From IMG/VR virus record IMGVR_UViG_3300050015_000743, positions 23,171-87,170 of that record: a stretch of 64,000 nucleotides of DNA, one strand, 5' to 3'. Source of the DNA: a virus. The position numbers and the translations under genes were made by a program. Of the stretch, positions 1 through 64,000 are shown piece after piece. Numbering within the stretch: position 1 is the first letter of the stretch; every line of letters starts with the position of its first letter. The notes beneath the pieces were generated by a model. The model was not told where the DNA came from, ran no database searches, and saw only the letters and a list, made by a program, of their open reading frames with translations.

Positions 1-978
1 GTAATTACTAATCACCAACTTCCTAATTCCAAGAGAACAAAAGCATCATTATTGGTACATAATAAAGCAATTCCTTTTGACGAAAAGGGTGATATTGATG
101 TTGAGGCATTCATTACGAATATAACAAAAATGCCACCCCAAATTTTCAGTCAGAATACTAAAATGGAAAAGTCTGGTTCAGAAAATGCAGCCACATTTAA
201 TATTGGTATTCCTGCTTTACGTGGTTTAGTATATGACATTCAAAATAAAGAGTTTTATATCGTAAATACTTGCCCGGGTGCAGGTACGTGCGCACGTGTA
301 TGTTATGCAAGGCGTGGTAGATATGTGGTTCAATCGACAATTTTTATTAAGCAAACCAGAATATTAAGTCTCTTACTCAATTATCCTGATAAATTCGAAA
401 AAATATTGAAACGTGAAATTGAAGTATTAGCAATAAAAAATAGTGATAAGAAAGTTATATTTAGATGGAATGATGCTGGTGATTTTTTTACCAAGAAATA
501 TTTTGAAATTGCTGTTAAGATAACCAAAGAATTAAAAGCAGAAGGTTATAATTTTGAATCATATGCGCATACAAAAATGGGCGATGTTTATAACCTAAAC
601 GACCCAAACATTACATTAAATTTCTCAGTTGATGCAAATAAACAGGAGATTGGTAAAGTAAATTTGAGTGACGCAAAAACATCAGAGATAGTTCCAAAGG
701 ATTTATTTAAAGACCTCTTTATAAAAAAAGCAGCACATTTTGATGTTGATGAAAAAGGTAAACTCATACCGATTAATGACAACAGTATCAACATATTAAA
801 AGAAAGAATCGCTAAACAATTTAATGTCAATCCTCATACATTATTAACATATGACGAAATGTTAAAAACACCAGTTGGTAGAGATAAAAGTATTAATGTT
901 ATCGTGATGCCTAAAGGTGAGGGAGATGTATCTGCACAGAGAAAGGACGTTAAGAGAACTTTTCTGCTATATCATTAA
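1..978 (+). CDS. GP88-like phage protein with Cys cluster (5' partial)
   Basis: The frame is open from base 1 with no stop, so the true start lies upstream of the window. A Cys-rich segment, CPGAGTCARVCYARRG, is followed by FRWNDAGDFF. This combination resembles the phage GP88 family (named from mycobacteriophage gene 88), whose Cys spacing recalls radical-SAM or metal-binding proteins. No biochemical role is established for that family as far as I know. The C-terminal part (VNPHTLLTYDEML, then VIVMPKGEG) has no motif I recognise. A late-promoter motif follows the stop codon, so this gene ends its own unit. The family call is moderately sure; any enzymatic function is speculative. Confidence 0.55.
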   Translation, partial: VITNHQLPNSKRTKASLLVHNKAIPFDEKGDIDVEAFITNITKMPPQIFSQNTKMEKSGSENAATFNIGIPALRGLVYDIQNKEFYIVNTCPGAGTCARVCYARRGRYVVQSTIFIKQTRILSLLLNYPDKFEKILKREIEVLAIKNSDKKVIFRWNDAGDFFTKKYFEIAVKITKELKAEGYNFESYAHTKMGDVYNLNDPNITLNFSVDANKQEIGKVNLSDAKTSEIVPKDLFKDLFIKKAAHFDVDEKGKLIPINDNSINILKERIAKQFNVNPHTLLTYDEMLKTPVGRDKSINVIVMPKGEGDVSAQRKDVKRTFLLYH

Positions 979-987
979 GTATTTATA
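978..987 (+). promoter_or_regulatory. Late promoter motif AGTATTTATA
   Basis: AGTATTTATA ends 33 bases before the ATG at 1021 and is followed by an A-rich leader. It would drive the cluster of small genes from 1021 to 2818. Confidence 0.6.
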
Positions 988-1020
988 TAAAAATTAAAAT
1001 AAAGTTAATAAACAAAAGCT

Positions 1021-1350
1021 ATGAAAAAATACGACCAACAAAGACTTTTTGAAGTCATGGGTAGACTTGACAAAACATTCCATCCTAAAGCTGAATTACT
1101 TAAAGAGTGGAACTTCGATAAGAAAAAAGGCGAAGATAAAGACGAAGACAAAGAAGAAAAAGAAGAAGGTTCTGAAAAGAAAAAATTCAATTTCGAAAAG
1201 AAGGAAGGTAAAGAATCTAAAGAACATGAAGAGTCTGAAACTCCTGAAGAAGAAAAAGAAGAGCACGAAGATAAAGAAGAACTTAAAGAAACTGATGCTC
1301 CTGCAGCTAAAAAGTTGCCAGTAAACGCAATAGCAAAAGTAGGTAAATAA
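1021..1350 (+). CDS. Lys/Glu-rich small protein, candidate internal head protein
   Basis: A 109-residue protein dominated by Lys and Glu from residue 30 on, ending LPVNAIAKVGK. The N-terminus MKKYDQQRLFEVMGRLDKTF resembles that of the next gene (LLFENMEKL), so the two share a short N-terminal motif of the form (R/K)L(L)FExMxxL. LFE matches the LxE or IxE cleavage rule known for T4 gp21 protease, so the first 11 residues could be a capsid-targeting peptide. That role is inference. The low-complexity middle is probably disordered. It is the first gene after a late promoter motif. Confidence 0.6.
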   Translation: MKKYDQQRLFEVMGRLDKTFHPKAELLKEWNFDKKKGEDKDEDKEEKEEGSEKKKFNFEKKEGKESKEHEESETPEEEKEEHEDKEELKETDAPAAKKLPVNAIAKVGK

Positions 1351-1374
1351 TATTACCTTTTATATTTCAATAAA

Positions 1375-1758
1375 ATGAAAAAAGTTATTGACTCAAAGAA
1401 ACTTTTATTTGAGAATATGGAAAAATTAAATCCAGAATTCAAAATAAAAGAAGAGGAAGATAAGTGGATTCAGGGTGCAGTTAATCCAGAACATAAGGGT
1501 TATTGCACTCCGATGACTAAATCTACCTGTACACCAAAACGTAAAGCACTTGCTCAGAGATTCAAAAAGGGTATTGATGAGACATTTAATATAAATGATT
1601 ACGGTGAGAACAGCGAAGTCTTTAAGCAAATGACCGATGAGATAAAACATTCTATTGATGAATTGTATGCTGAAGGTGACTACGAGATTATTCACAATTT
1701 ATATACACTCATGGGTTTAAAGAAAAATAACACAAGTATTGGGCAAAAAACAGTATAA
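1375..1758 (+). CDS. Conserved hypothetical with Cys-Thr-Pro motif, possible head protein
   Basis: A 127-residue protein. The N-terminus MKKVIDSKKLLFENMEKLNP parallels the preceding gene and contains LFE, a possible prohead-protease site. A central motif, KGYCTPMTKSTCTPKRKAL, has two Cys-Thr-Pro elements followed by a basic stretch, and it resembles motifs I have seen in uncharacterised phage proteins. The C-terminus is helical and acidic. The stop overlaps the next start (TAATG at 1756-1760), so the two genes are translationally coupled. Function unknown. Confidence 0.6.
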   Translation: MKKVIDSKKLLFENMEKLNPEFKIKEEEDKWIQGAVNPEHKGYCTPMTKSTCTPKRKALAQRFKKGIDETFNINDYGENSEVFKQMTDEIKHSIDELYAEGDYEIIHNLYTLMGLKKNNTSIGQKTV

Positions 1759-2570
1759 TGATTGAGACAAAAAATAACCCACGTGCGTGGTCAAGCAGAT
1801 TTTGGTCAAGAAATAATATTTCAGATGTCCTGAAAGAAGTTGTTGAACCAGATGCTGTTGATGTATCATCAATTAAAATGAATGATACATTAAATCCGCT
1901 TATTTGGGAAAGTGATGAAATCATGAAACCTGATGTTAGGTCAGTCTTACTTAAGAATGCTAAGAGATTCATTGAATTCTCTGATGTAGAAGGTCTGAAG
2001 TTCAATGATGTTATATTAACTGGTAGTATGGCTAATTATAATTACAACGATGAGTCTGATCTCGACATACACATTATATTGGATTTTACTCAAATATCTC
2101 AAAACAAAGAATTTGTTGGTGATTTTTTTAAGTTAAAGAAACAACTATGGGCAGATCATCTTCCAATTCAAGTTAAGGGTCATGATGTTGAAATGTATTT
2201 TCAGGATAGCAAAGAACCTCACCATTCATCAGGTACATACTCTTTAGTTAAGAATACTTGGATTAGAAAACCAACTAAAAAGATCGTGAATATTGATTCC
2301 GCAGATGTTCAATTAAAATCTGCAGATATAATGAACATGATTGAAGAATTGGAGAAGAACAGAAATAAAAGTGATTTCTTGAAGAAGCATGAATTATTAA
2401 AAAATAAAATAAAAAAATACAGACAATCAGGTCTTGATACTGGCGGTGAATATTCAATTGAAAATTTAGTATTTAAGGTATTAAGAAATACTGGCTATCT
2501 GGAAAAAATGGTTGAGCTAAAGAATGATTATTTAACTCAAGAGTTGAGCTTAAACGAATTAATGTCATGA
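1758..2570 (+). CDS. Nucleotidyltransferase-fold protein (Pol beta superfamily)
   Basis: A 270-residue protein. Around residues 90-110 it carries the superfamily signature: GSMANYNYN followed by DESDLDIHIIL, i.e. GS then DxD, the metal-binding acidic pair. Members transfer nucleotides to RNA, protein or small molecules. The substrate here cannot be read from sequence. A later segment (GHDVEMYFQD) could hold the third acidic residue. It is coupled to its upstream neighbour by TAATG and to the next gene by an ATGA overlap. Being inside a late operon with candidate head proteins suggests it may be packaged or act late; that is inference. Confidence 0.7.
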   Translation: MIETKNNPRAWSSRFWSRNNISDVLKEVVEPDAVDVSSIKMNDTLNPLIWESDEIMKPDVRSVLLKNAKRFIEFSDVEGLKFNDVILTGSMANYNYNDESDLDIHIILDFTQISQNKEFVGDFFKLKKQLWADHLPIQVKGHDVEMYFQDSKEPHHSSGTYSLVKNTWIRKPTKKIVNIDSADVQLKSADIMNMIEELEKNRNKSDFLKKHELLKNKIKKYRQSGLDTGGEYSIENLVFKVLRNTGYLEKMVELKNDYLTQELSLNELMS

Positions 2571-2818
2571 AAAGATTTATATTAACAGAACAACAGTTGC
2601 GTGAGTATATTGAGATTAAGAAATCTGAAAAGATTTTTTATGACATTGTAGAAGATTTACATAAAAATGTGAAGTATCTCAACGAAAACATTTCACGACA
2701 AAAAGCAAATCAGTCAGTAATCAACGGTTACGCACAGAAACATTTAATTAACCCAAGAGTGACTGAAATGTTAGTTAAGCATAAAATTATGAATGAAACT
2801 GGTGAAATAATCATCTAA
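2567..2818 (+). CDS. Small hypothetical protein
   Basis: An 83-residue, mostly helical, Lys-rich protein whose start overlaps the preceding stop (ATGA). The N-terminus MKRFILTEQQLREYIE is basic and amphipathic and includes LRE, another possible prohead-protease site like those in the two small proteins upstream. No known domain recognised. Confidence 0.5.
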   Translation: MKRFILTEQQLREYIEIKKSEKIFYDIVEDLHKNVKYLNENISRQKANQSVINGYAQKHLINPRVTEMLVKHKIMNETGEIII

Positions 2819-2841
2819 TACCATTTTTTTGTTCTTAATTA

Positions 2842-2851
2842 AGTATTTATA
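2842..2851 (+). promoter_or_regulatory. Late promoter motif AGTATTTATA
   Basis: Exact AGTATTTATA, 44 bases before the ATG at 2896, followed by an AT-only leader. Confidence 0.6.
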
Positions 2852-2895
2852 AAAAAATATATAACGTAAATAATAAAAATTTTAAAAATATTCAC

Positions 2896-5364
2896 ATGAA
2901 AAAACATGCATCACAAGAAGCATTTATTCAAAGACTTCAGGAATTGGCACAAACAAAGAAACCTATTATAAAGGAAGCAAACGTCCGTAATTTAGGCGAC
3001 TTGATTGATTATAAGAGGTCAGCCGATGGTATTGCTTATGGTATTGTCAAAGAACAGCACCATTATTATATTAAAAAAGCTGGCACTAAAGAAAATCCTA
3101 ATGTTGCAGATTTTGCATATATTGGTGGATTATCAAATATAACCAATTATCAATACACTAAGTTATCTGAAGCTGAGAAGCAAAGGAATATGATATTTCA
3201 AACAATCAACGAAAGTATTGCAAATAAACCAAGTTTAACAGGTAGCAAGAAAAAAAGGCTTAACGAAGACGTTGCAAAAGACGAACTCGATCAAGCATCG
3301 GATAAGGTTGGTGAATTAGATGCTGCAACAAATGCAGAAAATACTCCAGAACCAGCACCAAACCCAGAGGGTGGTGCACCTACAGATGCAGGAATGCCTT
3401 CACCAACTGGTGATAGTAATGCACCTACAGATATGGAAGAACCTGCTCCAGATGCTGGTAATGAAGAACTTCCACCTGCTGAAGATGCAGAAGCTGGTAG
3501 TGAAGAAGAACTTCCACCTACTGATGATACAGAAGAGAATCCTGAAGGCGAAAATCCCGAAGGTGAAGGAAAAGATGCAATTGCATCTGATATTGGTGAA
3601 ATTGGCGAAAAAGTACAAAATACAAATCTAAAAGAAGATAAGGTTAAGGAATATGTTGGTACATTTCTTGGTTATTTTACAGATTACTTTAAGAAAATGC
3701 CACAAGAAGAACTTGATGACTTGGGTGATAAAATTATTAAGGTTAACACCGAAGCAAACATAAAAGATTTGGAAGCAAATACTCCAAATGAACCAATTGC
3801 AGGTGGCGAAGAAGCTGGTATTGAAGAAGAACAAGAACAGTGCGCAGAATGTGGTAAATTCAGTAAATATGCAGAATCACGTGGTTATGACAGTCCAGAA
3901 AAATTCATGGAATGTGATGATGAGGAAAAAACAAATGTTGTTAATGACTATATAACTGCAGGTGACGAAGGTATGAATGATGGCGATGAAAAAACTATTA
4001 GTTTAATCATCAAATTATCTCCAGATATGCTTGCTAAACTGAAAGACGATTACGGTCAGGAAGAATATGCAGAAAAAATTCAACCACAGGTTGATTCAAT
4101 GAATGAATCCGATGAAGATGCTATGATGCAACTTAAAGAAGCATGGGGTGATGTATGGCAGGGTATTAAAGGTGCTGGGCAAGCAATTGCTGGTGCTGCT
4201 AAAACTGCTGGTACAGGTATTTCACAGGCTTATCATGGTATTGGTGTTAATCCAGCATGGAATAAACTTGCAGCTATTGCAACTGATTTGGGAAAACAAA
4301 TTAATGCAGTAAATGATAAAGCAGTTAAAGCTGGTCAGAGTCCTGTTAAAGTTCAGGATATTCTTTCAGTAATAAATAAACAATTAACTACTCCAACAGC
4401 ACCACAGACAAAGACTGGTAAAGACATGAATGCAAGTCAAGCTGCTGCTTGGCAAGCTGGTAATAAAGGTCAACAAACTGCTGGAACTAATGTAGATGTT
4501 AATGCATTAAAAGGACAACAGGGTATTGCTAAGAAAGCTGCTCAACCACTTTCAAAGGTAGCAGAAAATCAGATGCCAGTTGATCAAACACAGGTACAAC
4601 CTAATATATTAAAAGAAGAGGAAGATGAAGAAGAAAAGGATTTTAATATAGATGATCTTGATACAGGTGAAGAAAAAGGTGGTGAAGAAGTTACTCCAGA
4701 GGAAACTCCTGAAGAAACTCCTGAAATTGAAACTGGTGGTGAAGAAGAGGAAGAAGTTCCTGAAGAAACTCCAAGTATTTTTGGAAAAGACGCACAAAAC
4801 TTAGGTGGTGGTGTTGTTAAACCTGAAGGTGCTGGTGTTGAAATTAAAATCGAACCAGATAAAAGCATCAATATTTCAATGAGTGAATCTGAAAAGAAAT
4901 TAAGAAAATACATTCGTGAACATCTTGAAGTTAAAGCAGGTTTAAGAAAAGCAAATCTTAATGAAAGTAAAAAATCACCAACATTAATGAAACTTGACGC
5001 TGTAATTGACAGACAATTTAAGCTCTATGAATCAACTATAGTTAAAAAAAAAGTTGAAGAAGGTGTAGTAACAGATGTAATGGGTAAAATGGGACAAGGA
5101 CTTGAAGGTAGATTGAAAAAACAAAGAGAATTGAAACGTGCTTTGGAAATTGACCCTGAAAATGCTGGTTCTGCACTTTATAAGGCATTTGAACAAGATT
5201 TTAAATTTCAAGCTGGTGGACTTCAGTATTTAAATAAATTAACACCTGAAGAAAAAATGCAGCTTGCACAACAAGCAGCAAGCGACCCCAAAGGGTTAGG
5301 TCAATTGAAAATTATGAATGATAAACTCACATATATTCCAGTTGATTACTCAGCAAGAGGATAA
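2896..5364 (+). CDS. Large acidic Pro/Glu-rich protein, probable virion or head-interior protein
   Basis: An 822-residue protein. Residues 1-110 look folded. Residues about 140-230 and 570-650 are low-complexity Glu/Pro/Gly/Asp (EETPEETPE repeats). A central block contains CAECGKF and a second Cys, possibly a small metal site. An Ala/Gly-rich helical segment (GAGQAIAGAAKTAGTG) follows. The C-terminal 170 residues are basic and helical. It is preceded by its own late promoter and followed by a strong terminator, so it is a single-gene unit. The N-terminus (MKKHASQEAFIQRLQELAQ) is basic and contains LQE, like the possible processed peptides of nearby genes. Not recognised by homology; a structural role is inferred from the promoter and context. 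Confidence 0.55.
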   Translation: MKKHASQEAFIQRLQELAQTKKPIIKEANVRNLGDLIDYKRSADGIAYGIVKEQHHYYIKKAGTKENPNVADFAYIGGLSNITNYQYTKLSEAEKQRNMIFQTINESIANKPSLTGSKKKRLNEDVAKDELDQASDKVGELDAATNAENTPEPAPNPEGGAPTDAGMPSPTGDSNAPTDMEEPAPDAGNEELPPAEDAEAGSEEELPPTDDTEENPEGENPEGEGKDAIASDIGEIGEKVQNTNLKEDKVKEYVGTFLGYFTDYFKKMPQEELDDLGDKIIKVNTEANIKDLEANTPNEPIAGGEEAGIEEEQEQCAECGKFSKYAESRGYDSPEKFMECDDEEKTNVVNDYITAGDEGMNDGDEKTISLIIKLSPDMLAKLKDDYGQEEYAEKIQPQVDSMNESDEDAMMQLKEAWGDVWQGIKGAGQAIAGAAKTAGTGISQAYHGIGVNPAWNKLAAIATDLGKQINAVNDKAVKAGQSPVKVQDILSVINKQLTTPTAPQTKTGKDMNASQAAAWQAGNKGQQTAGTNVDVNALKGQQGIAKKAAQPLSKVAENQMPVDQTQVQPNILKEEEDEEEKDFNIDDLDTGEEKGGEEVTPEETPEETPEIETGGEEEEEVPEETPSIFGKDAQNLGGGVVKPEGAGVEIKIEPDKSINISMSESEKKLRKYIREHLEVKAGLRKANLNESKKSPTLMKLDAVIDRQFKLYESTIVKKKVEEGVVTDVMGKMGQGLEGRLKKQRELKRALEIDPENAGSALYKAFEQDFKFQAGGLQYLNKLTPEEKMQLAQQAASDPKGLGQLKIMNDKLTYIPVDYSARG

Positions 5365-5384
5365 AATAAATATCGAATAAAAGA

Positions 5385-5415
5385 AAACCGAACTAAAAAT
5401 AGTTCGGTTTTTTTG
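5385..5415 (+). terminator. Rho-independent terminator
   Basis: A 10-base-pair stem (AAACCGAACT / AGTTCGGTTT) with a 6-base A-rich loop, followed by a T run. It lies 20 bases after the stop of the 822-residue gene. Confidence 0.85.
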
Positions 5416-5443
5416 TAACATATTATTCAGACATTCGTATAAC
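5409..5443 (+). promoter_or_regulatory. Bipartite promoter-like motif TTTTTTGTAAC-N13-ATTCGTATAAC
   Basis: Both halves and the 13-base spacing are repeated exactly at 42773-42807 upstream of the lipoprotein gene. Here the motif ends only 4 bases before the ATG at 5448, so if TATAAC is a -10 element the message would be nearly leaderless. Its 5' half overlaps the T run of the preceding terminator. Confidence 0.55.
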
Positions 5444-5447
5444 AACC

Positions 5448-5813
5448 ATGAAAAATAATGTAAGAGAATACGACAAATTGAAATTGTTCAGGAATAAAAG
5501 AAGAAATTCCGAACTACTTCTACTTGCTGAAACTCAGCAGGATTTTGATTACAGAAAACTATTAATTGAAGAAAACGAAATTAATTTACACGTATTTTTC
5601 AGTAGAATGATAGTAGCAAATTATTTATCGTGGTTTTTACTTGCAGCATCAATTTATTTTATTCCGTTTCTTGTATTGCCATTGGCAATTGTGTTGCGAG
5701 TTTTTTCATATAAATCCAAGAAAAATTTCGAAAAAACATATAAAAGTTATCAGACTGTTTTAAGTGCAGTTAATCTGATAATTAAAAGAGAATATGGCAT
5801 TCAATTGACATAA
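5448..5813 (+). CDS. Small membrane protein with hydrophobic hairpin
   Basis: A 121-residue protein. Residues about 55-85 hold two closely spaced hydrophobic stretches (YLSWFLLAASIYFIPF and LVLPLAIVLRVF) consistent with a membrane hairpin; both flanks are charged. There is no signal peptide. It is isolated between a terminator and the next late promoter and has its own non-late promoter motif, shared with the lipoprotein gene at 42840. That suggests early or constitutive expression. A role at the host envelope is possible but unproven. Confidence 0.6.
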   Translation: MKNNVREYDKLKLFRNKRRNSELLLLAETQQDFDYRKLLIEENEINLHVFFSRMIVANYLSWFLLAASIYFIPFLVLPLAIVLRVFSYKSKKNFEKTYKSYQTVLSAVNLIIKREYGIQLT

Positions 5814-5840
5814 AAGTAGTAATATTTTTCCCCGTTGTAT

Positions 5841-5850
5841 CGTATTTATA
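5841..5850 (+). promoter_or_regulatory. Late promoter motif CGTATTTATA
   Basis: CGTATTTATA, 13 bases before the ATG at 5864, one of the shortest spacings in the window. Confidence 0.55.
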
Positions 5851-5863
5851 ATAAATTCACGAT

Positions 5864-6343
5864 ATGGAATATGATGATAGTAAATTGAAGTTGATATATG
5901 TCTTGAAAATTGGTTACAATTCAAAAGATGAGGGGTTATATGAGTTTATATTTTCTCTTGATGAAACTAATATTGATGCTGAAGGTTGGTGTTGGGATAT
6001 TGCGCCAGCGTGTGATAATGCATTAGCACCTACTGAGGAATTTATAAATGCTGTTTTTAATTTAAAAACTGCATCATTTGATTTATTCTGCTTGCATGAA
6101 TCTCCCGAAAGAGAATATATGCATGGTTATCACACCATACATGCACTTGCGTATGAGGTTGAAAAGAAAGACCAAAATGGTTATAGCGATTATGATAAAA
6201 TGTTCAATGGAGAGAACGATGATGTTCCATTGTTAGTTTTTCATTATGGCATGTCATTGGCAAAAGTGAAAGACCTTCTTAATGCAAGAAAAATCATATT
6301 AAAGAATAACGAATTCGTTGAAACGTCTTCGCTGAAGTTTTAA
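5864..6343 (+). CDS. Hypothetical protein
   Basis: A 159-residue acidic protein with an aromatic-rich core (AEGWCWDIAPACDNALAP, then HGYHTIHALAYEVE). No domain recognised, no signal peptide and no membrane segment. It sits directly upstream of the terminase gene but has its own late promoter. Terminase has a separate one, so the two may be regulated alike but need not be one message. Confidence 0.5.
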   Translation: MEYDDSKLKLIYVLKIGYNSKDEGLYEFIFSLDETNIDAEGWCWDIAPACDNALAPTEEFINAVFNLKTASFDLFCLHESPEREYMHGYHTIHALAYEVEKKDQNGYSDYDKMFNGENDDVPLLVFHYGMSLAKVKDLLNARKIILKNNEFVETSSLKF

Positions 6344-6368
6344 GCATTTACGATTTTTACATAGTCAG

Positions 6369-6378
6369 AGTATTTATT
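6369..6378 (+). promoter_or_regulatory. Late promoter motif AGTATTTATT variant
   Basis: AGTATTTATT ends 13 bases before the terminase ATG at 6392. Confidence 0.5.
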
Positions 6379-6391
6379 ATAAAATTTTATA

Positions 6392-8476
6392 ATGAGTGCT
6401 GCTGATATTAACCCCGATCTTGTTCCTGATGAACTATTCCCAGATCATGTGCCCTTAATTCCCATTGATGTACAAAGAGAAAAGGAAAAAGAAGAAATTC
6501 GAAGATTAACAAAGGAACTTAAAAAGAATATGGGTGACATTGAGCCAATCATTGTTACCGAAAGTGGGGGTGTAAAAAAAGCAAGCGAATTAACTCTTGC
6601 AGAAAAGCAAAATGAAATTATTCGTTGCGCCAGTAATCCAATATATTTTATTGAAACATATTTAACAATCTTTGACCAGACAAAAGGTGTTGCTGGTCTT
6701 ATTGTTCAATTCAAATTATTTGATTTTCAAGTAGATTTAATTAATTCATATAGAGAAAACCGATTTGTTGTTGCTAATAAATATCGTCAGGCTGGTATTT
6801 CAACTACCACCTGTGCATATATCGCTTGGTACGTGATGTTCAATAGAAACAGACAGGTTGCTATCGTTGCCGATAAACTTGAAACTGCTCGTGATGAATT
6901 AATGAATGATGTTGTTGATTTCATTGAAGGTTGTCCTAAATGGCTTAAGCCCAAAACAGGTAGAAATACTGAAAAGAATCTCAAGGATACTCAGAAACTC
7001 AAAGTATATGACAACAATTCGAAGTTAGGTGCTTTCAGTTCAAAAGGTCTTCGTGGTTATACGCCAACCTTGTTGTTCTGGGATGAAACTGCATGGACAG
7101 AAAAGGGAGATAAATTCTGGACATCTGCACAGCCTACATTACAAACTGGTGGTGCTGCAATTATGGTTAGTACTCCTTCGGGACTTGATGCTGTCTTCTA
7201 TAAGACATTCCAAGGTGCAAGAGAAGGTGACAATAACTTTAAAGCAGTTGAGCTTTGGTGGTTTAATGACCCACGTTATAATAAAGATTTGGTTTGGCTT
7301 AAAAATAAAGGAAAGGAAACTGAGAAACGTTGGGTTGATGAGAATTGGAGTACGAAGAGAAGAATTGAATTAATGGATGATGGCTGGGAAGCAAGCAGTC
7401 CTTGGTTCGAAGATCAGGTTCGTAATGCCAATGGTGATATGCGTAAGATTGCACAGGAACTTTTGTGTTCTTTCTTAGGTTCTGGCGACAACTTTATTGC
7501 TGAAGAATATCTCAAACGTATACAAGAAGATGAAGTACTTCCACCAAAGTCACAGGAATATATTGACAAGAACATGTGGATTTGGGAAGAGGCACAGGCT
7601 GGTGAGCAATACATAATGGCAATAGATGCTTCGCCCGGGCATGGTGAAGATAATTCTACCATTAACATGTTGAAAACCAAAGAAACAATTGAAGAAAAGA
7701 CAATTATAAAAAACGGTAAAGAGAAGAGAATTAAAATTAAAAGACATACCGTTGAACAGGTTGCCGAATATTATGGCAAGATTGCACCACAGATGCTTGC
7801 AGAAATTGCATATCAATATGGTATACGATACAATAAAGCATATTGTGTAGTTGATATAACTGGTGGTTACGGTGTGCAGACAATTGAAAAACTTCTGGAA
7901 ATTGGCTATGAAAATATTCATTATGCTGAAGTAACACATAAACCTTCAAGAGACAGACTACAAGGTTACATCAAAAAAGGTCAAAAAACTATGAATGATG
8001 GTGCAATAATGAATGTGGATTTGATACCCGGATTCTTCATCGGTGGCAACCGTGCATCTGTTGTTCTTGAAATGCAACGTGCGATTCATTTACAGGACGT
8101 TATAATTCATTCCGTAAGATTGCTCAATGAATTAAAGACCTTCGTTACAGTGGCTGGAAACCGTGTTGCTGACCATAAGCGTAGTTTCCACGATGATTCA
8201 ATTATGGGATTATCAATTGGTTTGTATGTTCTGAACTTTGATATGGTGCGTTACAAACAAAGTAAAGGTATTACAGAGCATATGCTCAATGCAATTATGA
8301 CAGTTAACGATATGAAAGAAATGGATAAAAGACATGCTACTGGTAATACTCTTTCCATTAGAAATACAAATGTTAAGAACAAACCAATGTTTTCTCCAAA
8401 TAATACATCACCATTAAATCCATATGGTGCAAATGCATGGTTATTTAATGGTGTAAATGGAAAAAAGAAAAACTAA
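6392..8476 (+). CDS. Terminase large subunit (gp17-like)
   Basis: A 694-residue ATP-driven DNA-packaging motor and nuclease. The ATPase domain has an atypical Walker A, NKYRQAGISTTT (about residue 130), and a Walker B, LLFWDETAW (about 230), followed by the coupling motif STPSG. The C-terminal RNase H-like nuclease domain shows AIDASPGHGEDNS, VVDITGGYG and a final HDDSIMGLSIG, supplying the acidic metal ligands. Length is close to T4 gp17 (610) with N-terminal and C-terminal additions. It would dock on the portal encoded just downstream. No small terminase subunit was identified in the window. Confidence 0.93.
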   Translation: MSAADINPDLVPDELFPDHVPLIPIDVQREKEKEEIRRLTKELKKNMGDIEPIIVTESGGVKKASELTLAEKQNEIIRCASNPIYFIETYLTIFDQTKGVAGLIVQFKLFDFQVDLINSYRENRFVVANKYRQAGISTTTCAYIAWYVMFNRNRQVAIVADKLETARDELMNDVVDFIEGCPKWLKPKTGRNTEKNLKDTQKLKVYDNNSKLGAFSSKGLRGYTPTLLFWDETAWTEKGDKFWTSAQPTLQTGGAAIMVSTPSGLDAVFYKTFQGAREGDNNFKAVELWWFNDPRYNKDLVWLKNKGKETEKRWVDENWSTKRRIELMDDGWEASSPWFEDQVRNANGDMRKIAQELLCSFLGSGDNFIAEEYLKRIQEDEVLPPKSQEYIDKNMWIWEEAQAGEQYIMAIDASPGHGEDNSTINMLKTKETIEEKTIIKNGKEKRIKIKRHTVEQVAEYYGKIAPQMLAEIAYQYGIRYNKAYCVVDITGGYGVQTIEKLLEIGYENIHYAEVTHKPSRDRLQGYIKKGQKTMNDGAIMNVDLIPGFFIGGNRASVVLEMQRAIHLQDVIIHSVRLLNELKTFVTVAGNRVADHKRSFHDDSIMGLSIGLYVLNFDMVRYKQSKGITEHMLNAIMTVNDMKEMDKRHATGNTLSIRNTNVKNKPMFSPNNTSPLNPYGANAWLFNGVNGKKKN

Positions 8477-8514
8477 TATGTATTTATATTTAACTGGCTT
8501 TTGCAAAAAAGTTT

Positions 8515-8524
8515 AGTATTTATA
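8515..8524 (+). promoter_or_regulatory. Late promoter motif AGTATTTATA
   Basis: Exact motif 23 bases before the portal ATG at 8548. A second, weaker copy (TGTATTTATA) lies at 8479-8488. Confidence 0.6.
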
Positions 8525-8547
8525 AAAAAATATAAAAAATTATAAAA

Positions 8548-11500
8548 ATGGCTGAAGAAAAAAAAGGTGGAACTATATATCAGGAACTTAGTTCGTTTCT
8601 GAATCTCGGTGGTTTTGATGTACAGACTGCACAACCAACGGTATCTGCAAGTACACCGCCTAAAGAGTCGAAGATTATCATTAAAGGTAATTCTCCTGAA
8701 GAAATCTACAGAAAGGGTTTGGAACTGGAACAAAAAAGAGAACTTCAAAATAAGTTTTTCCGTACTACTGATAGAGGTTTTCAGAAGGCTTTACAATATG
8801 AAGCAGCCAGACTCCCAGCATATATTGATTATGAGGGTATGGAATATTACCCAATTATTAGTAGTGCATTGGATTTATTTATGGAAGAAGCAACAACCAT
8901 TGGTTTAAATGGTAAAATGTTGAACATATATTCAAATAAGGAAAGAATCAAGACAATATTAGAAGAATTTTTCTACGATACGGTTAACGTAAATGTTAAC
9001 CTACCATTCTGGGTAAGAAACACTGTTAAATATGGTGATAATTTCGTATTACTTTATGGTGAACGTAAAAAAGGTATTACTCACGTGAAACAACTCGTAA
9101 ACTATGAAATTGAGCGTTTCGAGAGAATTCAGAATGGAAAACCACTGGTGAAATTCAAAGAAAGGATGACTGGTGATGAATTTAACGTATTTGAAATTGC
9201 TCATTTTAGACTTCTTGGTGATGACAAATATTTACCCTACGGAAGTTGCTTATTATCAGATAGTTATATAAAAACAAGCAATGGAATTAAAGAAATTAAA
9301 AACATTTTAAAAGGCGATGTTGTTATTGGTTTTGATATCAAAACACAGAAAAAAATAGAATCTAAGGTATTGGATGTTGTTTGTAATGGAGAAAAACAAA
9401 CATATAAAATATCAACACAGCATAATTATCTTAAGTTAACTGATAATCATAAATTACCATATTACGATTACGATGATGATTTATTTAAAGAAAAATTTGT
9501 TAGTGAATTAAAAATCGGTGACGGATTAATTATAAATAATCATGATGATTATAATGAACAAATAAAAATTAATAAATCTATTGAAATTAAGGAGCATAAA
9601 AATAGAATATATGGTGATTTTGTTAATGATTTAAAATATATTCCAGATTATGTTGATAAAGATTTTGCAAAATTATTTGGATTTTTACTCGGAGATGGTG
9701 GTGTAAATGCAACAAGACCTTATATGGTATATTTTGCATATGGTGTACATGATATTATTAACCAAAAATATATTAATTTATTAGAAAAATACTCAAATAA
9801 AGAAATTTATTTAAGAAAAAATAATAAATATTCAAATGGGATTGCTTCAGCAGTTGTTAATTCAAAATCTTTAGCAACCATATTAAAAAATATGGAATTT
9901 GCTGGAGATTCAAGAACAAAAAGAATTCCAAAATGGTTGTTTTCCGCTTCCACAGATATTAGAAAAGCATTTTTGGAAGGATTACAAGACGCTGATGGGT
10001 CAGTAAATGTGGATAAATGGAATTGTAAAAGATTTGGCATTGAAATGTCTAATTATAGTTTAATTAATGATGTTAAACTATTAGCACAATCATTAGGATA
10101 TAAAACTGGTAGTATTAATAAAAGAAAAAAAAGAAATAATATTATTATTAATGGTATTAAAGTAAAAAATATTGCAGATGCATATCAATTATTTTATTAT
10201 GAGTCAAAAAATGAACAAACAATGTTTTCCGACATAGAAAATAGATTAACCAATGATTTTATTGTCGAAAAAATAAAATCGATTGAATTGGATGAAATTG
10301 GTTTTGTTTTTGATATTCAAGTTGATAATGAAAATCACAATTTTTTTGCAAATAATATTGTTGTTCACAATTCAGTACTTAATAAAGTTCGTAGAGTTTT
10401 TAGACAGTTAATTATGGCTGAAGATGCTATGTTAACATATCGTATTATCAGGGCAGGTGAAAAGAAAGTATTTAAAATTGATGTTGGAAACATTGATGAG
10501 GATGATATCGAAGAATATATCTACAAAGTAGCTACCAAGTTTAAAAAAACTGCACAGGTAGCTCCGAATGACGGACAGATTGATTACAGGTTTAATATAA
10601 TGGGAAATGATGAAGATTATTTCCTTCCAGTGAGAAATGCAAATACTCAAACAGGAATTGAAACCCTCCCGGGCGCATCCAATCTTGATGCAATTCAAGA
10701 TATTGAATATTTACGTGACAATTTATTTATTGGTTTAGGTGTTCCAAAACCATTTCTGAGTTTTCAAGATGCTGCTGGTGCTGGTAAAAACATGGCACAA
10801 TATGATATTCGTTTCGCAAAGAAAGTCAATCGTATTCAACAAGCTATGATTCAGGAACTCAATAAAATGGCAATGATACATTTGTATTTATTGGGTTATA
10901 CTGGCGAAGACCTTAATGATTTTGTTCTTACACTTACTAATCCTTCAACACAACAAGAATTACTTAAAGCCGAATTACTTCGTGAAAAAGCACAGACATA
11001 TGCTGAATTGACACGTGCTGAAGCTGGTATTGCTGCAATGTCACACACAGGTGCAAAACGTATGTTATTTAATATGAGTGATAGAGATATTGTAAATGAC
11101 TTGAAACAACAGAAAATGGAAAAAGTTATTATGCAAGAACTTCAGGATTCACCAGTTACAATCAAGAAAACTGGTTTATTTACCGATATTGATAAGAGAT
11201 TTGGTGAACCTCAAGGTGCTGCAATGGCAGGTGCTCCAACTGGTGGTACTGCTGGTGCTCCACCTGCTGGTGGTGCTCCTGCTGGTATGCCACCTCCACC
11301 TGCTGGCGGTGCTCCAGAAATAGGACTTCCACCTGAAGGCGGTGCTCCTGCTGGCGGTGCTGGTGCTCCACCTCCTGCTGGTGCTGGTGCTCCACCTGCT
11401 GGACTTCCACCTATGCAAGAAAATAGAATGACCGAAGATCAATATAATCTACAACTTGAAAAATTAGTATATGGTGACAGTTACCATCCAGCAGTGCATA

Positions 11501-11697
11501 GAAATGAAGTTAAGCGCAGAGAACTTATAAAAGAGAATGATGAAATTAACGATAACTTAAATAAAAATGCTTTCGATATGGTTAATGAAATTGATGCTTT
11601 ATTAGAAAAGGGTGAAACTATTAATGCCGAACATAAAATAAATGAAACCGAAGATATTGATTTCGAATCAATTGAAAACATTGAAGATATTGAGTAA
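8548..11697 (+). CDS. Portal protein precursor (gp20-like) interrupted by an intein
   Basis: The 1049-residue precursor becomes 674 residues after removal of residues 234-608. Joining the flanks gives LPYGS-SVLNKVRRVFRQL followed by EDAMLTYRI, a hallmark stretch of T4-type portals. The portal is the dodecameric DNA channel at the prohead vertex and the docking point for terminase. The C-terminal extein has an unusual Ala/Gly/Pro-rich tract (precursor residues about 890-957) and then an acidic helical tail. The start is set by a late promoter 23 bases upstream and the sequence MAEEKKGGT. The gene must splice to be functional because the intein interrupts a core portal region. Confidence 0.92.
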   Translation: MAEEKKGGTIYQELSSFLNLGGFDVQTAQPTVSASTPPKESKIIIKGNSPEEIYRKGLELEQKRELQNKFFRTTDRGFQKALQYEAARLPAYIDYEGMEYYPIISSALDLFMEEATTIGLNGKMLNIYSNKERIKTILEEFFYDTVNVNVNLPFWVRNTVKYGDNFVLLYGERKKGITHVKQLVNYEIERFERIQNGKPLVKFKERMTGDEFNVFEIAHFRLLGDDKYLPYGSCLLSDSYIKTSNGIKEIKNILKGDVVIGFDIKTQKKIESKVLDVVCNGEKQTYKISTQHNYLKLTDNHKLPYYDYDDDLFKEKFVSELKIGDGLIINNHDDYNEQIKINKSIEIKEHKNRIYGDFVNDLKYIPDYVDKDFAKLFGFLLGDGGVNATRPYMVYFAYGVHDIINQKYINLLEKYSNKEIYLRKNNKYSNGIASAVVNSKSLATILKNMEFAGDSRTKRIPKWLFSASTDIRKAFLEGLQDADGSVNVDKWNCKRFGIEMSNYSLINDVKLLAQSLGYKTGSINKRKKRNNIIINGIKVKNIADAYQLFYYESKNEQTMFSDIENRLTNDFIVEKIKSIELDEIGFVFDIQVDNENHNFFANNIVVHNSVLNKVRRVFRQLIMAEDAMLTYRIIRAGEKKVFKIDVGNIDEDDIEEYIYKVATKFKKTAQVAPNDGQIDYRFNIMGNDEDYFLPVRNANTQTGIETLPGASNLDAIQDIEYLRDNLFIGLGVPKPFLSFQDAAGAGKNMAQYDIRFAKKVNRIQQAMIQELNKMAMIHLYLLGYTGEDLNDFVLTLTNPSTQQELLKAELLREKAQTYAELTRAEAGIAAMSHTGAKRMLFNMSDRDIVNDLKQQKMEKVIMQELQDSPVTIKKTGLFTDIDKRFGEPQGAAMAGAPTGGTAGAPPAGGAPAGMPPPPAGGAPEIGLPPEGGAPAGGAGAPPPAGAGAPPAGLPPMQENRMTEDQYNLQLEKLVYGDSYHPAVHRNEVKRRELIKENDEINDNLNKNAFDMVNEIDALLEKGETINAEHKINETEDIDFESIENIEDIE
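9247..10371 (+). mobile_element. Intein with LAGLIDADG endonuclease in the portal gene
   Basis: A 375-residue intein in frame. It begins with Cys (CLLSDSYIKTSNGIKEIKN, block A), has a block B TDNHKLPYY (TxxH), and ends VVHN followed by Ser as the first extein residue. Two dodecapeptide motifs mark a LAGLIDADG homing endonuclease: LFGFLLGDGG and FLEGLQDADGS. All residues expected for splicing (Cys1, block B His, penultimate His, terminal Asn, +1 Ser) are present, so splicing is likely active. Base composition is more AT-rich than the flanking extein. Confidence 0.93.
11215..11410 (+). repeat. Ala/Gly/Pro-coding repetitive tract in portal C-terminus
   Basis: About 65 codons of imperfect repeats such as GGTGCTCCTGCTGG and CCACCTGCTGG encode Gly-Ala-Pro-rich sequence. 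It is clearly more GC-rich than the surroundings and is expected to be disordered. It could vary in length by slippage or recombination. Confidence 0.75.
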
Positions 11698-11736
11698 TTA
11701 ATATCTTGTATAAAATAAACGTTTATAACTAATTAC

Positions 11737-11746
11737 AGTATTTATA
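11737..11746 (+). promoter_or_regulatory. Late promoter motif AGTATTTATA
   Basis: Exact motif 19 bases before the ATG at 11766. Confidence 0.6.
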
Positions 11747-11765
11747 ATAAATTAAAGTAAAACAT

Positions 11766-12548
11766 ATGAAAAGTATCAATATAGGAATTGTTAATTTAAT
11801 AGTTTCCAAGAAGTTAAAGGACGCTTACTTCAGTAATGCTTTAATTGAAGAATCAAAAAAATTAACAAATGATTTCTTTACAATCGTAAGGAACTCACCA
11901 ATATTGCAGTTGGAGTTCAAGGTGTTTAATAATATTGAAAACAAACACATTGAAAATGACCTTGCTGCAACCCGTTATATTGACAATAACATTAAGTTGT
12001 TTGAAGTATGGACTCTTAAAGAAATTGAAGCTGAACATCAGAAACTCAAAGCATTTCTTAATGAAGAAGTTCAGGTTGATGACAGCAGAGTTGATTTATA
12101 TGTTGCAATTGGTAATCTTATTAAAGAATCTCTTAGTAATAGTGAAGATGTAGATGTTGATAGCATTCATGAATCATTTACACAAGTATTAAATCATGTT
12201 AAAACAGCAAAACAAACTCTTACAGAAAGTGTTGAACCTGAAGTCGAAGAGGTTGATGAAAATGTTATTGAAATTGCAGTAAATAAATTTAACGAAAGAT
12301 ACGAAACACTTTCTGAAGATGATCGTAATTTATTCATGAAGCTCGTTAATGCCAGCGATAAACAGAAAGAAGATTTACTCGAAGAATATAAAGCAGAAGA
12401 CCTTACTTTATTAGAAAGTGTCAACAAAGAAGCGGTTAAGGATAGCATCGGTAAAGCAATGCAGAAGATTAAAGAAATGAAATTTAATCCCAAAACTGCA
12501 GATGATGATATTATCGGTTTACACGAACTTAAAAAGGGTATACTTTAA
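11766..12548 (+). CDS. Hypothetical helical protein downstream of portal
   Basis: A 260-residue protein, mostly alpha-helical and acidic. The N-terminal half (MKSINIGIVNLIVSKKLKDA) looks folded. An acidic linker near residues 158-175 (EPEVEEVDENV) precedes a second helical domain, ending LHELKKGIL. No family recognised. A late promoter and its place after the portal suggest a head or connector role. It converges with the transglycosylase gene on the other strand; the stops abut at 12548/12549 with no terminator visible between. Confidence 0.55.
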   Translation: MKSINIGIVNLIVSKKLKDAYFSNALIEESKKLTNDFFTIVRNSPILQLEFKVFNNIENKHIENDLAATRYIDNNIKLFEVWTLKEIEAEHQKLKAFLNEEVQVDDSRVDLYVAIGNLIKESLSNSEDVDVDSIHESFTQVLNHVKTAKQTLTESVEPEVEEVDENVIEIAVNKFNERYETLSEDDRNLFMKLVNASDKQKEDLLEEYKAEDLTLLESVNKEAVKDSIGKAMQKIKEMKFNPKTADDDIIGLHELKKGIL

Positions 12549-13421
12549 TTATTGTGCGTCAGCAGATAATGCATTAAAATTAGGATTTGGATATACATTT
12601 ACACCCAGATCATCATAGCCAAAATACATTCCTTTTGTTCCATTAATTGTTTGGGGATATCCCAGATATCTGAATATTTTAAATACATAGTCAATTCCCT
12701 CAATTTGATAATTTGGAGAATATTTGGTTGCACGTTCAATTGTGTTACTATAAGTACCTTTAATAAGTCCCAATCCTCTACTATATCCGAACAGCACCTG
12801 ACTTGTTAATGATGTTTTTCCAACAGCAGCAATAATTTTCATATATCTGAATTGTGCTTTTATCATTATCTCAGGATTATCAATAATATTTTGATGCATT
12901 ATTGGTCTGTTCTTTTTTCCTATTGCACTTGCAACATTATATGTGGTATCATAACTACCACCAATATCAATAGTACCACTTACTATTGCTTGAATTTCAG
13001 CAGTAGTCATATGTGGTGCGATATATGAGTAGTTGTTCGTTATAATAACATTATATACCGCATCAGTAGTGAATTGACCAATTCCCGAAGCAGTACTTGT
13101 GGTTGGATAGTTCCAAACAAAGTATCCAGATTCTTGAAATGCTTGTGCTGCCATAACATTAGCATCCATTTGATACATGTTGCCGTACTTGTTATACCAA
13201 TCAATTAATGCTTCACCTAATTGTTGATTTGTGGTGATAGGAACATTATTATGTCTGGCATGTGAAACCCATATCGTACTTGCTGGTGTTTCAGGGTCGC
13301 AATATGGCAGCACACCTTTATTTTTACCTTGTAGTAATGAATTACCACTACCACTGCAAGCTGCTCGTATGAATGCTTCACCTTTTTGTGTTAATACAAA
13401 TTTACCTGTTTTTGTTGCCAT
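12549..13421 (-). CDS. Lytic transglycosylase-like virion protein
   Basis: A 290-residue protein with an SLT or goose-lysozyme-like core at about residues 85-130. DANVMAAQAFQESGYF carries the probable catalytic Glu, and the following TASGIGQF matches the conserved GxxQ element of transglycosylases. Such enzymes cut peptidoglycan during tail penetration. It lies 2 bases downstream of the giant baseplate-like gene and shares its late promoter, so it is probably a tail-tip enzyme rather than the lysis endolysin. No signal peptide is present. The gp5-like protein in this phage lacks a lysozyme domain, which would fit this enzyme supplying the activity. Confidence 0.7.
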   Translation of the reverse strand: MATKTGKFVLTQKGEAFIRAACSGSGNSLLQGKNKGVLPYCDPETPASTIWVSHARHNNVPITTNQQLGEALIDWYNKYGNMYQMDANVMAAQAFQESGYFVWNYPTTSTASGIGQFTTDAVYNVIITNNYSYIAPHMTTAEIQAIVSGTIDIGGSYDTTYNVASAIGKKNRPIMHQNIIDNPEIMIKAQFRYMKIIAAVGKTSLTSQVLFGYSRGLGLIKGTYSNTIERATKYSPNYQIEGIDYVFKIFRYLGYPQTINGTKGMYFGYDDLGVNVYPNPNFNALSADAQ

Positions 13422-13423
13422 AA

Positions 13424-16400
13424 TTATTGAATTTCAAAACCTTTATACATTGAATTATATCTTGCTTTATCTGCTGCACTTTCACTACCCACACCTCTAC
13501 TAATATCACCTGCCGATAACATGCTTACGTTTGTTTCTTCAGAATCTCCACCGTCAAAGCCAATAAGTGTTGCTGGATTCATTACTCTTGGTACGGGGTA
13601 TCTTAATATTTTAGTACCACTAAAGCTCGTCATCATTCTATTTGGCTCAATTGTGTGTTCTACAGATAATATAATATACGCACCATTAAATAAAGGTACG
13701 TTTTCTAATTGAAAATATTGAGTCGGCTGAATCATAACATTACCCATACCATTAATTGTTGCCCTATATGCACGATTTTCATAAAGGTTATATAAGTTCT
13801 GACCTTTGGGTATTGGCGTAGTTCCTTTTGCGTCACCAGCCAGTCTTGCAAGAATCTGAATACTTTCGTTAGTTTCTGGATATTCCTTACTGTCAATTTT
13901 AATATCAGTGAACATTGATTGGTTTTGTTCACCAAACCTGACTCTGAATGCTCTTACTTGCCTCCAAGGGAAACCACCATAATTTGTTTCTTGTGATTGA
14001 TCTTCGGGACTTGCAGTTCCAGTATCTGGTTTTTTTGTTTGAAAATCACTTGGCATATTAGTTTCATTGCTTATGTCAGTGATACCATCGTCCTTAAAAT
14101 CATTATCCATTCCAGTAGGATAACTTGAAGTTCCACCAACAAACATACATACAAATGCTGCACTGTTTGTTGGAGTACCATTAACATCAATTTTAAATGA
14201 TTCTTCCCATGCCTGATCATTGTATGACATTAAGTTCTGTAATGGAAAAAATTCAAATCCATTTAATGATAATAATTGAGATAGTGCAGTAAAGACCGAA
14301 ATATTTGGGTCATCAAACATCTGTACAAGTGCTTCAGCGTTTATAATCGTATCACCAATTGGATTCATTGCTCTATCTACAAATGCAAATATATCAATTA
14401 AGTTTTTACCAGAAGGATTAAAAGGATATCCTTGAACATTCTTGACATTTGGATTACATAACCATTTATCATTGATATTTTTAAATGAATAGTATGTCTG
14501 TGTTACAATATCTTCATCACCTTTTCTTTTCTCATTGTCAGTATCGGCTTGTTTTAAATCGGTAGCCTTTGCATCAATTTGACTCAATAACGATGTAAAA
14601 AATTTCTTAAAATATATGTCGTTAATTGTTTTATTTGAAGAACTTGCATCGTTTAAACTTTTAATTGATTTATAACCCTTTTGTTCGGTGACTGGTTTAG
14701 TGAATGTTATTTCGCTAAAATTAATAATTTTTGAACCAGTAAGCATTGGCAATAATACGTTTGCAAAACTTTCTCCTGTGTTATCATCATTATTTGGATA
14801 TAAAAGGGATTTATATGCAGCAGCTTTTGCTTTTATATATGCATCATCGCTGTTGTATTGTCCACGAGTACCTACTTTGTCCTGTACTTGAGTGTATGTT
14901 GACTGTAAAGCTGATCTAATTTTAAGATATTGATCATTAAATGTGTTAAATGCTGATTTAAATTCGGCTTTATCGTTAGCTGATAATACATTTTCAATAT
15001 CTCCAATATCCGCAAATATAAAAAGTCCCGAACTTTCCAGATTCTTTCCAGAGCCGTTTGTGAAGAAATTTTTTAATTGGGTAGCTATTCCGTTAGTTTT
15101 TGCATCAATTAACGAACCCATGTATGCGGGTAGATATGATGGAACTTCAATTGCTGCAGGAATATTAAATAATAATCCATTTAAATTTTTTGGATATTTA
15201 TTGAATGGACTTGCAGTATATCCAAAGTTTGATAATAATATTATTGCACCCAATGGTGTGCTTTGATTAATAATGTCGGCATAAATTTCATTATCATGTT
15301 TTGAAAGTACATCAATCCAAACAGTAGGTACGCTTGCAAATGAACTACTACTTAATCTGCTGGCATTTGATGCAATTGAGCCATTAAATCCATTGTTGCT
15401 TAAGAAATATGAATTACCAGTCACTGCCAGTTGGTCAATTGTATTAATTCTATTAAGATTTCTACCACTACTATTTATTGTAACTTTAGCATTTAAAACA
15501 TCGTCAGCATTAAATACCTTAATTACCTCTGGTGTTACAAATCTTGTAATTAAACTCGTACCATTATATTTGGTCTGTACATCCAGTAGTTTTAATGTTG
15601 CGTCTGCTTCCATAGTGTCTTCAATGTACGGTACGTTTTCGGTTGTAAATTGAAACGAACTCTGTGGAATTGCATTGAAATTATTTTTAAAGAATCCTCT
15701 CCTTGTAGTTTCTTGAAATTTATCAATTGGGTCTTCTGAACCTTGTTGTGGGGTTCTAATATTTATTGTTTTACTTGGCGATAACACCATACCTTTATAT
15801 TGAGTAAATTCTTTATCAACGTAAACGTTATCACTTGTAGTTATCGGTATAGATTCTTTTGTTGGTGTGCCTGTACTTGGATTTATTTCAGGAAAATCAT
15901 AAAAGTCGCCATTAAGAGCAGTATTTTCAGATAAATATTTATAAAAAGCATCGGCAGTATTATGATCTTGTGCAAATTGTCTTAAATTTTGACCATATTT
16001 TGAATCAAATATTGATGCGGTTAGATTATATGCTTCTGCTTCAGCATATAAATTAGCATATGCAGCACTTATTTTGCCACCCTTATAAAAATTTGTTGGT
16101 AATGAGCTTTGTGTCAAAATATAAAACCTATTTAATACAATTTTAAGTACTTGATCTATTCTGTTGTCAGAACTTATATTAATTGGTTGACCGTTTACTC
16201 CACCACCAGTACTGGTGTCAACACCAATATATGGACTCTGTAAGTCTGTAGTTCCAAGTGTTGAATCAACTGGTGATATTGGTATCCATTTATTTACACC
16301 ATTTTCATTTTGATTGGCTCTCATGTTGCTGAGTTCAGTATAGTTTTGTTGGCTATTAAAACTATCAATAAAATCTTCCACTAATGAAATTTCTGGAAAA

Positions 16401-18151
16401 GGACGTGGTAATTTTCTGCTTAATTCAATTGGTGCTATTCTTACCTGTCTATAACCACCAGCAACTGGCTGTTGATTTTTTATTATTAATGGAAATGCAA
16501 ATATTTTATTATTGCTAACAGTAATACCATCACTACCGCTACCAGTATCTTTATAGCTACCATCATTAATTATTAATCTTTTATAATCATCAATATTATG
16601 ATGCCTGTTTTCCGCTTCGTCAGATGTATCTTTTATTTTTTTAAAAAACTTATCGACATCATCTAATATAATTTTAAAAATATTATATATTGATGGTCTG
16701 AGTCCAAGATTATCAAGTATTTTCTGATTGATCTTAGTGTTAATTGATTTACTAAGAGTAACTTTTTGTTTTGTTAAATCTGCTTTATTTTTATATAGCT
16801 TATTATAATAATCAGTAACGTCAATTCCAACATATTTGGTCGTGCTACTGGTGCTTGCAGCATTATTTGCAATATTATAGTTATTATCAAATACCTGTGG
16901 GTCTGAAATATCTGTAGTTAATACACTAATTCCATTATCGCTGGCTTTTTGAATAAGACTTGCCTTGAATGCTAATAATTGGCTACCCAATTCATTTATT
17001 AATGCTGCATTGGTTGTAGGCAGTGCTGGACTAATGTTCTGACCAACGATATATGAAATAAATAATCTTTTATTTGTATTTGCTTGTACTCCGCTTACTG
17101 CATTAAACTGAATTGCACTATCATATCCCAATAAAGTGCTTATTGGTGTTATGATTGCCTTTGCGTTATCGGCAGTTGGTTGATTACCTTTAAAGTTATA
17201 GTATGGCAGTGATGCAATTTGTTGCGATGTTGATGGTACTGTTTGCTGTTGTGCTGGTGCTACATCTTTAATTAACATATATGGTTGAGACTGTGCATTT
17301 GATAATTGACTATTAAAGCTGTCCAGTACTGTTATTGCATTATTGTTGTTGGCAATTTTAACAATTACAGCATCATATTCTTTTGTTTCTGTAGAATTCT
17401 TAATATCATCTGAAATTGCAGTATATAAATTCTTCAATTTCATTATTAATTCATATGTGTTGGTTGGTGCGGTATGTGCATCAGGATTAAGCGATATTTG
17501 TGCTGGTGGCATAAGCGGAAAATTAATAACATACCTTAATAATACATCGGTGAGTGGTGCAAATGTTACTGCCACAAATTGTGCGTCAATTATGAAGTTA
17601 CCGTTTTCTGCTTTAAATTCGGTTGTATATTTAACAAGGTGTAATTGATATGATAATGATTTGCCATAATATCCTTTTAATGTAAGATAAAAAATTGGCG
17701 GTGGAAAATCAAATAATATTCTATAAGGTGAGTTTGCACGATTAAAGAAAGCCAAACCTCTTATATCAACAAATTGAATATTGATTTGTGGTACAAATGA
17801 AGAATTGAGCACTACCTTGATACCACTCATACCAAAACCTTCATATTGAATATTATTACCATTACTACCATCATAATAATTTGTGGTAAAATTTAAGAAA
17901 TTTGGATTTTTATTATTTTCATCACCTTCAGTTTGATTTATTCCCATGAAATTAACCCTTGTAGTGCTTTCTAAGCCAGTTGCTTGGATACCATATTTTG
18001 CACTACCTTCTGTTGTAACCAATACACTTCTGCCTTTTCTTACACCATACAACTCTGCGAAAATGAACATATCTTCATATTTAGGTATGCCATTGACAAT
18101 TGTAGTATTGATGTTTACATCAAGTGGGTCAATAAGTTTCACATTACTCAT
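13424..18151 (-). CDS. Very large baseplate or tail structural protein
   Basis: A 1575-residue protein, rich in Asn, Thr and Ser with many short beta segments. A segment near residues 150-215 (FPPPIFYLTLKGYYGKSLSY) and a C-terminal one (PTQYFQLENVPLFNGAYII, then VEHTIEPNRMMTSFSGTKI) look like baseplate hub or tail-tube-fold elements. The latter resembles the ends of gp27- or gpD-like hub proteins. No signal peptide. The late promoter is immediately upstream and the transglycosylase gene immediately downstream. A structural role is fairly sure; the exact T4 counterpart is not. Confidence 0.65.
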   Translation of the reverse strand: MSNVKLIDPLDVNINTTIVNGIPKYEDMFIFAELYGVRKGRSVLVTTEGSAKYGIQATGLESTTRVNFMGINQTEGDENNKNPNFLNFTTNYYDGSNGNNIQYEGFGMSGIKVVLNSSFVPQINIQFVDIRGLAFFNRANSPYRILFDFPPPIFYLTLKGYYGKSLSYQLHLVKYTTEFKAENGNFIIDAQFVAVTFAPLTDVLLRYVINFPLMPPAQISLNPDAHTAPTNTYELIMKLKNLYTAISDDIKNSTETKEYDAVIVKIANNNNAITVLDSFNSQLSNAQSQPYMLIKDVAPAQQQTVPSTSQQIASLPYYNFKGNQPTADNAKAIITPISTLLGYDSAIQFNAVSGVQANTNKRLFISYIVGQNISPALPTTNAALINELGSQLLAFKASLIQKASDNGISVLTTDISDPQVFDNNYNIANNAASTSSTTKYVGIDVTDYYNKLYKNKADLTKQKVTLSKSINTKINQKILDNLGLRPSIYNIFKIILDDVDKFFKKIKDTSDEAENRHHNIDDYKRLIINDGSYKDTGSGSDGITVSNNKIFAFPLIIKNQQPVAGGYRQVRIAPIELSRKLPRPFPEISLVEDFIDSFNSQQNYTELSNMRANQNENGVNKWIPISPVDSTLGTTDLQSPYIGVDTSTGGGVNGQPINISSDNRIDQVLKIVLNRFYILTQSSLPTNFYKGGKISAAYANLYAEAEAYNLTASIFDSKYGQNLRQFAQDHNTADAFYKYLSENTALNGDFYDFPEINPSTGTPTKESIPITTSDNVYVDKEFTQYKGMVLSPSKTINIRTPQQGSEDPIDKFQETTRRGFFKNNFNAIPQSSFQFTTENVPYIEDTMEADATLKLLDVQTKYNGTSLITRFVTPEVIKVFNADDVLNAKVTINSSGRNLNRINTIDQLAVTGNSYFLSNNGFNGSIASNASRLSSSSFASVPTVWIDVLSKHDNEIYADIINQSTPLGAIILLSNFGYTASPFNKYPKNLNGLLFNIPAAIEVPSYLPAYMGSLIDAKTNGIATQLKNFFTNGSGKNLESSGLFIFADIGDIENVLSANDKAEFKSAFNTFNDQYLKIRSALQSTYTQVQDKVGTRGQYNSDDAYIKAKAAAYKSLLYPNNDDNTGESFANVLLPMLTGSKIINFSEITFTKPVTEQKGYKSIKSLNDASSSNKTINDIYFKKFFTSLLSQIDAKATDLKQADTDNEKRKGDEDIVTQTYYSFKNINDKWLCNPNVKNVQGYPFNPSGKNLIDIFAFVDRAMNPIGDTIINAEALVQMFDDPNISVFTALSQLLSLNGFEFFPLQNLMSYNDQAWEESFKIDVNGTPTNSAAFVCMFVGGTSSYPTGMDNDFKDDGITDISNETNMPSDFQTKKPDTGTASPEDQSQETNYGGFPWRQVRAFRVRFGEQNQSMFTDIKIDSKEYPETNESIQILARLAGDAKGTTPIPKGQNLYNLYENRAYRATINGMGNVMIQPTQYFQLENVPLFNGAYIILSVEHTIEPNRMMTSFSGTKILRYPVPRVMNPATLIGFDGGDSEETNVSMLSAGDISRGVGSESAADKARYNSMYKGFEIQ

Positions 18152-18166
18152 TTTTCTGATTTTTAA

Positions 18167-18175
18167 TATAAATAC
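18167..18175 (-). promoter_or_regulatory. Late promoter motif GTATTTATA (minus strand)
   Basis: Plus-strand TATAAATAC, read as GTATTTATA toward the ATG at 18151, with 15 bases between. Confidence 0.6.
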
Positions 18176-18222
18176 GGAGTTATAAAAAATCTACTATTGT
18201 ATTTGCCGATTGAGTTATTCGG

Positions 18223-18232
18223 ACTATTTATT
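18223..18232 (+). promoter_or_regulatory. Weak late-promoter variant ACTATTTATT
   Basis: ACTATTTATT, 21 bases before the ATG at 18254. The G of the usual motif is replaced by C. Confidence 0.3.
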
Positions 18233-18253
18233 ATAAAGTATAATTTTATATAT

Positions 18254-18670
18254 ATGATATTCGCAATAATAGGTCAAAGTAGTGCAACAGTAGGTCATCA
18301 GTACGTTATCATGGGAATGATCGCAATCACTATCGCAATTCTTTCCACGACCATTATTACTGCAATGAAAGCACTCAAGAAAAAGGGTATTGAAATGAAA
18401 CTCATGCAACAGCAACATATTGCAAAAATTGACATGATAAGAAAAGAACAATCAGACGTATTGGAAAAAATCAGACTGGAAATGTTAAAACGTGAAGAAG
18501 AAAGAACACGTCAATGGATGGAAAGCGAAAAAGAAGCGTTACATCTATTGAATGGTGTTTCTATTATTTTGGATTTGAGCGACAAACTTAGTAGAGTTGA
18601 GGGAGAAAAACTCATGAAAAAACTTGAAGAGCTTCAAACTCAAATTAAAAACATAACATCGAAAGACTAA
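18254..18670 (+). CDS. Small membrane-anchored coiled-coil protein
   Basis: A 138-residue protein starting MIFAIIGQSS. I chose this ATG over an in-frame TTG at 18197 because the promoter-like motif lies between them. One transmembrane helix at about residues 15-40 (VIMGMIAITIAILSTTIITA) is followed by a long charged coiled coil (residues 45-138). The topology, one N-terminal anchor and a helical domain, is compatible with a spanin or other envelope factor, but no family is recognised. The next small gene follows after 12 bases. Confidence 0.55.
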   Translation: MIFAIIGQSSATVGHQYVIMGMIAITIAILSTTIITAMKALKKKGIEMKLMQQQHIAKIDMIRKEQSDVLEKIRLEMLKREEERTRQWMESEKEALHLLNGVSIILDLSDKLSRVEGEKLMKKLEELQTQIKNITSKD

Positions 18671-18682
18671 TTTTAATTAAAA

Positions 18683-18844
18683 ATGACAAAAATTGAGAAG
18701 CTCAAGGAACTAAATGTGCAGCTTAGTACAATAGTAAAAGAATTGGAAATGCGCATTTTTATCGAAAACGTTGATGATGTTAGAGATAGGAAAAAGTTTG
18801 AAGAGAGTCCCAGAGTTCATGCTGAACTAAATCAACAACTATAA
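18683..18844 (+). CDS. Small helical protein, 53 residues
   Basis: Starts MTKIEKLKELNVQLSTIVKE and ends in a charged helix, ELNQQL. It has a clear A-rich leader, lies 12 bases after the preceding stop and stops just before a promoter-like motif for the protease gene. Probably a real small gene in the same operon; function unknown. Confidence 0.5.
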   Translation: MTKIEKLKELNVQLSTIVKELEMRIFIENVDDVRDRKKFEESPRVHAELNQQL

Positions 18845-18853
18845 CTATTTATA
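18844..18853 (+). promoter_or_regulatory. Weak late-promoter variant ACTATTTATA
   Basis: ACTATTTATA, 16 bases before the protease ATG at 18870. It differs from the usual motif only by C for G. Confidence 0.4.
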
Positions 18854-18869
18854 TACAAAGATATTTAAC

Positions 18870-20774
18870 ATGAGTAAGATTTTACAAGCAGGGCAGACAG
18901 GATTTGGTATTTTGATCGAACATGATGCTGGATTTATTAGTGCTGATCTCAATCCACAATTTTTAACTGAAGCATTTGTAATTAAGCCAAATGAACCTGT
19001 ATTAATAACATGTATATTACAGAAATGGGGTGTTAAAAACAAAAACGGCAGGATATATCCTAAAGCGGTTTTAGTACCACAGGTCAATTTATATCAAGAT
19101 TTAATTAATACTAATAGTGCAGTTTCTGAAGCCGACCATCCCGACTGCGTCCAAGCATCTAATTCAGAGATACTTACAAAAGATGGTTGGAAATTAATTA
19201 AAAATATTTCAGAGGATGAAGAAATATTAACATTGAATAATTTAACTAACCAAATTGAAATTCAGAGAATTGAAAAGAAAATATATTTACCATATAAAGG
19301 TAAAATGTATAAATTTTCTGGTCAAAATATTGATATGACAGTCACTGCTAATCATAGATTTTTACTTGAAAATTCAAAGGGTGAAAGAAATTATTTTTTT
19401 GCTGAAGATATTTTTAATAATAAAAAAAATGTTTTTTCTTCTGGTCATTATAAGTTATTAAAAACAGGCGAATGGACGGGTCAATATAATGAATATTATA
19501 CATTAAATGGTGTTAACAGAAATTCATTAAGTTTCAATATGAAACATGATTTAATTGAAAAATATACACAACCAATTGATGTTAAGTCTGAAGATTGGTT
19601 TGCATTTATGGGTATTTATTTAGCTGAAGGACATTGTGGTGGTACAAAGTCTAATCAATATAAATTGAAGGGATATGATGTTGTTATAACACAGAAAAAT
19701 GAAGAAAAAAAGAAAATTATTGTAGAATTATTAAATAAATTACCGTTTAAATATTGGATTGATGAGCATGATAATGGAAAATGTCAATATCATATAGCTG
19801 ATGCAAGATTATACAATTATTTATTTCCATTAGGACATTCACATAATAAATTTATTCCAGTTGAATTAAAACAAGCATCATCAGATTTATTGAAAATATT
19901 TTTTAATTGGTTTCAGATTGGTGATGGAAGATCAGTTAAATCAAAGTACGAAAATTGGTCAAATAAAGAATCGGTTTTTTCAACATCAAAACAATTGATT
20001 GACGATTTGCATGAAATTCTAATTAAAATTGATGGAAACGGTAACATTACTACTTATCAACCTAAAGATAGATATTTAGTTGATCATTCGGTATTGAAAA
20101 GAGAGGTTATTTTATCTGATGGAACAGTTGAATATATCAATGAAGATATAAAAGAAAAAAGATTAGTTAAGGCTGAAAATAGTCATCTTCAATATAATTT
20201 AAATATATCAAAACGAAAAAATATTTGGCTTGATAAAAGAAGTATAACAATAAATAAAATTGATTTTGATGAAGAAATTGCTTGTGTTAGGGTAGCCAAT
20301 AGCAATTTCATGATTAGAGTAAATGGTAAATCACATTGGACTGGAAACTCTTCTATTATTTCTTTACAAAATCTCTCACATATGATAACAAAAATGTGGT
20401 GGGGAACTGGTGATAAAGAAAATGTTTTATATGGTCAATTAAAAATTATTGTAACTCGTGGATATATTAATTATGGCGTATGTTCAGTTATTGGTGATAA
20501 GATTGTTCTGTATCTTGAAAATAAAATAAGATTAGGTATTTCCAGCCGTGGAGTTGGTACACTTAAAGAAATTAATGGTGAAAATCTCGTACAAGGAGAC
20601 TTCGAACTAATTGGTTTTGACTTAGTTGCATCACCAAGTACCCCGGGCGCATTTCTTATGCCAGAAAAACAAGGCGATAAATCTGTTGGCGAGAATTATG
20701 TGCAGAAAAACGGTATATATCTTAAGGAAGACGAACAAAAAATAGTAACTGCTGTTAATAAGTTCTTATTGTAA
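18870..20774 (+). CDS. Prohead protease precursor (gp21-like) interrupted by an intein
   Basis: The 634-residue precursor becomes 233 residues after removal of residues 93-493, close to T4 gp21 (212). The N-extein ends SEADHPD, containing the His expected in the catalytic site. The C-extein continues SSIISLQNLSHMITKMWW and includes RLGISSRGVGTLKEI, with the expected catalytic Ser, then GFDLVASPSTPGAF. The family is a serine protease that cleaves scaffold and capsid proteins inside the prohead. The gene is followed by the scaffold and capsid genes, the same order as T4 21-22-23. It can only be active after protein splicing. Confidence 0.9.
   Translation: MSKILQAGQTGFGILIEHDAGFISADLNPQFLTEAFVIKPNEPVLITCILQKWGVKNKNGRIYPKAVLVPQVNLYQDLINTNSAVSEADHPDCVQASNSEILTKDGWKLIKNISEDEEILTLNNLTNQIEIQRIEKKIYLPYKGKMYKFSGQNIDMTVTANHRFLLENSKGERNYFFAEDIFNNKKNVFSSGHYKLLKTGEWTGQYNEYYTLNGVNRNSLSFNMKHDLIEKYTQPIDVKSEDWFAFMGIYLAEGHCGGTKSNQYKLKGYDVVITQKNEEKKKIIVELLNKLPFKYWIDEHDNGKCQYHIADARLYNYLFPLGHSHNKFIPVELKQASSDLLKIFFNWFQIGDGRSVKSKYENWSNKESVFSTSKQLIDDLHEILIKIDGNGNITTYQPKDRYLVDHSVLKREVILSDGTVEYINEDIKEKRLVKAENSHLQYNLNISKRKNIWLDKRSITINKIDFDEEIACVRVANSNFMIRVNGKSHWTGNSSIISLQNLSHMITKMWWGTGDKENVLYGQLKIIVTRGYINYGVCSVIGDKIVLYLENKIRLGISSRGVGTLKEINGENLVQGDFELIGFDLVASPSTPGAFLMPEKQGDKSVGENYVQKNGIYLKEDEQKIVTAVNKFLL
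19146..20348 (+). mobile_element. Intein with LAGLIDADG-type endonuclease in the prohead protease gene
   Basis: A 401-residue intein in frame. It begins with Cys (CVQASNSEILTKDGWKLIKN), has a block B VTANHRFLLE (TxxH) and ends GKSHWTGN followed by Ser. The penultimate residue is Gly rather than the usual His, with a His four residues earlier. Diverged dodecapeptide motifs FMGIYLAEGH and WFQIGDGRS indicate a LAGLIDADG homing endonuclease. It differs in sequence from the portal intein, suggesting independent arrival. Confidence 0.9.
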
Positions 20775-20870
20775 TGGAATTTATAAGCGCATAAGATAGT
20801 TATAATTTTTCTTAAAAACAAGAAAATTAAGGTTGTTTTTATAAAAAAAAATGCTTTTTGGTAAAAATAA

Positions 20871-20880
20871 CGTATTTATA
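20871..20880 (+). promoter_or_regulatory. Late promoter motif CGTATTTATA
   Basis: CGTATTTATA, 37 bases before the ATG at 20918. It falls inside an in-frame TTG-initiated extension beginning at 20858, which argues for the downstream start. Confidence 0.6.
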
Positions 20881-20917
20881 TAAAAATTATAGTATTAGTA
20901 AGGACATTTTTAATAAC

Positions 20918-22537
20918 ATGGAAAACGAAAAAAAATCGATAGTAAAGGAAGCGTTAGTTGATTTTAAAAATATTCAACAAGCTGCGGATGCTAATGCTAA
21001 GAAAAGATTGGCTGCAGAATTCCCAAAAGAATTCGGCAATATTTTGAAAGAAGAATTAAATAAAAATAAACCAGCGAAAGAATCCTATAAAAAACTGGAT
21101 GAAGCTGAATCAAATAAAGAAACTGATATGAAAAATTTAACAAATGAGACCCCAAAGGTTGTTAAGGAAGCTGCAGGTAAAGGTTTACCATTTAATACAA
21201 AAGCAAAAGGTGTACAAAAAGTAGCAGAAGATGTAAAAATTACTGATACTGTAGGTAAAGGTGAACCTTTTGATGAAAAAGCAAAAGGCGTACAGAAAAT
21301 TGCTGAAGAACGTGAAAAAGATTTCATGGGCGATGTAGAAGGCGAAACACCAAACCAAGGTAAAGGTGAAGCTGAAAAAGGTAAAATATTTAACGAAAAG
21401 CTCAAAGGTCCGACCTCTGGCAAACCAATTGCTAATACAAAAAAAGACGTATCAGAGAATTATGATTTAACAGAACTTGATATGAGTGGTGTAGGTACAG
21501 CATTAGAAGGTGCAGACAACATGGATGAAGTTCTTTCACTGGAACAAATTGAAGAAGAAATTAACGCTATGGAAACAGCAAATGAAGAACTTGCTGGCGG
21601 TGGAACACCATCAGTAGGAAGTCCATATGAAGGACTTGTTGAAATGCGTGATAAACTTGATGGTATGATTAAAGGCATGGGTAGCATGGGTGAGCAGAAA
21701 AACAACGGTGGCAAAGGTGCAAACGTAGTTATGGCTGGCGGTCCTAACCAAGCTAAAATTGATGAACTTGATGTTTATGAACAAAAAAATAATGGTGGAC
21801 AAGGTGCTAACAAAGTAAATGCTGGCGGTCCTACCCAACCTATGATTGATGAAGTAGGTAGTGAAGACGAAATCACTCCTGAAATGATTGATCAAGTATT
21901 AGGTCAAAAAGAAGAAAAACCTGTTGAAGAAAGTCTTACACAGACATTAGGAAATATGAAGAAAGTTCCTTCAACTTCAATCCCGGGTGTTGATTACAAG
22001 AGCACAGGCGCAGTTAATAAAATGCGTTCAGGTTTACGTACAGAATCAGAGAAAAAGATTAGTGGTTTAATCGAAGTTAACAAAAAATTAGCTAAGAAAT
22101 TAAACGAAACTAAAAAATATAAAGAATCCGTTACAGGATTAGTTGAAAGTTATAAGTCCGCACTTGACAAGTATCGCAGTCAGTTAAAAGAAATGGCAGT
22201 TTTCAATACCAATTTGGCACACGTCAATAATTTATTGGTTAACGAAGAGTTGGCATTAACGCAAGAGGACAAGATTAAGATCATCGACGAATTTAAAAAA
22301 GTCGATAGTATTGTTGCTTCACAGAAGGTGTATAAAAACTTCCTTACAGAAATGAAGGGTGGAAAGAAAACACTTACTGAAAGTATTGAGGATAAAGTAT
22401 CAGCTTCTATACAGCCATCTTCAAAACAAAAACTTGATGAAGTAGTAGAAAAAACAGCCTATACCAATGATAAACATATCATGAGAATGAGAAAAATCAT
22501 GGAAACTATAGAGCATAGAGGCAAAAAAATAATTTAA
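20918..22537 (+). CDS. Prohead core scaffold protein (gp22-like)
   Basis: A 539-residue protein starting MENEKKSIVKEAL. It lies between the protease and the major capsid gene, as T4 gp22 does. The C-terminal half is a coiled coil (LIEVNKKLAKKLNETKKY onward) of the kind expected for a scaffold core, ending IMETIEHRGKKII. The N-terminal half is acidic and contains two repeat families: GKGxPFxxKAKGVQK (near residues 84-140) and EQKNNGGxGAN with xAGGPxQ (near 268-310). The repeats may reflect internal duplication. It would be degraded by the protease during maturation. Capsid starts 25 bases later in the same unit. Confidence 0.82.
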   Translation: MENEKKSIVKEALVDFKNIQQAADANAKKRLAAEFPKEFGNILKEELNKNKPAKESYKKLDEAESNKETDMKNLTNETPKVVKEAAGKGLPFNTKAKGVQKVAEDVKITDTVGKGEPFDEKAKGVQKIAEEREKDFMGDVEGETPNQGKGEAEKGKIFNEKLKGPTSGKPIANTKKDVSENYDLTELDMSGVGTALEGADNMDEVLSLEQIEEEINAMETANEELAGGGTPSVGSPYEGLVEMRDKLDGMIKGMGSMGEQKNNGGKGANVVMAGGPNQAKIDELDVYEQKNNGGQGANKVNAGGPTQPMIDEVGSEDEITPEMIDQVLGQKEEKPVEESLTQTLGNMKKVPSTSIPGVDYKSTGAVNKMRSGLRTESEKKISGLIEVNKKLAKKLNETKKYKESVTGLVESYKSALDKYRSQLKEMAVFNTNLAHVNNLLVNEELALTQEDKIKIIDEFKKVDSIVASQKVYKNFLTEMKGGKKTLTESIEDKVSASIQPSSKQKLDEVVEKTAYTNDKHIMRMRKIMETIEHRGKKII

Positions 22538-22561
22538 GAAAAAATTTAAAACCTTAATAAA

Positions 22562-24241
22562 ATGGGATTTTTAATGGAAAGTGCGGAAGTTGGCAATATT
22601 GGATTAAAACAACTCCGTGAACAAAGAGAAATAACAACAAACCGTTGGGAAAAAATCGGTCTTCTTGAAGGTCTTGAAGGTAACGTAAAAGAGAATTGCG
22701 CACAGCTTTTCGAAAACCAGTTATCACACATGATCAACGAGTCTTCAGATTCAAGCAATAGCGGACAGTTCGAAACTGTTGCATTCCCTGTAATCCGTAG
22801 AGTATTTGCAAAATTACTTGCAAACGATATCGTGTCTGTACAAGCACTTAACTTACCTATTGGTAAATTGTACTATATTAACCCTAAAGCAAGCGTAAGA
22901 GTTGATCAATCACCTAATTTCAATCACACATCACCAGATGGTGCTTATGGAAACGCTGCTGAAAAAGCATTGAGCGCAAAAACTCAATTCGAAAGTCGTT
23001 CATTATACGATGCATTCTATGCAACTGAGTATGCTGAAGAAGGTACATCATTATTTGATCGCTCAAAAGGCGACATGATTGTTGTTACTGGTACAACTAC
23101 TGCATCTGCATGGGTTGTTGGTGTTGATAAATATGTTACCTTAACACTTGCTGGTTTCAGTATCACAAATGAAGGTAAATTAATCGGTCCTGCTGGTGTT
23201 CCTATGGATACTGAATCTTTCCTTGCTGGTTTGAGAATAACCGCAAGTGTTAAATTAGTAGCTCCTGCACCTTATGCAACTGACGGTTCAATTACTGCTG
23301 GACAGGCTATTCCTTTCAACGTTAAAGTTCAAAAATACGGACAGGCAATCGTTGACAAAACTGGAAAAATCGTTCTTATAGCTGACGTACAATATGCTGG
23401 AACTAATGGTTACAGTGCATTAAGCGCAACAACTGTATCAACTGGTATCACTTTCACTGCAACTTACAGAGTATACAGTGACCTTGAAGAAGATTCAAGA
23501 ATGGCTGAAGTAACTTTCGTACTTGACCAAGTAACAGTATCTGTAGAAACACGTAAAATGCGTGCTATGTGGACACCTGAACTTGCACAGGACGTTAGTG
23601 CATTCCACAACATTGACGCTGAAGCAGAGTTAACAGCTTTACTTTCAGAACAAATGGCTGCTGAAATTGACCGTGAAATTCTTCGTGACCTAAGACGTGG
23701 CGCAGCATGGACAGCAAGATGGGACTATAATGGTCTCCGTAAAGGAACTAACACTTACTACGGTGTTCAGAAAGACTGGAATCAAACATTGATCACAAAG
23801 ATCAACCAGATTTCAGCACAGATTCACAAAGCAACCTTAAGAGGTGGCGCATCATGGGTAGTAGTATCCCCAGAAGTTAGTGCAGTATTCGATGACCTTG
23901 AATATTTCCACGTATCTAACGCTGCTCCAGAGCAGGATAAATACAACATGGGTATTGAGAAAATTGGTACTCTTAGTGGACGTTATCAGGTATATCGTGA
24001 CCCATACGCACCAGCTAACACAGTATTAGTTGGACATAAAGGAACAAGTATCTTGGAAACAGGTTACATCTACGCTCCTTACGTACCAATGCAGTTAACC
24101 CCTGTAATGTATAACCCATTTGATTTCACACCAATCCGTGGTATCATGACACGTTATGCAAAGAAAATGGTACTTAACAGATACTATGGTAGAATCTTCT
24201 GCGATGGTCTTCAGACCTTCGGAATTGGTGACTTACAGTAA
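22562..24241 (+). CDS. Major capsid protein (gp23-like)
   Basis: A 559-residue HK97-fold capsid subunit; T4 gp23 is 521. The N-terminus TTNRWEKIGLLEGLEG followed by NCAQLFENQ aligns with the T4 gp23 N-terminal region (KW..LLEG, then IFENQ). Later segments match the family: MWTPELAQDVSAFHNIDAEA, then YAPYVPMQLTP and MTRYAKKMVLNRYYGR. Candidate protease sites of LxE form (LLE at 34-36, LFE at 49-51) lie in the N-terminal part. Codons are notably tidier and GC-richer than in neighbours, typical for a highly expressed gene. A terminator follows directly. Three small early proteins in this window resemble its first 85 residues. Confidence 0.96.
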   Translation: MGFLMESAEVGNIGLKQLREQREITTNRWEKIGLLEGLEGNVKENCAQLFENQLSHMINESSDSSNSGQFETVAFPVIRRVFAKLLANDIVSVQALNLPIGKLYYINPKASVRVDQSPNFNHTSPDGAYGNAAEKALSAKTQFESRSLYDAFYATEYAEEGTSLFDRSKGDMIVVTGTTTASAWVVGVDKYVTLTLAGFSITNEGKLIGPAGVPMDTESFLAGLRITASVKLVAPAPYATDGSITAGQAIPFNVKVQKYGQAIVDKTGKIVLIADVQYAGTNGYSALSATTVSTGITFTATYRVYSDLEEDSRMAEVTFVLDQVTVSVETRKMRAMWTPELAQDVSAFHNIDAEAELTALLSEQMAAEIDREILRDLRRGAAWTARWDYNGLRKGTNTYYGVQKDWNQTLITKINQISAQIHKATLRGGASWVVVSPEVSAVFDDLEYFHVSNAAPEQDKYNMGIEKIGTLSGRYQVYRDPYAPANTVLVGHKGTSILETGYIYAPYVPMQLTPVMYNPFDFTPIRGIMTRYAKKMVLNRYYGRIFCDGLQTFGIGDLQ

Positions 24242-24260
24242 TCAATAGATAAATAAAAAG

Positions 24261-24287
24261 AAAGGTGTCGATAGACACCTTTTTTTG
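24261..24287 (+). terminator. Rho-independent terminator after capsid gene
   Basis: A 9-base-pair stem (AAAGGTGTC / GACACCTTT) with GATA loop and trailing T run, 20 bases after the capsid stop. Confidence 0.85.
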
Positions 24288-24297
24288 TTTTTATAAA

Positions 24298-24307
24298 GTA
24301 TTTATGG
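24298..24307 (+). promoter_or_regulatory. Late promoter motif AGTATTTATG variant
   Basis: AGTATTTATG, 19 bases before the ATG at 24327, just after the capsid terminator. Confidence 0.45.
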
Positions 24308-24326
24308 TTGTAACTATTATGGTGGA

Positions 24327-24770
24327 ATGAAAAAGTTAATACTTCTTGTCATATTGTTCTTTGGATTTATTGTACTGAATGCGCAGTCGGTTGAAAAAAG
24401 CATGAAGTTTGAGGATTTTGGTACATGGGATAAAACAATATCGCCAGTAAACAAGATTAGCATATCTTCATACGTAGTAAAAAGAGTTCTGGTTTATGAT
24501 GATCAAAAAAAAGCCAGTGATTCACCGAAATACAGATACGAGCTAATTGTGGTGAGTAATTCAATTTATAATAACAAACCAACGAAGACTTGGATATATG
24601 GCACAAGAGTATTCATTGATGACAAAGAAGCAACGATTTCACAATCACCAGATGGATTTACGGCAATAATTAATACAGAGCCAACAGTAATTTTTAGGTA
24701 TGAAAGCAGCTTGGATACGATTAATATTAAAATCACTTGGAAAAGTTCTCAATATTTTAGGGGTAGGTAA
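24327..24770 (+). CDS. Secreted protein with Bacteroidota-type signal peptide
   Basis: A 147-residue protein. Residues 1-20 (MKKLILLVILFFGFIVLNAQ) form a typical signal peptide; the NAQS ending is very common in Bacteroidota exported proteins. The mature part is a beta-rich domain of about 125 residues with no recognised family. No lipobox. It may act in the periplasm during late infection, for example in lysis or envelope modification. The next gene's start follows 40 bases after this stop, and the two are probably co-transcribed. Confidence 0.6.
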   Translation: MKKLILLVILFFGFIVLNAQSVEKSMKFEDFGTWDKTISPVNKISISSYVVKRVLVYDDQKKASDSPKYRYELIVVSNSIYNNKPTKTWIYGTRVFIDDKEATISQSPDGFTAIINTEPTVIFRYESSLDTINIKITWKSSQYFRGR

Positions 24771-24810
24771 ATGGTTGAAAAATAAATGGTATAAAGAAAA
24801 AAAGAAAAAC

Positions 24811-25224
24811 ATGGGACTAAAACAAATTAGTGGAAGCACACAGGTAGTATTTACAGTAAAAACATTTATTGCATTTATAATTGCAATGTTATCATTTTTT
24901 TATGGTTTCTACCAACTTGTAGTAGTTCCGAGAATGAACACTACCGATGCAATGATTATAGAACAAAAAGAACAAAATAAGGCAACTGCTTCAGAACTTA
25001 TTAAAATTAATACCTCAATTGGTACTTTAACAGGTACACTTCAAGTGCTTGTACAAGAAAAATCAACCGTTCAGGCAAGCACAAATACTGGTGGTTCATT
25101 TAGTAATAATTCCACAAGTAAAAATACTGACAATAGTAATACTCGTCCTAATACTGATAATAGCAATAGTGGCAGTGGCAGACATTTAAGTAACGGAAGT
25201 AATACTGCCAGTGTCTCACATTAA
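24811..25224 (+). CDS. Membrane-anchored Ser/Asn-rich protein (holin or spanin candidate)
   Basis: A 137-residue protein starting MGLKQISGSTQ; an in-frame ATG at 24700 lies inside the preceding gene and is less likely. One transmembrane helix at about residues 12-38 (TFIAFIIAMLSFFYGFYQLV), then a short helical region, then a low-complexity Asn/Ser/Thr tail (residues 90-137). Single-anchor topology next to a secreted protein gene is compatible with a lysis role, but no holin or spanin family can be assigned. Its stop overlaps that of the convergent gene (TTAA at 25221-25224). Confidence 0.5.
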   Translation: MGLKQISGSTQVVFTVKTFIAFIIAMLSFFYGFYQLVVVPRMNTTDAMIIEQKEQNKATASELIKINTSIGTLTGTLQVLVQEKSTVQASTNTGGSFSNNSTSKNTDNSNTRPNTDNSNSGSGRHLSNGSNTASVSH

Positions 25225-25529
25225 TCTTCTTTTATTTCAATTGTCTTAAATACTCCAAAGACTTTTCTGAAATCATCATAAACTTTGATTCGTTCAGCCA
25301 TTTTATCATATACTTTTGATATATGTTCATTGAGCGATTTTAAATCAATGTTCATTGCATCATGATCTTCACTGAAAATAACCCATTGTTTGGATTCGGC
25401 AGAAGTAAAAGCATAATCCTTAAATTTAACCTTATATTGACCATAAAATGAGATACTTTCATCCAATGGGTCGAAAGTCACGAGAATTCTCTCATCGGCT
25501 TTACCTTCAATATGAATTAACCATTCCAT
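25221..25529 (-). CDS. Hypothetical protein
   Basis: A 102-residue protein, MEWLIHIEGKADERI onward, with a beta-rich N-terminal half and a helical C-terminal half. Last gene of the minus-strand operon that runs from 29458. No family recognised. Confidence 0.5.
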   Translation of the reverse strand: MEWLIHIEGKADERILVTFDPLDESISFYGQYKVKFKDYAFTSAESKQWVIFSEDHDAMNIDLKSLNEHISKVYDKMAERIKVYDDFRKVFGVFKTIEIKED

Positions 25530-25539
25530 AATTTAAATA

Positions 25540-25884
25540 TTAATAGTTACAAATTCTTATTTTTAATTTATATTGTTTTGCTAAATCAATCATATGACCT
25601 GTGCCTTTACTTGTACCATCCCAGAAAGCAATCAGTGCATCACCATACTCAGCCATTTGCTTATTCCTGATATAACCTGCTGATCTGCCTTTATTCCAGT
25701 CTGCAGGAAATCTGGTTGTTTTATACCCTCTTTCAATTGCGTATCTTTCACCCAGATGATCAGCACCCTTCGCTGCACCACTGACAATTTCGATATCCTG
25801 TTGATCTTTAAGAACTTTATCACAGAACTCCCGTAGTTTCTGGTAATCATCAAAATCTCTACCACCAGCTATTATTACTTTCAT
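25540..25884 (-). CDS. DUF2493 / YspA-like SLOG-family protein
   Basis: A 114-residue Rossmann-like protein. MKVIIAGGRDFDDY at the start, SGAAKGADHLGERYA in the middle and FWDGTSKGTGHMIDLA near the end are the signature elements of the YspA or cpYpsA-related SLOG family, thought to bind nucleotides or nucleotide-derived ligands. Essentially the whole protein is this domain. Its start overlaps the upstream stop (TAATG). Such genes are frequent in phage genomes, where a role in NAD- or ADP-ribose-related signalling has been proposed; none can be shown here. Confidence 0.8.
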   Translation of the reverse strand: MKVIIAGGRDFDDYQKLREFCDKVLKDQQDIEIVSGAAKGADHLGERYAIERGYKTTRFPADWNKGRSAGYIRNKQMAEYGDALIAFWDGTSKGTGHMIDLAKQYKLKIRICNY

Positions 25885-26240
25885 TATTTAGCAGGTATAA
25901 TTTTTTCTTCAGGATAACACCTATCAAACCATTCTTTTACACTTTCATCAGGGTCGCCATTATCACTTAAATGAAAAGCATACCTCTTAATAATCGCTAT
26001 TATTTCCTCTCTGGTATAAACTTTAAGCGGTATAATATCTGTACAGAATGAATTATCGTCTTCACCAATTACATAAGATTCTTTCGATTCAAACATTGCA
26101 GCCATATTTACATCAGAATTTCCAACAAGACCATCCAATATGCCTGATTTTTCCCAACGATTAATCGTTTCTTCTTTTACTTTGTGAAGTTGTTCTAAAC
26201 CATTAACGGGTTTTTCGGTTGTTTTTTTAGTTTTCTTCAT
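25884..26240 (-). CDS. Small protein resembling the capsid-protein N-terminus
   Basis: A 118-residue protein. Residues 14-58 align without gaps, at identical residue numbers, with residues 14-58 of this phage's major capsid protein. By hand I count 23 identities in 45, including NRWEK, GL at 37-38, GN at 40-41 and FE at 50-51. The rest (VYTREEIIAIIKRYAF onward) is an unrelated or more diverged acidic helical part. It lies in an early-type operon, starts with ATGA overlap to a 40-codon gene, and ends in a TAATG overlap. Function unknown; a scaffold- or protease-interacting role is inference. Confidence 0.65.
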   Translation of the reverse strand: MKKTKKTTEKPVNGLEQLHKVKEETINRWEKSGILDGLVGNSDVNMAAMFESKESYVIGEDDNSFCTDIIPLKVYTREEIIAIIKRYAFHLSDNGDPDESVKEWFDRCYPEEKIIPAK

Positions 26241-26359
26241 AACATCTTTTTTAATAAATAACTTAAAGAAAAATATTCTCCTTTTTCTTTAGCACAAATT
26301 TCATAATAAATCCGTTTATAGTAAAACATCTTTACTTTCATCTCATCAATTTTCTTCAT
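26237..26359 (-). CDS. Candidate 40-residue micro-protein
   Basis: Translates as MKKIDEMKVKMFYYKRIYYE onward, ending SYLLKKML. Its start lies inside the end of the helicase gene and its stop shares ATGA with the next gene, a translational-coupling arrangement used throughout this operon. It fills the only gap in the operon. Basic and aromatic-rich. A second ATG at codon 7 could also serve. Function unknown. Confidence 0.4.
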   Translation of the reverse strand: MKKIDEMKVKMFYYKRIYYEICAKEKGEYFSLSYLLKKML

Positions 26360-27833
26360 CTATCCAAGTTCTATCATAAATTAATTCCAATTTTGCTCTG
26401 GTTATTGCCACATATTCCAAGTTTTTTTCCTGAATATACTGCCAACCCTTGACGTTTTGCATTGGTAGTAAGTCTGGGCGTATAATAAATACTCTGTCTG
26501 CTTCCAAACCTTTGATTTTATGTACTGTACTCAAAACAATACCCTGAATTTCGTCAGTAAATATGGTTTTAATACTTGCTTTAAGGTCTGTTATATTCGT
26601 ACTGAGTCTGGCAAGGAATAACAATGTTCTGACTTTATCTTCAAGCGCACTGTAACCACTATGTTCATATGGATTAAGTATACCATCAGCTTTTAAGTCT
26701 CTCTTAAAACTATCGAGTTCTGCTTCCCAGAAACTAATAAGTTTTTCAATTGTTGTGATCTTACCAATTAACTCAATCAGATGTACACCAATATCCGAAC
26801 CTTTAATTATTGCTTTTTTCTTCTGTGTTAAAAACTGAAAAAATAGTTTTACCAATGGCATAGTTGTTCTACAAAGAATAAAGTCACCACTACGTGCTTC
26901 ACTGACAACACTACCGTCCCTTACAAGACCTTCTGGTGCATCTGGGAGTGCTTTGATGTCTGGAACGATCTTCTGTGCTTCTTTTATAACATTTTGTGAG
27001 CATCTGAACGATACAGAAAGTGGTAAAATCTTAGTATTAGGAAATTTTTCAAACCATTCAAAAGATTTTTCATCAGCAGCGTTAAATCCATAGATTCCCT
27101 GAAAGAAATCACCTACACTGATCAGTCTACCTGTGATTTTCTTACTAATTCTGTCTTTCTTCAAAATCTTTTCCACAATTTTTATCTGGCAACGATTTAA
27201 ATCCTGAATTTCATCAACGAAAACATAATCCTGTGGGAAAAACCATATACCATTATCAATTGCTGGTAGATAAATTTCATCTGTGAAATCATATGTGTCC
27301 CTGTTGACTGACATCTCATCCAATACTTTAAGTACCCTCTTGATATCCTTTGGTTTTGTGAGGTTTATGTCATATCTGTCAGCAATGTACGGTATGTATT
27401 CAGCCTTATGGGTTAAGGTAAGTCTACAAAGATTGCTGAGTTTCTTAATATTGTTCAAATAATTATTAATTGCTTCCTCATCTTTAAGTTCTTCATCCAA
27501 ATTCCAAGATTTTGCTTTTCTCTGAATTATTTTATCTGCTTTAAATTCATCGAATTGAATACTATCACCGTATTTTCTCTTAATTGCACCAGTACCAATG
27601 CCGTATGTGGTATAACAACGAATACCCTCATTTAATTTACTTTTAAGTTCTTCCTGAATATGCTTATTAAATGCTAAAAATATAATATTTTTATCTTTGG
27701 GCAATAAATTAACTGCTTCAACAATAGTGCTGGTTTTACCTGTCCCGGCATATGCCCTAATTAATATATTTTCATGTCTTTTTTTAATAAAAGTAAATAT
27801 TCTTTCCTGTTCAGGAGTTGGTTTATGGTTCAT
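26346..27833 (-). CDS. Superfamily 1 DNA helicase (UvrD/Dda-like)
   Basis: A 495-residue helicase. Motif I (Walker A) is RAYAGTGKTST, motif II YVFVDEIQDLNRCQ, motif III GDFFQGIYGFNAAD, motif IV SFRCSQN, motif V STVHKIKGLEADRVF and motif VI EYVAITRAKLEL; all are present in order. It is shorter than UvrD and closer to the size of T4 Dda, so a role in replication initiation, recombination or fork remodelling is likely. It is the longest gene of the early-type operon. A GIY-YIG endonuclease gene lies 3 bases upstream. Confidence 0.88.
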   Translation of the reverse strand: MNHKPTPEQERIFTFIKKRHENILIRAYAGTGKTSTIVEAVNLLPKDKNIIFLAFNKHIQEELKSKLNEGIRCYTTYGIGTGAIKRKYGDSIQFDEFKADKIIQRKAKSWNLDEELKDEEAINNYLNNIKKLSNLCRLTLTHKAEYIPYIADRYDINLTKPKDIKRVLKVLDEMSVNRDTYDFTDEIYLPAIDNGIWFFPQDYVFVDEIQDLNRCQIKIVEKILKKDRISKKITGRLISVGDFFQGIYGFNAADEKSFEWFEKFPNTKILPLSVSFRCSQNVIKEAQKIVPDIKALPDAPEGLVRDGSVVSEARSGDFILCRTTMPLVKLFFQFLTQKKKAIIKGSDIGVHLIELIGKITTIEKLISFWEAELDSFKRDLKADGILNPYEHSGYSALEDKVRTLLFLARLSTNITDLKASIKTIFTDEIQGIVLSTVHKIKGLEADRVFIIRPDLLPMQNVKGWQYIQEKNLEYVAITRAKLELIYDRTWIDEEN

Positions 27834-27836
27834 TAT

Positions 27837-28787
27837 TTATTTAATTTTTAAATTAAATTGATTATTATTAGGTTGTTTCATGTGTAAACATATTTCATTG
27901 AGCCAATTATTTCTATGCGCTGAATCATATGCTGAAGATGATTCCAAGTGAAAATCATTTCTTTTATTATATTTAATTGCCTCGTTTTTACAATTTTCAT
28001 ATGTCCAATAATATATTGGTTTTACAATTTCTATCATATGTGAGCAAATTTCATTAAGGCAATTATTTCTTCGTGCAGCATTATATGCACCACAAGATTT
28101 TTTTTGAAATTCACTTCTCGTATTATATTTTAAAGCCTCTTTCATAAGATTCTTGATACTCCATTTAAATATATTACCACCCAAACCGCCTCCCTTTATT
28201 TTATTTAATAAAAACCAATTATTCTTTCTATATTCATTAATAAAAAAAATTTCATTAATCGCAGCATCAGATTCATCAATGGGCGTATTGACCAACATTT
28301 TAAATGTTGGATTTAATTTAGTTTTTTTAATATAATTTAAAACTGCTGAATCTGCGGAATTGATTAATCCAAGATGTACTTTATTCCTTTTGTTCATATC
28401 ATACGTTAATCCAACATAAACGTGATTATCAATGAATTCAAATGCATAAACATATCTTTTTTTATGTGTTTGATTTGTTACCATATGTGAGCATATTTCA
28501 TTAAGCCAACCATTTTTTCGTGCAGCATTATATGCACTACTGGAATTTTCAATAAATTTACTTCTATTTTGATATTTTAATGCCTCAATATGACATCTAT
28601 CCAACACCCAATAATTAGGTGGATTGATGACCTTTTTCATATGCTGACACAATTCATCAACCCAATTATTCTTAATCACCTTATTATAAGCAGTTGGTGA
28701 TCTATGTTTAAATTCGTTTTTTGTGTTATACTTTAATGCTTCTTTACTACAAACATCTTTACTCCAATAATTTGCCGATTTTCTCAT
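27837..28787 (-). CDS. GIY-YIG endonuclease with four flanking repeats
   Basis: A 316-residue protein. A central GIY-YIG domain (RYVYAFEFIDNHVYVGLTYD, about residues 113-200) is flanked by two copies before and two after of a repeat of about 45 residues. The repeat core is EALKYNTRSEFQKKS, then AYNAARRN and LNEICSHM. The repeats are probably DNA-binding modules like those in homing endonucleases. The gene is inserted exactly between the YkgJ-like gene (TAAATG junction) and the helicase gene, consistent with a free-standing mobile endonuclease. Confidence 0.8.
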   Translation of the reverse strand: MRKSANYWSKDVCSKEALKYNTKNEFKHRSPTAYNKVIKNNWVDELCQHMKKVINPPNYWVLDRCHIEALKYQNRSKFIENSSSAYNAARKNGWLNEICSHMVTNQTHKKRYVYAFEFIDNHVYVGLTYDMNKRNKVHLGLINSADSAVLNYIKKTKLNPTFKMLVNTPIDESDAAINEIFFINEYRKNNWFLLNKIKGGGLGGNIFKWSIKNLMKEALKYNTRSEFQKKSCGAYNAARRNNCLNEICSHMIEIVKPIYYWTYENCKNEAIKYNKRNDFHLESSSAYDSAHRNNWLNEICLHMKQPNNNQFNLKIK

Positions 28788-28997
28788 TTATTCATATTTT
28801 TCACAAAAATATTCTTTGCATTTATATGGTTTATCATTTTGAATTGTACATTTATTATTCTTAAAATAAGGGCATTGATCAGTCCAGATATAATTGCCAA
28901 ATACAATAAATTCTTTAAATAATGATTTTTCATACTCACTTGTTAATCTTAAAAGCCAATGTTTTTTACAACATTTACCACAACCAATACAAATCAT
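28788..28997 (-). CDS. YkgJ-like Cys-cluster protein
   Basis: A 69-residue protein with CIGCGKCC at the N-terminus, then CPYFKNNKC and CKEYFC. This is the CxxC..CC and CxxxxxxC pattern of the YkgJ or FliB-type family, proposed to bind zinc or an iron-sulfur cluster. It is about half the usual family length. It overlaps the preceding stop by ATGA. Function in phages is unknown. Confidence 0.65.
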   Translation of the reverse strand: MICIGCGKCCKKHWLLRLTSEYEKSLFKEFIVFGNYIWTDQCPYFKNNKCTIQNDKPYKCKEYFCEKYE

Positions 28998-29458
28998 AAT
29001 ATTTCAATCCAATCATTATTGGTATTACCACCAGTTAATCTATATATTTTATTTTCGCTTTTGACAAGAACTTTCAATCCGTCTTCACGTAAATATATTT
29101 TTTCTCCTTCAAGTATGCCTGTGGTAGCCAAACTATCTCTTTCTTCAATAGTATCAACAGCTACATAATATGGTTTACCCAATATCATTTCAGTATCTCC
29201 ATATGCTTTCATAGTGTTCCAAAGTAATTCTGCCATTTCATCACTAACTTGTCCAAGTACACGAATAGTAAGATCAATTTTTTCTGCAGTATCTTTATCA
29301 AAGTGATCACTTAATCGATCATATGTATTTTGTAGTACATATCTTGCTATTTCAATTGCAAAAAATTTATCTTCAGGTTTATCTTTATAACTTGATGGTA
29401 ACCCAATGCAAGGTCTGCCTTGCTCATTTAATTTAATTTCGTATTCAATCCTATGCAT
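28994..29458 (-). CDS. Hypothetical protein, first gene of early-type operon
   Basis: A 154-residue protein. The first 100 residues are helical and acidic (KFFAIEIARYVLQNTYDRLS), and the C-terminal 50 residues are beta-rich (VDTIEERDSLATTGI, then GEKIYLREDGLKVLV) and look like a small separate domain of the kind found at the ends of phage fibre or structural proteins. It lies directly behind a host-type promoter at 29494-29524. No family assigned. Confidence 0.5.
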   Translation of the reverse strand: MHRIEYEIKLNEQGRPCIGLPSSYKDKPEDKFFAIEIARYVLQNTYDRLSDHFDKDTAEKIDLTIRVLGQVSDEMAELLWNTMKAYGDTEMILGKPYYVAVDTIEERDSLATTGILEGEKIYLREDGLKVLVKSENKIYRLTGGNTNNDWIEIL

Positions 29459-29472
29459 AATAGATTCATTAA

Positions 29473-29482
29473 AGTATTTATA
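29473..29482 (+). promoter_or_regulatory. Late promoter motif AGTATTTATA
   Basis: Exact motif 26 bases before the ATG at 29509, in the divergent intergenic region. Confidence 0.6.
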
Positions 29483-29493
29483 ATAAACGACTA

Positions 29494-29524
29494 CAAATAT
29501 ATATCTTTATGGCATTAATAACAA
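29494..29524 (-). promoter_or_regulatory. Bacteroidota-type promoter TTG-N20-TATATTTG
   Basis: Read on the minus strand: TTG, 20 bases, then TATATTTG, matching the Bacteroidota primary-sigma form TTTG/TTG and TAnnTTTG. It would fire toward the gene starting at 29458. It overlaps the first codons of the divergent late gene at 29509. Confidence 0.45.
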
Positions 29525-30627
29525 CAGTTGATAAAAATAAATTATTCCTTCATGTAAAACATGAGTTGGGATTCCCACTGAGACCCTTTGAAATTGAGGA
29601 TGAACAGATGGATTCATATCTTGAAATGGTCGTTGAAGACTATTCTTCACTTGTAAATAGCTGGTTAATTCAACAGCAATGGATTGGCTTGGAAGGTATG
29701 AACAAAGAAACTGGTGACTTTCTCAGTGCATTTACCAATAAGTCAAATCACTATATGGAAAGTTTTACCTATGGTTATTCACGACAGGTAGGTCTTGGTA
29801 CAAATGCACCTGCTGCCCAAGGTTGGGAGCTTAAACGTGATTTTATCGTTACCGAAGCACATACACAACATTATATTATACCTGCTGGCAGGGAAGTTAA
29901 TGAAGTATTATGGGAAACACCACCTGAGATTGATGGTGGACTTGCTGATCCGTTCGCACTGAATGCATGGTCACCCGGGATGATGGGCTGGTCATATCTT
30001 GGTCGTCCAGCGATGTATGTACAACCGACTTTTTCAACATTATTGGGTGCTCAAGATCGTAGGATGAAACAAAGAGTTTTGCAATCAATTTTAACCTATA
30101 GAATTACAGGTTTAGCTACTGGTGAAAAAGTCTTGCATTTATATCCCGTACCCGGTGATCGTCATGAAATAGCTGGTACATGGGGAAAACATTATGCTGG
30201 AAGAAAAGTTTGGTATTGGTATTACGATACAAATCCTGATCAACGTAATAAATGTTTGGAAGAAAATAATGATGTGGTAAGACTACCTTCCGATGCACCA
30301 ACATCTGTGCTGGAATGGCAGAATTTAAATGATGTTGCTCGTCAGCAGATAAGAAATTTACTCATTGCCAAAGTTAAAATAGTTCTTGGTGGAGTTCGTG
30401 GCTTTTACACTGGTGAACTTGGTGTTGCTGAGAAGCAATTAACGATGGATTACAGACACTTGCTTGATGAAGGTAAAGAGTTAAAGGATGCTACAGAAAA
30501 GGTGATCTTAGATCAGCTTACATACCTTAGTCAAGAAAATCTTACAGATATTCGTGCAAGGGTAGCAGAAAACGTAAATAAAGAACGTGGATATCAACCA
30601 CCAAAGTTCCCGATTATATCAATTTAA
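29509..30627 (+). CDS. Neck or head-completion-like structural protein
   Basis: A 372-residue protein. The N-terminus has an acidic helical region (MDSYLEMVVEDYSSLVNSWL), followed by an aromatic-rich beta part (KVWYWYYDTNPDQ) and a helical C-terminus. Overall make-up, late promoter and the following gene suggest a neck or connector protein in the position of T4 gp13, but I cannot confirm homology. It is followed after one base by the next gene. Confidence 0.5.
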   Translation: MALITTVDKNKLFLHVKHELGFPLRPFEIEDEQMDSYLEMVVEDYSSLVNSWLIQQQWIGLEGMNKETGDFLSAFTNKSNHYMESFTYGYSRQVGLGTNAPAAQGWELKRDFIVTEAHTQHYIIPAGREVNEVLWETPPEIDGGLADPFALNAWSPGMMGWSYLGRPAMYVQPTFSTLLGAQDRRMKQRVLQSILTYRITGLATGEKVLHLYPVPGDRHEIAGTWGKHYAGRKVWYWYYDTNPDQRNKCLEENNDVVRLPSDAPTSVLEWQNLNDVARQQIRNLLIAKVKIVLGGVRGFYTGELGVAEKQLTMDYRHLLDEGKELKDATEKVILDQLTYLSQENLTDIRARVAENVNKERGYQPPKFPIISI

Positions 30628-30628
30628 T

Positions 30629-31180
30629 ATGAAGAAGAAAAAGCAAATAGAAGATATTGAGAATGACAGAATGGGCATGTTTATGAATAATAGATCATTC
30701 AATCTTGATATTATGTATGGTAGGAATTTCTTAAAGACTGATAATGCACAAGAAGTCACTATATATAAAATTAATGTGATTGAATCCAAGGTACATTCAT
30801 TATATGGTCAGGCAAAATCAAAAGATAAAAAGTACATGCCACCTGTCAGGATATCGGTTATGGTAAATGTTGAAGATGGCAAGCAGGAATTTTATGGTGG
30901 TAATCAAGGTGGTATTGCCCGTGACGATACAGGACCGATCAGTTTCGGAGTGTATCTTAAAGAACTGGAAGAAAAGAATTTGGAAATTGACAGAGGTGAT
31001 ATTATTGAATATAACATGAGTGGCGAAAAGAAAAGATATTATGAAGTTGAAAGTGCTAATAATGTTACAGATGAAACAAAGAAAACTATAGGTGGCTTTA
31101 AACCATACTGGAAACGTGTAACTGGTGTGCCAGTTAAGGAAGACGTTGTACCATTCCTTAGTGAAACCAAGGGCAATTAA
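30629..31180 (+). CDS. Probable neck or head-closure structural protein
   Basis: A 183-residue protein starting MKKKKQIEDIENDRMG. An in-frame GTG at 30587 is inside the upstream gene and unlikely. Core segments such as FGVYLKELEEKNLEIDRGDI and EYNMSGEKKRYYEVES resemble the beta-barrel-like region of T4 gp14-type neck proteins, where a length-fixed loop defines interaction with the portal. That match is from memory and weak. Co-transcribed with the preceding structural gene. Confidence 0.45.
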   Translation: MKKKKQIEDIENDRMGMFMNNRSFNLDIMYGRNFLKTDNAQEVTIYKINVIESKVHSLYGQAKSKDKKYMPPVRISVMVNVEDGKQEFYGGNQGGIARDDTGPISFGVYLKELEEKNLEIDRGDIIEYNMSGEKKRYYEVESANNVTDETKKTIGGFKPYWKRVTGVPVKEDVVPFLSETKGN

Positions 31181-31220
31181 AGAAAAATATGGAGTATTGT
31201 CAGTATTCTTCATATTTTTT

Positions 31221-31230
31221 AGTATTTATA
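31221..31230 (+). promoter_or_regulatory. Late promoter motif AGTATTTATA
   Basis: Exact motif 35 bases before the ATG at 31266. It lies inside a longer in-frame open frame from 31125, which supports the short downstream start. Confidence 0.6.
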
Positions 31231-31265
31231 TAAAAATAACATTAAACAATTTAAAAAATACGGCT

Positions 31266-31418
31266 ATGAAATTAAATCAAACAACTTACAGACTTTGGCT
31301 GAGAACTGGTATTAATGAGACTGGTTATGCTACAGATAATGATATTCTTGCAGCTATCGCAGCACTTGTATCAAATACAATCCCTGTAACTCCAAACCCA
31401 ATTGATAAACAGGACTAA
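31266..31418 (+). CDS. Tag-only member of a three-gene family (50 residues)
   Basis: MKLNQTTYRLWLRTGINETG begins the protein and it ends NPIDKQD. The whole product corresponds to the C-terminal tag of the two following proteins: LRxxxRTGIxG, then about 15 residues with a hydrophobic ILA patch, then NPIDKQD or NPIDTQD. No other domain is present. Driven by its own late promoter and followed by a perfect 40-base palindrome. Confidence 0.6.
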   Translation: MKLNQTTYRLWLRTGINETGYATDNDILAAIAALVSNTIPVTPNPIDKQD

Positions 31419-31439
31419 GAGTTAAAGAAGAAAAAATAA

Positions 31440-31479
31440 TAAGATATGACATCAATAAATTTATTGATGTCATATCTTA
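31440..31479. repeat. Perfect 40-base palindrome
   Basis: Each base from 31440 to 31459 pairs with its partner from 31479 back to 31460, with no central spacer. Half-site core is AAGATATGACATCAATAA. It lies between the 50-residue tag gene and the first fibronectin-like gene. In RNA it would form a long hairpin, possibly a terminator, an RNase site or a stability element; in DNA a cruciform or dimeric protein site. Confidence 0.85.
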
Positions 31480-31501
31480 ATAATATTTAAAATTTATTAA
31501 C

Positions 31502-31945
31502 ATGGGACTATCATTTCCTCCAACAGTTACTGGAGCGACTGCTCATTCTATAACATTTGATTCAGCAGTTGTTACAGGTAAAGTAACAACCAGTGGTAGC
31601 ACTACAGTTACTTCTCGTGGAACAACATGGAGTATTATTACTGGTGCAACACCAACTGGAAACAGTCATACTATTGATGGTGTTGGACTTGGCGATTTTA
31701 CAAGCGCAATGAGTGGTTTACAACAAAACACCAATTATTATTATCGTGCATATGCAAGAAATAGTTGTGGAATTGGATATGGCGCAGAACATAGTTTATG
31801 TACCAATATTCATCCAACGTCTTCTGCAGAACTCAGGATATATGAAAGAACAGGTATTTTTGGTGGTACACCTACTCCAGATCAACAGCTTGCTATAATT
31901 CTTGCGGGTGTTCTGACAGAAAATCCAATTGATAAACAGGATTAA
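31502..31945 (+). CDS. Fibronectin-like domain protein with conserved C-terminal tag
   Basis: A 147-residue protein. Residues 1-100 look like one fibronectin type III or Ig-like domain: NTNYYYRAYARNSCGIGYG is the typical F-strand to G-strand pattern seen in many Bacteroidota surface proteins. Residues 108-147 form the shared tag (LRIYERTGIFGG, ending NPIDKQD). Probably a virion surface decoration or neck-associated protein that binds through the tag; the placement is inference from the late promoter and neighbours. Confidence 0.65.
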   Translation: MGLSFPPTVTGATAHSITFDSAVVTGKVTTSGSTTVTSRGTTWSIITGATPTGNSHTIDGVGLGDFTSAMSGLQQNTNYYYRAYARNSCGIGYGAEHSLCTNIHPTSSAELRIYERTGIFGGTPTPDQQLAIILAGVLTENPIDKQD

Positions 31946-31968
31946 AAATAACTTTAAAATTAAAAATT

Positions 31969-32415
31969 ATGGTTGGAGGTACACCTACAGTTACAGGTAC
32001 AACAATAAGCTCAATTACAAGCACATCTGCAATTGGTGCTGGTGACGTTACAGCTAACGGAAGCGGTCTTTTGGCTCGTGGAGTTATTTGGAACGTGTTA
32101 AATGACGTTACAGGAAGAACAGGAAACGGTGATTCGTTTATTGCTGGAACTGGAATGACAGGAATATTTACAGTATCACTTACTGGATTAAAATCAAACA
32201 CCAAATATTATGCTCGTGCATATGCACGTAATGGCAGTGGAACTGCTTACGGTGCTGAAACTAATTTTACGACTACTGCATCTGCAACATCTTCAGATGA
32301 TCTTCGATTATTTGAAAGGACTGGCATTACTGGTGGTAGTCCTACTCCAGAAGAACAGCTTGCTACAATTCTGGCAGATATTATGGTTGAAAATCCGATA
32401 GATACACAAGATTAA
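31969..32415 (+). CDS. Fibronectin-like domain protein with conserved C-terminal tag, paralogue
   Basis: A 148-residue paralogue of the preceding protein. The domain ends KYYARAYARNGSGTAYGAE and the tag is LRLFERTGITGG to NPIDTQD. The tag is more conserved between the two than the domain, so the tag is likely the fixed attachment element and the domain the variable display part. The gene follows after 23 bases and ends at a strong bidirectional terminator. Confidence 0.65.
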   Translation: MVGGTPTVTGTTISSITSTSAIGAGDVTANGSGLLARGVIWNVLNDVTGRTGNGDSFIAGTGMTGIFTVSLTGLKSNTKYYARAYARNGSGTAYGAETNFTTTASATSSDDLRLFERTGITGGSPTPEEQLATILADIMVENPIDTQD

Positions 32416-32424
32416 CGAAAATAT

Positions 32425-32451
32425 AAAAGGGGGTCAATTTGACCCCCTTTT
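32425..32451. terminator. Bidirectional terminator between convergent operons
   Basis: A 13-base-pair stem (AAAAGGGGGTCAA / TTGACCCCCTTTT) with T and A runs on both sides, between the stops at 32415 (+) and 32457 (-). Confidence 0.9.
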
Positions 32452-32456
32452 ATTAT

Positions 32457-32789
32457 TTAATCTTCAGTTTCCCCATCATTAGTTTCAATATCATCAAAAG
32501 TTTTAAACTCTTCAGTCGCTTCATTAAACATTTCATCATCAACCCAGATTGGTGTTTGCTCACCAACATAGGCATCTTGAACATTAAAATCAAAATACTC
32601 CATTGCCATTTCATATGTCATCTTATCTCTATCGATAAGAATTTTAATACATTTACTTATTGAGTAAACAAGACGGAATCCACCAGTTACTTTATCATAA
32701 GCAACACCGATTACCGCATCATCGAAGCCATCGGCTTTTAAAAGTTCCTCATCTGGATACCAGTCAATTATTTCATTTAGTTTGTTCAT
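32457..32789 (-). CDS. Conserved phage hypothetical protein
   Basis: A 110-residue acidic protein. The central stretch DGFDDAVIGVAYDKVTGGFR, then LVYSISKCIKIL and YFDFNVQDAYVGEQTPIW, matches a type of small protein common in large phages, function unknown. Last gene of the long minus-strand early-type cluster. Its start overlaps the preceding gene by 17 bases. Confidence 0.65.
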   Translation of the reverse strand: MNKLNEIIDWYPDEELLKADGFDDAVIGVAYDKVTGGFRLVYSISKCIKILIDRDKMTYEMAMEYFDFNVQDAYVGEQTPIWVDDEMFNEATEEFKTFDDIETNDGETED

Positions 32790-33033
32790 CTTTTTTTATT
32801 TTAAAATGTTTCACTTTAATCTTTTCAAGTTCATCTATTAGTTTTTTGTGTTGTTCTTTTGATTGTACTCCTAATTCGTCACCATAGTCTTTATATATAT
32901 CCATAACAAATACAATAAATTCCTTTTCCTTTTCAGAAAGGTATGTGCCCTTTTTGATATAAAGCAACAATGCCATTGAAAGGACAAGAACTGCTGATGC
33001 CAGTAATGTCAATAATATATATAGTATGATCAT
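32773..33033 (-). CDS. Small single-pass membrane protein
   Basis: An 86-residue protein. N-terminal transmembrane helix (ILYILLTLLASAVLVLSMAL, residues 3-25) with little before it, then a charged helical cytoplasmic part ending in a Lys-rich coil. No known family. Overlaps the downstream gene by 17 bases and follows the upstream one by 4. Confidence 0.6.
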   Translation of the reverse strand: MIILYILLTLLASAVLVLSMALLLYIKKGTYLSEKEKEFIVFVMDIYKDYGDELGVQSKEQHKKLIDELEKIKVKHFKIKKDEQTK

Positions 33034-33037
33034 TCAA

Positions 33038-33415
33038 TTATTTTAACTTTCTTTCTCTCACGAGCGCAATATGTGCTTCTCCTATAACTTTAAGCCAAGG
33101 AAATTTAGTGCCATTTTCACGAAAATCGTTCATGTAACTTTGTATTTTTGCAAAGAATCGTTCTTCCTGTGACTGTCCGTTATAAACCAAACCACGTTCT
33201 TTCCATGTGTCGCCATAACGTATTCCGTCATCAGTCAATTGCATTTCAACATCCTGATTGGTTTCCCAAAGTTCATCAATTAAATTAACATCTTTTAATC
33301 TTTCATCCATAATTTTATTATTTATTTTAACCAAATTTTTCCAACATGTACATTGTCCGCTTGCATGTAAGCAATACGGACAATAACCACCAGTATGAAA
33401 ATCGTAATTACTCAT
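33038..33415 (-). CDS. Hypothetical protein with N-terminal zinc-ribbon-like Cys cluster
   Basis: A 125-residue protein. CPYCLHASGQCTCW near the start gives three to four closely spaced Cys that could bind zinc. The C-terminal part, FPWLKVIGEAHIALVRE, looks like a conserved phage motif. The start overlaps the upstream gene by 8 bases. Function unknown. Confidence 0.55.
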   Translation of the reverse strand: MSNYDFHTGGYCPYCLHASGQCTCWKNLVKINNKIMDERLKDVNLIDELWETNQDVEMQLTDDGIRYGDTWKERGLVYNGQSQEERFFAKIQSYMNDFRENGTKFPWLKVIGEAHIALVRERKLK

Positions 33416-33734
33416 TCACTTTCTTTTTAGTTTTATCTAAATCGATATCTTCCCAGAGTTTTGCAAACCTGTATGCTGAATCACATTCTTTCAATGTTTT
33501 AAGTTGATCACATACTCTCAATAAAGTATCAAGATGACTATGAAGACTTGCATGGTCAAAATAAGAATTTCTGACTTTTTTATTGAAATCTTCAAGAGCT
33601 TTATCACGTCTTTGGGTAAAATATTCGATTGCTGTTTCCATATCGAATTTGATATTTTTTATTGCAGTTTCTTCTGCTTCTCTCATCTGATTGATTTCGC
33701 TTTCAATCTCTTCGTTACTAAGTTTTTCTTCCAT
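33408..33734 (-). CDS. Coiled-coil hypothetical protein
   Basis: A 108-residue, almost fully helical and charged protein (NEEIESEINQMREAEETAIK onward). Coiled coil predicted by eye from heptad spacing. Overlaps the following gene by 8 bases, consistent with one operon. Confidence 0.5.
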   Translation of the reverse strand: MEEKLSNEEIESEINQMREAEETAIKNIKFDMETAIEYFTQRRDKALEDFNKKVRNSYFDHASLHSHLDTLLRVCDQLKTLKECDSAYRFAKLWEDIDLDKTKKKVNE

Positions 33735-33813
33735 AGTTTTATTTGTTTTTATTATTATACTTATATACTCTCACTGCTATCATTGCATCGTTACAGAGTT
33801 TAATTCCTTCATT

Positions 33814-33966
33814 TTACTTAAATATTGCATCAATCAGGCTGTCAACCTTTAATCTGTTTTCAATTTGAACACCAGATTTAAGTAAGTCCACCAAATCCCC
33901 AATTGTTTCATCACGTTTTTCTTCGCCAATCTTAATGGCAAGCATTAAATCACTATCATTTTCCAT
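33814..33966 (-). CDS. Small hypothetical protein, 50 residues
   Basis: Translates as MENDSDLMLAIKIGEEKRDE onward, ending SLIDAIFK. It fills the gap between the coiled-coil gene and the GIY-YIG endonuclease gene and has a plausible GAAG sequence before the ATG. Acidic and amphipathic. Supported mainly by position and open frame. Confidence 0.45.
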   Translation of the reverse strand: MENDSDLMLAIKIGEEKRDETIGDLVDLLKSGVQIENRLKVDSLIDAIFK

Positions 33967-33975
33967 CTTCGGGTT

Positions 33976-34719
33976 TTATTTAATATATTTATAATTTTCA
34001 AATTTCTTATTCTTTGATCGTAATCTCCATAATATGGTTGATATTGAAATTCCCAATTTTTTATATGCATCACCAAGTGAAAAATATTCGATGTTATTAA
34101 TACTGAACCTAATATTTTGTGTTCCACTATATTTACCTTTTCGCTGTTTTGATAATTCGTTTTTTGTTTCAATTGTATGATGTTTATTAAAAAACGAATT
34201 ATTTTCTCCACTAAATGGTCTACAAGATTTACAATATATTGCATTATTCGATATTCTTTTACCACAATTACAGTAATTATATGTTTTACCATCTTTCCAA
34301 TTGGGATTATTTTCCATTGGTCTTGAATATTTATCTTTCCTTTCAACATCATTCATGTTTTTTATGGTGGCATGAAGCGTTTTTTTCATTTTAGCAATAA
34401 TTTCATTCTTTTTGGGATTATTACTTAAATTATCTCCACCGCTTGCGATTTTTCCGATATTATATTTTGGTTTCAAATTTAAGTATTTTTGTTCCAAAAT
34501 CAATAAATCATTAATATCACATTCTTCAATAATTTCAAAAACAAAATTTTTTTCACCATATTTATTCCATGCTCTTTGTAATTTAATATTTTCGTGTTTA
34601 TTATTTCTTAATCCACATCTATGTCTATCCCATCTTCTTGTAATATTTTTTGCTGACCCTATATAGCAGTTTTTATTAATTATGTTTTTTATTCTATAAA
34701 TTCCACTTATCATCGCCAT
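33976..34719 (-). CDS. GIY-YIG homing endonuclease with zinc finger
   Basis: A 247-residue protein. GIY-YIG catalytic domain at residues 5-90 (SGIYRIKNIINKNCYIGSAK, then RWDRH and WNKYGEKNFVFEI). A Cys4-type finger follows (YCNCGKRISNNAIYCKSC) and then a basic DNA-binding tail with a helix-turn-helix-like end, ISTILWRLRSKNKKF. It lies next to the thymidylate synthase gene, a classic homing target in T4. It carries its own late-type promoter. Confidence 0.87.
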   Translation of the reverse strand: MAMISGIYRIKNIINKNCYIGSAKNITRRWDRHRCGLRNNKHENIKLQRAWNKYGEKNFVFEIIEECDINDLLILEQKYLNLKPKYNIGKIASGGDNLSNNPKKNEIIAKMKKTLHATIKNMNDVERKDKYSRPMENNPNWKDGKTYNYCNCGKRISNNAIYCKSCRPFSGENNSFFNKHHTIETKNELSKQRKGKYSGTQNIRFSINNIEYFSLGDAYKKLGISISTILWRLRSKNKKFENYKYIK

Positions 34720-34725
34720 TTTAAT

Positions 34726-34735
34726 AATAAATACT
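34726..34735 (-). promoter_or_regulatory. Late promoter motif AGTATTTATT (minus strand)
   Basis: Minus-strand AGTATTTATT ends 6 bases before the endonuclease ATG at 34719, giving this mobile gene its own late-type signal inside an early cluster. Confidence 0.45.
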
Positions 34736-34768
34736 CACATAATTAAAAATTAAATGATAGTCCATAAT

Positions 34769-35857
34769 TTATTTCTTTAGTCCAGTAAATAATTCATATT
34801 TTATTGAAGGATGTGACTGGTAATTAATTAATTCGAAATCATTTATGTTTAATTCAAGAATATCATCAAGATTATTTAATTCTTTATTAATTTTTAATTC
34901 TGGTAATTTATATGGAACTCTTTTTAATTGTTCTTTAACCTCTTCTATATGATTTACATATATGTGTGTATCACCACCAATCCAAGTAGCGATACCTTCT
35001 TCCATATTACATGTTTTTGCAAATATTTTTAAAAGACAGCTCATTGAAGCTAAATTAAATGGAGCACCACATGCGCTATCTACACTTCTTTGGTACATGT
35101 TCAAATCAAGATAAAATTTCGGTACATTTTGTTCATCCAATGCATCACTTTCAGTTTTACCATTTCCCCATGTTAATAAGAACATAATACCTTTGATTCG
35201 TTCAGTCCATATTGCACGTCTCTCTTCAATGCTCATTGGTCTTACAATAAATTGGTACATCAAATGACATGGTGGTAAAGCCATGTGTTTCTGATCAGCT
35301 TTATTCCAAGCATTAATTATATGATACCTGCTGAAAGGATTGGTCTGTAGACCTTCGAGACATTCTTTAACCTGATCAACACCATTCTGATGTCGCCATT
35401 GATACCCATAAACTTTACCCAGATCACCCAACATATATATTGGCATTACTGAACCAAGTAATTCTTCAGGTATTCCTTTTGAGCCTCTTAAGAAGATATA
35501 TAAATTACCCTCTTTTATTGTTTCAACAAATTCTTCAATGGTAAATCTTTTTTCTTCGACAATACCCATTTTATCACAATATTTTAAATACCAGCCATAA
35601 GCGTCTTTATTCCAAATATTTACGTTATTATCAACCAAGTATTTAATATTAGTATCACCCCTGAGAATCCACAGTAGTTCATGAACCATGCCCTTCCAGT
35701 ACATCTTTTTAGTTGTAAGAAGAGGATAGCCATCTTGTAAATTCATTTGTATCACTGCATGTGATATGCCAATCGTATTAGGCATATTGGCTCTGCCACT
35801 TTCCTTCTCAACACCATTGTCAATGATGTTCTGAAGTAAATCCAAATACTGTTTCAT
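34769..35857 (-). CDS. thyA: Thymidylate synthase
   Basis: A 362-residue enzyme converting dUMP to dTMP with methylene-tetrahydrofolate. The active-site Cys is in ALPPCHLMYQF. Other family motifs are MVHELLWILRGDTNIKYL, YGYQWRHQNG, YQRSVDSACGAPFNLAS and HIYVNHIEEV. It is about 80-100 residues longer than bacterial ThyA or T4 Td, mainly through insertions after the WILRGDTN region and after the active site (ERRAIWTERIKGI, then TESDALDEQN). It works with the dUTPase encoded 1.1 kb upstream, which supplies dUMP. No group I intron interrupts it here. Confidence 0.95.
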   Translation of the reverse strand: MKQYLDLLQNIIDNGVEKESGRANMPNTIGISHAVIQMNLQDGYPLLTTKKMYWKGMVHELLWILRGDTNIKYLVDNNVNIWNKDAYGWYLKYCDKMGIVEEKRFTIEEFVETIKEGNLYIFLRGSKGIPEELLGSVMPIYMLGDLGKVYGYQWRHQNGVDQVKECLEGLQTNPFSRYHIINAWNKADQKHMALPPCHLMYQFIVRPMSIEERRAIWTERIKGIMFLLTWGNGKTESDALDEQNVPKFYLDLNMYQRSVDSACGAPFNLASMSCLLKIFAKTCNMEEGIATWIGGDTHIYVNHIEEVKEQLKRVPYKLPELKINKELNNLDDILELNINDFELINYQSHPSIKYELFTGLKK

Positions 35858-35872
35858 TTTTAATTAAAAATA

Positions 35873-36058
35873 CTATCTCTTATTATTTATTGCTTCAATC
35901 TCACGATTGATGCGTGCGATATCCGCAGTTAAAAGCGGAATCATGGTAGATGTTGTCTTGCCGTTGATTTTTTCAGGTTTAGTACCTCTCAGGAGTTGTG
36001 CTTCAAGCATTTTTTTAGCAGCTTCCCTTCTCATTTTGTTTCCAGTTGTGCCCTTCAT
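35873..36058 (-). CDS. Small hypothetical protein
   Basis: A 61-residue basic helical protein (MRREAAKKMLEAQLLRGTKP). Sits 15 bases before the thymidylate synthase gene in the same direction. No domain recognised. Confidence 0.45.
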   Translation of the reverse strand: MKGTTGNKMRREAAKKMLEAQLLRGTKPEKINGKTTSTMIPLLTADIARINREIEAINNKR

Positions 36059-36072
36059 AGTTAAAATTGTTT

Positions 36073-36291
36073 TTAAAATATTGCACTAAATGCAATAATA
36101 TATTTTGGTTTTATTGTATTGTAAATATCTTCAATAAAAACATCATCGGGTTTTATTTCGATTGTATTAATGTCCGAAAGAAAAAATGCATCACCTTGTA
36201 CGTGAATTACTACACCATCTTTTGATAAATAAGAAGGTATCATGTCTGAATTTGTATATAGACTTCCTTTAATTAATATATTTCCCGTCAT
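36073..36291 (-). CDS. Small hypothetical protein
   Basis: A 72-residue, beta-rich protein (KDGVVIHVQGDAFFLSDINT). Overlaps the upstream gene by ATGA. Unknown function. Confidence 0.45.
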   Translation of the reverse strand: MTGNILIKGSLYTNSDMIPSYLSKDGVVIHVQGDAFFLSDINTIEIKPDDVFIEDIYNTIKPKYIIAFSAIF

Positions 36292-36644
36292 TTTTGTAGT
36301 TTATTTATTTGATATTCAGTAAATTCGTGCATGAATTCACATTCAAGACCTAATGAACTAATACCGTTGAACTTACCAAAATCATATGCTTCCACAGCAG
36401 GACGTACTTCTTTACAGATGTTCAGTACTTCTTCATCACTGAGATCAATCTTTTTAATAATCAATAAAATTATTGAAATTGGAAGTGTCTCGTATATTTC
36501 ATCGGGGTTAATTGTTTTATCCGAAGTCCATTTACATGAGAGATTTAATGCATGTACCGCTTTATCTTTACGATCTTCTGGAATGGTTTCCAGTAAACCT
36601 AAATCTTCCCACTTTTCTCTTGTATAACCTTCGAAATTTTCCAT
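36288..36644 (-). CDS. Capsid-N-terminus-like small protein, paralogue of next gene
   Basis: A 118-residue protein. KWEDLGLLETIPEDRKDKA aligns with the capsid segment RWEKIGLLEGLEGNVKENC. The later IYETLPISIILLIIKKIDLS aligns with capsid FETVAFPVIRRVFAKLLAN. It is clearly related to its upstream neighbour (WExxGxLExxPEDRKD shared). The C-terminal part (ECEFMHEFTEYQINKLQK) pairs with HFVKTFCESKINQYKN of that neighbour. It starts at a TAATG junction. Tandem duplication is the simplest origin. Confidence 0.6.
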   Translation of the reverse strand: MENFEGYTREKWEDLGLLETIPEDRKDKAVHALNLSCKWTSDKTINPDEIYETLPISIILLIIKKIDLSDEEVLNICKEVRPAVEAYDFGKFNGISSLGLECEFMHEFTEYQINKLQK

Positions 36645-36988
36645 TAGTTTTTATATTGATTTATTTTTGATTCACAGAATGTCTTAACAAAATGTAATTC
36701 TGGGTCGGCTGACTTTTCATCTTTAGTTGGGTCAAAACTTAACCAAGCATGGTAAAAATCTTTAAGAATTTCTATAACCTGTGACTCAGTTAAATCAACA
36801 ACTTTAGCAATTCTATACATTATAGGAAGTACTAATGTTTCAAGTTCACCTTGTCTTTTTCCTCTTACGAGTGTATCATCAGTAACCCATTTAATTGCAA
36901 GATTAAAACAGTTTACTACCATGTCTTTTCTGTCTTCGGGAAGTTCTTCTAAGAAGCCTATTCTTTCCCAATTTTTTTTTGTTATCAT
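36644..36988 (-). CDS. Capsid-N-terminus-like small protein
   Basis: A 114-residue protein starting MITKKNWERIGFLEELPEDR. An upstream in-frame ATG at 37021 would overlap the dUTPase gene by 29 bases; the ATG at 36988 lies 4 bases after the dUTPase stop and is preferred. NWERIGFLE matches capsid RWEKIGLLE. GELETLVLPIMYRIAKVVDL matches capsid GQFETVAFPVIRRVFAKLLA at nearly the same distance, so similarity covers about 60 residues rather than one motif. Function unknown. Confidence 0.62.
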   Translation of the reverse strand: MITKKNWERIGFLEELPEDRKDMVVNCFNLAIKWVTDDTLVRGKRQGELETLVLPIMYRIAKVVDLTESQVIEILKDFYHAWLSFDPTKDEKSADPELHFVKTFCESKINQYKN

Positions 36989-36992
36989 AGTC

Positions 36993-37475
36993 TTATTGTT
37001 TTCCTGTGCTCCCGAACCCATCTGCGCCCCTATTGGTTTCGCTGAGTTCCTGTGCTTCGATCATTTTTATTTTTGGTATTGGTATGATTATCATTTGTGC
37101 CACACGTTCACCGACTTCATATGCATTTCCACCGTAATCAAACATCTTGTCAGTACCCACATTATATGCATTTACCTTTGTGCCATAGAACCTACAACGT
37201 ACCTCTCCACGAAACCATGCATCAATTACGCCTACTGCATTTTTTAACATAAGGTCTTCATCGGTTACTGAACTTCTTGGAAATATTAATCCTATCATAC
37301 CCACAGGTATTTCAAATGCCAAGCCTATGCCGTATTCCACATATTTTTCTGTTTCAATTTTTGAAACTGCTGTGAGATCATAGCCACCGTCAGTTTCGTA
37401 TTTTTGAAAAGGTGCTTTTGCTTCTGGTACTAATTTCTTGTACTTTATATTTGTAAAATCGTATACTTTTGCCAT
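36993..37475 (-). CDS. dut: dUTPase
   Basis: A 160-residue trimeric-type dUTP diphosphatase, making dUMP and lowering dUTP. All five motifs are present: TDGGYDLTA, FPRSSV, GVIDAWFRGEV, GERVAQMIII and RGADGFGSTG at the C-terminus. Full length for the family. It lies in the same operon as thymidylate synthase and MazG, a nucleotide-pool module. Confidence 0.95.
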   Translation of the reverse strand: MAKVYDFTNIKYKKLVPEAKAPFQKYETDGGYDLTAVSKIETEKYVEYGIGLAFEIPVGMIGLIFPRSSVTDEDLMLKNAVGVIDAWFRGEVRCRFYGTKVNAYNVGTDKMFDYGGNAYEVGERVAQMIIIPIPKIKMIEAQELSETNRGADGFGSTGKQ

Positions 37476-37478
37476 AAT

Positions 37479-37724
37479 TTATACTTTTTTTATTGTAAAG
37501 TCTTTAGTTACCTCATGAATTGTTTCTTCTGGCAATACTTGCAATCTTGCAGCATATTCTTTAATTACATTTAACGCTTCGTCAAGTGAACCAAATGTGT
37601 TGTCATTTTCTATTGAAAATTCACCATCGAAAAGTGGAATCCAAATTTTTCCATCAACGCTTTTTTTTGCAATAAACTCTTTAACTCCGTAAAGATATTC
37701 ATGTTCTATTATTCTGTATTTCAT
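37479..37724 (-). CDS. Small hypothetical protein
   Basis: An 81-residue protein (MKYRIIEHEYLYGVKEFIAK onward), a beta-rich half then helix. It has the look of the small beta-sheet proteins often found in phage early regions. Three bases separate it from the dUTPase start. Confidence 0.5.
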   Translation of the reverse strand: MKYRIIEHEYLYGVKEFIAKKSVDGKIWIPLFDGEFSIENDNTFGSLDEALNVIKEYAARLQVLPEETIHEVTKDFTIKKV

Positions 37725-37750
37725 AATTTTATTTTTAATTTTCGTATAAT

Positions 37751-38410
37751 TTATCCTATATATCTATTACCTTTACTTAAATTTTTTGTTGCTTCCAATG
37801 GTTGTAAATTTGAAAGTGCCCATGCGTCCTTAAATTCAGTTTCTAAATTAAACCAGCTTAATGGTTTAATGTGATCAATGTGCCAATAAATTCCATAATT
37901 CTCCCAAGTCATTTCAGTGGTGAATTTATTTTCAAGATGTTTTATTAAATCATCAATCGAAAACTCTACAAAACTCAACCAAGTTGTATTGTTTTTATTC
38001 TTTTTTAAACATTCCCAAATTGCTTTACTCATATTCATACTAACTCTTTTATATGGGTCTTTTCTTTGTTTATTTTGATAATCACGAGCTTGTTTTAAAT
38101 TTTGTTCTTTATGATTAACTTTCCAATTATTTTTATATTGATTCGATTTTTCTCTATTATTTTCAACCCACGTTTTACTTCTTTTTAAAATTTTTGTTTT
38201 ATTTTTATTATAATTGGATTTCGTGTTCCTTTTTTGTCTTTCTGGATTTCTTTTATTACATTGTTTATTAAGATTTCTTTTACATTCATAACAAATTCCA
38301 GTGTTCACATATCTTTTATTAATGTGTCCATTTTTACAAGGTATTCCAGAATAGTACCATTTTTGATTTAAATTGATTGCTTCTTCTTTGGATATAACTA
38401 ATTTCTCCAT
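37751..38410 (-). CDS. HNH homing endonuclease with N-terminal Cys motif
   Basis: A 219-residue protein. An N-terminal element (GIPCKNGHINKRYVNTGICY followed by ECKR) has four Cys and one His in a zinc-binding arrangement. A very basic linker follows. The C-terminal HNH domain shows YWHIDHIKPLSWFN, ALSNLQPLEATKNLSKGNRY. A late-type promoter lies just upstream. It separates the dUTPase/hypothetical pair from MazG, consistent with insertion into an existing operon. The C-terminus is shared with the partial HNH gene at the window end. Confidence 0.87.
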   Translation of the reverse strand: MEKLVISKEEAINLNQKWYYSGIPCKNGHINKRYVNTGICYECKRNLNKQCNKRNPERQKRNTKSNYNKNKTKILKRSKTWVENNREKSNQYKNNWKVNHKEQNLKQARDYQNKQRKDPYKRVSMNMSKAIWECLKKNKNNTTWLSFVEFSIDDLIKHLENKFTTEMTWENYGIYWHIDHIKPLSWFNLETEFKDAWALSNLQPLEATKNLSKGNRYIG

Positions 38411-38423
38411 AAATATATTTTAA

Positions 38424-38432
38424 TATAAATAC
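38424..38432 (-). promoter_or_regulatory. Late promoter motif GTATTTATA (minus strand)
   Basis: GTATTTATA on the minus strand, 13 bases before the HNH gene start at 38410. Confidence 0.5.
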
Positions 38433-38497
38433 ATTCATACCACAGAAAATCTCCAGTAATGTTTGTTTTGGTGATATTTTTTGGTATATTCTCATAT

Positions 38498-38878
38498 TTA
38501 ACGATTATCTCCACTTCCGTGTAATACACCCCTGTCTCTACGAGATTTTAATTTTTCAATATTATATGTAGCAACATCTTCCATTTTTATTCCAAGTGTA
38601 TCGCACATTGAAGAGATATACCATAAAATATCCGATAATTCACCTTTTATTGCCTCAATATGTTCAGGCGTTATATTTCCACCATCATCCCTGATGATTT
38701 TTTTGATTTTGCCCTGTACTTCACCTGCTTCACCCAGACCCAGACCATCATATGTGATTCTCATTAATAAGATCACGTCTTCAGGTAAATCAGGATGTTT
38801 TTCAAGAAATCTATCTAAAGATATTTTCAAGAAATTTGCCTCTTTTTGATATTCGTTAAATGTTTGTATTTCCGTCAT
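38498..38878 (-). CDS. MazG-like nucleotide pyrophosphohydrolase
   Basis: A 126-residue all-helical protein. GLGEAGEVQGKIKKIIRD gives the ExxE pair, and GELSDILWYISSMCDTLGI gives the second (ExxD), the metal-binding pattern of MazG-type NTP pyrophosphatases. The tail RDRGVLHGSGDNR is typical of phage and bacterial MazG-like proteins. It may trim non-canonical dNTPs or affect ppGpp, known possibilities for the family. Overlaps the upstream gene by 23 bases. Confidence 0.85.
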   Translation of the reverse strand: MTEIQTFNEYQKEANFLKISLDRFLEKHPDLPEDVILLMRITYDGLGLGEAGEVQGKIKKIIRDDGGNITPEHIEAIKGELSDILWYISSMCDTLGIKMEDVATYNIEKLKSRRDRGVLHGSGDNR

Positions 38879-39209
38879 TACCCATTAATTTAAAAATTTC
38901 TTTTAATTTTTCCACATCTGCAATATCTCCTGATGCTTGAAGCTGGTCATATCCCGACATTATTTTATCGTATTCATTTTGCATTTCCTGATTGAGCTTC
39001 TGCAGTTCTTCTGCTTTTTGTATTATGAAACGTGCCTGTGCACCACAATCTTTATCAATTAATGATGGCGGTGCAACACGAAATTCTGGTCTGACACAGT
39101 ACATCATGGCATCCATAGGTGGACGCACGTAATTATCTGTTTCAGCATAAAACTTCAGAGTTTGCTTGAACAATTCAATGAGGTTTTGATATTCTTCAAT
39201 ACTATTCAT
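38856..39209 (-). CDS. Conserved phage hypothetical protein
   Basis: A 117-residue protein. TLKFYAETDNYVRPP resembles a motif (LxFYAxxxN) of small proteins in many phages with unknown role. The C-terminal half is a charged coiled coil. Overlaps both neighbours, ATGA upstream and 23 bases downstream. Confidence 0.55.
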   Translation of the reverse strand: MNSIEEYQNLIELFKQTLKFYAETDNYVRPPMDAMMYCVRPEFRVAPPSLIDKDCGAQARFIIQKAEELQKLNQEMQNEYDKIMSGYDQLQASGDIADVEKLKEIFKLMGNDGNTNI

Positions 39210-39502
39210 TTTATTTGAGTGTTAAAAAATTCTTTAACTTTCAGATAAATCTCTTTATCGTCTTCAACTAATTTACCTTTCCAGAAAAATCCATCTGGGC
39301 TGATTCTCATCATTTCATTACCCTGTCCTGCGTAGAAAATAATACTATTTGTTTCAGGAAAATCAGTTTTAAGTGTAAGTACTGGATGTGCTTTTTCAAA
39401 TTGCATCGATGTAATACCCGTACCACCCAAATATTCTTGACCTTTGGGAATTGTTACCCTTTGTTCGGGTGTGCCATTTAAATGTTCTAAATTTTCATTC
39501 AT
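39206..39502 (-). CDS. Hypothetical protein
   Basis: A 98-residue protein starting MNENLEHLNGTPEQ. I chose this ATG over one at 39529 because GGAGGA lies about 9 bases upstream, one of the few clear Shine-Dalgarno sequences in the window, and because the overlap with the preceding gene is then a compact ATGAATGA. Beta-rich; IIFYAGQGNEMMRISPDGFF resembles short phage proteins of unknown function. Confidence 0.55.
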   Translation of the reverse strand: MNENLEHLNGTPEQRVTIPKGQEYLGGTGITSMQFEKAHPVLTLKTDFPETNSIIFYAGQGNEMMRISPDGFFWKGKLVEDDKEIYLKVKEFFNTQIK

Positions 39503-39854
39503 CTTCTTCGTCCTCCAATTGTTCTTCAATTACTGGTAAATTTTTACTGACAATCTCCTTAAGGTCTTTTACCTCATTAGGATAGAGTGTAAATTCTTTG
39601 CGTGCTGGATGCTTTGCACTTTTATTGATATTCTTAAAGAACCATTTGCCCTGAGAATCAGCTTTTTCAAATTCCCTGTACATTTCTGCTGTAACATTAG
39701 GATATGAATAGGTATCACCTCTGCTGAATGCAATATAAAGTCTTTGGCTTTTAGGAAAGTATGTGGTTTTTAATACATTATCAGATTTAAATACTGATTC
39801 GCAATAACCCACACTACCATCTTTGTCTTGAAATTCCTTGTGTTCTGCTAACAT
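39495..39854 (-). CDS. KTSC-domain protein
   Basis: A 119-residue protein. Residues 28-85 match the KTSC domain: LYIAFSRGDTYSYPNVTAEM then YREFEKADSQGKWFFKNI. KTSC is a small domain often attached to RNA- or nucleic-acid-related proteins, with function not defined. An acidic tail (EEQLEDEEDE) follows. First gene of the early-type cluster that ends at 32457, with a host-type promoter 18 bases upstream. Confidence 0.75.
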   Translation of the reverse strand: MLAEHKEFQDKDGSVGYCESVFKSDNVLKTTYFPKSQRLYIAFSRGDTYSYPNVTAEMYREFEKADSQGKWFFKNINKSAKHPARKEFTLYPNEVKDLKEIVSKNLPVIEEQLEDEEDE

Positions 39855-39872
39855 AATTATATTTTAAGTACG

Positions 39873-39903
39873 CAAATGTAATCAATTAAATATTAAAAAG
39901 CAA
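39873..39903 (-). promoter_or_regulatory. Bacteroidota-type promoter TTG-N20-TACATTTG
   Basis: On the minus strand: TTG, exactly 20 bases, then TACATTTG, the same spacing as the promoter at 29494-29524. Predicted start about 12 bases before the ATG at 39854. It abuts the divergent late motif at 39905. Confidence 0.5.
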
Positions 39904-39904
39904 G

Positions 39905-39914
39905 AGTATTTATA
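39905..39914 (+). promoter_or_regulatory. Late promoter motif AGTATTTATA
   Basis: Exact motif 12 bases before the ATG at 39927, directly adjoining the -33 element of the divergent host-type promoter. Confidence 0.6.
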
Positions 39915-39926
39915 TAAAAAGTTTAT

Positions 39927-40691
39927 ATGTCACTTCCAAAAAAGGTAAAACTCACGTTTGATGTCAATCCACCAAAAATCGGTACTGAATTCTTGAAATA
40001 TGGTATGGATAGGATTGAAGAGCTTATGCGTGCAACGGATACTAAAACAAAATATCTACCACGAACTATATTGCTTGAAGACTTAGATCAGGCAGTCTTT
40101 GATTATGTCAATATTCATGGCATGCAAGCTACTATTGAAAACAAGATTGTTCCTGCATTTTATCTTGATAATGATCGTTGGGGAGAATTCTCAAAGACTT
40201 GGAAGTTCGTAGATAATGATAAAAACGTACCAACACCTTATATTACCGTCAGACGTATTGATAAACAGGCTGGTACAAGACTTGGTACTAAATATCGTAT
40301 ACCACAGCCACGTAAATTCAGATATTTCGAAGTTCCAATACTCGATGATGGTGAAATAGTATATCTCTTATTTAAGATTCCTGAACCAGTAAACGTTGAT
40401 ATGACCTATGAGGTAGCATTGTTTACAAAGTACAGGGTTGATGTGAATCTTTATGATGAACAAGTTCTTAAAAACTTTGCCAGTCGTCAGGAATATATTA
40501 CAATTAAAGGCAACCCACTTCCATTGCTTTTCGAAGGTTTTGCAGAAAGCAATCCAATTGAAAATATTGATGGTGACAGGTTTTTTGTCAGTAAATACGC
40601 TTTAAAGGTTCAAGGTTTTATACAAGACGAAAAAGAATTTCAAATTGTTAAAACAACAAGAAGACCAAGAATCAGTTACGTTGTTAAATAA
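39927..40691 (+). CDS. Virion structural protein (tail-completion candidate)
   Basis: A 254-residue protein. YEVALFTKYRVDVNLYDEQV and RFFVSKYALKVQGFIQDEKE have the alternating pattern of tail-terminator or completion proteins, where a sheet contacts the tube end. That is a resemblance in style, not a confirmed match. Single-gene late unit, convergent with the next gene, whose stop overlaps by 16 bases. Confidence 0.45.
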   Translation: MSLPKKVKLTFDVNPPKIGTEFLKYGMDRIEELMRATDTKTKYLPRTILLEDLDQAVFDYVNIHGMQATIENKIVPAFYLDNDRWGEFSKTWKFVDNDKNVPTPYITVRRIDKQAGTRLGTKYRIPQPRKFRYFEVPILDDGEIVYLLFKIPEPVNVDMTYEVALFTKYRVDVNLYDEQVLKNFASRQEYITIKGNPLPLLFEGFAESNPIENIDGDRFFVSKYALKVQGFIQDEKEFQIVKTTRRPRISYVVK

Positions 40692-41527
40692 GTTGCTGCT
40701 CCAGTTGTATATGTAAATGTATTGCCACTTGGTGGATTTTGTTGTAAATCATCAATCGTATTAACTGTTCCGTTAGCTTTATCAACAAATGATACACTAC
40801 TAATAAATTCTTTTGCTTTAATTGTTGGGTATGACGGGGTAATAAACTTCCAAGTTTTATTATTGAGATTTAATTCAGCCTTAAAGAACATTCTTTGTGG
40901 TGTATCTCTTATTATAGGAACGTTATTATCCTCATTATAAAATAATACAAGTTTACCAGTTTTAGCATTATAAAAACTCAATTTAACATAACCAGTTGCT
41001 GTTGAACCAGTTTGTGCATTTATAAATGAAAGCGGAACATACCAGTAATATAATTGATTGACTGAACCAATGGTATATGTTGGTACAGTGCCTTTCTTTG
41101 TTAAATATGTTGTGAATATTTTAGTCTGATTATTAATGTCAAATGAATCGAAAAAATCCAAAATAAAAAAACTATTAAGGAAGTTATCTGAATTGCCACT
41201 AACCTCAGTAGGGGTGAACATATTTGACCCGATTACAAATGTTGGTGGAACAAAGTATTGACTGAAATTACTAAGACCTATAATAAGTATTGAATAAAAG
41301 CTGAATTTAATTACAGGTGCAAGATTTACGCCATCAAAAAATCTGAATCTCCTAACTTCAACATCATTTACAGGATTTACCAAATCCAAACTAACAACCT
41401 GTGTAAGATTGTCGATTTCTTCCTGATAGCCAATAAAGTTTTCTGTAGCACCAAGAGAAAACTTGAGGTTTGTCGTACCACCACTGATAAGACTGTTAAA
41501 TCGTACTTGTTCTCTGATTATTTGCAT
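40676..41527 (-). CDS. Virion structural protein, beta-rich
   Basis: A 283-residue protein, Asn/Thr/Phe-rich with beta character (YYWYVPLSFINAQTGS, LNNKTWKFITPSYPTI). Overlaps the upstream gene by 10 bases and shares its late promoter, so the pair probably works together in the baseplate or tail fibre region. No domain recognised. Confidence 0.5.
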   Translation of the reverse strand: MQIIREQVRFNSLISGGTTNLKFSLGATENFIGYQEEIDNLTQVVSLDLVNPVNDVEVRRFRFFDGVNLAPVIKFSFYSILIIGLSNFSQYFVPPTFVIGSNMFTPTEVSGNSDNFLNSFFILDFFDSFDINNQTKIFTTYLTKKGTVPTYTIGSVNQLYYWYVPLSFINAQTGSTATGYVKLSFYNAKTGKLVLFYNEDNNVPIIRDTPQRMFFKAELNLNNKTWKFITPSYPTIKAKEFISSVSFVDKANGTVNTIDDLQQNPPSGNTFTYTTGAATYLTT

Positions 41528-42729
41528 GGCTTTCCAATATCATTAATATCGCCTATTGGCGTGGTAGTAATTTTTGTTGCATTTATACCATATGCAGCAT
41601 CTTTAAATGCATTGTATGTCTGTGGGTCACGTAAATCTGGTATTATATCCAAAATGACGTTTGAAAATAAATACCTGCACTTATTTACAAAAGGATAATC
41701 AACACCCAGATTACTTATTGGGTCAGTAAATCCTTGTGCAAGAATATATCTCCAGACACGATTGCCTCTGTTATCAATTGGTGTAGCATAATATGGTATT
41801 GAAGAAACAAGTTCATATGATGTGCCACTAACATTTCCTCTATTCAAATCATTACTAAAATATCTTAATTGAAATGGAATAAAAGGATTATATTTCCAAA
41901 TCAAGCGTCCACCAGCATATGGTGTGAGTATTTTGAATGTTTGCGGTGCTAATTGTGTTTCATAGAATTCTGGTTTACTATATCCCAGAAGATCGCTAAT
42001 GTTTACCCCAAAGAATGACTGTACAGTATCACCAATGTTCAGAACTTTTGTTGCAAATGAAAACGGTACAGGTAATCCTGTGGTTGGCGACCATGTAACA
42101 CCAGAAAGTATTTCTACTGGATATGGAAGTGTGCTTGGCTTGTATTGAGCATAGAGAAATAATTGTGTCAAAGGAATACCAAAATTATCAAGGTATGGGC
42201 TTACATCAAAATCTTTACTGAAGCTAAAAGCATAGGCTTGTTCACCATAGACATTATTAGAAAAACCAACTGGATATAATTCGAAGTCTGCAGGTGTTGC
42301 AATTACCTGAAAATTTCTTATAAATGAAGTAGTACCTTCAACAAATGAAGTAGTGCCAGTTAAGCCAGTGTAATATATTGTTGTGTTTCCAATAATGTTT
42401 GTATATCCACTAACAGCAGGTTTAACAAGATAAAAATCAAATGAATTCAAGAGGGTTTTAGTACTACCAGTAAGCTGGGGAGTAAAAAAATCTGCAAATA
42501 TGCTATAAGAAGTCTTTAGATTGTTCAATAATGACATATATTCAATTTTGCCGTAAATTCTATATACTTGACTTGCTTCTCTTTCTGCATCAAATATTTC
42601 AGTAACACTCAAGACATTACGAATGTCATATTCATTATTTTCTGTTGGCTTATTTGATAACTCGATTATATCGAAACTATCGACATTAACACTTGCTATA
42701 TTTTTAACGCTATTGAGTAGTATCTCCAC
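41518..42729 (-). CDS. Virion structural protein, beta-rich
   Basis: A 403-residue protein with the same composition as its downstream partner: many Thr, Tyr, Phe and Asn and short beta strands (AYAFSFSKDFDVSPYLDNFG). No signal peptide. Late promoter 16 bases upstream of the ATG. The role (baseplate or fibre part) is inferred from promoter and composition. Confidence 0.5.
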   Translation of the reverse strand: MEILLNSVKNIASVNVDSFDIIELSNKPTENNEYDIRNVLSVTEIFDAEREASQVYRIYGKIEYMSLLNNLKTSYSIFADFFTPQLTGSTKTLLNSFDFYLVKPAVSGYTNIIGNTTIYYTGLTGTTSFVEGTTSFIRNFQVIATPADFELYPVGFSNNVYGEQAYAFSFSKDFDVSPYLDNFGIPLTQLFLYAQYKPSTLPYPVEILSGVTWSPTTGLPVPFSFATKVLNIGDTVQSFFGVNISDLLGYSKPEFYETQLAPQTFKILTPYAGGRLIWKYNPFIPFQLRYFSNDLNRGNVSGTSYELVSSIPYYATPIDNRGNRVWRYILAQGFTDPISNLGVDYPFVNKCRYLFSNVILDIIPDLRDPQTYNAFKDAAYGINATKITTTPIGDINDIGKPCK

Positions 42730-42745
42730 TGCTTTTGTTATTTAC

Positions 42746-42754
42746 TATAAATAC
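42746..42754 (-). promoter_or_regulatory. Late promoter motif GTATTTATA (minus strand)
   Basis: Minus-strand GTATTTATA, 16 bases before the ATG at 42729. Confidence 0.6.
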
Positions 42755-42772
42755 CGTGAAAAATTTTTATGA

Positions 42773-42807
42773 TTTTTTGTAACCTTTTTATTTTGTATTC
42801 GTATAAC
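42773..42807 (+). promoter_or_regulatory. Bipartite promoter-like motif TTTTTTGTAAC-N13-ATTCGTATAAC
   Basis: Same two halves and same 13-base gap as at 5409-5443; the gap sequences are unrelated, so the halves are specifically conserved. It ends 32 bases before the lipoprotein ATG. Confidence 0.6.
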
Positions 42808-42839
42808 ACGTATGTTTAACAATTAAAAACTCAAAAGCA

Positions 42840-43265
42840 ATGAAAAAATCGATTTATTTTTTAACAGTTATTTTTGCACTGATACTTATGAATACCAGTT
42901 GCACGAAACCCGCTAACGATGATGGTTCTGACGGAATTAAAAGTTCTGGTGAACTTTATCCCACCTATGTTGGCACATGGAAAAATGATTCTACTTACAA
43001 GGATGGTGTAAAAACTTCCAGTGTTTTTCAACTTAATTTCAAGATTGAAAATGTAATAACTACGGTAACAGCAAAAAATAATAGTGTTACCAATAGAATT
43101 TATGGGTCATGGAATGTATCTGGTACTACTTTAAATTTAATTGGTGATAAAAATATTGCTCCTTATGAGGCAATTACTAATGAAGCATATATTATAACAA
43201 CTGCGCCTACTGCACATAAAATGGTATTATCACAAGGAACAAATAAATATTTTTTAAGTAAATAA
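42840..43265 (+). CDS. Lipoprotein with lipocalin-like domain
   Basis: A 141-residue protein. Lipoprotein signal peptide MKKSIYFLTVIFALILMNTS followed by Cys21 (lipobox MNTSC), so it should be lipid-anchored in the host envelope. The mature part (YVGTWKNDSTYKDGVKTSS, then GSWNVSGTTLNLIGDK) has the GTW and GSW pattern of small lipocalin-like Bacteroidota lipoproteins. The +2 residue is Thr. It is a single gene with its own non-late promoter and terminator, like a moron. Superinfection exclusion is a reasonable guess, not shown. Confidence 0.75.
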   Translation: MKKSIYFLTVIFALILMNTSCTKPANDDGSDGIKSSGELYPTYVGTWKNDSTYKDGVKTSSVFQLNFKIENVITTVTAKNNSVTNRIYGSWNVSGTTLNLIGDKNIAPYEAITNEAYIITTAPTAHKMVLSQGTNKYFLSK

Positions 43266-43294
43266 AAGAAACCCCCGAAATTCGGGGGTTTCTT
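43266..43294. terminator. Bidirectional terminator
   Basis: A 14-base-pair inverted repeat (AAGAAACCCCCGAA / TTCGGGGGTTTCTT) between convergent stops at 43265 and 43298. Confidence 0.9.
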
Positions 43295-43297
43295 GTT

Positions 43298-45541
43298 TTA
43301 TATTACATTGAAGTCAGCAAGCATTTGTACACAGTCATTATTATATATTCCTTTAAATATGTACGCTGTTGCTGGTTCACCTGCAGGGATGCTACCATAT
43401 GTTGCAAAATAAGTATCCCATCCAGAATAAGTATATGAGGTGGGTGGTATTGGTGCTGGTTGTGGCTTTAAATATTTTAAACCTTTCGCACTTATAATAA
43501 GACTATCAGGATTGGAGATTATTTCATTTTTATTGTTCCATTTTCTGATATTCAGACCTTTTAATGGTATCTTACTAAGTTTGGTTAAATCATTCTTTGA
43601 TATATTTACAAAGTCTGTGCTGAAAGCATCACCCCTGAATACATTTTTACTGTTTCTAACACCGCCAAATAATTTTTGCTGATTATCTGCCCTAAAAGTA
43701 TTTGCTATTGGTGCAGGATAGTATTGAGTGAATACGTCAGCAACACCAAAACTTCTATCGGTTTCTTCACTGGCAGTAACAGTAAATGTAAATTGTGGAA
43801 ATAAAAGACAGAAGTTCAACCACTGACCACCAAAATAATAATTGGTCACACCATCGCCATTAATAAATGATGCATTTGGCGAAAAATCATATCTATAGGT
43901 TGTTATTGTCTCTGTAGGTGGCGTGCCAATATAATTTTCCTGATCATATTTACTTTCAGTTACACCGTCCTTACCACCGACTTTTATTAATGCTCCACCC
44001 ATATTATATCTGTTTGCCAGTAATTCAGCATCAATTAAATAATTAATAGTATTATTAAATGCTGATGATGATGCTATAGCACCAAGATTATTTATACTTT
44101 TTGTATTTCTTACGGGGAAAAGCTGTGCAACACTATAAACCTGACCACCAACAAATGTAGTGTACTTTAATCTCCATTTGGTTGTATTTACGGTTGGACT
44201 ATTAACATCGGCTTCATATTCAAATGGTGTGCTTTGTGGAATTTTAAACCAACTACAACGAGCAGTGTGACCCGGGTGATTATCTTTGAATTTATCTGAG
44301 AATGTTTTAGTTATAGGGATTAAACTGTCATTATCATCATATCGTACCAAAGCCATGCCATAAAATTTAGTAAATACACCAAATAAATTATTGTCTGAAA
44401 CGGGAATTTCTGTACCGAACTCATCTGTAATTATTTTATTCCTGTTACATGGAACAGTGAGTAAAAAATTACCGTTCTCATTAAAAACAAAATATTCTGA
44501 AGGGTCTAATTCACGAATATCAACATCTGCATTGACAGGAATTGCACCGCCAGCAGCAAGAAAATGATCGACCTTTGCCATATCGACATTTGTTCCATAT
44601 GTAAATATTTTAAAATCAATTGGTGTACGTCTATTTACTCTAATATCAAAGTTATTCTCTTGTTCTGTACTCATTGTATAATATGCCTTATCGTCTTCAC
44701 TGAGATCAGGATCGCCAAATACTGCATTTGTACCCATTGTCATTGAAGTACCGAAGATCGTAAATGTTCCTTCAAGTACTGCACGAATTCTGAAATCCTG
44801 ACGTGTTATGCCAATTGTAAAGTTTGTGGTATCACCCCAGAAAGGTATTATATCAACTGCAATTTCTTGTGTTTCAATATTAGGTAAATCACTTAAATCC
44901 GTGCTGGGTTTTATTGATTTTCCACCAACGAACAGATTTGCTGGATATCCAGCAGTTATCATGCTGGCAGGTGTCATCGAATATTTACCAATGTCGGTGA
45001 TGTCAACGCTTAAATGAACTGTCTGCGTACCAGTGGGCACACCAAAGATCATATAGTCACCAGCAGAATTTGTTAATGCTGTATATTTATAGTATTTTTT
45101 ATAAACGTTCAGGAATGATTCATTTGATATAAGTTCGGGTTTAATGGGGAAACTTCCAAATGGTTGTTTTGGTTTAATTTCACCTGTTGATAGTTCAGTT
45201 TGTGCCACACGTGGTAGTAAATTATAGCGTTTGCCATCGTTGTTCTTGTCTGTTGGTGAATTATATGGGTATAAGCTGCTAATAACGCTGTCTGAGGCAT
45301 CATCACTGTTTAATGGTATGAATATACTAATTTTAGCGTTAGGAATTCCTACGCCACCATTTGCGATAACTCTGCCAATTAATACACCGTAATCTGAATT
45401 AAAATCTCTATAAATATCCTTGGTATCTATGCTCATTGAAAGAAATTCGAGTGTATTGACTTCTTGTTCGAGTTGAGCAGTTATAAAATTATCGCTTGCT
45501 GTACTTCCAGTTCCAATATAAATTCGCTGAGATTTGTTCAT
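43298..45541 (-). CDS. Large structural protein with carboxypeptidase-regulatory-like domain
   Basis: A 747-residue protein. Near residues 50-80, YGVLIGRVIANGGVGIPNAK and ISIFIPL resemble the start of a carboxypeptidase-regulatory-like (Ig-fold) domain, and TALTNSAGDYMIFGVPTGTQ near residues 150-175 matches the domain's end. Such domains are common in Bacteroidota surface proteins. The remainder is beta-rich with a Pro-containing C-terminus. No signal peptide, so cytoplasmic assembly into the virion is likely (baseplate or fibre). A late promoter precedes it. Confidence 0.6.
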   Translation of the reverse strand: MNKSQRIYIGTGSTASDNFITAQLEQEVNTLEFLSMSIDTKDIYRDFNSDYGVLIGRVIANGGVGIPNAKISIFIPLNSDDASDSVISSLYPYNSPTDKNNDGKRYNLLPRVAQTELSTGEIKPKQPFGSFPIKPELISNESFLNVYKKYYKYTALTNSAGDYMIFGVPTGTQTVHLSVDITDIGKYSMTPASMITAGYPANLFVGGKSIKPSTDLSDLPNIETQEIAVDIIPFWGDTTNFTIGITRQDFRIRAVLEGTFTIFGTSMTMGTNAVFGDPDLSEDDKAYYTMSTEQENNFDIRVNRRTPIDFKIFTYGTNVDMAKVDHFLAAGGAIPVNADVDIRELDPSEYFVFNENGNFLLTVPCNRNKIITDEFGTEIPVSDNNLFGVFTKFYGMALVRYDDNDSLIPITKTFSDKFKDNHPGHTARCSWFKIPQSTPFEYEADVNSPTVNTTKWRLKYTTFVGGQVYSVAQLFPVRNTKSINNLGAIASSSAFNNTINYLIDAELLANRYNMGGALIKVGGKDGVTESKYDQENYIGTPPTETITTYRYDFSPNASFINGDGVTNYYFGGQWLNFCLLFPQFTFTVTASEETDRSFGVADVFTQYYPAPIANTFRADNQQKLFGGVRNSKNVFRGDAFSTDFVNISKNDLTKLSKIPLKGLNIRKWNNKNEIISNPDSLIISAKGLKYLKPQPAPIPPTSYTYSGWDTYFATYGSIPAGEPATAYIFKGIYNNDCVQMLADFNVI

Positions 45542-45556
45542 ATATTATGTGTTTCA

Positions 45557-45566
45557 CATAAATACT
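45557..45566 (-). promoter_or_regulatory. Late promoter motif AGTATTTATG (minus strand)
   Basis: Minus-strand AGTATTTATG, 15 bases before the ATG at 45541. Confidence 0.5.
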
Positions 45567-45613
45567 TACAGTAAAAAATCAGAATTTCAGAATTATTTTT
45601 AAAAAAAATGCAT

Positions 45614-45654
45614 TTTTTTTGCATGAATTTTTCAGGAAATTTCATGCAAAAAAA
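45614..45654. repeat. 14-base inverted repeat with GCATGAA core
   Basis: Left arm TTTTTTTGCATGAA (45614-45627) and right arm TTCATGCAAAAAAA (45641-45654) with a 13-base gap. The T/A runs allow a terminator-like hairpin in either direction or a dimeric protein site; it lies upstream of both divergent genes rather than after a gene. Confidence 0.75.
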
Positions 45655-45770
45655 TCTGAATTTCTGGAAATCCGACCCAAAAAAGTAAAAAAAGTTCGAA
45701 ATTTGATTTTATGAGCAAGAACAACAGGGTGATAATAATTTAATCAGAATACCTTTTGCGTTATTTTTTA

Positions 45771-45780
45771 GTATTTATTT
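45771..45780 (+). promoter_or_regulatory. Late promoter motif AGTATTTATT
   Basis: AGTATTTATT, 61 bases before the sheath ATG at 45842, the longest leader in the set. Confidence 0.5.
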
Positions 45781-45841
45781 GAAAAGTAAGACAAAACTTA
45801 TACTATAAAATAATAATAGAAAAAATTAATAATTAATAAAC

Positions 45842-48604
45842 ATGGCAGATTTTGTATTTACCTCTCCGGGCGTAAAATTTAAAGAACGTGACATATCATT
45901 TGTAACACGTAACGTAAGCATCACCACATTAGGCTTAGTTGGTGAAACACTCAAAGGACCTGCATTTGAACCTGTATTTATTCAGGATAAAATACAATTC
46001 CAGACAAGATTTGGCTCACAAAGCACAAAGAGATTTCCAGCAAATAACTTGCTTCAATATCAATTGCCTTATGTAGCAAATTCATATTTGGATGAAACAA
46101 ACCAATTATGGGTAACAAGAGTATTAGGTTTATCTGGCTATCAGGCAGGTAACGCATGGGCAATAACTTTAAGTGCTGGTGTTGATCCTTCAACCGAAGG
46201 TGCAACTGGCGCATCAACTACAGGTACTTCATCATTTACTGGTGGAATGTATTTAGGTGTTCCTTTAAATGCAAGTGGTGACACTGGTACAGCATTTACA
46301 GGATATACTAAAAACTTATCAAATAATACATTTAAAGGATTTTCTCATTCATTTAGAGTATTATCATATAGTGGTATTAGTGGTGGTACTGGTACTGTTC
46401 GAGATATTGTAACTACATTAACTGGTCAGTCATATACTCAGTATGAAAATATGGTATTAGCTGTCGTTAGAAGCAGGGGTAGTGTTGCAGATGTTGTAAA
46501 TGCACCATCCGTTACTACTTTTGTTACAACTACATTGACATTACCAACATCTGGAAACACAACATTATCGGGCATTGGCGATATGTTTGGACAATTTCAA
46601 TTAATCGCATCAAGTGGCACAAGTGTAGCTGTTTATTCAGCATCATTAAACCCAACAGCAAGTAATTTCTTGCCAAATGTAATTGGTTCAGATGCTAAAG
46701 ATAAAAACACCAAGATTTGGGTTGAGGCAACTTTTCCAGATTTAATCGGTTTATTGGATGCTGCAGGTTATGGTTACGGTATTAATAGTACATTAATTAA
46801 AACAACAACCAATGTTTTCACAAATTATAAATCTCAATTTCAAACACCAGAAACTCCTTGGGTTGTATCACAATTAAAAGGTAGTGAAGTTGACAGATTA
46901 TTTAAATTCGTAAGTATTTCTGATGGTAATGCAGCTAACCAAGAAATTAAGATTAGTATTGCAAATATAAATCCAGCAACTCTGGAATTTGACGTAGTTG
47001 TTCGTGATTTCTACGATACAGATGCAAATCCAAACGTATTGGAAACATTCTCAAGATGTACATTAATTGAAGGTAACACAAACTTCATTGCACAGGTTAT
47101 CGGTACAACTGATGGTCAGTATGATCTTCAGAGTAAATATATAATGGTTGAACTTGCAGATAATCTTTCTGTAGATTTATTCCCTGCTGGTTTTGAAGGT
47201 TATAACTTCAACAATTTTAGTAGTGGAGTAACTGGTTCAGCAGTTCAAGGTGTAGCTCCTAAGATTTTCTATAAAACAAGTTATCTTCAAACCGAAAAGG
47301 TTAGAAAAGTATATTTGGGTTTATCAGAAAATGGATATAGCACAGCAACATCTATTGGAACAGGTATTAACCAGAATTTCTTTAACTTTAATAATTTCAG
47401 AAATAACGGAAGTAACGCAGTATCTGGTTTTACAAACAGTTTTGGCTTCCATATGGATAGTGGCGCAACTGGCACATATAATGGTTTCCAATTCGAAGTT
47501 GGTGCAGGTAGCTTTAAGTCAGTTAATGATGTTGTCGATCCTTCACAGACATATTTCGATGCTAACACAAGAAAATTCACATTTGCACCTGCTGGTGGTT
47601 TTGATGGCTGGGATGTAAACAGAACATTACGTACATACGGTGGTAATTATCGTCAGGGTGGCATTTTTGATGGTGTTGGTGTTGGTGTAACTCCAGTAAA
47701 TGACTATCAGGCATGGGAAACAGCAATTAACACATTTGCTAATCCTGAAGAAGTTACAATTAACTTGTTCGCAACCCCGGGTATTAACTGGTCAGATCAA
47801 ACAAACATTATTCAGGATACAATCGACATGATTGAACAACAAAGAGCAGATACGCTTTACGTTATCGAGTCTCCAGACAGTAGTCTTACACAAGTTGTAG
47901 GTCAACCTAAAGTTGATGTTGAAGCAGCAACAGATATCGCTAATTTACTTGGTGATGCAAATATTGACAGTAGTTATTCATGTACATACTTCCCTTGGAT
48001 TCAAATGAGGGATACTCAGAACAACGTTAACGTTTATCTTCCACCAACAGGTGAGGTAGTTAAAGCAATGGCATTCACTGATAATACTTCATTCCCTTGG
48101 TTTGCACCTGCTGGTTTACAACGTGGTGTTACTGATGCAAGAAAATCTAAGTATAAAATGTCACAGGAAGCTCGTGATACCTTATATAAAGGCAGAATTA
48201 ACCCAATGGCTGACTTTGCAGATGCTGGTACAGCAATATTCGGACAGAAAACTCTTCAGGTTGCATCAAGTGCACTTGACAGAATCAACGTAAGAAGATT
48301 GTTACTTCAGATCAAGGTATTAATCTCAAACATCGCAATCCGTTTGGTATTCGAACAGAACGATCAGGCAACTATCGATCAGTTCATGCAACAGACAACT
48401 CCAATACTTGATACAATCAAGAGAGAAAGAGGTCTCACAGACTTCAGAATCAAAATGGATGACTCAAATAATACTCCTGAAACAATGGACAGGAATGAAT
48501 TATATGGTGAATTATTCCTGAAACCAACACGTGCTGTTGAATTCATTGGTATTACTTTCACAATTACTCCTTCTGGAGCATCATTCGCTGACCTTGGAGC
48601 ATAA
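45842..48604 (+). CDS. Tail sheath protein (gp18-like)
   Basis: A 920-residue contractile sheath subunit. The N-terminal FTSPGVKFKERDISFVTRN is the typical SPGV start. The conserved C-terminal domain includes YKGRINPMADFADAGTAIFG, NVRRLLLQIKVLISNIAIRL, and FGEN-like end elements FIGITFTITPSGASF. It is about 260 residues longer than T4 gp18, with the extra length in the variable outer domain between residues 100 and 600. Codons are tidy as for other highly expressed genes here. A terminator follows directly. Confidence 0.95.
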   Translation: MADFVFTSPGVKFKERDISFVTRNVSITTLGLVGETLKGPAFEPVFIQDKIQFQTRFGSQSTKRFPANNLLQYQLPYVANSYLDETNQLWVTRVLGLSGYQAGNAWAITLSAGVDPSTEGATGASTTGTSSFTGGMYLGVPLNASGDTGTAFTGYTKNLSNNTFKGFSHSFRVLSYSGISGGTGTVRDIVTTLTGQSYTQYENMVLAVVRSRGSVADVVNAPSVTTFVTTTLTLPTSGNTTLSGIGDMFGQFQLIASSGTSVAVYSASLNPTASNFLPNVIGSDAKDKNTKIWVEATFPDLIGLLDAAGYGYGINSTLIKTTTNVFTNYKSQFQTPETPWVVSQLKGSEVDRLFKFVSISDGNAANQEIKISIANINPATLEFDVVVRDFYDTDANPNVLETFSRCTLIEGNTNFIAQVIGTTDGQYDLQSKYIMVELADNLSVDLFPAGFEGYNFNNFSSGVTGSAVQGVAPKIFYKTSYLQTEKVRKVYLGLSENGYSTATSIGTGINQNFFNFNNFRNNGSNAVSGFTNSFGFHMDSGATGTYNGFQFEVGAGSFKSVNDVVDPSQTYFDANTRKFTFAPAGGFDGWDVNRTLRTYGGNYRQGGIFDGVGVGVTPVNDYQAWETAINTFANPEEVTINLFATPGINWSDQTNIIQDTIDMIEQQRADTLYVIESPDSSLTQVVGQPKVDVEAATDIANLLGDANIDSSYSCTYFPWIQMRDTQNNVNVYLPPTGEVVKAMAFTDNTSFPWFAPAGLQRGVTDARKSKYKMSQEARDTLYKGRINPMADFADAGTAIFGQKTLQVASSALDRINVRRLLLQIKVLISNIAIRLVFEQNDQATIDQFMQQTTPILDTIKRERGLTDFRIKMDDSNNTPETMDRNELYGELFLKPTRAVEFIGITFTITPSGASFADLGA

Positions 48605-48625
48605 TAAATAATAGCTTTAAATAAG

Positions 48626-48654
48626 AAGACCTACTGTATTGTAGGTCTTTTTTT
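48626..48654 (+). terminator. Rho-independent terminator after sheath gene
   Basis: A 9-base-pair stem (AAGACCTAC / GTAGGTCTT), 6-base loop and T run, 21 bases after the sheath stop. Confidence 0.88.
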
Positions 48655-48662
48655 TATGTGTG

Positions 48663-48672
48663 AGTATTTATA
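48663..48672 (+). promoter_or_regulatory. Late promoter motif AGTATTTATA
   Basis: Exact motif 29 bases before the ATG at 48702, just past the sheath terminator. Confidence 0.6.
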
Positions 48673-48701
48673 ATAAAATAATATTATAAAATTTTATAAA
48701 A

Positions 48702-49322
48702 ATGGCAAAAGGTACAAAGAAAACTGCAGTTAAAGCAGTGAATGAAGAATCATTAGTTGAAGAACCAATAATTGAAGCACAGGTAGAAGAAATAACTGAA
48801 GCAAGACCAGTTGACCCAGAGGTATTCGAAACAAAATTGTTTGTTGAAGAAGAACCAGAGGATGAAGCACAATTATTTGGTGAGGATGTAGTTCCACCAA
48901 ATGGTGAACCACTCGAAGAAGTTACTGAGTTAACTGAAAAGCTCGAAGATATTCAAACAAGGATTGAAGAGTTTCAAACAATTCAGGTAGAACCAGTAGT
49001 TGAAGAAGTTCCACCAGTTGCAGAAGATGGTGTTACAATGGGCGGTCTTGAATACGCTGAAGATTATCATCCAGACCCAAATGTTGAAAGAACACTGGTC
49101 GATAAAAGTTTTGAAGAACCAGAATCAATGTATACACTTACTCCTGAACAGGAAGAAGAAGGTGCACAAGTAATAGCAGATATGGTAAATGAACAAATTT
49201 TAAATGATGTAAGAGAAATGCAAAAATTGCCAGATGTTTTTCCAGTTGTTGAAAGAGCAAAAGAAAGTTATAGTAATAAAGATTTCAGACATTTTCAAAG
49301 AACTGGACAAATGCCAAAATAA
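48702..49322 (+). CDS. Acidic protein between sheath and tube genes
   Basis: A 206-residue, highly acidic protein (VEEPIIEAQVEEITEARPVD onward), probably disordered for its first 150 residues, with a basic C-terminal end (YSNKDFRHFQRTGQMPK) that could bind another structural protein. Own late promoter. Position between sheath and tube suggests a tail assembly or virion role; not recognised by family. Confidence 0.5.
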   Translation: MAKGTKKTAVKAVNEESLVEEPIIEAQVEEITEARPVDPEVFETKLFVEEEPEDEAQLFGEDVVPPNGEPLEEVTELTEKLEDIQTRIEEFQTIQVEPVVEEVPPVAEDGVTMGGLEYAEDYHPDPNVERTLVDKSFEEPESMYTLTPEQEEEGAQVIADMVNEQILNDVREMQKLPDVFPVVERAKESYSNKDFRHFQRTGQMPK

Positions 49323-49345
49323 TCTTGAAAGTTTTCGATTATGTT

Positions 49346-49355
49346 AGTATTTATT
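49346..49355 (+). promoter_or_regulatory. Late promoter motif AGTATTTATT
   Basis: AGTATTTATT, 34 bases before the tail tube ATG at 49390. Confidence 0.5.
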
Positions 49356-49389
49356 AGAAAATAAGTATTACAATTTTAAATTAAGAAAT

Positions 49390-49881
49390 ATGGCAGAAAA
49401 AATGATAAGGGGCATCCCAATCGATTACGAACCTAAAAGGGTAAACCGATTCTTTGCCCAATTCCCAACAGCATTAGGAATTGAAGTATGGTCAATTCAG
49501 AAGTTCAAAAGACCTTCTATGAAAATAAACAGTGTTCCAATTGATTTCATGAACGAACGTAACTACGTTTCTGGACGTTACAATTGGGAAGAAATGACCC
49601 TGACATTCCTTGACCCAATCGGTCCGTCAACGTCACAGGTATTGATGGAGTGGGTACGTTTACATGCAGAATCACTCACAGGTCGTATGGGTTATGCAGC
49701 AGGTTATAAGAAAAACATTTATCTTAAATCCTTAGACCCAACGGGTGTTGAAGTTGAACAATGGTTCTTGGAACAATGTATGATCACAGGTATTGACTTC
49801 GGTGAAAACAGCTACGAAGAAGATGCATTAACAAACATTGTTCTTACTATACAGCCTTGGCGTTGCATCTTAAATATGTAG
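49390..49881 (+). CDS. Tail tube protein (gp19-like)
   Basis: A 163-residue protein, the same length as T4 gp19 (163). RGIPIDYEPKRVNRFFAQFP at the N-terminus and QWFLEQCMITGIDFGENSYE with LTIQPWRCILNM at the C-terminus are typical. It forms the inner tube through which DNA passes. Followed by a bidirectional terminator shared with the convergent endonuclease gene. Confidence 0.95.
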   Translation: MAEKMIRGIPIDYEPKRVNRFFAQFPTALGIEVWSIQKFKRPSMKINSVPIDFMNERNYVSGRYNWEEMTLTFLDPIGPSTSQVLMEWVRLHAESLTGRMGYAAGYKKNIYLKSLDPTGVEVEQWFLEQCMITGIDFGENSYEEDALTNIVLTIQPWRCILNM

Positions 49882-49904
49882 TATTCAATAAATTACAATT
49901 TAAT

Positions 49905-49938
49905 AAAAATGAGATATATAATTATGTATCTCATTTTT
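49905..49938. terminator. Bidirectional terminator
   Basis: A 12-base-pair stem (AAAAATGAGATA / TATCTCATTTTT) with a 10-base loop, between the tube stop and the convergent endonuclease stop, which it touches. Confidence 0.8.
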
Positions 49939-50566
49939 ATTTAATATTAATCCAGATTTTATTATTAATTATTTGATTTATTGTTGTGCAACAGACATTA
50001 TATTTTATAGCTATTTTGGGTTGTGAAATTTTTTCTTCATTATACATTTTTCGTATAATAATAATGTCCTCTGGTGTTAATTTAGAATGTGGTCGTCTAT
50101 TGGTTGGTATACCCTTCTTCTTTGAAGACATTTGATTTCTCATGCTTATTGAAAGAGTTACATTGAATTTTGGGTGCTCTGCACCATGTTTGCCATACAT
50201 CGGATTGTTTATTCCCAACATACGTTTTGATTGTTTGCTTTTGGTTTCTTCAGAGCATTTTTTACCTAAACATATTTTTTGTGGGTCATTGATATTGTAA
50301 CCGTGATTATTGTTTAATGTATTATATATTTTAACACACTCATTTTCTTTTATTAATAATTCATTTGCAGAGCACACTAAAATTATTGAAAATTCAAAAT
50401 TATCTCTACCATATTTATTCCAAGCTGATTGTAGGTGTGGATTGTGATGTATATTATGATTTAAGTGCCACTTATGGTCACGCCAGCGTTTTTTAATATC
50501 AGTGGCACTTCCGATATAAATTTTGTTGTTAATCTTATTTAATATTTTATATATTCCTGTTATCAT
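49937..50566 (-). CDS. GIY-YIG homing endonuclease
   Basis: A 209-residue protein. GIY-YIG domain at residues 3-95 (TGIYKILNKINNKIYIGSAT, RWRDH, WNKYGRDNFEFSI). The C-terminal half has the NUMOD-like basic linker (KCSEETKSKQSKRMLGINNP) and a helix-turn-helix (SQPKIAIKYNVCCTTINQII). It is a SegA-like free-standing homing endonuclease. It resembles the one at 33976-34719 in its catalytic half. No promoter seen in its upstream region. Confidence 0.88.
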   Translation of the reverse strand: MITGIYKILNKINNKIYIGSATDIKKRWRDHKWHLNHNIHHNPHLQSAWNKYGRDNFEFSIILVCSANELLIKENECVKIYNTLNNNHGYNINDPQKICLGKKCSEETKSKQSKRMLGINNPMYGKHGAEHPKFNVTLSISMRNQMSSKKKGIPTNRRPHSKLTPEDIIIIRKMYNEEKISQPKIAIKYNVCCTTINQIINNKIWINIK

Positions 50567-50630
50567 TTGTATGAGATATCAGTCGTTATACCCTATTTTT
50601 GCCAATATTGAGTGATTCATGACGCATATA

Positions 50631-51422
50631 TCATGCAATAAGTTCTGCTAATCTATTATTTACAATTAGTTCCGCATAATATGATCTGTCTTTAGTTTCA
50701 ATTATTTTATATGTTGGGTTGTTATGAGAAAACCAAACGATATATGATTTTCCAAGTTTAATACCAGTTGCTTTTTCTATAATATATTTATATAGGCTGA
50801 GTTGTAATGAATATATTTCCATATCACAATCTTCCAGTAAATATAAGTCTTTAAGTAAATGTCTGGATTTCATTTCATGTGTGAAGTCTTTGTTTGTCTT
50901 CCAATCATATATCTGGAAGACACCCCATTTAACATTATAAAAGAGCATATCAAGCATTCCACCGATTAATGACTCCCTGTCAAAAATCACAAACTCAGTG
51001 CGTATTGGTATTAATTTACCTTGAACATCATCATAAAATTGATCAACGTGTTTCTTTGTGGTATTATATTCATTAATTACGGGGTCAAAGCCGAATTCAT
51101 CTAAGATTAGTCTCTTAGGATATTCAAATTTTTTATTTTGAAATAGATTTTCGGCATAATCGTGAATTGCCGAACCTTTAATTGTGCCTTTTTTGTTTAT
51201 GTACTTCCATGCACGAAGAATTTCTTTTGGTGGAAGATTATATTGATTACCTTTATATTCTGACCAGTACTTTTCATCAAAATCTTCCTGATACTCATGT
51301 ATTAGTGTCGTAACACTAATTAATTGTTTGTTATCTACATAGTATTTGTGAGGTTCATTGAAGAACGTCACATCGTTAAATGCAGTAAACAATTCTCTGG
51401 GTATAGGAATTTCAATATTCAT
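50631..51422 (-). CDS. PD-(D/E)XK nuclease (RecB/Cas4-type fold)
   Basis: A 263-residue protein. KGSAIHDYAE supplies the N-terminal His motif. LIGGMLDMLFYNVKWGVFQI and YDWKTNK give the GxxD and DxK catalytic residues, and SLQLSLYKYIIE is the QxxxY motif, all in the RecB/Cas4 order. The HDYAE-GMLD-DWKT-QLSLY set is clear. It is probably a DNA exonuclease acting in recombination or DNA processing. It lacks the Cys cluster expected for Cas4. Followed in the same direction by the GIY-YIG gene. Confidence 0.82.
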   Translation of the reverse strand: MNIEIPIPRELFTAFNDVTFFNEPHKYYVDNKQLISVTTLIHEYQEDFDEKYWSEYKGNQYNLPPKEILRAWKYINKKGTIKGSAIHDYAENLFQNKKFEYPKRLILDEFGFDPVINEYNTTKKHVDQFYDDVQGKLIPIRTEFVIFDRESLIGGMLDMLFYNVKWGVFQIYDWKTNKDFTHEMKSRHLLKDLYLLEDCDMEIYSLQLSLYKYIIEKATGIKLGKSYIVWFSHNNPTYKIIETKDRSYYAELIVNNRLAELIA

Positions 51423-51430
51423 AAGGACAG

Positions 51431-51438
51431 CAAATGTA
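51431..51438 (-). promoter_or_regulatory. Possible host-type -7 element TACATTTG
   Basis: TACATTTG on the minus strand 8 bases before the nuclease ATG at 51422. No TTG at the expected upstream spacing, and the leader would be very short, so this is weak. Confidence 0.25.
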
Positions 51439-51445
51439 GTTAAAA

Positions 51446-52348
51446 TTAATTAATAACGATATTGTTTTGTAAAATTTTTGCAAAATCAATAGCTTCCAAA
51501 TCCTTTATGAGTAAATTTTTATCGGGTGGTAGACCATTATATCCATGAATATGATTAACTAATACATTCCTTATGATATTCAATGCTTGAACTAATACAT
51601 CGCCTCTTACCATTGGATGACCTTCGGCAAATATTCTATCACGATCTTCAGATGTAAAGTTTGTGGCTTTAAATTGAGGATTACCACTATGAGATATTAT
51701 TGCAATTTTATCTGCTGTTACAACTGTTCTGCTTTGATAATTAGCTGATGTTTGTACAAGATTTACTGGTTCAAAAACCATGCTGATCTCTGCGGGGTTC
51801 TTTGTGTTTAATTTCAGCACATTACCATTTTCGTGTTTACCTGCTCTTATGTGAACTTCATTAACACGTAATATCACATCGGTATTAACTCTACCAACGA
51901 TTGCAATATCTTCGCTAAGAGGATATACACCTTTAGCATCAGGATACGTATTAGGTGCGGGTTCTGGATTGGTCAGTGGTACATTTGTTGTTGAAAGTGC
52001 AGTAAAACGGGTATCTAAGCCAATTTTATGAGGTTGGCTGATAATACTACCAAGCCAGAATCTACTTCTCTGTGGATATTTAGTATCTTCGATGAATACT
52101 CTTACCATTTCACCAACCTTTGGAAGATTGAAGAAGTATTTTGGTAATAAAGGATAACACCAAGGCAGTTCATTAGTATTTGTAGTTCTGTTGTCAAACT
52201 CATATATTTTTACTTTGATTCTCCCACCCATTGTAGCATCATCAATTGATATTACTTCAGCATAGTATATAGTTCTGGTAATAACAGCAGTTTGTCCAAC
52301 CTTTTTGGGGTCGCTCGTTTGTAATACAGGTTTATCAAATGCACTCAT
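51446..52348 (-). CDS. Baseplate hub or spike protein with gp5-like OB-fold
   Basis: A 300-residue protein. Residues 25-105 resemble the N-terminal OB-fold of T4 gp5 or gpV: AEVISIDDATMGGRIKVKIY, WCYPLLPKYFFNLPKVGEMV, FWLGSIISQP. The rest forms beta-rich spike-like material and a helical C-terminus. Unlike T4 gp5 there is no lysozyme domain. It is the last gene of a late operon that starts at 54692 with overlapping starts and stops. It would link the tail tube or hub to the membrane-piercing tip. Confidence 0.78.
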   Translation of the reverse strand: MSAFDKPVLQTSDPKKVGQTAVITRTIYYAEVISIDDATMGGRIKVKIYEFDNRTTNTNELPWCYPLLPKYFFNLPKVGEMVRVFIEDTKYPQRSRFWLGSIISQPHKIGLDTRFTALSTTNVPLTNPEPAPNTYPDAKGVYPLSEDIAIVGRVNTDVILRVNEVHIRAGKHENGNVLKLNTKNPAEISMVFEPVNLVQTSANYQSRTVVTADKIAIISHSGNPQFKATNFTSEDRDRIFAEGHPMVRGDVLVQALNIIRNVLVNHIHGYNGLPPDKNLLIKDLEAIDFAKILQNNIVIN

Positions 52349-52554
52349 TATCTTTTCTCCATTTCCTCAATTAATTCAACATAATATTTCTCTGTTTCAG
52401 ATAATATACTGAGCTTACTATTAATCAGTTTAGCCAGTTCATCTGCTTCAAAGGTGTGATTAATAATTTCTTGCTTAAGTCTATCATGTTTTGTTTTGGT
52501 ATCATTGATGAGCTTAAGCAATTCTGTTGGTGTGTATTTACTTAAATCTTCCAT
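52348..52554 (-). CDS. Small coiled-coil protein in baseplate operon
   Basis: A 68-residue, fully helical protein (SKYTPTELLKLINDTKTKHD onward). Its start and stop overlap both neighbours by one base each (TAATG-type junctions). Probably a baseplate or assembly factor. Confidence 0.5.
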   Translation of the reverse strand: MEDLSKYTPTELLKLINDTKTKHDRLKQEIINHTFEADELAKLINSKLSILSETEKYYVELIEEMEKR

Positions 52555-52967
52555 TATTGTATAACTCCATATCCTTTACTAAATGTAGTGGTAAGACCGA
52601 CCACGGTAACGGGTCCTGCTGCTGATATACCTGCAGCCGAAAGTGTAATCCCGGGTGGTATTGCCACTGTTATAACTGCTTGCTGTTGAAATGCTTTAAT
52701 TATCTCTTCTACAGCGATTCTCCACATGATTTCATCGGGACTAATTGCGCCCGAAGGTAGCGGTCCGACTGGCAGTCCAGCTTCAGATTTTCTACTGATG
52801 ATCGCATTACTGATTTTAATTGGTGACAGTCCAGTACGATGTGGCACGCCCAATAAAATAATTGGTGTGGGTATCGGAGGCGGACCGCCCAACGATGAGA
52901 GATTCAATATCTTATTGAATGCCCCAAGAATAAAATCCATGTTATTTACATATTGTGTTGCTGCCAT
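52554..52967 (-). CDS. Baseplate-operon structural protein
   Basis: A 137-residue protein with Gly/Pro-rich segments (LGGPPPIPTPIILLGVPHRT) and a hydrophobic Ala/Gly-rich C-terminus (AVITVAIPPGITLSAAGISA). It is too Pro-rich for a membrane protein. Overlaps the small coiled-coil gene. Likely a small tail-tip component; no family recognised. Confidence 0.5.
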   Translation of the reverse strand: MAATQYVNNMDFILGAFNKILNLSSLGGPPPIPTPIILLGVPHRTGLSPIKISNAIISRKSEAGLPVGPLPSGAISPDEIMWRIAVEEIIKAFQQQAVITVAIPPGITLSAAGISAAGPVTVVGLTTTFSKGYGVIQ

Positions 52968-52977
52968 TGTGTTTAAA

Positions 52978-54294
52978 TTATGTGCTTGTTCCAGTCAGAC
53001 TTTTAATTATGCCTGAATATTGTGTTATTTTTTCTACTATAATTTTTCTTATAACTGGATTTAATAATGCAATTAAAAATCTTACAACCATATTAAATAT
53101 AAATTCTCCAACTATTGTCATTATTGCATTTATATTGCAATTTATAATCGTTTTAAACTTTTTTAAATCATCTTTTATACTACCGATTTTCGGTACACCA
53201 CCATTTTGAAATGCACTAGTAATTGCCAGTAATGCACGAATTTGTGGTGTGGTAGTAAGAGCATTTGCAAATTCATTTGTAATTAAGTTTATTAATCTCT
53301 GGAAGAAACCGTCCTTAATTGATTGTTTATTCTCATCATTAACTGCAGGGTCGTTTACACTATCAGCAATTGTGTTATTAATTTGATTACCGATAAAGGT
53401 TGGGTCTGTAGAACCACTGATGCTGTTTATTAAGCTCGTTAAGCCACTTAAAGGCAGACTTGCTCCCATTACACCACAACCCAAATCATAATAAACTATA
53501 CCATTAATAACTTCTTCTGCACGTTGAAGTAACGCAGCGTTATCTTCAGGAGTTATTAAAAAGGTCTGGTTGTCATTTACCAGTTGTTCAATTAGCTTGT
53601 CTGCGTATAAACCATTATATGCTTCAGTAACACTTTTGCCCTGAACCTTACTAACTGTACCGTATATTTTATCCATTACATTTGTCAAGAATTGCTTTTT
53701 ATCAATAATTGCCATATCATTAATGAAAGCATTTGCCCATGTACCAACTGTTGTACCAAGTGTGGGATTTTCTCTGAAAATCATTTCATCAGTTATTTCG
53801 TCATATTTCATCATTAATGACATACCATATGGAATTTCAGTGCCAGCATTTTGAATTGCATCATATGCTGTCTTATTAAAGTTCAAAGGTGCGCTGGGAT
53901 ATTTTAAATCACCAATTGCTGAACTTGGATTAATTTTCAAATCACCCTTAATATCAATATCTTTTATCTTTACTCTTATGCCCGTACCGCCTGACGTAAA
54001 AATTGACGGAAGATTATCTCCTGCATTATATTGATTAGCTTGTTTCTTTACAGCATCTTTTAATTTAGGTTCGACATTATCGATTAGGCTTGTAAATAGT
54101 TCACCTGTTAACATCTGCAAAGCATCTGTTCCAACTACTACTTTTAGAATGTCAAGTAAAAATGGTACTACTTCCTTTTTATTGTTAACTGAAGGAAATA
54201 CATTAGTGGTATCAGGTATTTGTCCTGATTGCGCTACTGATGTAAATGTACCAATAGTAGTAAAAATATTTTTTTTATCACCAGCTAAACTCAT
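52978..54294 (-). CDS. Baseplate-operon protein with hydrophobic C-terminus
   Basis: A 438-residue helical protein. The C-terminal 60 residues (ALLAITSAFQNGGVPKIG ... EFIFNMVVRFLIALLNPVIR) include one long hydrophobic segment, which could insert in the host membrane during ejection or pack in the hub. MSLAGDKKNIFTTIGTFTSV starts the protein. Shares one base with the upstream gene's stop codon. No T4 counterpart identified; gp28-like membrane association is a possibility only. Confidence 0.5.
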   Translation of the reverse strand: MSLAGDKKNIFTTIGTFTSVAQSGQIPDTTNVFPSVNNKKEVVPFLLDILKVVVGTDALQMLTGELFTSLIDNVEPKLKDAVKKQANQYNAGDNLPSIFTSGGTGIRVKIKDIDIKGDLKINPSSAIGDLKYPSAPLNFNKTAYDAIQNAGTEIPYGMSLMMKYDEITDEMIFRENPTLGTTVGTWANAFINDMAIIDKKQFLTNVMDKIYGTVSKVQGKSVTEAYNGLYADKLIEQLVNDNQTFLITPEDNAALLQRAEEVINGIVYYDLGCGVMGASLPLSGLTSLINSISGSTDPTFIGNQINNTIADSVNDPAVNDENKQSIKDGFFQRLINLITNEFANALTTTPQIRALLAITSAFQNGGVPKIGSIKDDLKKFKTIINCNINAIMTIVGEFIFNMVVRFLIALLNPVIRKIIVEKITQYSGIIKSLTGTST

Positions 54295-54692
54295 TACCTA
54301 TTTTCTTTATCTCTTTGTTGCTTCTTTTCAATTTCTCTCTGAACCATATCAAGAAGTTCGTTTCTTTTGTCCGTTGTAATTTCACCAGACTCACTATCTT
54401 GTGGTTGATTTTTATTAGTGCTTCCACCATCCTTGTTTTCGAATACGACTTCTTTTAGATATTTTAATAACATGATTTTTTGATCTTGGTTCTTAGCTTC
54501 AGCAGCGATCAATTTTACAATTTGATCGCCAATTGCTTGAATTTCACCACCTTCTTTTACTTTCAGTTCCCATTTAGTAAAAAGTCTGGTAATTTTTGCT
54601 TTTAAGTTGTGAGAATCATCGTAGATTTCTTGTAAGAGTTTATTGACACTATCTTCGTCAAAGCTCAATTTTTTTCTGGTTGGGCGTGGCAT
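54294..54692 (-). CDS. Hypothetical helical protein, first of baseplate operon
   Basis: A 132-residue, basic and helical protein (SVNKLLQEIYDDSHNLKAKI) with a charged disordered tail (ENKDGGSTNKNQPQD). Directly behind a late promoter and followed by the baseplate genes. Possibly a tail assembly chaperone; not recognised. Confidence 0.5.
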   Translation of the reverse strand: MPRPTRKKLSFDEDSVNKLLQEIYDDSHNLKAKITRLFTKWELKVKEGGEIQAIGDQIVKLIAAEAKNQDQKIMLLKYLKEVVFENKDGGSTNKNQPQDSESGEITTDKRNELLDMVQREIEKKQQRDKENR

Positions 54693-54712
54693 TGCTTTAT
54701 GGTTTTAGTACA

Positions 54713-54721
54713 TATAAATAC
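54713..54721 (-). promoter_or_regulatory. Late promoter motif GTATTTATA (minus strand)
   Basis: Minus-strand GTATTTATA, 20 bases before the ATG at 54692, driving the baseplate operon. Confidence 0.6.
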
Positions 54722-54744
54722 AGTTATTTTGATTTTAATTAAAA

Positions 54745-54775
54745 AAGATTGGCAACTGTAATTGCTACAGTTGCC
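54745..54775 (-). terminator. Terminator after late sigma gene
   Basis: A 10-base-pair stem (GGCAACTGTA / TACAGTTGCC) with a 5-base loop and, read on the minus strand, a T run. It insulates the sigma-factor gene from the late baseplate operon. Confidence 0.8.
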
Positions 54776-54805
54776 ATATCCAACATAAAAATGGTATAAT
54801 TATGC

Positions 54806-55684
54806 TTATTCGTCCATGTAATCCATTTTTTCCAAGAAATAAATTTCCTTAAACGGTTTGATTGCTATCCTGATTTCCTTTGTGGATAAGTTTGTCTGCT
54901 CTTTCAGGAATAACAATATTTTATTTTTTGCAAATTTATTGGTTACACGTTTATTATATTTTCCTTCTGGTGTGTCTTCCATGAATAATATATGCCAGTT
55001 CTTCAATACATTTATAATTGCATCACCGACAATAATTTCATTTCTTTTCATGCAAGGATCGCTGTTGATTTTATCATCAATCTTTTTCACTACAGTATTA
55101 ATTAATTTCTCAAATTGATGTTCGGTTTCGGTTTCGAGTTCATAAGAGTATTCAATATTCTCATTAATCTCATCAATATGATCATCAAAAGATAAATTAG
55201 TTTTCTTCTCAATATAGCTTTTTCTGCTATGATCTTTGTAGTAGTTTCGAATAATTGTCTGACAATAACTATATGCCTTTGAATTAAATATTCTATAATT
55301 ATATCCGCTATCCTTTTCTTTAAGTAATTCTTGTAATTTTTCAGTAGCTTCTTCGGGAAGCCAATACTTATAAATATTTGATTTAGTCCATTTTGGAGTG
55401 CCACATATATTAAATTCAATAATAAATGGTCTGTATTTAATCATGTGTTCAATTAAATGACTTCTGGCATTGGATTCAACCTCTTCAATATCATAGTTTC
55501 CAATATGTATGGGATAGCGTCTTAATATTGATTCAATCATTTTGCGAAAAGGTATTAACAAGATTTCATTATAAATTTTGTTTTTTCCTTCTGCTGTAGT
55601 TCCAGTAATATAATCTATAACTGCTTGTTCTTCTTTCTCCGCAAAATATGGTACGTTCACTTCATAATCAACTTTTTTCTTCAT
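54806..55684 (-). CDS. Late-transcription sigma factor (gp55-like)
   Basis: A 292-residue protein. It resembles T4 gp55-type sigma factors: AVIDYITGT near the start, then EVESNARSHLIEHMIKYRP and KAYSYCQTIIRNYYKDHSRK, the last being the region 2-like core-binding and promoter-melting segment conserved in this family. Longer than T4 gp55 (185). It would direct host RNA polymerase to the GTATTTATA-type late promoters found throughout the window. T4 gp55 works with gp33 and gp45; neither partner is visible here. The first ATG is used. Confidence 0.82.
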   Translation of the reverse strand: MKKKVDYEVNVPYFAEKEEQAVIDYITGTTAEGKNKIYNEILLIPFRKMIESILRRYPIHIGNYDIEEVESNARSHLIEHMIKYRPFIIEFNICGTPKWTKSNIYKYWLPEEATEKLQELLKEKDSGYNYRIFNSKAYSYCQTIIRNYYKDHSRKSYIEKKTNLSFDDHIDEINENIEYSYELETETEHQFEKLINTVVKKIDDKINSDPCMKRNEIIVGDAIINVLKNWHILFMEDTPEGKYNKRVTNKFAKNKILLFLKEQTNLSTKEIRIAIKPFKEIYFLEKMDYMDE

Positions 55685-55709
55685 TTAGTTATAAATTGAT
55701 ACTCTAATA

Positions 55710-56522
55710 TTATTTTTGAAGTCTTGACATATCGATAGGTCTGTCACCCATGATGTTAGCTTCTTTTGTTGCAGTTTCGAACCAAAATTTACGTTCTTCG
55801 ACTGGCATCGTTTTTAAATAAGAGTCAAATAAACTACCCTCACGTGTGGCAAAATGTTTGTAACCGATTTTTGGAATACTGAAGATTTTACAAGCATTAT
55901 TTAACGCTCTGAGTAAGAACTCATACATGAAGGTTAACTTAATGTTTGATTTATATCCACCGAGATTCTTAAATTCGGATTTTTTAATTACTGCGCCACT
56001 GAGTTTGAAGTCTGTATACTGTTTCAATGCTGGAGCGTTCAAATAACCCATTTCGCCATTTTCACCAACGAATTGTTGTGCCCAAACGGTCTCATTTGTT
56101 ATTTTTATGCCCTGATTCAGATGATTCACCTCAATCATCATAGTTAAGAAAACATCTATTTCTGGATAGCTTTCAACATATTTAACTGCATTTTTAAAGT
56201 ATGTCGTACTGTATTCATCATCGAATTCAAGCACCGAGAAATAATCAGTAGGTATTGATTCAACCGCAAAATTAACCTGTGATTGATAGTCTGTTTTACC
56301 CATATTCGAAAGAAAAATGATATTAATCCCTTCAGGATATTTAGCCAATAGGCTTACTTCATATTTCAAAATGTCATCTGCAATTGCAAATGCACATACT
56401 ACCACAATCTGTGGTTTTACTTCAACGTTTTCTTGCTTAAGTACTGATTCAATTGCCTTGTCTAATAGGCTTGAAACCTGATCGTTAAATTCGTGTATTG
56501 GAATTATTACTGTTATATTCAT
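55710..56522 (-). CDS. Family 2-like (GT-A) glycosyltransferase
   Basis: A 270-residue protein. MNITVIIPIHEFNDQVSSLL and the following AIESVLKQ are the classic GT-A start, and SVLEFDDEYS is the likely nucleotide-sugar/metal-binding DxD-like site (here DDE). Later GGYKSNIKLTFMYEFLLRAL matches the acceptor region. It lies beside a GT-B enzyme and a HAD-like gene. It may glycosylate DNA or a virion protein; the target cannot be told. Confidence 0.82.
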   Translation of the reverse strand: MNITVIIPIHEFNDQVSSLLDKAIESVLKQENVEVKPQIVVVCAFAIADDILKYEVSLLAKYPEGINIIFLSNMGKTDYQSQVNFAVESIPTDYFSVLEFDDEYSTTYFKNAVKYVESYPEIDVFLTMMIEVNHLNQGIKITNETVWAQQFVGENGEMGYLNAPALKQYTDFKLSGAVIKKSEFKNLGGYKSNIKLTFMYEFLLRALNNACKIFSIPKIGYKHFATREGSLFDSYLKTMPVEERKFWFETATKEANIMGDRPIDMSRLQK

Positions 56523-56548
56523 TTTATATATTTATTATGTTAAAATTA

Positions 56549-57790
56549 TTATTCTGTTACTGGTGGACTAAATGTGTCTACCTGCTGTTGAGGTTCAGTT
56601 GGTATTAATGTACCTTCGGCTGATACAATATTACCATTTTCATCTACTTTCTGAGGATGCATTGGAAATGCTGCGTTGAATAATGCGATTCTTGCATCGA
56701 TAATACCTTGATAAATGTCAACCAGTTGTTTTGCGCTGTCTTCCTGATTGTATTTACTTGCAACCTTTGCCATTGTTTCATAAAGTTCGGGTTGAATACT
56801 GTCATCGAGAAATTTTATCAGGACTTCGCCTGTTAGTACAGGAAGATCATAATAGTTCTCAGTCCAGACTCCAGCACCTTCAACTACTTTAACTGCCTTA
56901 CCAGTTTCATCCCTTTCGATCATATATTCTGGCATAATATCGGGTTTTAAGCAAATTGGAACTACACCAGACTTCATACATTCAAGTGGAAATGTACCTA
57001 ATGATGAAATTCTGTCAATCCAAATAGCTGCAAAGTTACCCTGAAGTCTTTTTGCAAAGTCAATCCTACGCATTGCCTGTGGCGGTTTTGATTTTGTTAA
57101 CATTGGGTCAAAAGTTATCCAGCTATACTGTGGGTATTTGCTGAAGAACAGCTTAACGAGCTTGCTAATCTCATTAGCATTTCTACCAATGACCGAAATT
57201 ATTGGTTTCTGTGGTAATTTTGATGGTGCAAAATAATCAGGAATACCTACATTGTAAGTTCTAATATTGAATTTGCCCTGACCATAAAATGTTTCAAGCC
57301 ATTCTTTTAATGTCGGTGAAGTTGTAATAACGTCATGAATATTAAAAGCTGACCAATCGGTGCCCGGGATCAGTGCATTTATCATATAGTCAGCAGATTG
57401 TAATAAACCGACTCTTACACATGGTAAGTTTTTAGTCTGCTCCATAATATTTGAATATATTTCTGGAATTACCATCACGTCTTCAGGACCGACTGTAAGT
57501 TTAGGGTCTGCCATCGGTATGTGTTTGTGATTTGTCAGTTCTTTTTCAATCCAGTTAGGTACGACATAATCACCTTTTTCTACCATGATATAAACATCGA
57601 AGCCCATGCTTTTTACAACTGTTGCATGAAAATAAATTTCATATACACTTGCTGTTGGACTTTGTGATTCAGGAACACAGAATAAGAATTTTGATTTCTT
57701 ATTTGTTATTTTAGCTAAAGCTGTTTTAATTTTTTCTATTTTTTCTAATTCAGCCAATTGTGCTTCATTATTTAATAATTGTTCACTCAT
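56549..57790 (-). CDS. GT-B fold glycosyltransferase
   Basis: A 413-residue protein. The C-terminal half contains ISSLGTFPLECMKSGVVPIC followed by LKP, the Glu-containing nucleotide-sugar-binding signature of GT4-like GT-B enzymes, and an upstream IISVIGRNANEISKLVKLFF domain start. The C-terminal extension after residue 370 is Gln/Pro-rich. Probably pairs with the GT-A enzyme encoded next. Spacing to the HAD-like gene is 3 bases. Confidence 0.8.
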   Translation of the reverse strand: MSEQLLNNEAQLAELEKIEKIKTALAKITNKKSKFLFCVPESQSPTASVYEIYFHATVVKSMGFDVYIMVEKGDYVVPNWIEKELTNHKHIPMADPKLTVGPEDVMVIPEIYSNIMEQTKNLPCVRVGLLQSADYMINALIPGTDWSAFNIHDVITTSPTLKEWLETFYGQGKFNIRTYNVGIPDYFAPSKLPQKPIISVIGRNANEISKLVKLFFSKYPQYSWITFDPMLTKSKPPQAMRRIDFAKRLQGNFAAIWIDRISSLGTFPLECMKSGVVPICLKPDIMPEYMIERDETGKAVKVVEGAGVWTENYYDLPVLTGEVLIKFLDDSIQPELYETMAKVASKYNQEDSAKQLVDIYQGIIDARIALFNAAFPMHPQKVDENGNIVSAEGTLIPTEPQQQVDTFSPPVTE

Positions 57791-57793
57791 TTT

Positions 57794-58537
57794 TTACTTA
57801 TTTTTAAATTTAATTATTTTTTCAAACTTTTTATTGTCGATTAAATCGGCAATTTGTAAAACTTCCAGAGAACCTACATTAATGTTTTCATTATATGGTC
57901 TCTTTAGTTTTATTAATTTTTTACCCCAAGGTGCTCCACCCTTAAGAATTTCTGGGTCGGTTGTTATCAGTACATCAACATAATTCCACATATCAAATGG
58001 TTGTTCAACAAAACGATAGTTCTGAAATCTCATTGATATCTTACTTAAAAAGAACATCGTTGGTGGTATACTGAATTTATTTTCAACTGATACTACTGTA
58101 AAGTCCGCAGAATCTTGATACTTTTCCAAGAAATTATTTACGTGAGTATCAAGGTTCATATACATTTTAGGTGCTGCACCGAAGATTTCAAAAAGATAGT
58201 CTTGATATACGAAACGATTATAAACTTCTTTTGCAGTCAGCTTAATCTCTTCAGGTGCTTTGAATAAGAATATGTCTGCTGGTGCTTCACCGAGTTTTTC
58301 ATCATGTTGATAATCCAAAGGATTAATATCTGCTGGCATGTCTTCAGGCTCTTTTAATACCTTAACTGTTTCTGTAGTATCAACGAATTTATAATTACCA
58401 AAATAATCATAAACATACGGCTGTTTTTCTGGTACGCCTTCTTCACCAAATTCTTGAACATAATATCTGTCAAACTGAAGCCACTTTGCTCTCAGGACTT
58501 CATTTACATCAATACCAATTTTTAATTTTTTACTCAT
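57794..58537 (-). CDS. HAD-like / nucleotidase-like protein
   Basis: A 247-residue protein. KIGIDVNEVLRAKWLQFDRY at the N-terminus has a DxN in place of the usual catalytic DxD, and the C-terminal DVLITTDPEILKGG with LIKLKRPYN resembles the late HAD motifs of 5'-nucleotidase-type proteins. With the altered first motif it may be a non-catalytic or specialised member. Overlaps the upstream small gene by 8 bases. Confidence 0.5.
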   Translation of the reverse strand: MSKKLKIGIDVNEVLRAKWLQFDRYYVQEFGEEGVPEKQPYVYDYFGNYKFVDTTETVKVLKEPEDMPADINPLDYQHDEKLGEAPADIFLFKAPEEIKLTAKEVYNRFVYQDYLFEIFGAAPKMYMNLDTHVNNFLEKYQDSADFTVVSVENKFSIPPTMFFLSKISMRFQNYRFVEQPFDMWNYVDVLITTDPEILKGGAPWGKKLIKLKRPYNENINVGSLEVLQIADLIDNKKFEKIIKFKNK

Positions 58538-58820
58538 TATTTTTTTCTTTTATTAATTCGAGTTGTATCTTCAACTCTTCTTGTAATTTTTTCATTTTTT
58601 CTGTATGTTGCTGAATTAATTCAGGTTCGGTAATATAGCTGGGATTAATACAATCAACTCGTGTTTCCAGCATTGGTAGTGATTGTGTAGGAAGAACAAT
58701 TACTTCTCCTTCAAATGTTGTAGGAGTAATTTTTGCTGCTACCTTATACACGTATTCTTGAACGTCTTCACTGCGCATTCCAGCAATACCAACATATATA
58801 ACTAAAATCTTTGTTTTCAT
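58530..58820 (-). CDS. Small hypothetical protein
   Basis: A 96-residue protein with a beta-rich first half (TKILVIYVGIAGMRSEDVQE) and a coiled-coil end. Between PhoH and the HAD-like gene, overlapping the latter by 8 bases. Function unknown. Confidence 0.5.
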   Translation of the reverse strand: MKTKILVIYVGIAGMRSEDVQEYVYKVAAKITPTTFEGEVIVLPTQSLPMLETRVDCINPSYITEPELIQQHTEKMKKLQEELKIQLELIKEKNNE

Positions 58821-58825
58821 AATTA

Positions 58826-59737
58826 TTAAATTAAACCATGACCTCCTAAACTTATTGAACTTTTTATTTCTTTATCTTCACCATTAAATTTTATGCCAGT
58901 TAAATCATTCGCCTCAACATATCGATTTTCTACCATTAATGTAGTTGGATTTACCGTTGTTATTCTTTTTTTCTTTGGTTGCTTAAGATATTCCAGATAT
59001 TTTTCTTCTATGATATCAATAAGAGGATTTCTGACATTCTTATCCTGTGTTGACATCTCTATAACACCAATACCCGCAACGTCCCTAAACATATTAAGAA
59101 TTATTTGTAGTGAACTATCGGTCTTATCTTTCATGTCAACCTGATTAACATCACCTAAGAGTATTAATTTACAATTACTACCAATACGTGTAAGTAAGGT
59201 CAATGAATTATCCAAATTAACATTCTGCATTTCATCAGCAATAATAATACAGTCATCCAGTGTTACTCCACGCATATATGTAAGAGGAAATGGTCTTACT
59301 ATATCGTTGTCAACCAGTTGTTTTAGTGCTGATTCAAGAACTAATTTTTCCATACTTATATAAAAACTCCACATAAATGGGTCGATCTTTTCTTTTAAAT
59401 CACCTTTTAAAAATCCCAATTCTTCACCCTTTAATGTCGTAACAGACTTTACAAGGTATAATTTTTTAAATCGATTACTTGGTTTACGCAATAAACTAAG
59501 TGCCATTGCTATTGCAGCATAAGTTTTACCTGTACCTGCACGACCAGCACAAATAGTAATCTCATTATTTTTTATTGAATTGATTAATTTTATCTGGCTG
59601 TCGTTTTTTGCAATTATTTTTATGTCACTTGTTATTAATTTTCCTATCTCTTCTTTGGTTCTATTGATTGCCAGTGAGTTATTCACTGAGGTCAATTCTT
59701 TAAAATCCTTCTCTTCTTTGTCTCGATCTTTTCGCAT
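58826..59737 (-). CDS. phoH: PhoH-like ATPase
   Basis: A 303-residue P-loop ATPase. Walker A CAGRAGTGKTYAAI, Walker B CIIIADEMQNVN, and ILLGDVNQVD plus LVKSVTTLKGEELGFLKGD are family landmarks. PhoH-like proteins are common in large phages and have helicase or RNase-associated activity in some bacteria, but their phage role is uncertain. First gene of the operon containing the glycosyltransferases; no host-type promoter clearly visible in its upstream region (59738-59915). Confidence 0.92.
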   Translation of the reverse strand: MRKDRDKEEKDFKELTSVNNSLAINRTKEEIGKLITSDIKIIAKNDSQIKLINSIKNNEITICAGRAGTGKTYAAIAMALSLLRKPSNRFKKLYLVKSVTTLKGEELGFLKGDLKEKIDPFMWSFYISMEKLVLESALKQLVDNDIVRPFPLTYMRGVTLDDCIIIADEMQNVNLDNSLTLLTRIGSNCKLILLGDVNQVDMKDKTDSSLQIILNMFRDVAGIGVIEMSTQDKNVRNPLIDIIEEKYLEYLKQPKKKRITTVNPTTLMVENRYVEANDLTGIKFNGEDKEIKSSISLGGHGLI

Positions 59738-59871
59738 ATTTCTACTTAATGTTTTACTTTAAATGACATTCTTTAATTTTTTGTTTTATTTGTACTTATA
59801 ATTTATGTTCTTATATATGCTTATACGCAAAAAAAAATATTATCTTGAATTTCTGCAAAAATTTTTTTCTT

Positions 59872-59881
59872 AGTATTTATT
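59872..59881 (+). promoter_or_regulatory. Late promoter motif AGTATTTATT
   Basis: AGTATTTATT, 34 bases before the ATG at 59916. Confidence 0.5.
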
Positions 59882-59915
59882 TATAAAATAATAATAAAAT
59901 ATAAATTTTTATAAA

Positions 59916-60839
59916 ATGGCAGAAGACACAAATGTTCCTCAAAGGGAAAGTATACGAGACATAGTAGGTAAGTATAAAGAATCACAGGCACACGCAGATG
60001 AATTTGCAAAATTAACTGGCGCAATTCCTTCACCTAATAAGCCAGCACCAGTATTTAACGCTGCTGCTGAACTTGATAATCCAATGAATAGGGAAACAGA
60101 CCCTGATCTTATGACTTCATATGAAATCGTTCAATTACCGTCAAGGGGTATGTTTTATCCAAGTCGTCTTGATAGGGTTGATGTTGAATATATGACCAGT
60201 AAAGATGAAGATTTATTAACCACACCTTCATTAATTGAAAGCGGAAACGTAATAAATATTCTCTTAAAAAGAAAAATTAAGACCAGAGGTGTTGTTGTTG
60301 AAGACCTTCTTGAAGGTGACAGAAACGCAATTATCTTATACTTACGTACTTCAAGTTATGGTTCAGATTATACCGTACAAGTTGCTGACCCAAGATCAGG
60401 TATACCTTTTAAAACTACAATTGATTTACTTCAGTTAAAATATAAAGAGCCTGTTGAAATGCCAGACGAAAATGGTCATTTTATTGTTGCTTTGCCAATG
60501 CGTAAGAAAAAAGTTGTATTCAGATTACTTACCTCTGGTGAAGATAATCTTTTATTTAAGAAAGCCGAAGCACTTAAAGATGCATTTAATCTTGAATTTA
60601 GTGAATATAGTACAATGAAAATTAAATCACATATTATCTCAATTGATGGTAATACTGATAGGTCGTACATTGACAGATTTGTTGATGCAATGCCAGCACT
60701 GGATTCATATACAATTCGTAGAAAAATTCAAACAGTTAGTCCTGATGTTGATATGTCTTATGAATTTATAACTAAAGACGGATATAAATTTTTTGCTACT
60801 TTAAGCGTGGGCACAGATTTTTTTTTCCCAAACACTTAG
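59916..60839 (+). CDS. gp26-like baseplate / tail-assembly chaperone protein
   Basis: A 307-residue protein. VQLPSRGMFYPSRLDRVDVE, YMTSKDEDLLTTPSLIESGN and LLEGDRNAIILYLRTSSYG match the T4 gp26 baseplate family signature (lPSrG.fY, yMTxkdEd, gDRnailxxxRxxsYG). Unlike some relatives it lacks a zinc ribbon after the YG motif. The last codons contain a nine-T run (60818-60826), and the downstream frame is open, so a -1 frameshift would replace the last residues with a gp51-like extension. It precedes the tape measure gene, where tail-assembly chaperones normally lie. Confidence 0.82.
   Translation: MAEDTNVPQRESIRDIVGKYKESQAHADEFAKLTGAIPSPNKPAPVFNAAAELDNPMNRETDPDLMTSYEIVQLPSRGMFYPSRLDRVDVEYMTSKDEDLLTTPSLIESGNVINILLKRKIKTRGVVVEDLLEGDRNAIILYLRTSSYGSDYTVQVADPRSGIPFKTTIDLLQLKYKEPVEMPDENGHFIVALPMRKKKVVFRLLTSGEDNLLFKKAEALKDAFNLEFSEYSTMKIKSHIISIDGNTDRSYIDRFVDAMPALDSYTIRRKIQTVSPDVDMSYEFITKDGYKFFATLSVGTDFFFPNT
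60818..60826 (+). promoter_or_regulatory. Candidate -1 ribosomal frameshift site (T9 slippery run)
   Basis: GAT TTT TTT TTC CCA in the gp26-like frame. After a -1 slip the message reads TTT CCC AAA CAC TTA GCA without a stop and stays open until 61036. The normal stop (TAG, 60837-60839) lies only 11 bases downstream. The predicted fusion is about 373 residues. Confidence 0.6.
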
Positions 60840-60856
60840 CAGGTGAGTATAAGAAG

Positions 60857-61036
60857 ATGGTCAATGAAGAGATATATGTCTTGACCAAACATGCTAAGTT
60901 TCAAGCAGAATATATCGAAAACCTACCAATATATCGTAGACGACATTTTCTGCATTTACTTCAAAAGGAAAACGAAGAAATCGAAAAAGCACAAGAAAAT
61001 GCAAAAATTAAAGGTAATACAAGACCAAGGCGATAA
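60857..61036 (+). CDS. gp51-like small protein, or C-terminal part of a frameshift fusion
   Basis: As a free gene it is 59 residues (MVNEEIYVLTKHAKFQAEYI onward). The core YIENLPIYRRRHFLHLLQKE has the pattern of the C-terminal, frameshift-expressed part of tail-assembly chaperones (xLPxxRRxxxxxxLxxE). The open frame extends upstream past the ATG to the T run of the gp26-like gene, with no stop. No independent promoter and only a modest leader. Its stop codon lies in the loop of a terminator hairpin. Confidence 0.65.
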   Translation: MVNEEIYVLTKHAKFQAEYIENLPIYRRRHFLHLLQKENEEIEKAQENAKIKGNTRPRR

Positions 61037-61051
61037 AAACCTTGGTCTTTT
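61021..61051 (+). terminator. Terminator overlapping the gp51-like stop codon
   Basis: A 10-base-pair stem (AAGACCAAGG / CCTTGGTCTT) and a short T run. The loop contains the TAA stop of the gp51-like frame at 61034-61036, so the last codons form the left arm. Confidence 0.75.
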
Positions 61052-61060
61052 GTATTTATG
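61051..61060 (+). promoter_or_regulatory. Late promoter motif TGTATTTATG variant
   Basis: TGTATTTATG begins at the end of the terminator T run, 19 bases before the tape measure ATG at 61080. Confidence 0.45.
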
Positions 61061-61079
61061 TATATAAATAAAAATTTAA

Positions 61080-63602
61080 ATGGCAGCAGACCCTAAAAAA
61101 AGTGTTAAAGATTTATTAGCCGATTATCAATTAACCGAAAAGACTCTTAATAAATTAACCTCTCTTGATTCTGAGCGTGCAAAGAATCAACAGATCATGG
61201 CAGAGAGGCAAAGAACTATTAATGAGCTTCTTTCAAGGGCAAATGAATTACAGGATGAGGATATAAAAAAATTAGATCAGCTTGTTGTAAAACAAAATGA
61301 AGCAGTTGCTGCTGAAAAGAAAATTAATGATCAGTTAGATAAGCAGAGAAAAAACAGACAAGAAGTTGTCAGTTTAGCCAAAGCACTTGCTGATTCAATT
61401 AAAGAGGGTTGGAAATATTTACAAGAATCTGATAAAGTAATTCGTAGTACCATTTTAAATCTTGGTATGTCTGGTGCAAAAGCGGAAGCTATGCGTAGGT
61501 CTTTTGAAGGCAGTGCAAAAATTGTAACAAGACTTGGTGGTAGTATTGCAGATATTCAAACAATTCAACAAGGTTTTGCTGATGAAACAGGTCGTGCACG
61601 TGCATTAACCGCAGGTATGGTTGAAGATATTACAATGATCGGTAAAGGTACTGGTCTGGGTATTGAACAAGCAACTAAACTCGGTGCACAATTTGAATTT
61701 ATGGGTTTGGATGCTAAAAGAAGCATGGACTATGTACAGGGCATTGTTGATACCAGTGAAAGAATGGGTGTTAATACTACAAAAGTATTAAAAAATGTTG
61801 GTGATAATTTTAAAGAATTAAATACATATAGTTTTACATCAGGTGTTAAAGGCATGGCTAAAATGGCTGAAGATGCTGAGAAATTTCAGGTTAGTATGGA
61901 TACTGCTCTTAGTGCAGCCGATGCAGCTAAAGGACTTGAAAAAGCTATTGATCTTGCTGCAAATTTGCAGGTTATGGGTGGCGAATTTGCAAAGACTGAC
62001 CCATTTGAATGGATGTATTTAGCTCGTAATGAACCAGAAAAACTTACACAGAAAATTTCTGAAATGACCAGAGGTCTGGTTACATTTAAAAAAAACAGTG
62101 AAGGCGTATTTGAAAAGTTTATAAGTCCTGCTGATCGTGATAGACTTTCTGCTGTTGCAAAATCTCTGGGTATATCAAATGAAGAAATGATAAAAATTAC
62201 CCAAAGACGTGCCGACTTGGATAAAATGAATAAAGAGTTGGGTGGTACTGGTTTAACTGCAAGAGAAAAAGAATTGGTTGAAGGTGCTGCTGTTTTTAAT
62301 AGTAAATCTGGAAAATTTCAGGTTGAACTTGCTGGAAGTATGAAAGATATTAGTAGTTTAACTGCAGAACAGGCAAAATCATTTGTAAAAGAACAGGCAA
62401 GTCTTAAAAGTCGTGCTGAACAAGCATTGACCTTTGATCAAACATTTAAAGCAACAATAGAAACACTTAAAGCATCATTATTGCCTTTATTAAAGGGTGT
62501 AAATATGGCACTTAAACCACTTGCAGCACTTGCAGACCTTGCAAGTAAAGGTGGTTGGGGTGTAGCTGGTGCAGCAGGAATTTTAATAACTGCTGGTTTA
62601 CTTTGGAAGGGTGTTACAAATAAATTAAGTAATGTTGTATCAGAATGGGTTCAAAAAAGTGGTGGAAAAGGTATATCAGGTTTTATAGGAAGAACAGGTG
62701 CAGGTACTGCTGCAGGTCAAGCAGAATCAACTATTGCTGAAAAAGGTACAAAAGGTCTTAGTGGTTTAGCTGAACAACGTAGAGGTATTGGTCAAGGTGC
62801 TGCAATGGCAGGTAAAGGTTCTATGATGATGAAAGGTGGTGCTGGTATTGGTGCTGCTGCTCTGGGTATCGGTGCAGGTATTGGATTGGCTGCAATTGGT
62901 ATTAGTAAACTTGCTGACTCAATGAGTAAATTAGATAAAACACAAATATGGGCATTACCTGTAACTGTATTGGCTTTAGCTGGTGCATTTGCTGTATTTG
63001 CTCCTGCAATTATTGCTGTTGGTACTGCTGGTACTGTTAGTGCTGTTGGCTTATTAGCTTTAGGCGGTGCTGTTCTGGGTATAGGTGCAGGTATTGGACT
63101 TGCTGCTGCTGGTATTGGTTACATGGCTAAAGGTATTGGTGAAATGGCTACATCAGCTAAAGGTGCAGGTGCTGACATGTTACAATTAGGTGAAGGTATT
63201 GCAGTTATGGCTGCTGGTATGGCTTTATTTTCTGCTGGTGGTCTGGGCTTAGTAGTATTTGCAACAACACTCAATAGAATTGCAAAACATGCTGATGATC
63301 TTGGTAAGGTTGGTGATGCATTCAGAGAAATTAATGCAGTTATGCGTGGAAGTAAGGATGATTTCAAAGCAGTTGAAGATGCAGTCAATGCTATTTCAAC
63401 AATGAATACTAAAGGTGGTTCAACTTTTGCTCAATTAGCTAATTTGCTCAGTAAACCTCTTAAGGTTGAATTCGATAATAAAGGCGCAGTACAGCTTAGA
63501 GCAGATATTACATTAGATATTGATAGTAATACATTTATGCGTAAAGTATTTAAAGAAAAAGTTGCTGTAGTAATGACTGAGGATGCACGTATTAATAAAT
63601 AA
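61080..63602 (+). CDS. Tail tape measure protein
   Basis: An 840-residue protein. The N-terminal 130 residues form a coiled coil (SLDSERAKNQQIMAERQRTI). The middle is helical. Residues about 480-780 contain several Gly/Ala-rich hydrophobic segments (GAGIGAAALGIGAGIGLAAI) typical of tape measure proteins that insert into the host membrane. It follows the chaperone-like pair as in many tailed phages and corresponds in position to T4 gp29. It sets tail length and is ejected with DNA in related systems. Confidence 0.82.
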   Translation: MAADPKKSVKDLLADYQLTEKTLNKLTSLDSERAKNQQIMAERQRTINELLSRANELQDEDIKKLDQLVVKQNEAVAAEKKINDQLDKQRKNRQEVVSLAKALADSIKEGWKYLQESDKVIRSTILNLGMSGAKAEAMRRSFEGSAKIVTRLGGSIADIQTIQQGFADETGRARALTAGMVEDITMIGKGTGLGIEQATKLGAQFEFMGLDAKRSMDYVQGIVDTSERMGVNTTKVLKNVGDNFKELNTYSFTSGVKGMAKMAEDAEKFQVSMDTALSAADAAKGLEKAIDLAANLQVMGGEFAKTDPFEWMYLARNEPEKLTQKISEMTRGLVTFKKNSEGVFEKFISPADRDRLSAVAKSLGISNEEMIKITQRRADLDKMNKELGGTGLTAREKELVEGAAVFNSKSGKFQVELAGSMKDISSLTAEQAKSFVKEQASLKSRAEQALTFDQTFKATIETLKASLLPLLKGVNMALKPLAALADLASKGGWGVAGAAGILITAGLLWKGVTNKLSNVVSEWVQKSGGKGISGFIGRTGAGTAAGQAESTIAEKGTKGLSGLAEQRRGIGQGAAMAGKGSMMMKGGAGIGAAALGIGAGIGLAAIGISKLADSMSKLDKTQIWALPVTVLALAGAFAVFAPAIIAVGTAGTVSAVGLLALGGAVLGIGAGIGLAAAGIGYMAKGIGEMATSAKGAGADMLQLGEGIAVMAAGMALFSAGGLGLVVFATTLNRIAKHADDLGKVGDAFREINAVMRGSKDDFKAVEDAVNAISTMNTKGGSTFAQLANLLSKPLKVEFDNKGAVQLRADITLDIDSNTFMRKVFKEKVAVVMTEDARINK

Positions 63603-63604
63603 TT

Positions 63605-64000
63605 TCAATATCTATTTCCTTTAGATATATTGTCTTTTGCCCATATTGGTCGTAAATTGCAAAGCATATTAATAATTCTTGGACTTGTATTATTGTTAAA
63701 TCGAGATATTGGTTTTTTATGATCAATATGCCATTCTCTACGATTATTCCACGACATACCTTCTTGAAATTGACATTCAATTCTATTAATTAATTGTCTT
63801 GGGGTATATCCAAATTCAGTAATTGTATTTAATTTTGTTTTTAAAAATCCTTGTTGTTCTGTTCTATATAAAAAATTTCTCATCCATTTAATAGCAGATA
63901 ATTCAAGATTTTTATGATTGCGATTTCTTGCATAGGCTCTACATTTATCTTTATTATTATTTCGCCATATTTTATTATTCTCATTACACTTAATTCTATG
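63605..64000 (-). CDS. HNH endonuclease (5' partial)
   Basis: The frame is open through the window edge, so the start is missing; an internal ATG is at 63883. Visible sequence includes WHIDHKKPISRFN and LCNLRPIWAKDN, an HNH motif set, ending NISKGNRY. The end resembles the HNH gene at 37751-38410 (NLSKGNRY). A basic Arg/Lys/Asn-rich region precedes it (CRAYARNRNHKNLELSAIKW). Probably a homing endonuclease inserted just after the tape measure gene. Confidence 0.8.
   Translation of the reverse strand, partial: HRIKCNENNKIWRNNNKDKCRAYARNRNHKNLELSAIKWMRNFLYRTEQQGFLKTKLNTITEFGYTPRQLINRIECQFQEGMSWNNRREWHIDHKKPISRFNNNTSPRIINMLCNLRPIWAKDNISKGNRY

What the first reader, a model, noticed from the sequence alone, without database searches (positions are those of the whole stretch)
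25884..26240. Early-operon protein is a gap-free copy of the capsid protein N-terminus
Residues 14-58 of this 118-residue protein align with residues 14-58 of the phage's own major capsid protein without a gap and at the same residue numbers, with 23 of 45 positions identical by my hand count (NRWEK, GL, GN, FE among them). The T4 gp23 N-terminus is a propeptide-like region used in assembly and removed by the prohead protease. A small protein carrying it, encoded on the opposite strand with early-type control, could act as a decoy, timer or chaperone for prohead assembly, or mark a more general interaction module.
Basis: partly seen in the sequence, partly recalled or inferred. Interest (0 to 1): 0.85.

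Follow-up and report, generated by a model that had tools for sequence, protein, structure and literature searches.

The report
Small phage protein copying capsid propeptide
A large T4-like virus of bacteria carries several small non-structural genes whose proteins reuse the removable front end of its own major capsid protein; the resemblance is real, old and kept by selection, which suggests a portable docking tag, but what it docks to is not yet known.

Summary
Residues 14-64 of the 118-aa protein (25884-26240, -) align gap-free with residues 14-64 of the phage's gp23-type capsid protein (25/51 identical, BLASTP E 6e-14; 23/45 over 14-58, as stated). Profile comparison agrees (97%, E 6e-11). 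It is not a recent copy: third codon positions are 37% identical, and the module is under purifying selection (dN/dS 0.15-0.30). The shared stretch is the gp23 propeptide motif (W..xGLLxGL...FE...IxE), including an I-x-E at the residue where MCP has its predicted prohead-protease site.

It is not a one-off. The same module sits in unrelated small proteins of relatives. A second class of ~120-aa helical proteins matches MCP residues 28-87; two lie in this window (36644-37021, 36288-36644), a third elsewhere in the genome. Another MCP segment (about 369-475) also occurs alone in relatives. These genes lie among helicase, thymidylate synthase and dUTPase genes and lack a GTATTTATA motif found before structural genes, so non-late expression is plausible, not shown.

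Most likely it is a portable docking module for a partner of the capsid N-terminus (chaperonin GroEL or prohead core). A packaged internal protein, an immune decoy and plain domain shuffling remain open.

The parts
25884..26240 (-). 118-aa protein; residues 14-64 are the gp23-propeptide module; residues 58-60 (I-G-E) fall on the MCP's I-N-E; residues 75-111 are a separate C-terminal domain shared with L003
   Evidence: dN/dS 0.15-0.30 for the module and 0.24 for the C-terminus
22562..24241 (+). major capsid protein, gp23 type; its residues 14-64 (22601-22753) are the matching propeptide region with the predicted prohead-protease site INE at 58-60
   Evidence: Pfam PF07068 E 1.4e-75; I/LxE at this place in all 36 distinct sequences
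36644..37021 (-). class II paralogue, 125 aa: WERIGFLEELPEDRK...GELETLVLPIMYRIAK plus its own C-terminus; corresponds to MCP residues 28-84
   Evidence: found by MCP N-terminus; class II profile; AlphaFold2 five-helix model, pLDDT 83.5
36288..36644 (-). second class II paralogue, 118 aa, in tandem with the one above, start and stop overlapping
   Evidence: E 2e-17 to the class II profile
18870..20774 (+). prohead core serine protease (Peptidase_S77, gp21 type) with an intein-like insertion; the candidate processing enzyme
   Evidence: Pfam PF03420 E 1.3e-12; Intein_splicing below cut-off
20858..22537 (+). probable scaffold (gp22 position, between protease and MCP), many [IL]xE sites; a possible docking partner
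   Evidence: position only, no family match; sites listed
25540..25884 (-). SLOG-family (YAcAr) protein directly downstream in the same cluster
   Evidence: Pfam PF10686 E 2.4e-19
26346..27833 (-). UvrD/Dda-like helicase upstream in the same cluster
   Evidence: PHROG 1967 E 2.4e-89; Pfam UvrD-helicase

Best explanation
The protein is a standalone paralogue of the gp23 propeptide, one of a family of small non-structural proteins in these phages that reuse pieces of the capsid protein. SHOWN: homology of the module, its age, purifying selection, reuse in several unrelated protein contexts. INFERRED: the module is a portable docking tag that is recognised by whatever binds the N-terminus of newly made capsid protein. 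The best-documented partner of that N-terminus in T4 is the chaperonin GroEL; the other candidate is the prohead core (scaffold, protease). By docking there, the small protein either brings its attached domain (here the C-terminal ~40 residues) to the partner, or competes with capsid protein for it and so tunes folding or the start of head assembly.
For: Gap-free module, E 6e-14; profile match 97%. Module found with different companions: behind a 'YGSELCAGDM' domain (L003, L008, L032), inside a GGYCPxCLHA protein (L037), almost alone (L004, L069). Class II proteins match MCP residues 28-84, including the ETxxFPxIxRI stretch, which was not part of the model that found them. Third codon positions near background while the protein is kept; dN/dS 0.15-0.30 and 0.22 for class II. 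Constant core in the class I forms: [RK]W-x3-G-[LIV]-L, even in L008, which ends there. [quoted passage not shown] T4 propeptide roles include prohead-core targeting and chaperonin recruitment (PMC10052503).
Against: No partner was tested. AlphaFold2 of this protein is poor (pLDDT 46.8), so no binding surface can be argued. GroEL targeting was shown for T4 gp23, whose N-terminus is only distantly related. No Cpn10/gp31 homologue was found in 22 related records, so a specialised chaperonin system is not evident (records are fragments). The C-terminal domain is unknown.
Confidence: 0.42

Rival explanations
1. Capsid-targeted internal protein: the module works like a capsid-targeting sequence, carries the protein into the prohead, and the phage protease cuts after I-G-E (residue 60), freeing a ~58-residue C-terminal domain that is packaged and ejected into the next host.
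For: I-x-E lies at the MCP cleavage residue in this protein (VIGE) and in L003 (RIPE), although the residues around it are quite different (ESKESYV against QADACQR); L069 has IIDE one residue later. All 36 distinct MCP sequences keep [IL]xE there. The C-terminal domain is strongly conserved between this protein and L003 (E 2e-19, dN/dS 0.24). A gp21-type protease is encoded at 18870-20774. T4 internal proteins are cleaved N-terminally by gp21 (PMC9958956).
Against: L004 and L008 lack both site and cargo; class II proteins lack the site. No late-type GTATTTATA motif upstream. In L003 the module is internal, not N-terminal. I-x-E is a weak motif.
Confidence: 0.2
2. Immune decoy: the phage makes capsid-protein pieces early so that a host sensor of the capsid protein is occupied or blocked before real capsid protein appears.
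For: Two separate MCP regions occur alone in these phages: residues 7-84 and about 369-475. Capsid proteins are known triggers of bacterial immunity, e.g. CapRel (PMC9712102) and a TIR system (PMC11312562). Genes lie in replication-type clusters without the late-type motif.
Against: Known sensors are activated by capsid protein, so a mimic could as well trigger them; no host sensor identified; the propeptide is removed in the mature head. The modules are tied to other conserved domains, which a simple decoy would not need.
Confidence: 0.13
3. Domain shuffling only: fragments of the MCP gene recombined into neighbouring small genes and were adopted as generic helical pieces with functions unrelated to the capsid.
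For: Phage protein mosaicism is widespread (PMC10684548). Most class I copies sit 2-4 kb from the MCP gene at one locus, between helicase and SLOG gene. In L170 two MCP fragments lie next to each other in MCP order. The class II protein models as a compact five-helix protein.
Against: The capsid-like core (W-x3-G-x-L) is the part that persists in every context, and class II copies lie at several distant loci, which a random helical piece would not need.
Confidence: 0.22
4. Chance similarity or low-complexity artefact.
For: Short segment; helical, charged composition.
Against: E 6e-14, none of 2000 shuffles near the score; same match in independent relatives.
Confidence: 0.01

Closest known systems
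N-terminal propeptide (residues 1-65) of T4 gp23 and other gp23-type capsid proteins
   Same: Same motif order: W, then a G-L-rich turn, helix, FENQ, then [LI]xE before the mature protein
   Different: Here on a 118-aa non-capsid protein from a helicase cluster on the other strand; FENQ has become FESK; no HK97-fold domain follows
T4 internal proteins (IPI-III, Alt) with capsid-targeting sequence
   Same: Small proteins, N-terminal segment ending in a candidate [LI]xE protease site, variable cargo
   Different: T4 targeting sequence is ~10 aa and not the capsid propeptide; packaging and cleavage untested here; relatives L004 and L008 have no site
Phage protein mosaicism (PMC10684548)
   Same: Protein fragments shared between functionally different phage proteins
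   Different: I found no description of the major capsid protein's propeptide as the shuffled part

Membership tests
Gp23 major capsid protein (PF07068) | HK97-fold capsid domain matched by the Pfam model | tested here: not met
   No Pfam or PHROG family for the protein; 118 aa only
gp23 propeptide module | W-x3-G-[LI]-L-x2-L core with following helix, alignable without gaps to cognate MCP N-termini | tested here: met
gp23 propeptide module | [LI]xE protease site at the end of the segment | tested here: met
   I-G-E at 58-60 on MCP I-N-E 58-60; absent in L004 and L008
T4-type internal (packaged) protein | Sequence similarity to known internal proteins or their targeting sequence | tested here: not met
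   tblastn of the protein against 50,697 phage records, T4 included: no match at E 0.1; a ~10-aa targeting sequence alone could be missed
T4-type internal (packaged) protein | Present in the virion and cut by the prohead protease | not testable with these tools
   needs virion proteomics or a cleavage assay
GroEL-targeted protein | Binds or is folded by GroEL | not testable with these tools
   literature only, for the T4 gp23 N-terminus (PMC3012670)

The most novel reading that the evidence does not exclude
These phages run a general strategy of expressing pieces of their own capsid protein as separate small non-late proteins (at least two different capsid regions, several per genome), either to pre-empt host sensors of capsid protein or to control capsid folding and assembly before the capsid itself is made.
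Probability: 0.28. Interest if true: 0.85.

Novelty: new variant of a known kind. Interest (0 to 1): 0.62.

Why it matters
What the gp23 propeptide binds, and how proteins are sorted into the T4 prohead core, are open questions (PMC9958956 calls the localisation mechanisms 'mysterious'). Natural proteins that keep only the propeptide module, in several contexts and with truncations, give a ready set of minimal constructs to find its partner. If they act on capsid-sensing immunity or on the chaperonin, they are a new way for a phage to manage its own capsid protein.

Tried and rejected
AlphaFold2 of the protein itself: pLDDT 46.8, only helices 14-32, 42-51, 77-89, 99-108 suggested, not used further. 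Foldseek of the class II model: no PDB or BFVD match at E<=0.001; profile A3 against PDB sequences: none. Pfam/PHROGs for the small proteins: no significant match. Standalone copies in 13 named or uncultured T4-like phage records: A1 hits only capsid proteins; A3 gives one weak 118-aa ORF in LR756508 (E 0.013), a 46-residue stretch with stops in LR756511 (E 0.05), and a partial hit inside a 440-451-aa ORF of NCTC12673 (E 5e-6) that I judge spurious. Bacterial genome contigs with the small protein: none. Cpn10/gp31: none in 22 records. Sigma-70 scan uninformative (40 against 32 expected); Bacteroidota-type promoter pattern not enriched. Recent duplication rejected by codon-position identities. 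Module tree too short for firm branching; this protein, L003 and L004 group together at 0.975.

Full report
CHECK. The ORF 25884-26240 (-) encodes 118 aa. Of 2000 shuffles none exceeds a Smith-Waterman score of 53 against 127 observed. A profile of the protein and two homologues against a profile of 11 MCPs gives 97.1%, E 6e-11. The same residue numbers are a coincidence: the 13 residues in front are unrelated, and in relative L003 the module starts near residue 70.

AGE AND SELECTION. Aligned codon by codon, the two modules share 30, 35 and 19 of 51 bases at codon positions 1, 2 and 3. Third positions are near background while the protein is half identical, so this is an old paralogue kept at protein level. 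Between this protein and relatives L003 and L004, dN/dS of the module is 0.15-0.30, and 0.24 for the C-terminal domain (short sequences, NG86 method). A decaying relic is unlikely.

WHAT THE SEGMENT IS. Aligned with gp23 N-termini of T4, Flavobacterium phage immuto, Microcystis phage Mel-JY01, GAP32 and others, the shared stretch is the gp23 propeptide: W, a G-L-rich turn, a helix with FENQ, then [LI]xE. [quoted passage not shown] All 36 distinct MCP sequences examined in this phage group have INE, LNE or LKE there. The small protein has I-G-E at exactly that place and L003 has I-P-E, although their neighbouring residues differ completely. That MCP is cut at this site in these phages is predicted, not shown.

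HOW WIDESPREAD. Eighty MCP loci were fetched, and 50 whole records searched with a module profile, a class II profile and a full-length MCP profile. Class I (propeptide module alone or fused): this protein; L003, 157 aa, behind a 'YGSELCAGDM' domain; L004, about 54-60 aa, module only; L008, 79 aa, cut after the first half; L032, 123 aa; L037, 177 aa, module inserted in a protein whose homologue in L003 lacks it; L069/L070/L085, 56 aa. Standalone YGSELCAGDM proteins without the module also occur (L051, L011, L039, L042), so the module is a separable unit. Class II: about 115-150 aa, WExxGLLEGL...ETxxFPxIxRI plus its own C-terminus. The five-sequence class II profile, containing no MCP, hits the MCP N-terminus of the records that hold it at E about 1e-11 to 1e-14 over MCP residues 28-87 (hhalign 97%). 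Its ETxxFPxIxRI part was not in the model that first found these proteins, so that agreement is independent. This phage's record has three class II genes: window 36644-37021 and 36288-36644 in tandem, and G000:6810-7265 outside the window. A second MCP region, about residues 369-475 (WDYxG...DWNQTLxTKxNQ...), also occurs alone in several relatives (G025 168 aa, G037 154 aa, G010-012 279 aa, G038 52 aa, L237 94 aa, and weaker ones in G027, G028, G032). In L170 a propeptide ORF and such a fragment are adjacent, in MCP order.

WHERE EXPRESSED. The gene follows a UvrD/Dda-like helicase gene and abuts a SLOG gene; class II genes lie between dUTPase and thymidylate synthase genes. TATAAATA/TATTTATA is over-represented in the window (26 against 13.4 expected). 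GTATTTATA (15 sites, 1.6 expected) lies in coding orientation within 60 bases upstream of many genes, structural ones among them, and 63 of 77 MCP loci have it within 2.2 kb upstream of MCP. Of the small MCP-fragment genes that could be located, all but one (L004) lack it within 150 bases upstream. If it is a late promoter, these genes are not late; that is inference.

STRUCTURE. AlphaFold2 gives no usable model of the 118-aa protein (pLDDT 46.8). The class II protein is predicted well from only four sequences (pLDDT 83.5, five helices), without a match in PDB or BFVD.

MECHANISM. Across class I contexts, what is always kept is the core [RK]W-x3-G-[LIV]-L; cleavage site and cargo are optional. 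A portable docking tag for a partner of the capsid N-terminus fits this best. The N-terminus of T4 gp23 directs fusion proteins to GroEL (PMC3012670), and T4 propeptides are credited with core targeting and chaperonin recruitment (PMC10052503). Which partner, and whether the protein uses it or competes for it, is not shown. The internal-protein reading has the conserved I-x-E and the conserved C-terminal domain in its favour, but L004, L008 and class II against it. The decoy reading has the two-region mimicry in its favour, but no host sensor.

HOST AND SCOPE. Contigs with closely related capsid genes (81-96% identical) occur in MAGs labelled Bacteroidota and Bacteroidales, a weak hint at the host. 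All related records are metagenomic and many are fragments, so absence from a record means little.

Noticed in passing
window, e.g. 8516, 11738, 20872, 29474, 39906, 48664 (+) and 18175, 38432, 42754, 54721 (-): Motif GTATTTATA (15 sites, 1.6 expected), mostly 12-45 bases before genes, many of them structural; candidate late promoter of this phage group, also upstream of MCP in 63 of 77 relatives.
   Followed up: partly
relatives: L171:1794-2297, L068:17700-18161, L172:1481-2317, L237:9355-9636, L170:1419-1574: A different capsid-protein segment (about residues 369-475, DWNQTLxTKxNQ) occurs alone in small proteins of several related phages.
   Followed up: partly
window 18870-20774 and 8548-11697: Prohead protease gene and a large head gene with portal-like position both carry intein-like insertions (Intein_splicing below cut-off for the first; the second by eye).
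   Followed up: no
L173:1329-1841: 171-aa protein between sheath-like and tail-tube-like genes contains 'YHNVDAEAEISKLLEEEM', like MCP 'FHNIDAEAELTALLSEQM' (E about 0.02).
   Followed up: no
window 33976-34719, 49937-50566, 37751-38410, 27837-28787: Several ORFs look like GIY-YIG or HNH homing endonuclease genes scattered among phage genes (by eye).
   Followed up: no

Follow-up and report, generated by a model that had tools for sequence, protein, structure and literature searches.

The window analysed here is a stretch of 64,000 nucleotides (positions 23,171 to 87,170) of the viral IMG/VR record IMGVR_UViG_3300050015_000743. The 87,170-base record carries a T4-like gene set, including the large terminase, portal, head protease, major head protein and tail sheath. 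The set is otherwise T4-like, but a 1575 aa ORF on the minus strand (window 13424-18151) has no PHROG match at E 0.001. The locus of interest comprises two overlapping ORFs and a third ORF downstream, with the following features.

59916-60839, plus strand: gp26-like ORF of 307 aa, the putative short chaperone form (TAC-N), assigned by PF12322, phrog_150 and fold matches
60818-60826, plus strand: T9 slippery run, T8-T9 in the same phase in 68/68 distinct relatives
60818-60824, plus strand: U_UUU_UUU heptamer, inside the T9 run
60821-60827, plus strand: U_UUU_UUC heptamer, made of T from the run and the next C
60837-60839, plus strand: zero-frame stop TAG, end of the short form, formed within the -1 frame codons TTA GCA
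60827-61036, plus strand: gp51-like tail in the -1 frame, 69 codons and a stop, assigned by phrog_634 and pN/pS; predicted fused product of ∼373 aa (TAC-NC)
60857-60859, plus strand: ATG within the -1 frame, the sole candidate for separate gp51-like initiation, ATG in 60/68 relatives
60833-60900, plus strand: possible stimulatory stem, CACTTAGC (60833-60840) with GCTAAGTT (60893-60900), provisional, from predicted folds
61021-61049, plus strand: terminator-like hairpin AAGACCAAGG / CCTTGGTCTT past the gp51-like stop, seen in the sequence, with similar hairpins in relatives
61080-63602, plus strand: tape-measure-like ORF of 840 aa, from position, size, hydrophobic repeats and a weak BLASTP match

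As read from the sequence, the gp26-like ORF ends in GAT TTT TTT TTC CCA AAC ACT TAG, which contains the run of nine T described in the original prediction, and from the run onwards the -1 frame reads TTT TTT TTT CCC AAA CAC TTA GCA GGT GAG TAT AAG AAG ATG. A slip of -1 had been expected to open about 70 codons; the frame is open for 69 codons 3′ of the run, up to the stop at 61034-61036, and the C-terminal motif LPIYRRRHFLHLL noted earlier is present in this extension. Both possible slip positions lead to an identical junction, ...DFFFPKHLAGEYK, and the predicted tryptic peptide across the gp26/gp51-like fusion is FFATLSVGTDFFFPK, which corrects the junction peptide beginning at FFF that had been proposed. 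Among the 67 ATG ORFs of at least 100 aa surveyed in the window, only the gp26-like ORF has an in-phase heptamer near its 3′ end together with a long -1 extension. The tape-measure-like ORF begins 43 bases past the gp51-like stop, and the two overlapping ORFs therefore lie directly 5′ of the tape measure gene, in the lambda G/GT-like placement that had been recognized from the sequence.

The first ORF belongs to the T4 gp26 family, matching PF12322 (T4_baseplate, E 1.6e-7, above the curated cut-off) and phrog_150 (baseplate hub, E 6.3e-8). The window extension alone gives a weak match to phrog_634, the gp51 family (E 0.06), and phrog_634 is found at the homologous position in relatives with E values of 3e-20 for KVP40 and 2e-27 for S-PM2. 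Direct hhalign comparison of the clade alignment with the single T4 gp26 and gp51 sequences gave no match, and the homology of the window proteins to those of T4 rests on the Pfam and PHROG profiles and on a chain of intermediates.

Two AlphaFold models, one for the window protein (pLDDT 85.8) and one for an immuto-type protein (90.5), were compared with known structures. With Foldseek, the first match of the window model among 350,542 PDB chains was the HK97 tail assembly chaperone (probability 0.69). VIA-align placed YqbN (Z 6.2 and 5.8) and the HK97 chaperone (Z 5.7 and 4.6) at the top for the two models, followed by ORF19 of a Vibrio PICI-like element, with unrelated chains at Z of 3.8 or lower; all values are below 8, and since they are modest the fold is taken as supportive evidence only. 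The models are consistent with a chaperone-like fold for the gp26-like product. YqbN fits residues 184-277 of the window model and the HK97 chaperone residues 54-148, which suggests two tandem chaperone-like units in one predicted gp26 protein (window 59916-60836); a search for internal duplication of gp26 by sequence yielded nothing beyond a 20-column match (E 0.03).

The 840 aa tape-measure-like ORF matches no family in Pfam or PHROG, and its BLASTP match to the protein annotated as tape measure in Flavobacterium phage immuto has an E value of 7e-4. The gene order tube, gp26, gp51, tape measure is seen in related Flavobacterium, Microcystis, Listeria and Bacillus phages and in cyanophages. 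In the window, ∼10 kb of other genes separate the probable, unclassified tube gene (48702-49322) from gp26.

From two IMG/VR scans we obtained 154 usable loci, of which 68 are distinct over the junction; these relatives are mostly 47-68% identical to the window protein and lie on contigs of up to 366 kb. The comparison of run and frame phase that had been suggested as a check yields a uniform picture, with T9 in 58 and T8 in 10 of the 68 loci, all in phase, a zero-frame stop 10-13 nt 3′ of the run in every relative and a -1 ORF of 61-75 codons in the 66 complete loci. Most loci (58/68) have the site GAT TTT TTT TTC CCN. Four have GAT TTT TTT TC(C/T) CC, in which U_UUU_UUU is kept while Phe becomes Ser, and in the other six the T8 run starts only at the next codon and U_UUU_UUC remains. 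Loci with GAT thus keep the first heptamer and those with GAC the second, so that at least one perfect zero-frame heptamer of the X_XXY_YYZ type is retained in all 68 despite variation in the zero-frame peptide. The C closing the third Phe codon is invariant in the TTC loci, where it is also the first base of the Pro codon in the -1 frame, and TTC accounts for 18% (142/779) of Phe codons elsewhere in the same genes.

This conservation bears on whether the split frame could be an artefact. Homopolymers are prone to sequencing error, and an assembly or homopolymer error splitting one gene, or a chance open frame, would give a similar appearance, although none of our results points to such an error. 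The run, stop and phase are, however, kept in 68 distinct loci from many metagenomes, and isolate genomes of other clades share the junction organisation. We therefore reject an assembly or sequencing error, and likewise a chance ORF, given that a single ORF of the 67 in the window has such a heptamer and extension and that these are conserved in 68 loci; together the probability of these explanations is negligible.

The gp51-like part could alternatively be made with no frameshift, as a separate small protein initiated at the ATG at 60857 and perhaps coupled to the upstream stop. ATG is found at this position in 60/68 loci, and in some phages, Cygsa01 among them, the junction is a TAATG overlap. 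Between the zero-frame stop and the ATG lie six -1 codons, mostly A-G-E-Y-K-K, that vary at third positions. Their pN/pS is 0.24 in the -1 frame (bootstrap 0.16-0.33), compared with 3.6 and 1.3 for the two alternative frames, and is equal to that of the body of the -1 ORF after the ATG (0.23). This stretch would be untranslated if the gp51-like part were a separate gene, so purifying selection on these six -1 codons argues that translation runs across the junction. In addition, from the upstream stop to the ATG position the -1 frame contains no ATG, GTG or TTG in any of the 68 loci; ATG is absent from that position in 8/68 loci, and in three of the relatives (L055, L057 and L163) ATG, GTG or TTG occurs only very late in the -1 ORF or not at all, leaving no usable start there. 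In T4, gp51 keeps both parts covalently joined. An independent start combined with the lack of a conserved run or overlap in relatives, the outcome that would have spoken against the original prediction, was looked for and the opposite was found. An independent gp51 start as the sole source of the product is therefore rejected and considered highly improbable, slightly less so than an artefact. The internal ATG is preceded in most loci by a weak GGTGAG ∼9 nt upstream, and a certain amount of free gp51-like fragment may accompany the fused protein.

The short product is also maintained. In all 66 loci compared, the Leu codon that overlaps the stop in the -1 frame is TTA or CTA, and a purine comes next; such codons account for only 63% of Leu in the ORF body. 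The zero-frame TAG or TAA, and hence the short product, is preserved by this choice. These Leu counts, and the Phe counts above, are naive in that they ignore relatedness, and the pattern holds across strongly diverged sequences. At the level of sequence, both the short and the fused products are conserved in the clade, and the comparison establishes joint coding of the gp26-like and gp51-like parts with translation across the junction: the in-phase slip site is conserved, and selection acts on the extension as on a prolongation of the first ORF. The predicted -1 frameshift fusing the two parts is thus strongly supported by the comparison of the 68 relatives.

The same change of frame could arise by transcriptional slippage, in which RNA polymerase inserts an extra base at the T9 run and the altered mRNA is then translated normally into the -1 frame, with the same protein outcome. 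Nine or more A/T lie in the range of known polymerase slippage, and because the run is T9, as it is in 58/68 loci, this is the main rival to a ribosomal slip. The remaining 10 loci, however, have only T8, and at the homologous sites of cyanophages and KVP40-like phages there are no more than six or seven T, with the heptamer phase unchanged. At cyanophage-type loci, TTTTTTC is found in -1 phase at the gp26 end in 75/75 distinct cases, and GAT TTT TTC with a -1 extension occurs in KVP40, K567, Ah1, Ci1, BUCT608 and Bakedbeans; no IMG/VR relatives of the Vibrio phage Bakedbeans gp26 were found. Sister clades with a +1 site, moreover, have a broken T run (CTT TGG, CTA TGG). Ribosomal slippage is accordingly favoured, and transcriptional slippage is regarded as unlikely.

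A gp51-like tail in the +1 frame is observed for Flavobacterium phage immuto, Microcystis phage Mel-JY01, Streptococcus phage GXN1, Listeria phage LIS04, Bacillus phage SP-15 and the uncultured LR756508. A third scan yielded 62 distinct loci of a sister clade resembling immuto, in which the site is TTT-(TTT/CTT/CTA)-TGG-CCT, with TGG once replaced by TAC. Past the stop, pN/pS in the +1 frame is 0.21 in this clade, indicating that here too translation proceeds across the junction. The public annotation of immuto contains only a 36 aa fragment of the extension, and translation of one immuto-type gp26 match (L239:3001-3729) across its matched range meets an in-frame stop. In Synechococcus phage S-SCSM1 (L248, 4671-4874) the gp51 ORF is +1 relative to gp26, whereas the other cyanophage-type loci examined are -1; this is possibly a sequencing indel. 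The junction of Cygsa01 has its TAATG without a clear heptamer. KVP40 and K567 also carry TAATG, so coupling may compete with slipping there.

T4 itself differs from the window locus in having two separate genes rather than one frameshifted pair. Genes 26 and 51 of T4 are divergently transcribed neighbours, which implies that T4 does not use the frameshift. Its gp51 matches PF12322 over residues 1-201 (E 4e-52) and phrog_634 over residues 147-246 (E 1e-23), and this combination of a gp26-family domain, as in the window, with a gp51 tail identifies it as a pre-fused long form with its own gene. On the gp26 tree the direction label needs three changes, the +1 group requiring at least two as judged from supported branches; the tree has long branches and its deep order is uncertain. 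It is likely that the frameshift changed direction, between -1 and +1, on more than one occasion at a single homologous set of codons (DFFFP / SFLWP), that the fused product was kept throughout, and that in T4 the frameshift was replaced by a duplicated pre-fused gene. The data show T4 gp51 to be the fused form converted to a gene of its own, and related phages to reach the fused protein by a -1 or a +1 change.

Taken together, the locus is very probably a T4-like tail assembly chaperone gene pair, similar to lambda G/GT, expressed through a -1 ribosomal slip on the T9 run. The frame change and the homology to T4 gp26 and gp51 are established by comparison of sequences; we infer the ribosomal nature of the slip, its efficiency and the protein contacts. 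Most ribosomes would end at the TAG at 60837 and release the 307 aa gp26-like short form. On a minority, two Phe tRNAs positioned on U_UUU_UUU or U_UUU_UUC (60818-60827) would slip back by one base, and these ribosomes would bypass the stop and add the 69-residue gp51-like tail to give the long form of ∼373 aa. By analogy with lambda, many short and few long forms may coat the tape measure protein encoded by the neighbouring gene, and the tail of the long form may recruit tail tube subunits.

The lambda G/GT tail assembly chaperone was described by Levin 1993 and Xu 2004 and is reviewed in PMC5009743, a 2016 review in which G/GT frameshifting is considered widely conserved, with T4 as the exception. 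The slip site in lambda is GGGAAAG, in contrast to the T run of the window locus, and the gp26 family is larger, with two chaperone-like units in the model. To our knowledge there is no sequence similarity between lambda G/GT and the gp26 family. In a 2010 review (PMC3004832), T4 gp26 and gp51 are hub assembly chaperones and gp51 is absent from the particle. The suggestion that gp26 and gp51 are the T4-lineage version of the tail chaperone agrees with the fold, the gene position and the composition of T4 gp51, but it is not new: it is already published by Vladimirov, Gautam and Davidson (2022, Virology 566:9-15), as cited in PMC10885494 and PMC12846349. The title of that work proposes a mechanism other than frameshifting; according to the PRFect summary (PMC10885494) some T4-like phages possess a short gene alongside a long, fused one, and according to PMC12846349 it describes poly-T slip signals in T4-like TAC-N genes. 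As represented in these sources, its chaperones share with the window both the gene family and the poly-T slip signal in TAC-N. The chaperone genes of Vandenendeviridae and Andersonviridae, other phage families with a GTTTTT site (PMC12846349), likewise use -1 on a T run with an extension always open past the stop.

In the searchable literature, which did not extend to the full text of Vladimirov et al., there was no account of the uncultured clade, of a formal selection test or of the direction switch. Our results add this new clade and comparative evidence for translation across the junction, together with the conservation of U_UUU_UUC among cyanophages and KVP40-like phages, and a sister clade that uses +1 at the same codons. 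A conserved slip site is thereby seen in much of the wider T4 lineage, comprising cyanophages, KVP40-like phages and large uncultured phages. They also call for a correction of annotation, as several records truncate the gp51-like ORF, label it hypothetical or overlook it.

Predicted RNA folds point to a possible stimulatory stem 6-9 nt downstream of the heptamers. The fold z of the window in this region is -2.8, and over 62 loci the 80 nt 3′ of the run have a mean z of -2.09 relative to shuffles, compared with 0.05 for an upstream control. The CACTTAGC/GCTAAGTT stem is present in the predicted fold of 37/62 loci, 6-9 nt past the heptamers; RNAalifold gave no consensus structure for 27 aligned sequences, and covariation of the candidate stem was not beyond that of shuffles. 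In most of the relatives inspected, a hairpin resembling that at 61021-61049 occupies the corresponding position. The simple scan did not score this hairpin as a terminator, and the promoter and terminator scan gave nothing above shuffles.

The 8-mer TATTTATA, often (T/A)AGTATTTATA or TTTGTATTTAT, is about twice as frequent in the window as in shuffles. Its 26 window sites include 59870-59885 and 61049-61070; 15 of them lie 12-59 nt 5′ of a same-strand ORF start (5 in reverse orientation). The 8-mer looks like a phage promoter, adjoining the conserved hairpin before the tape measure gene.
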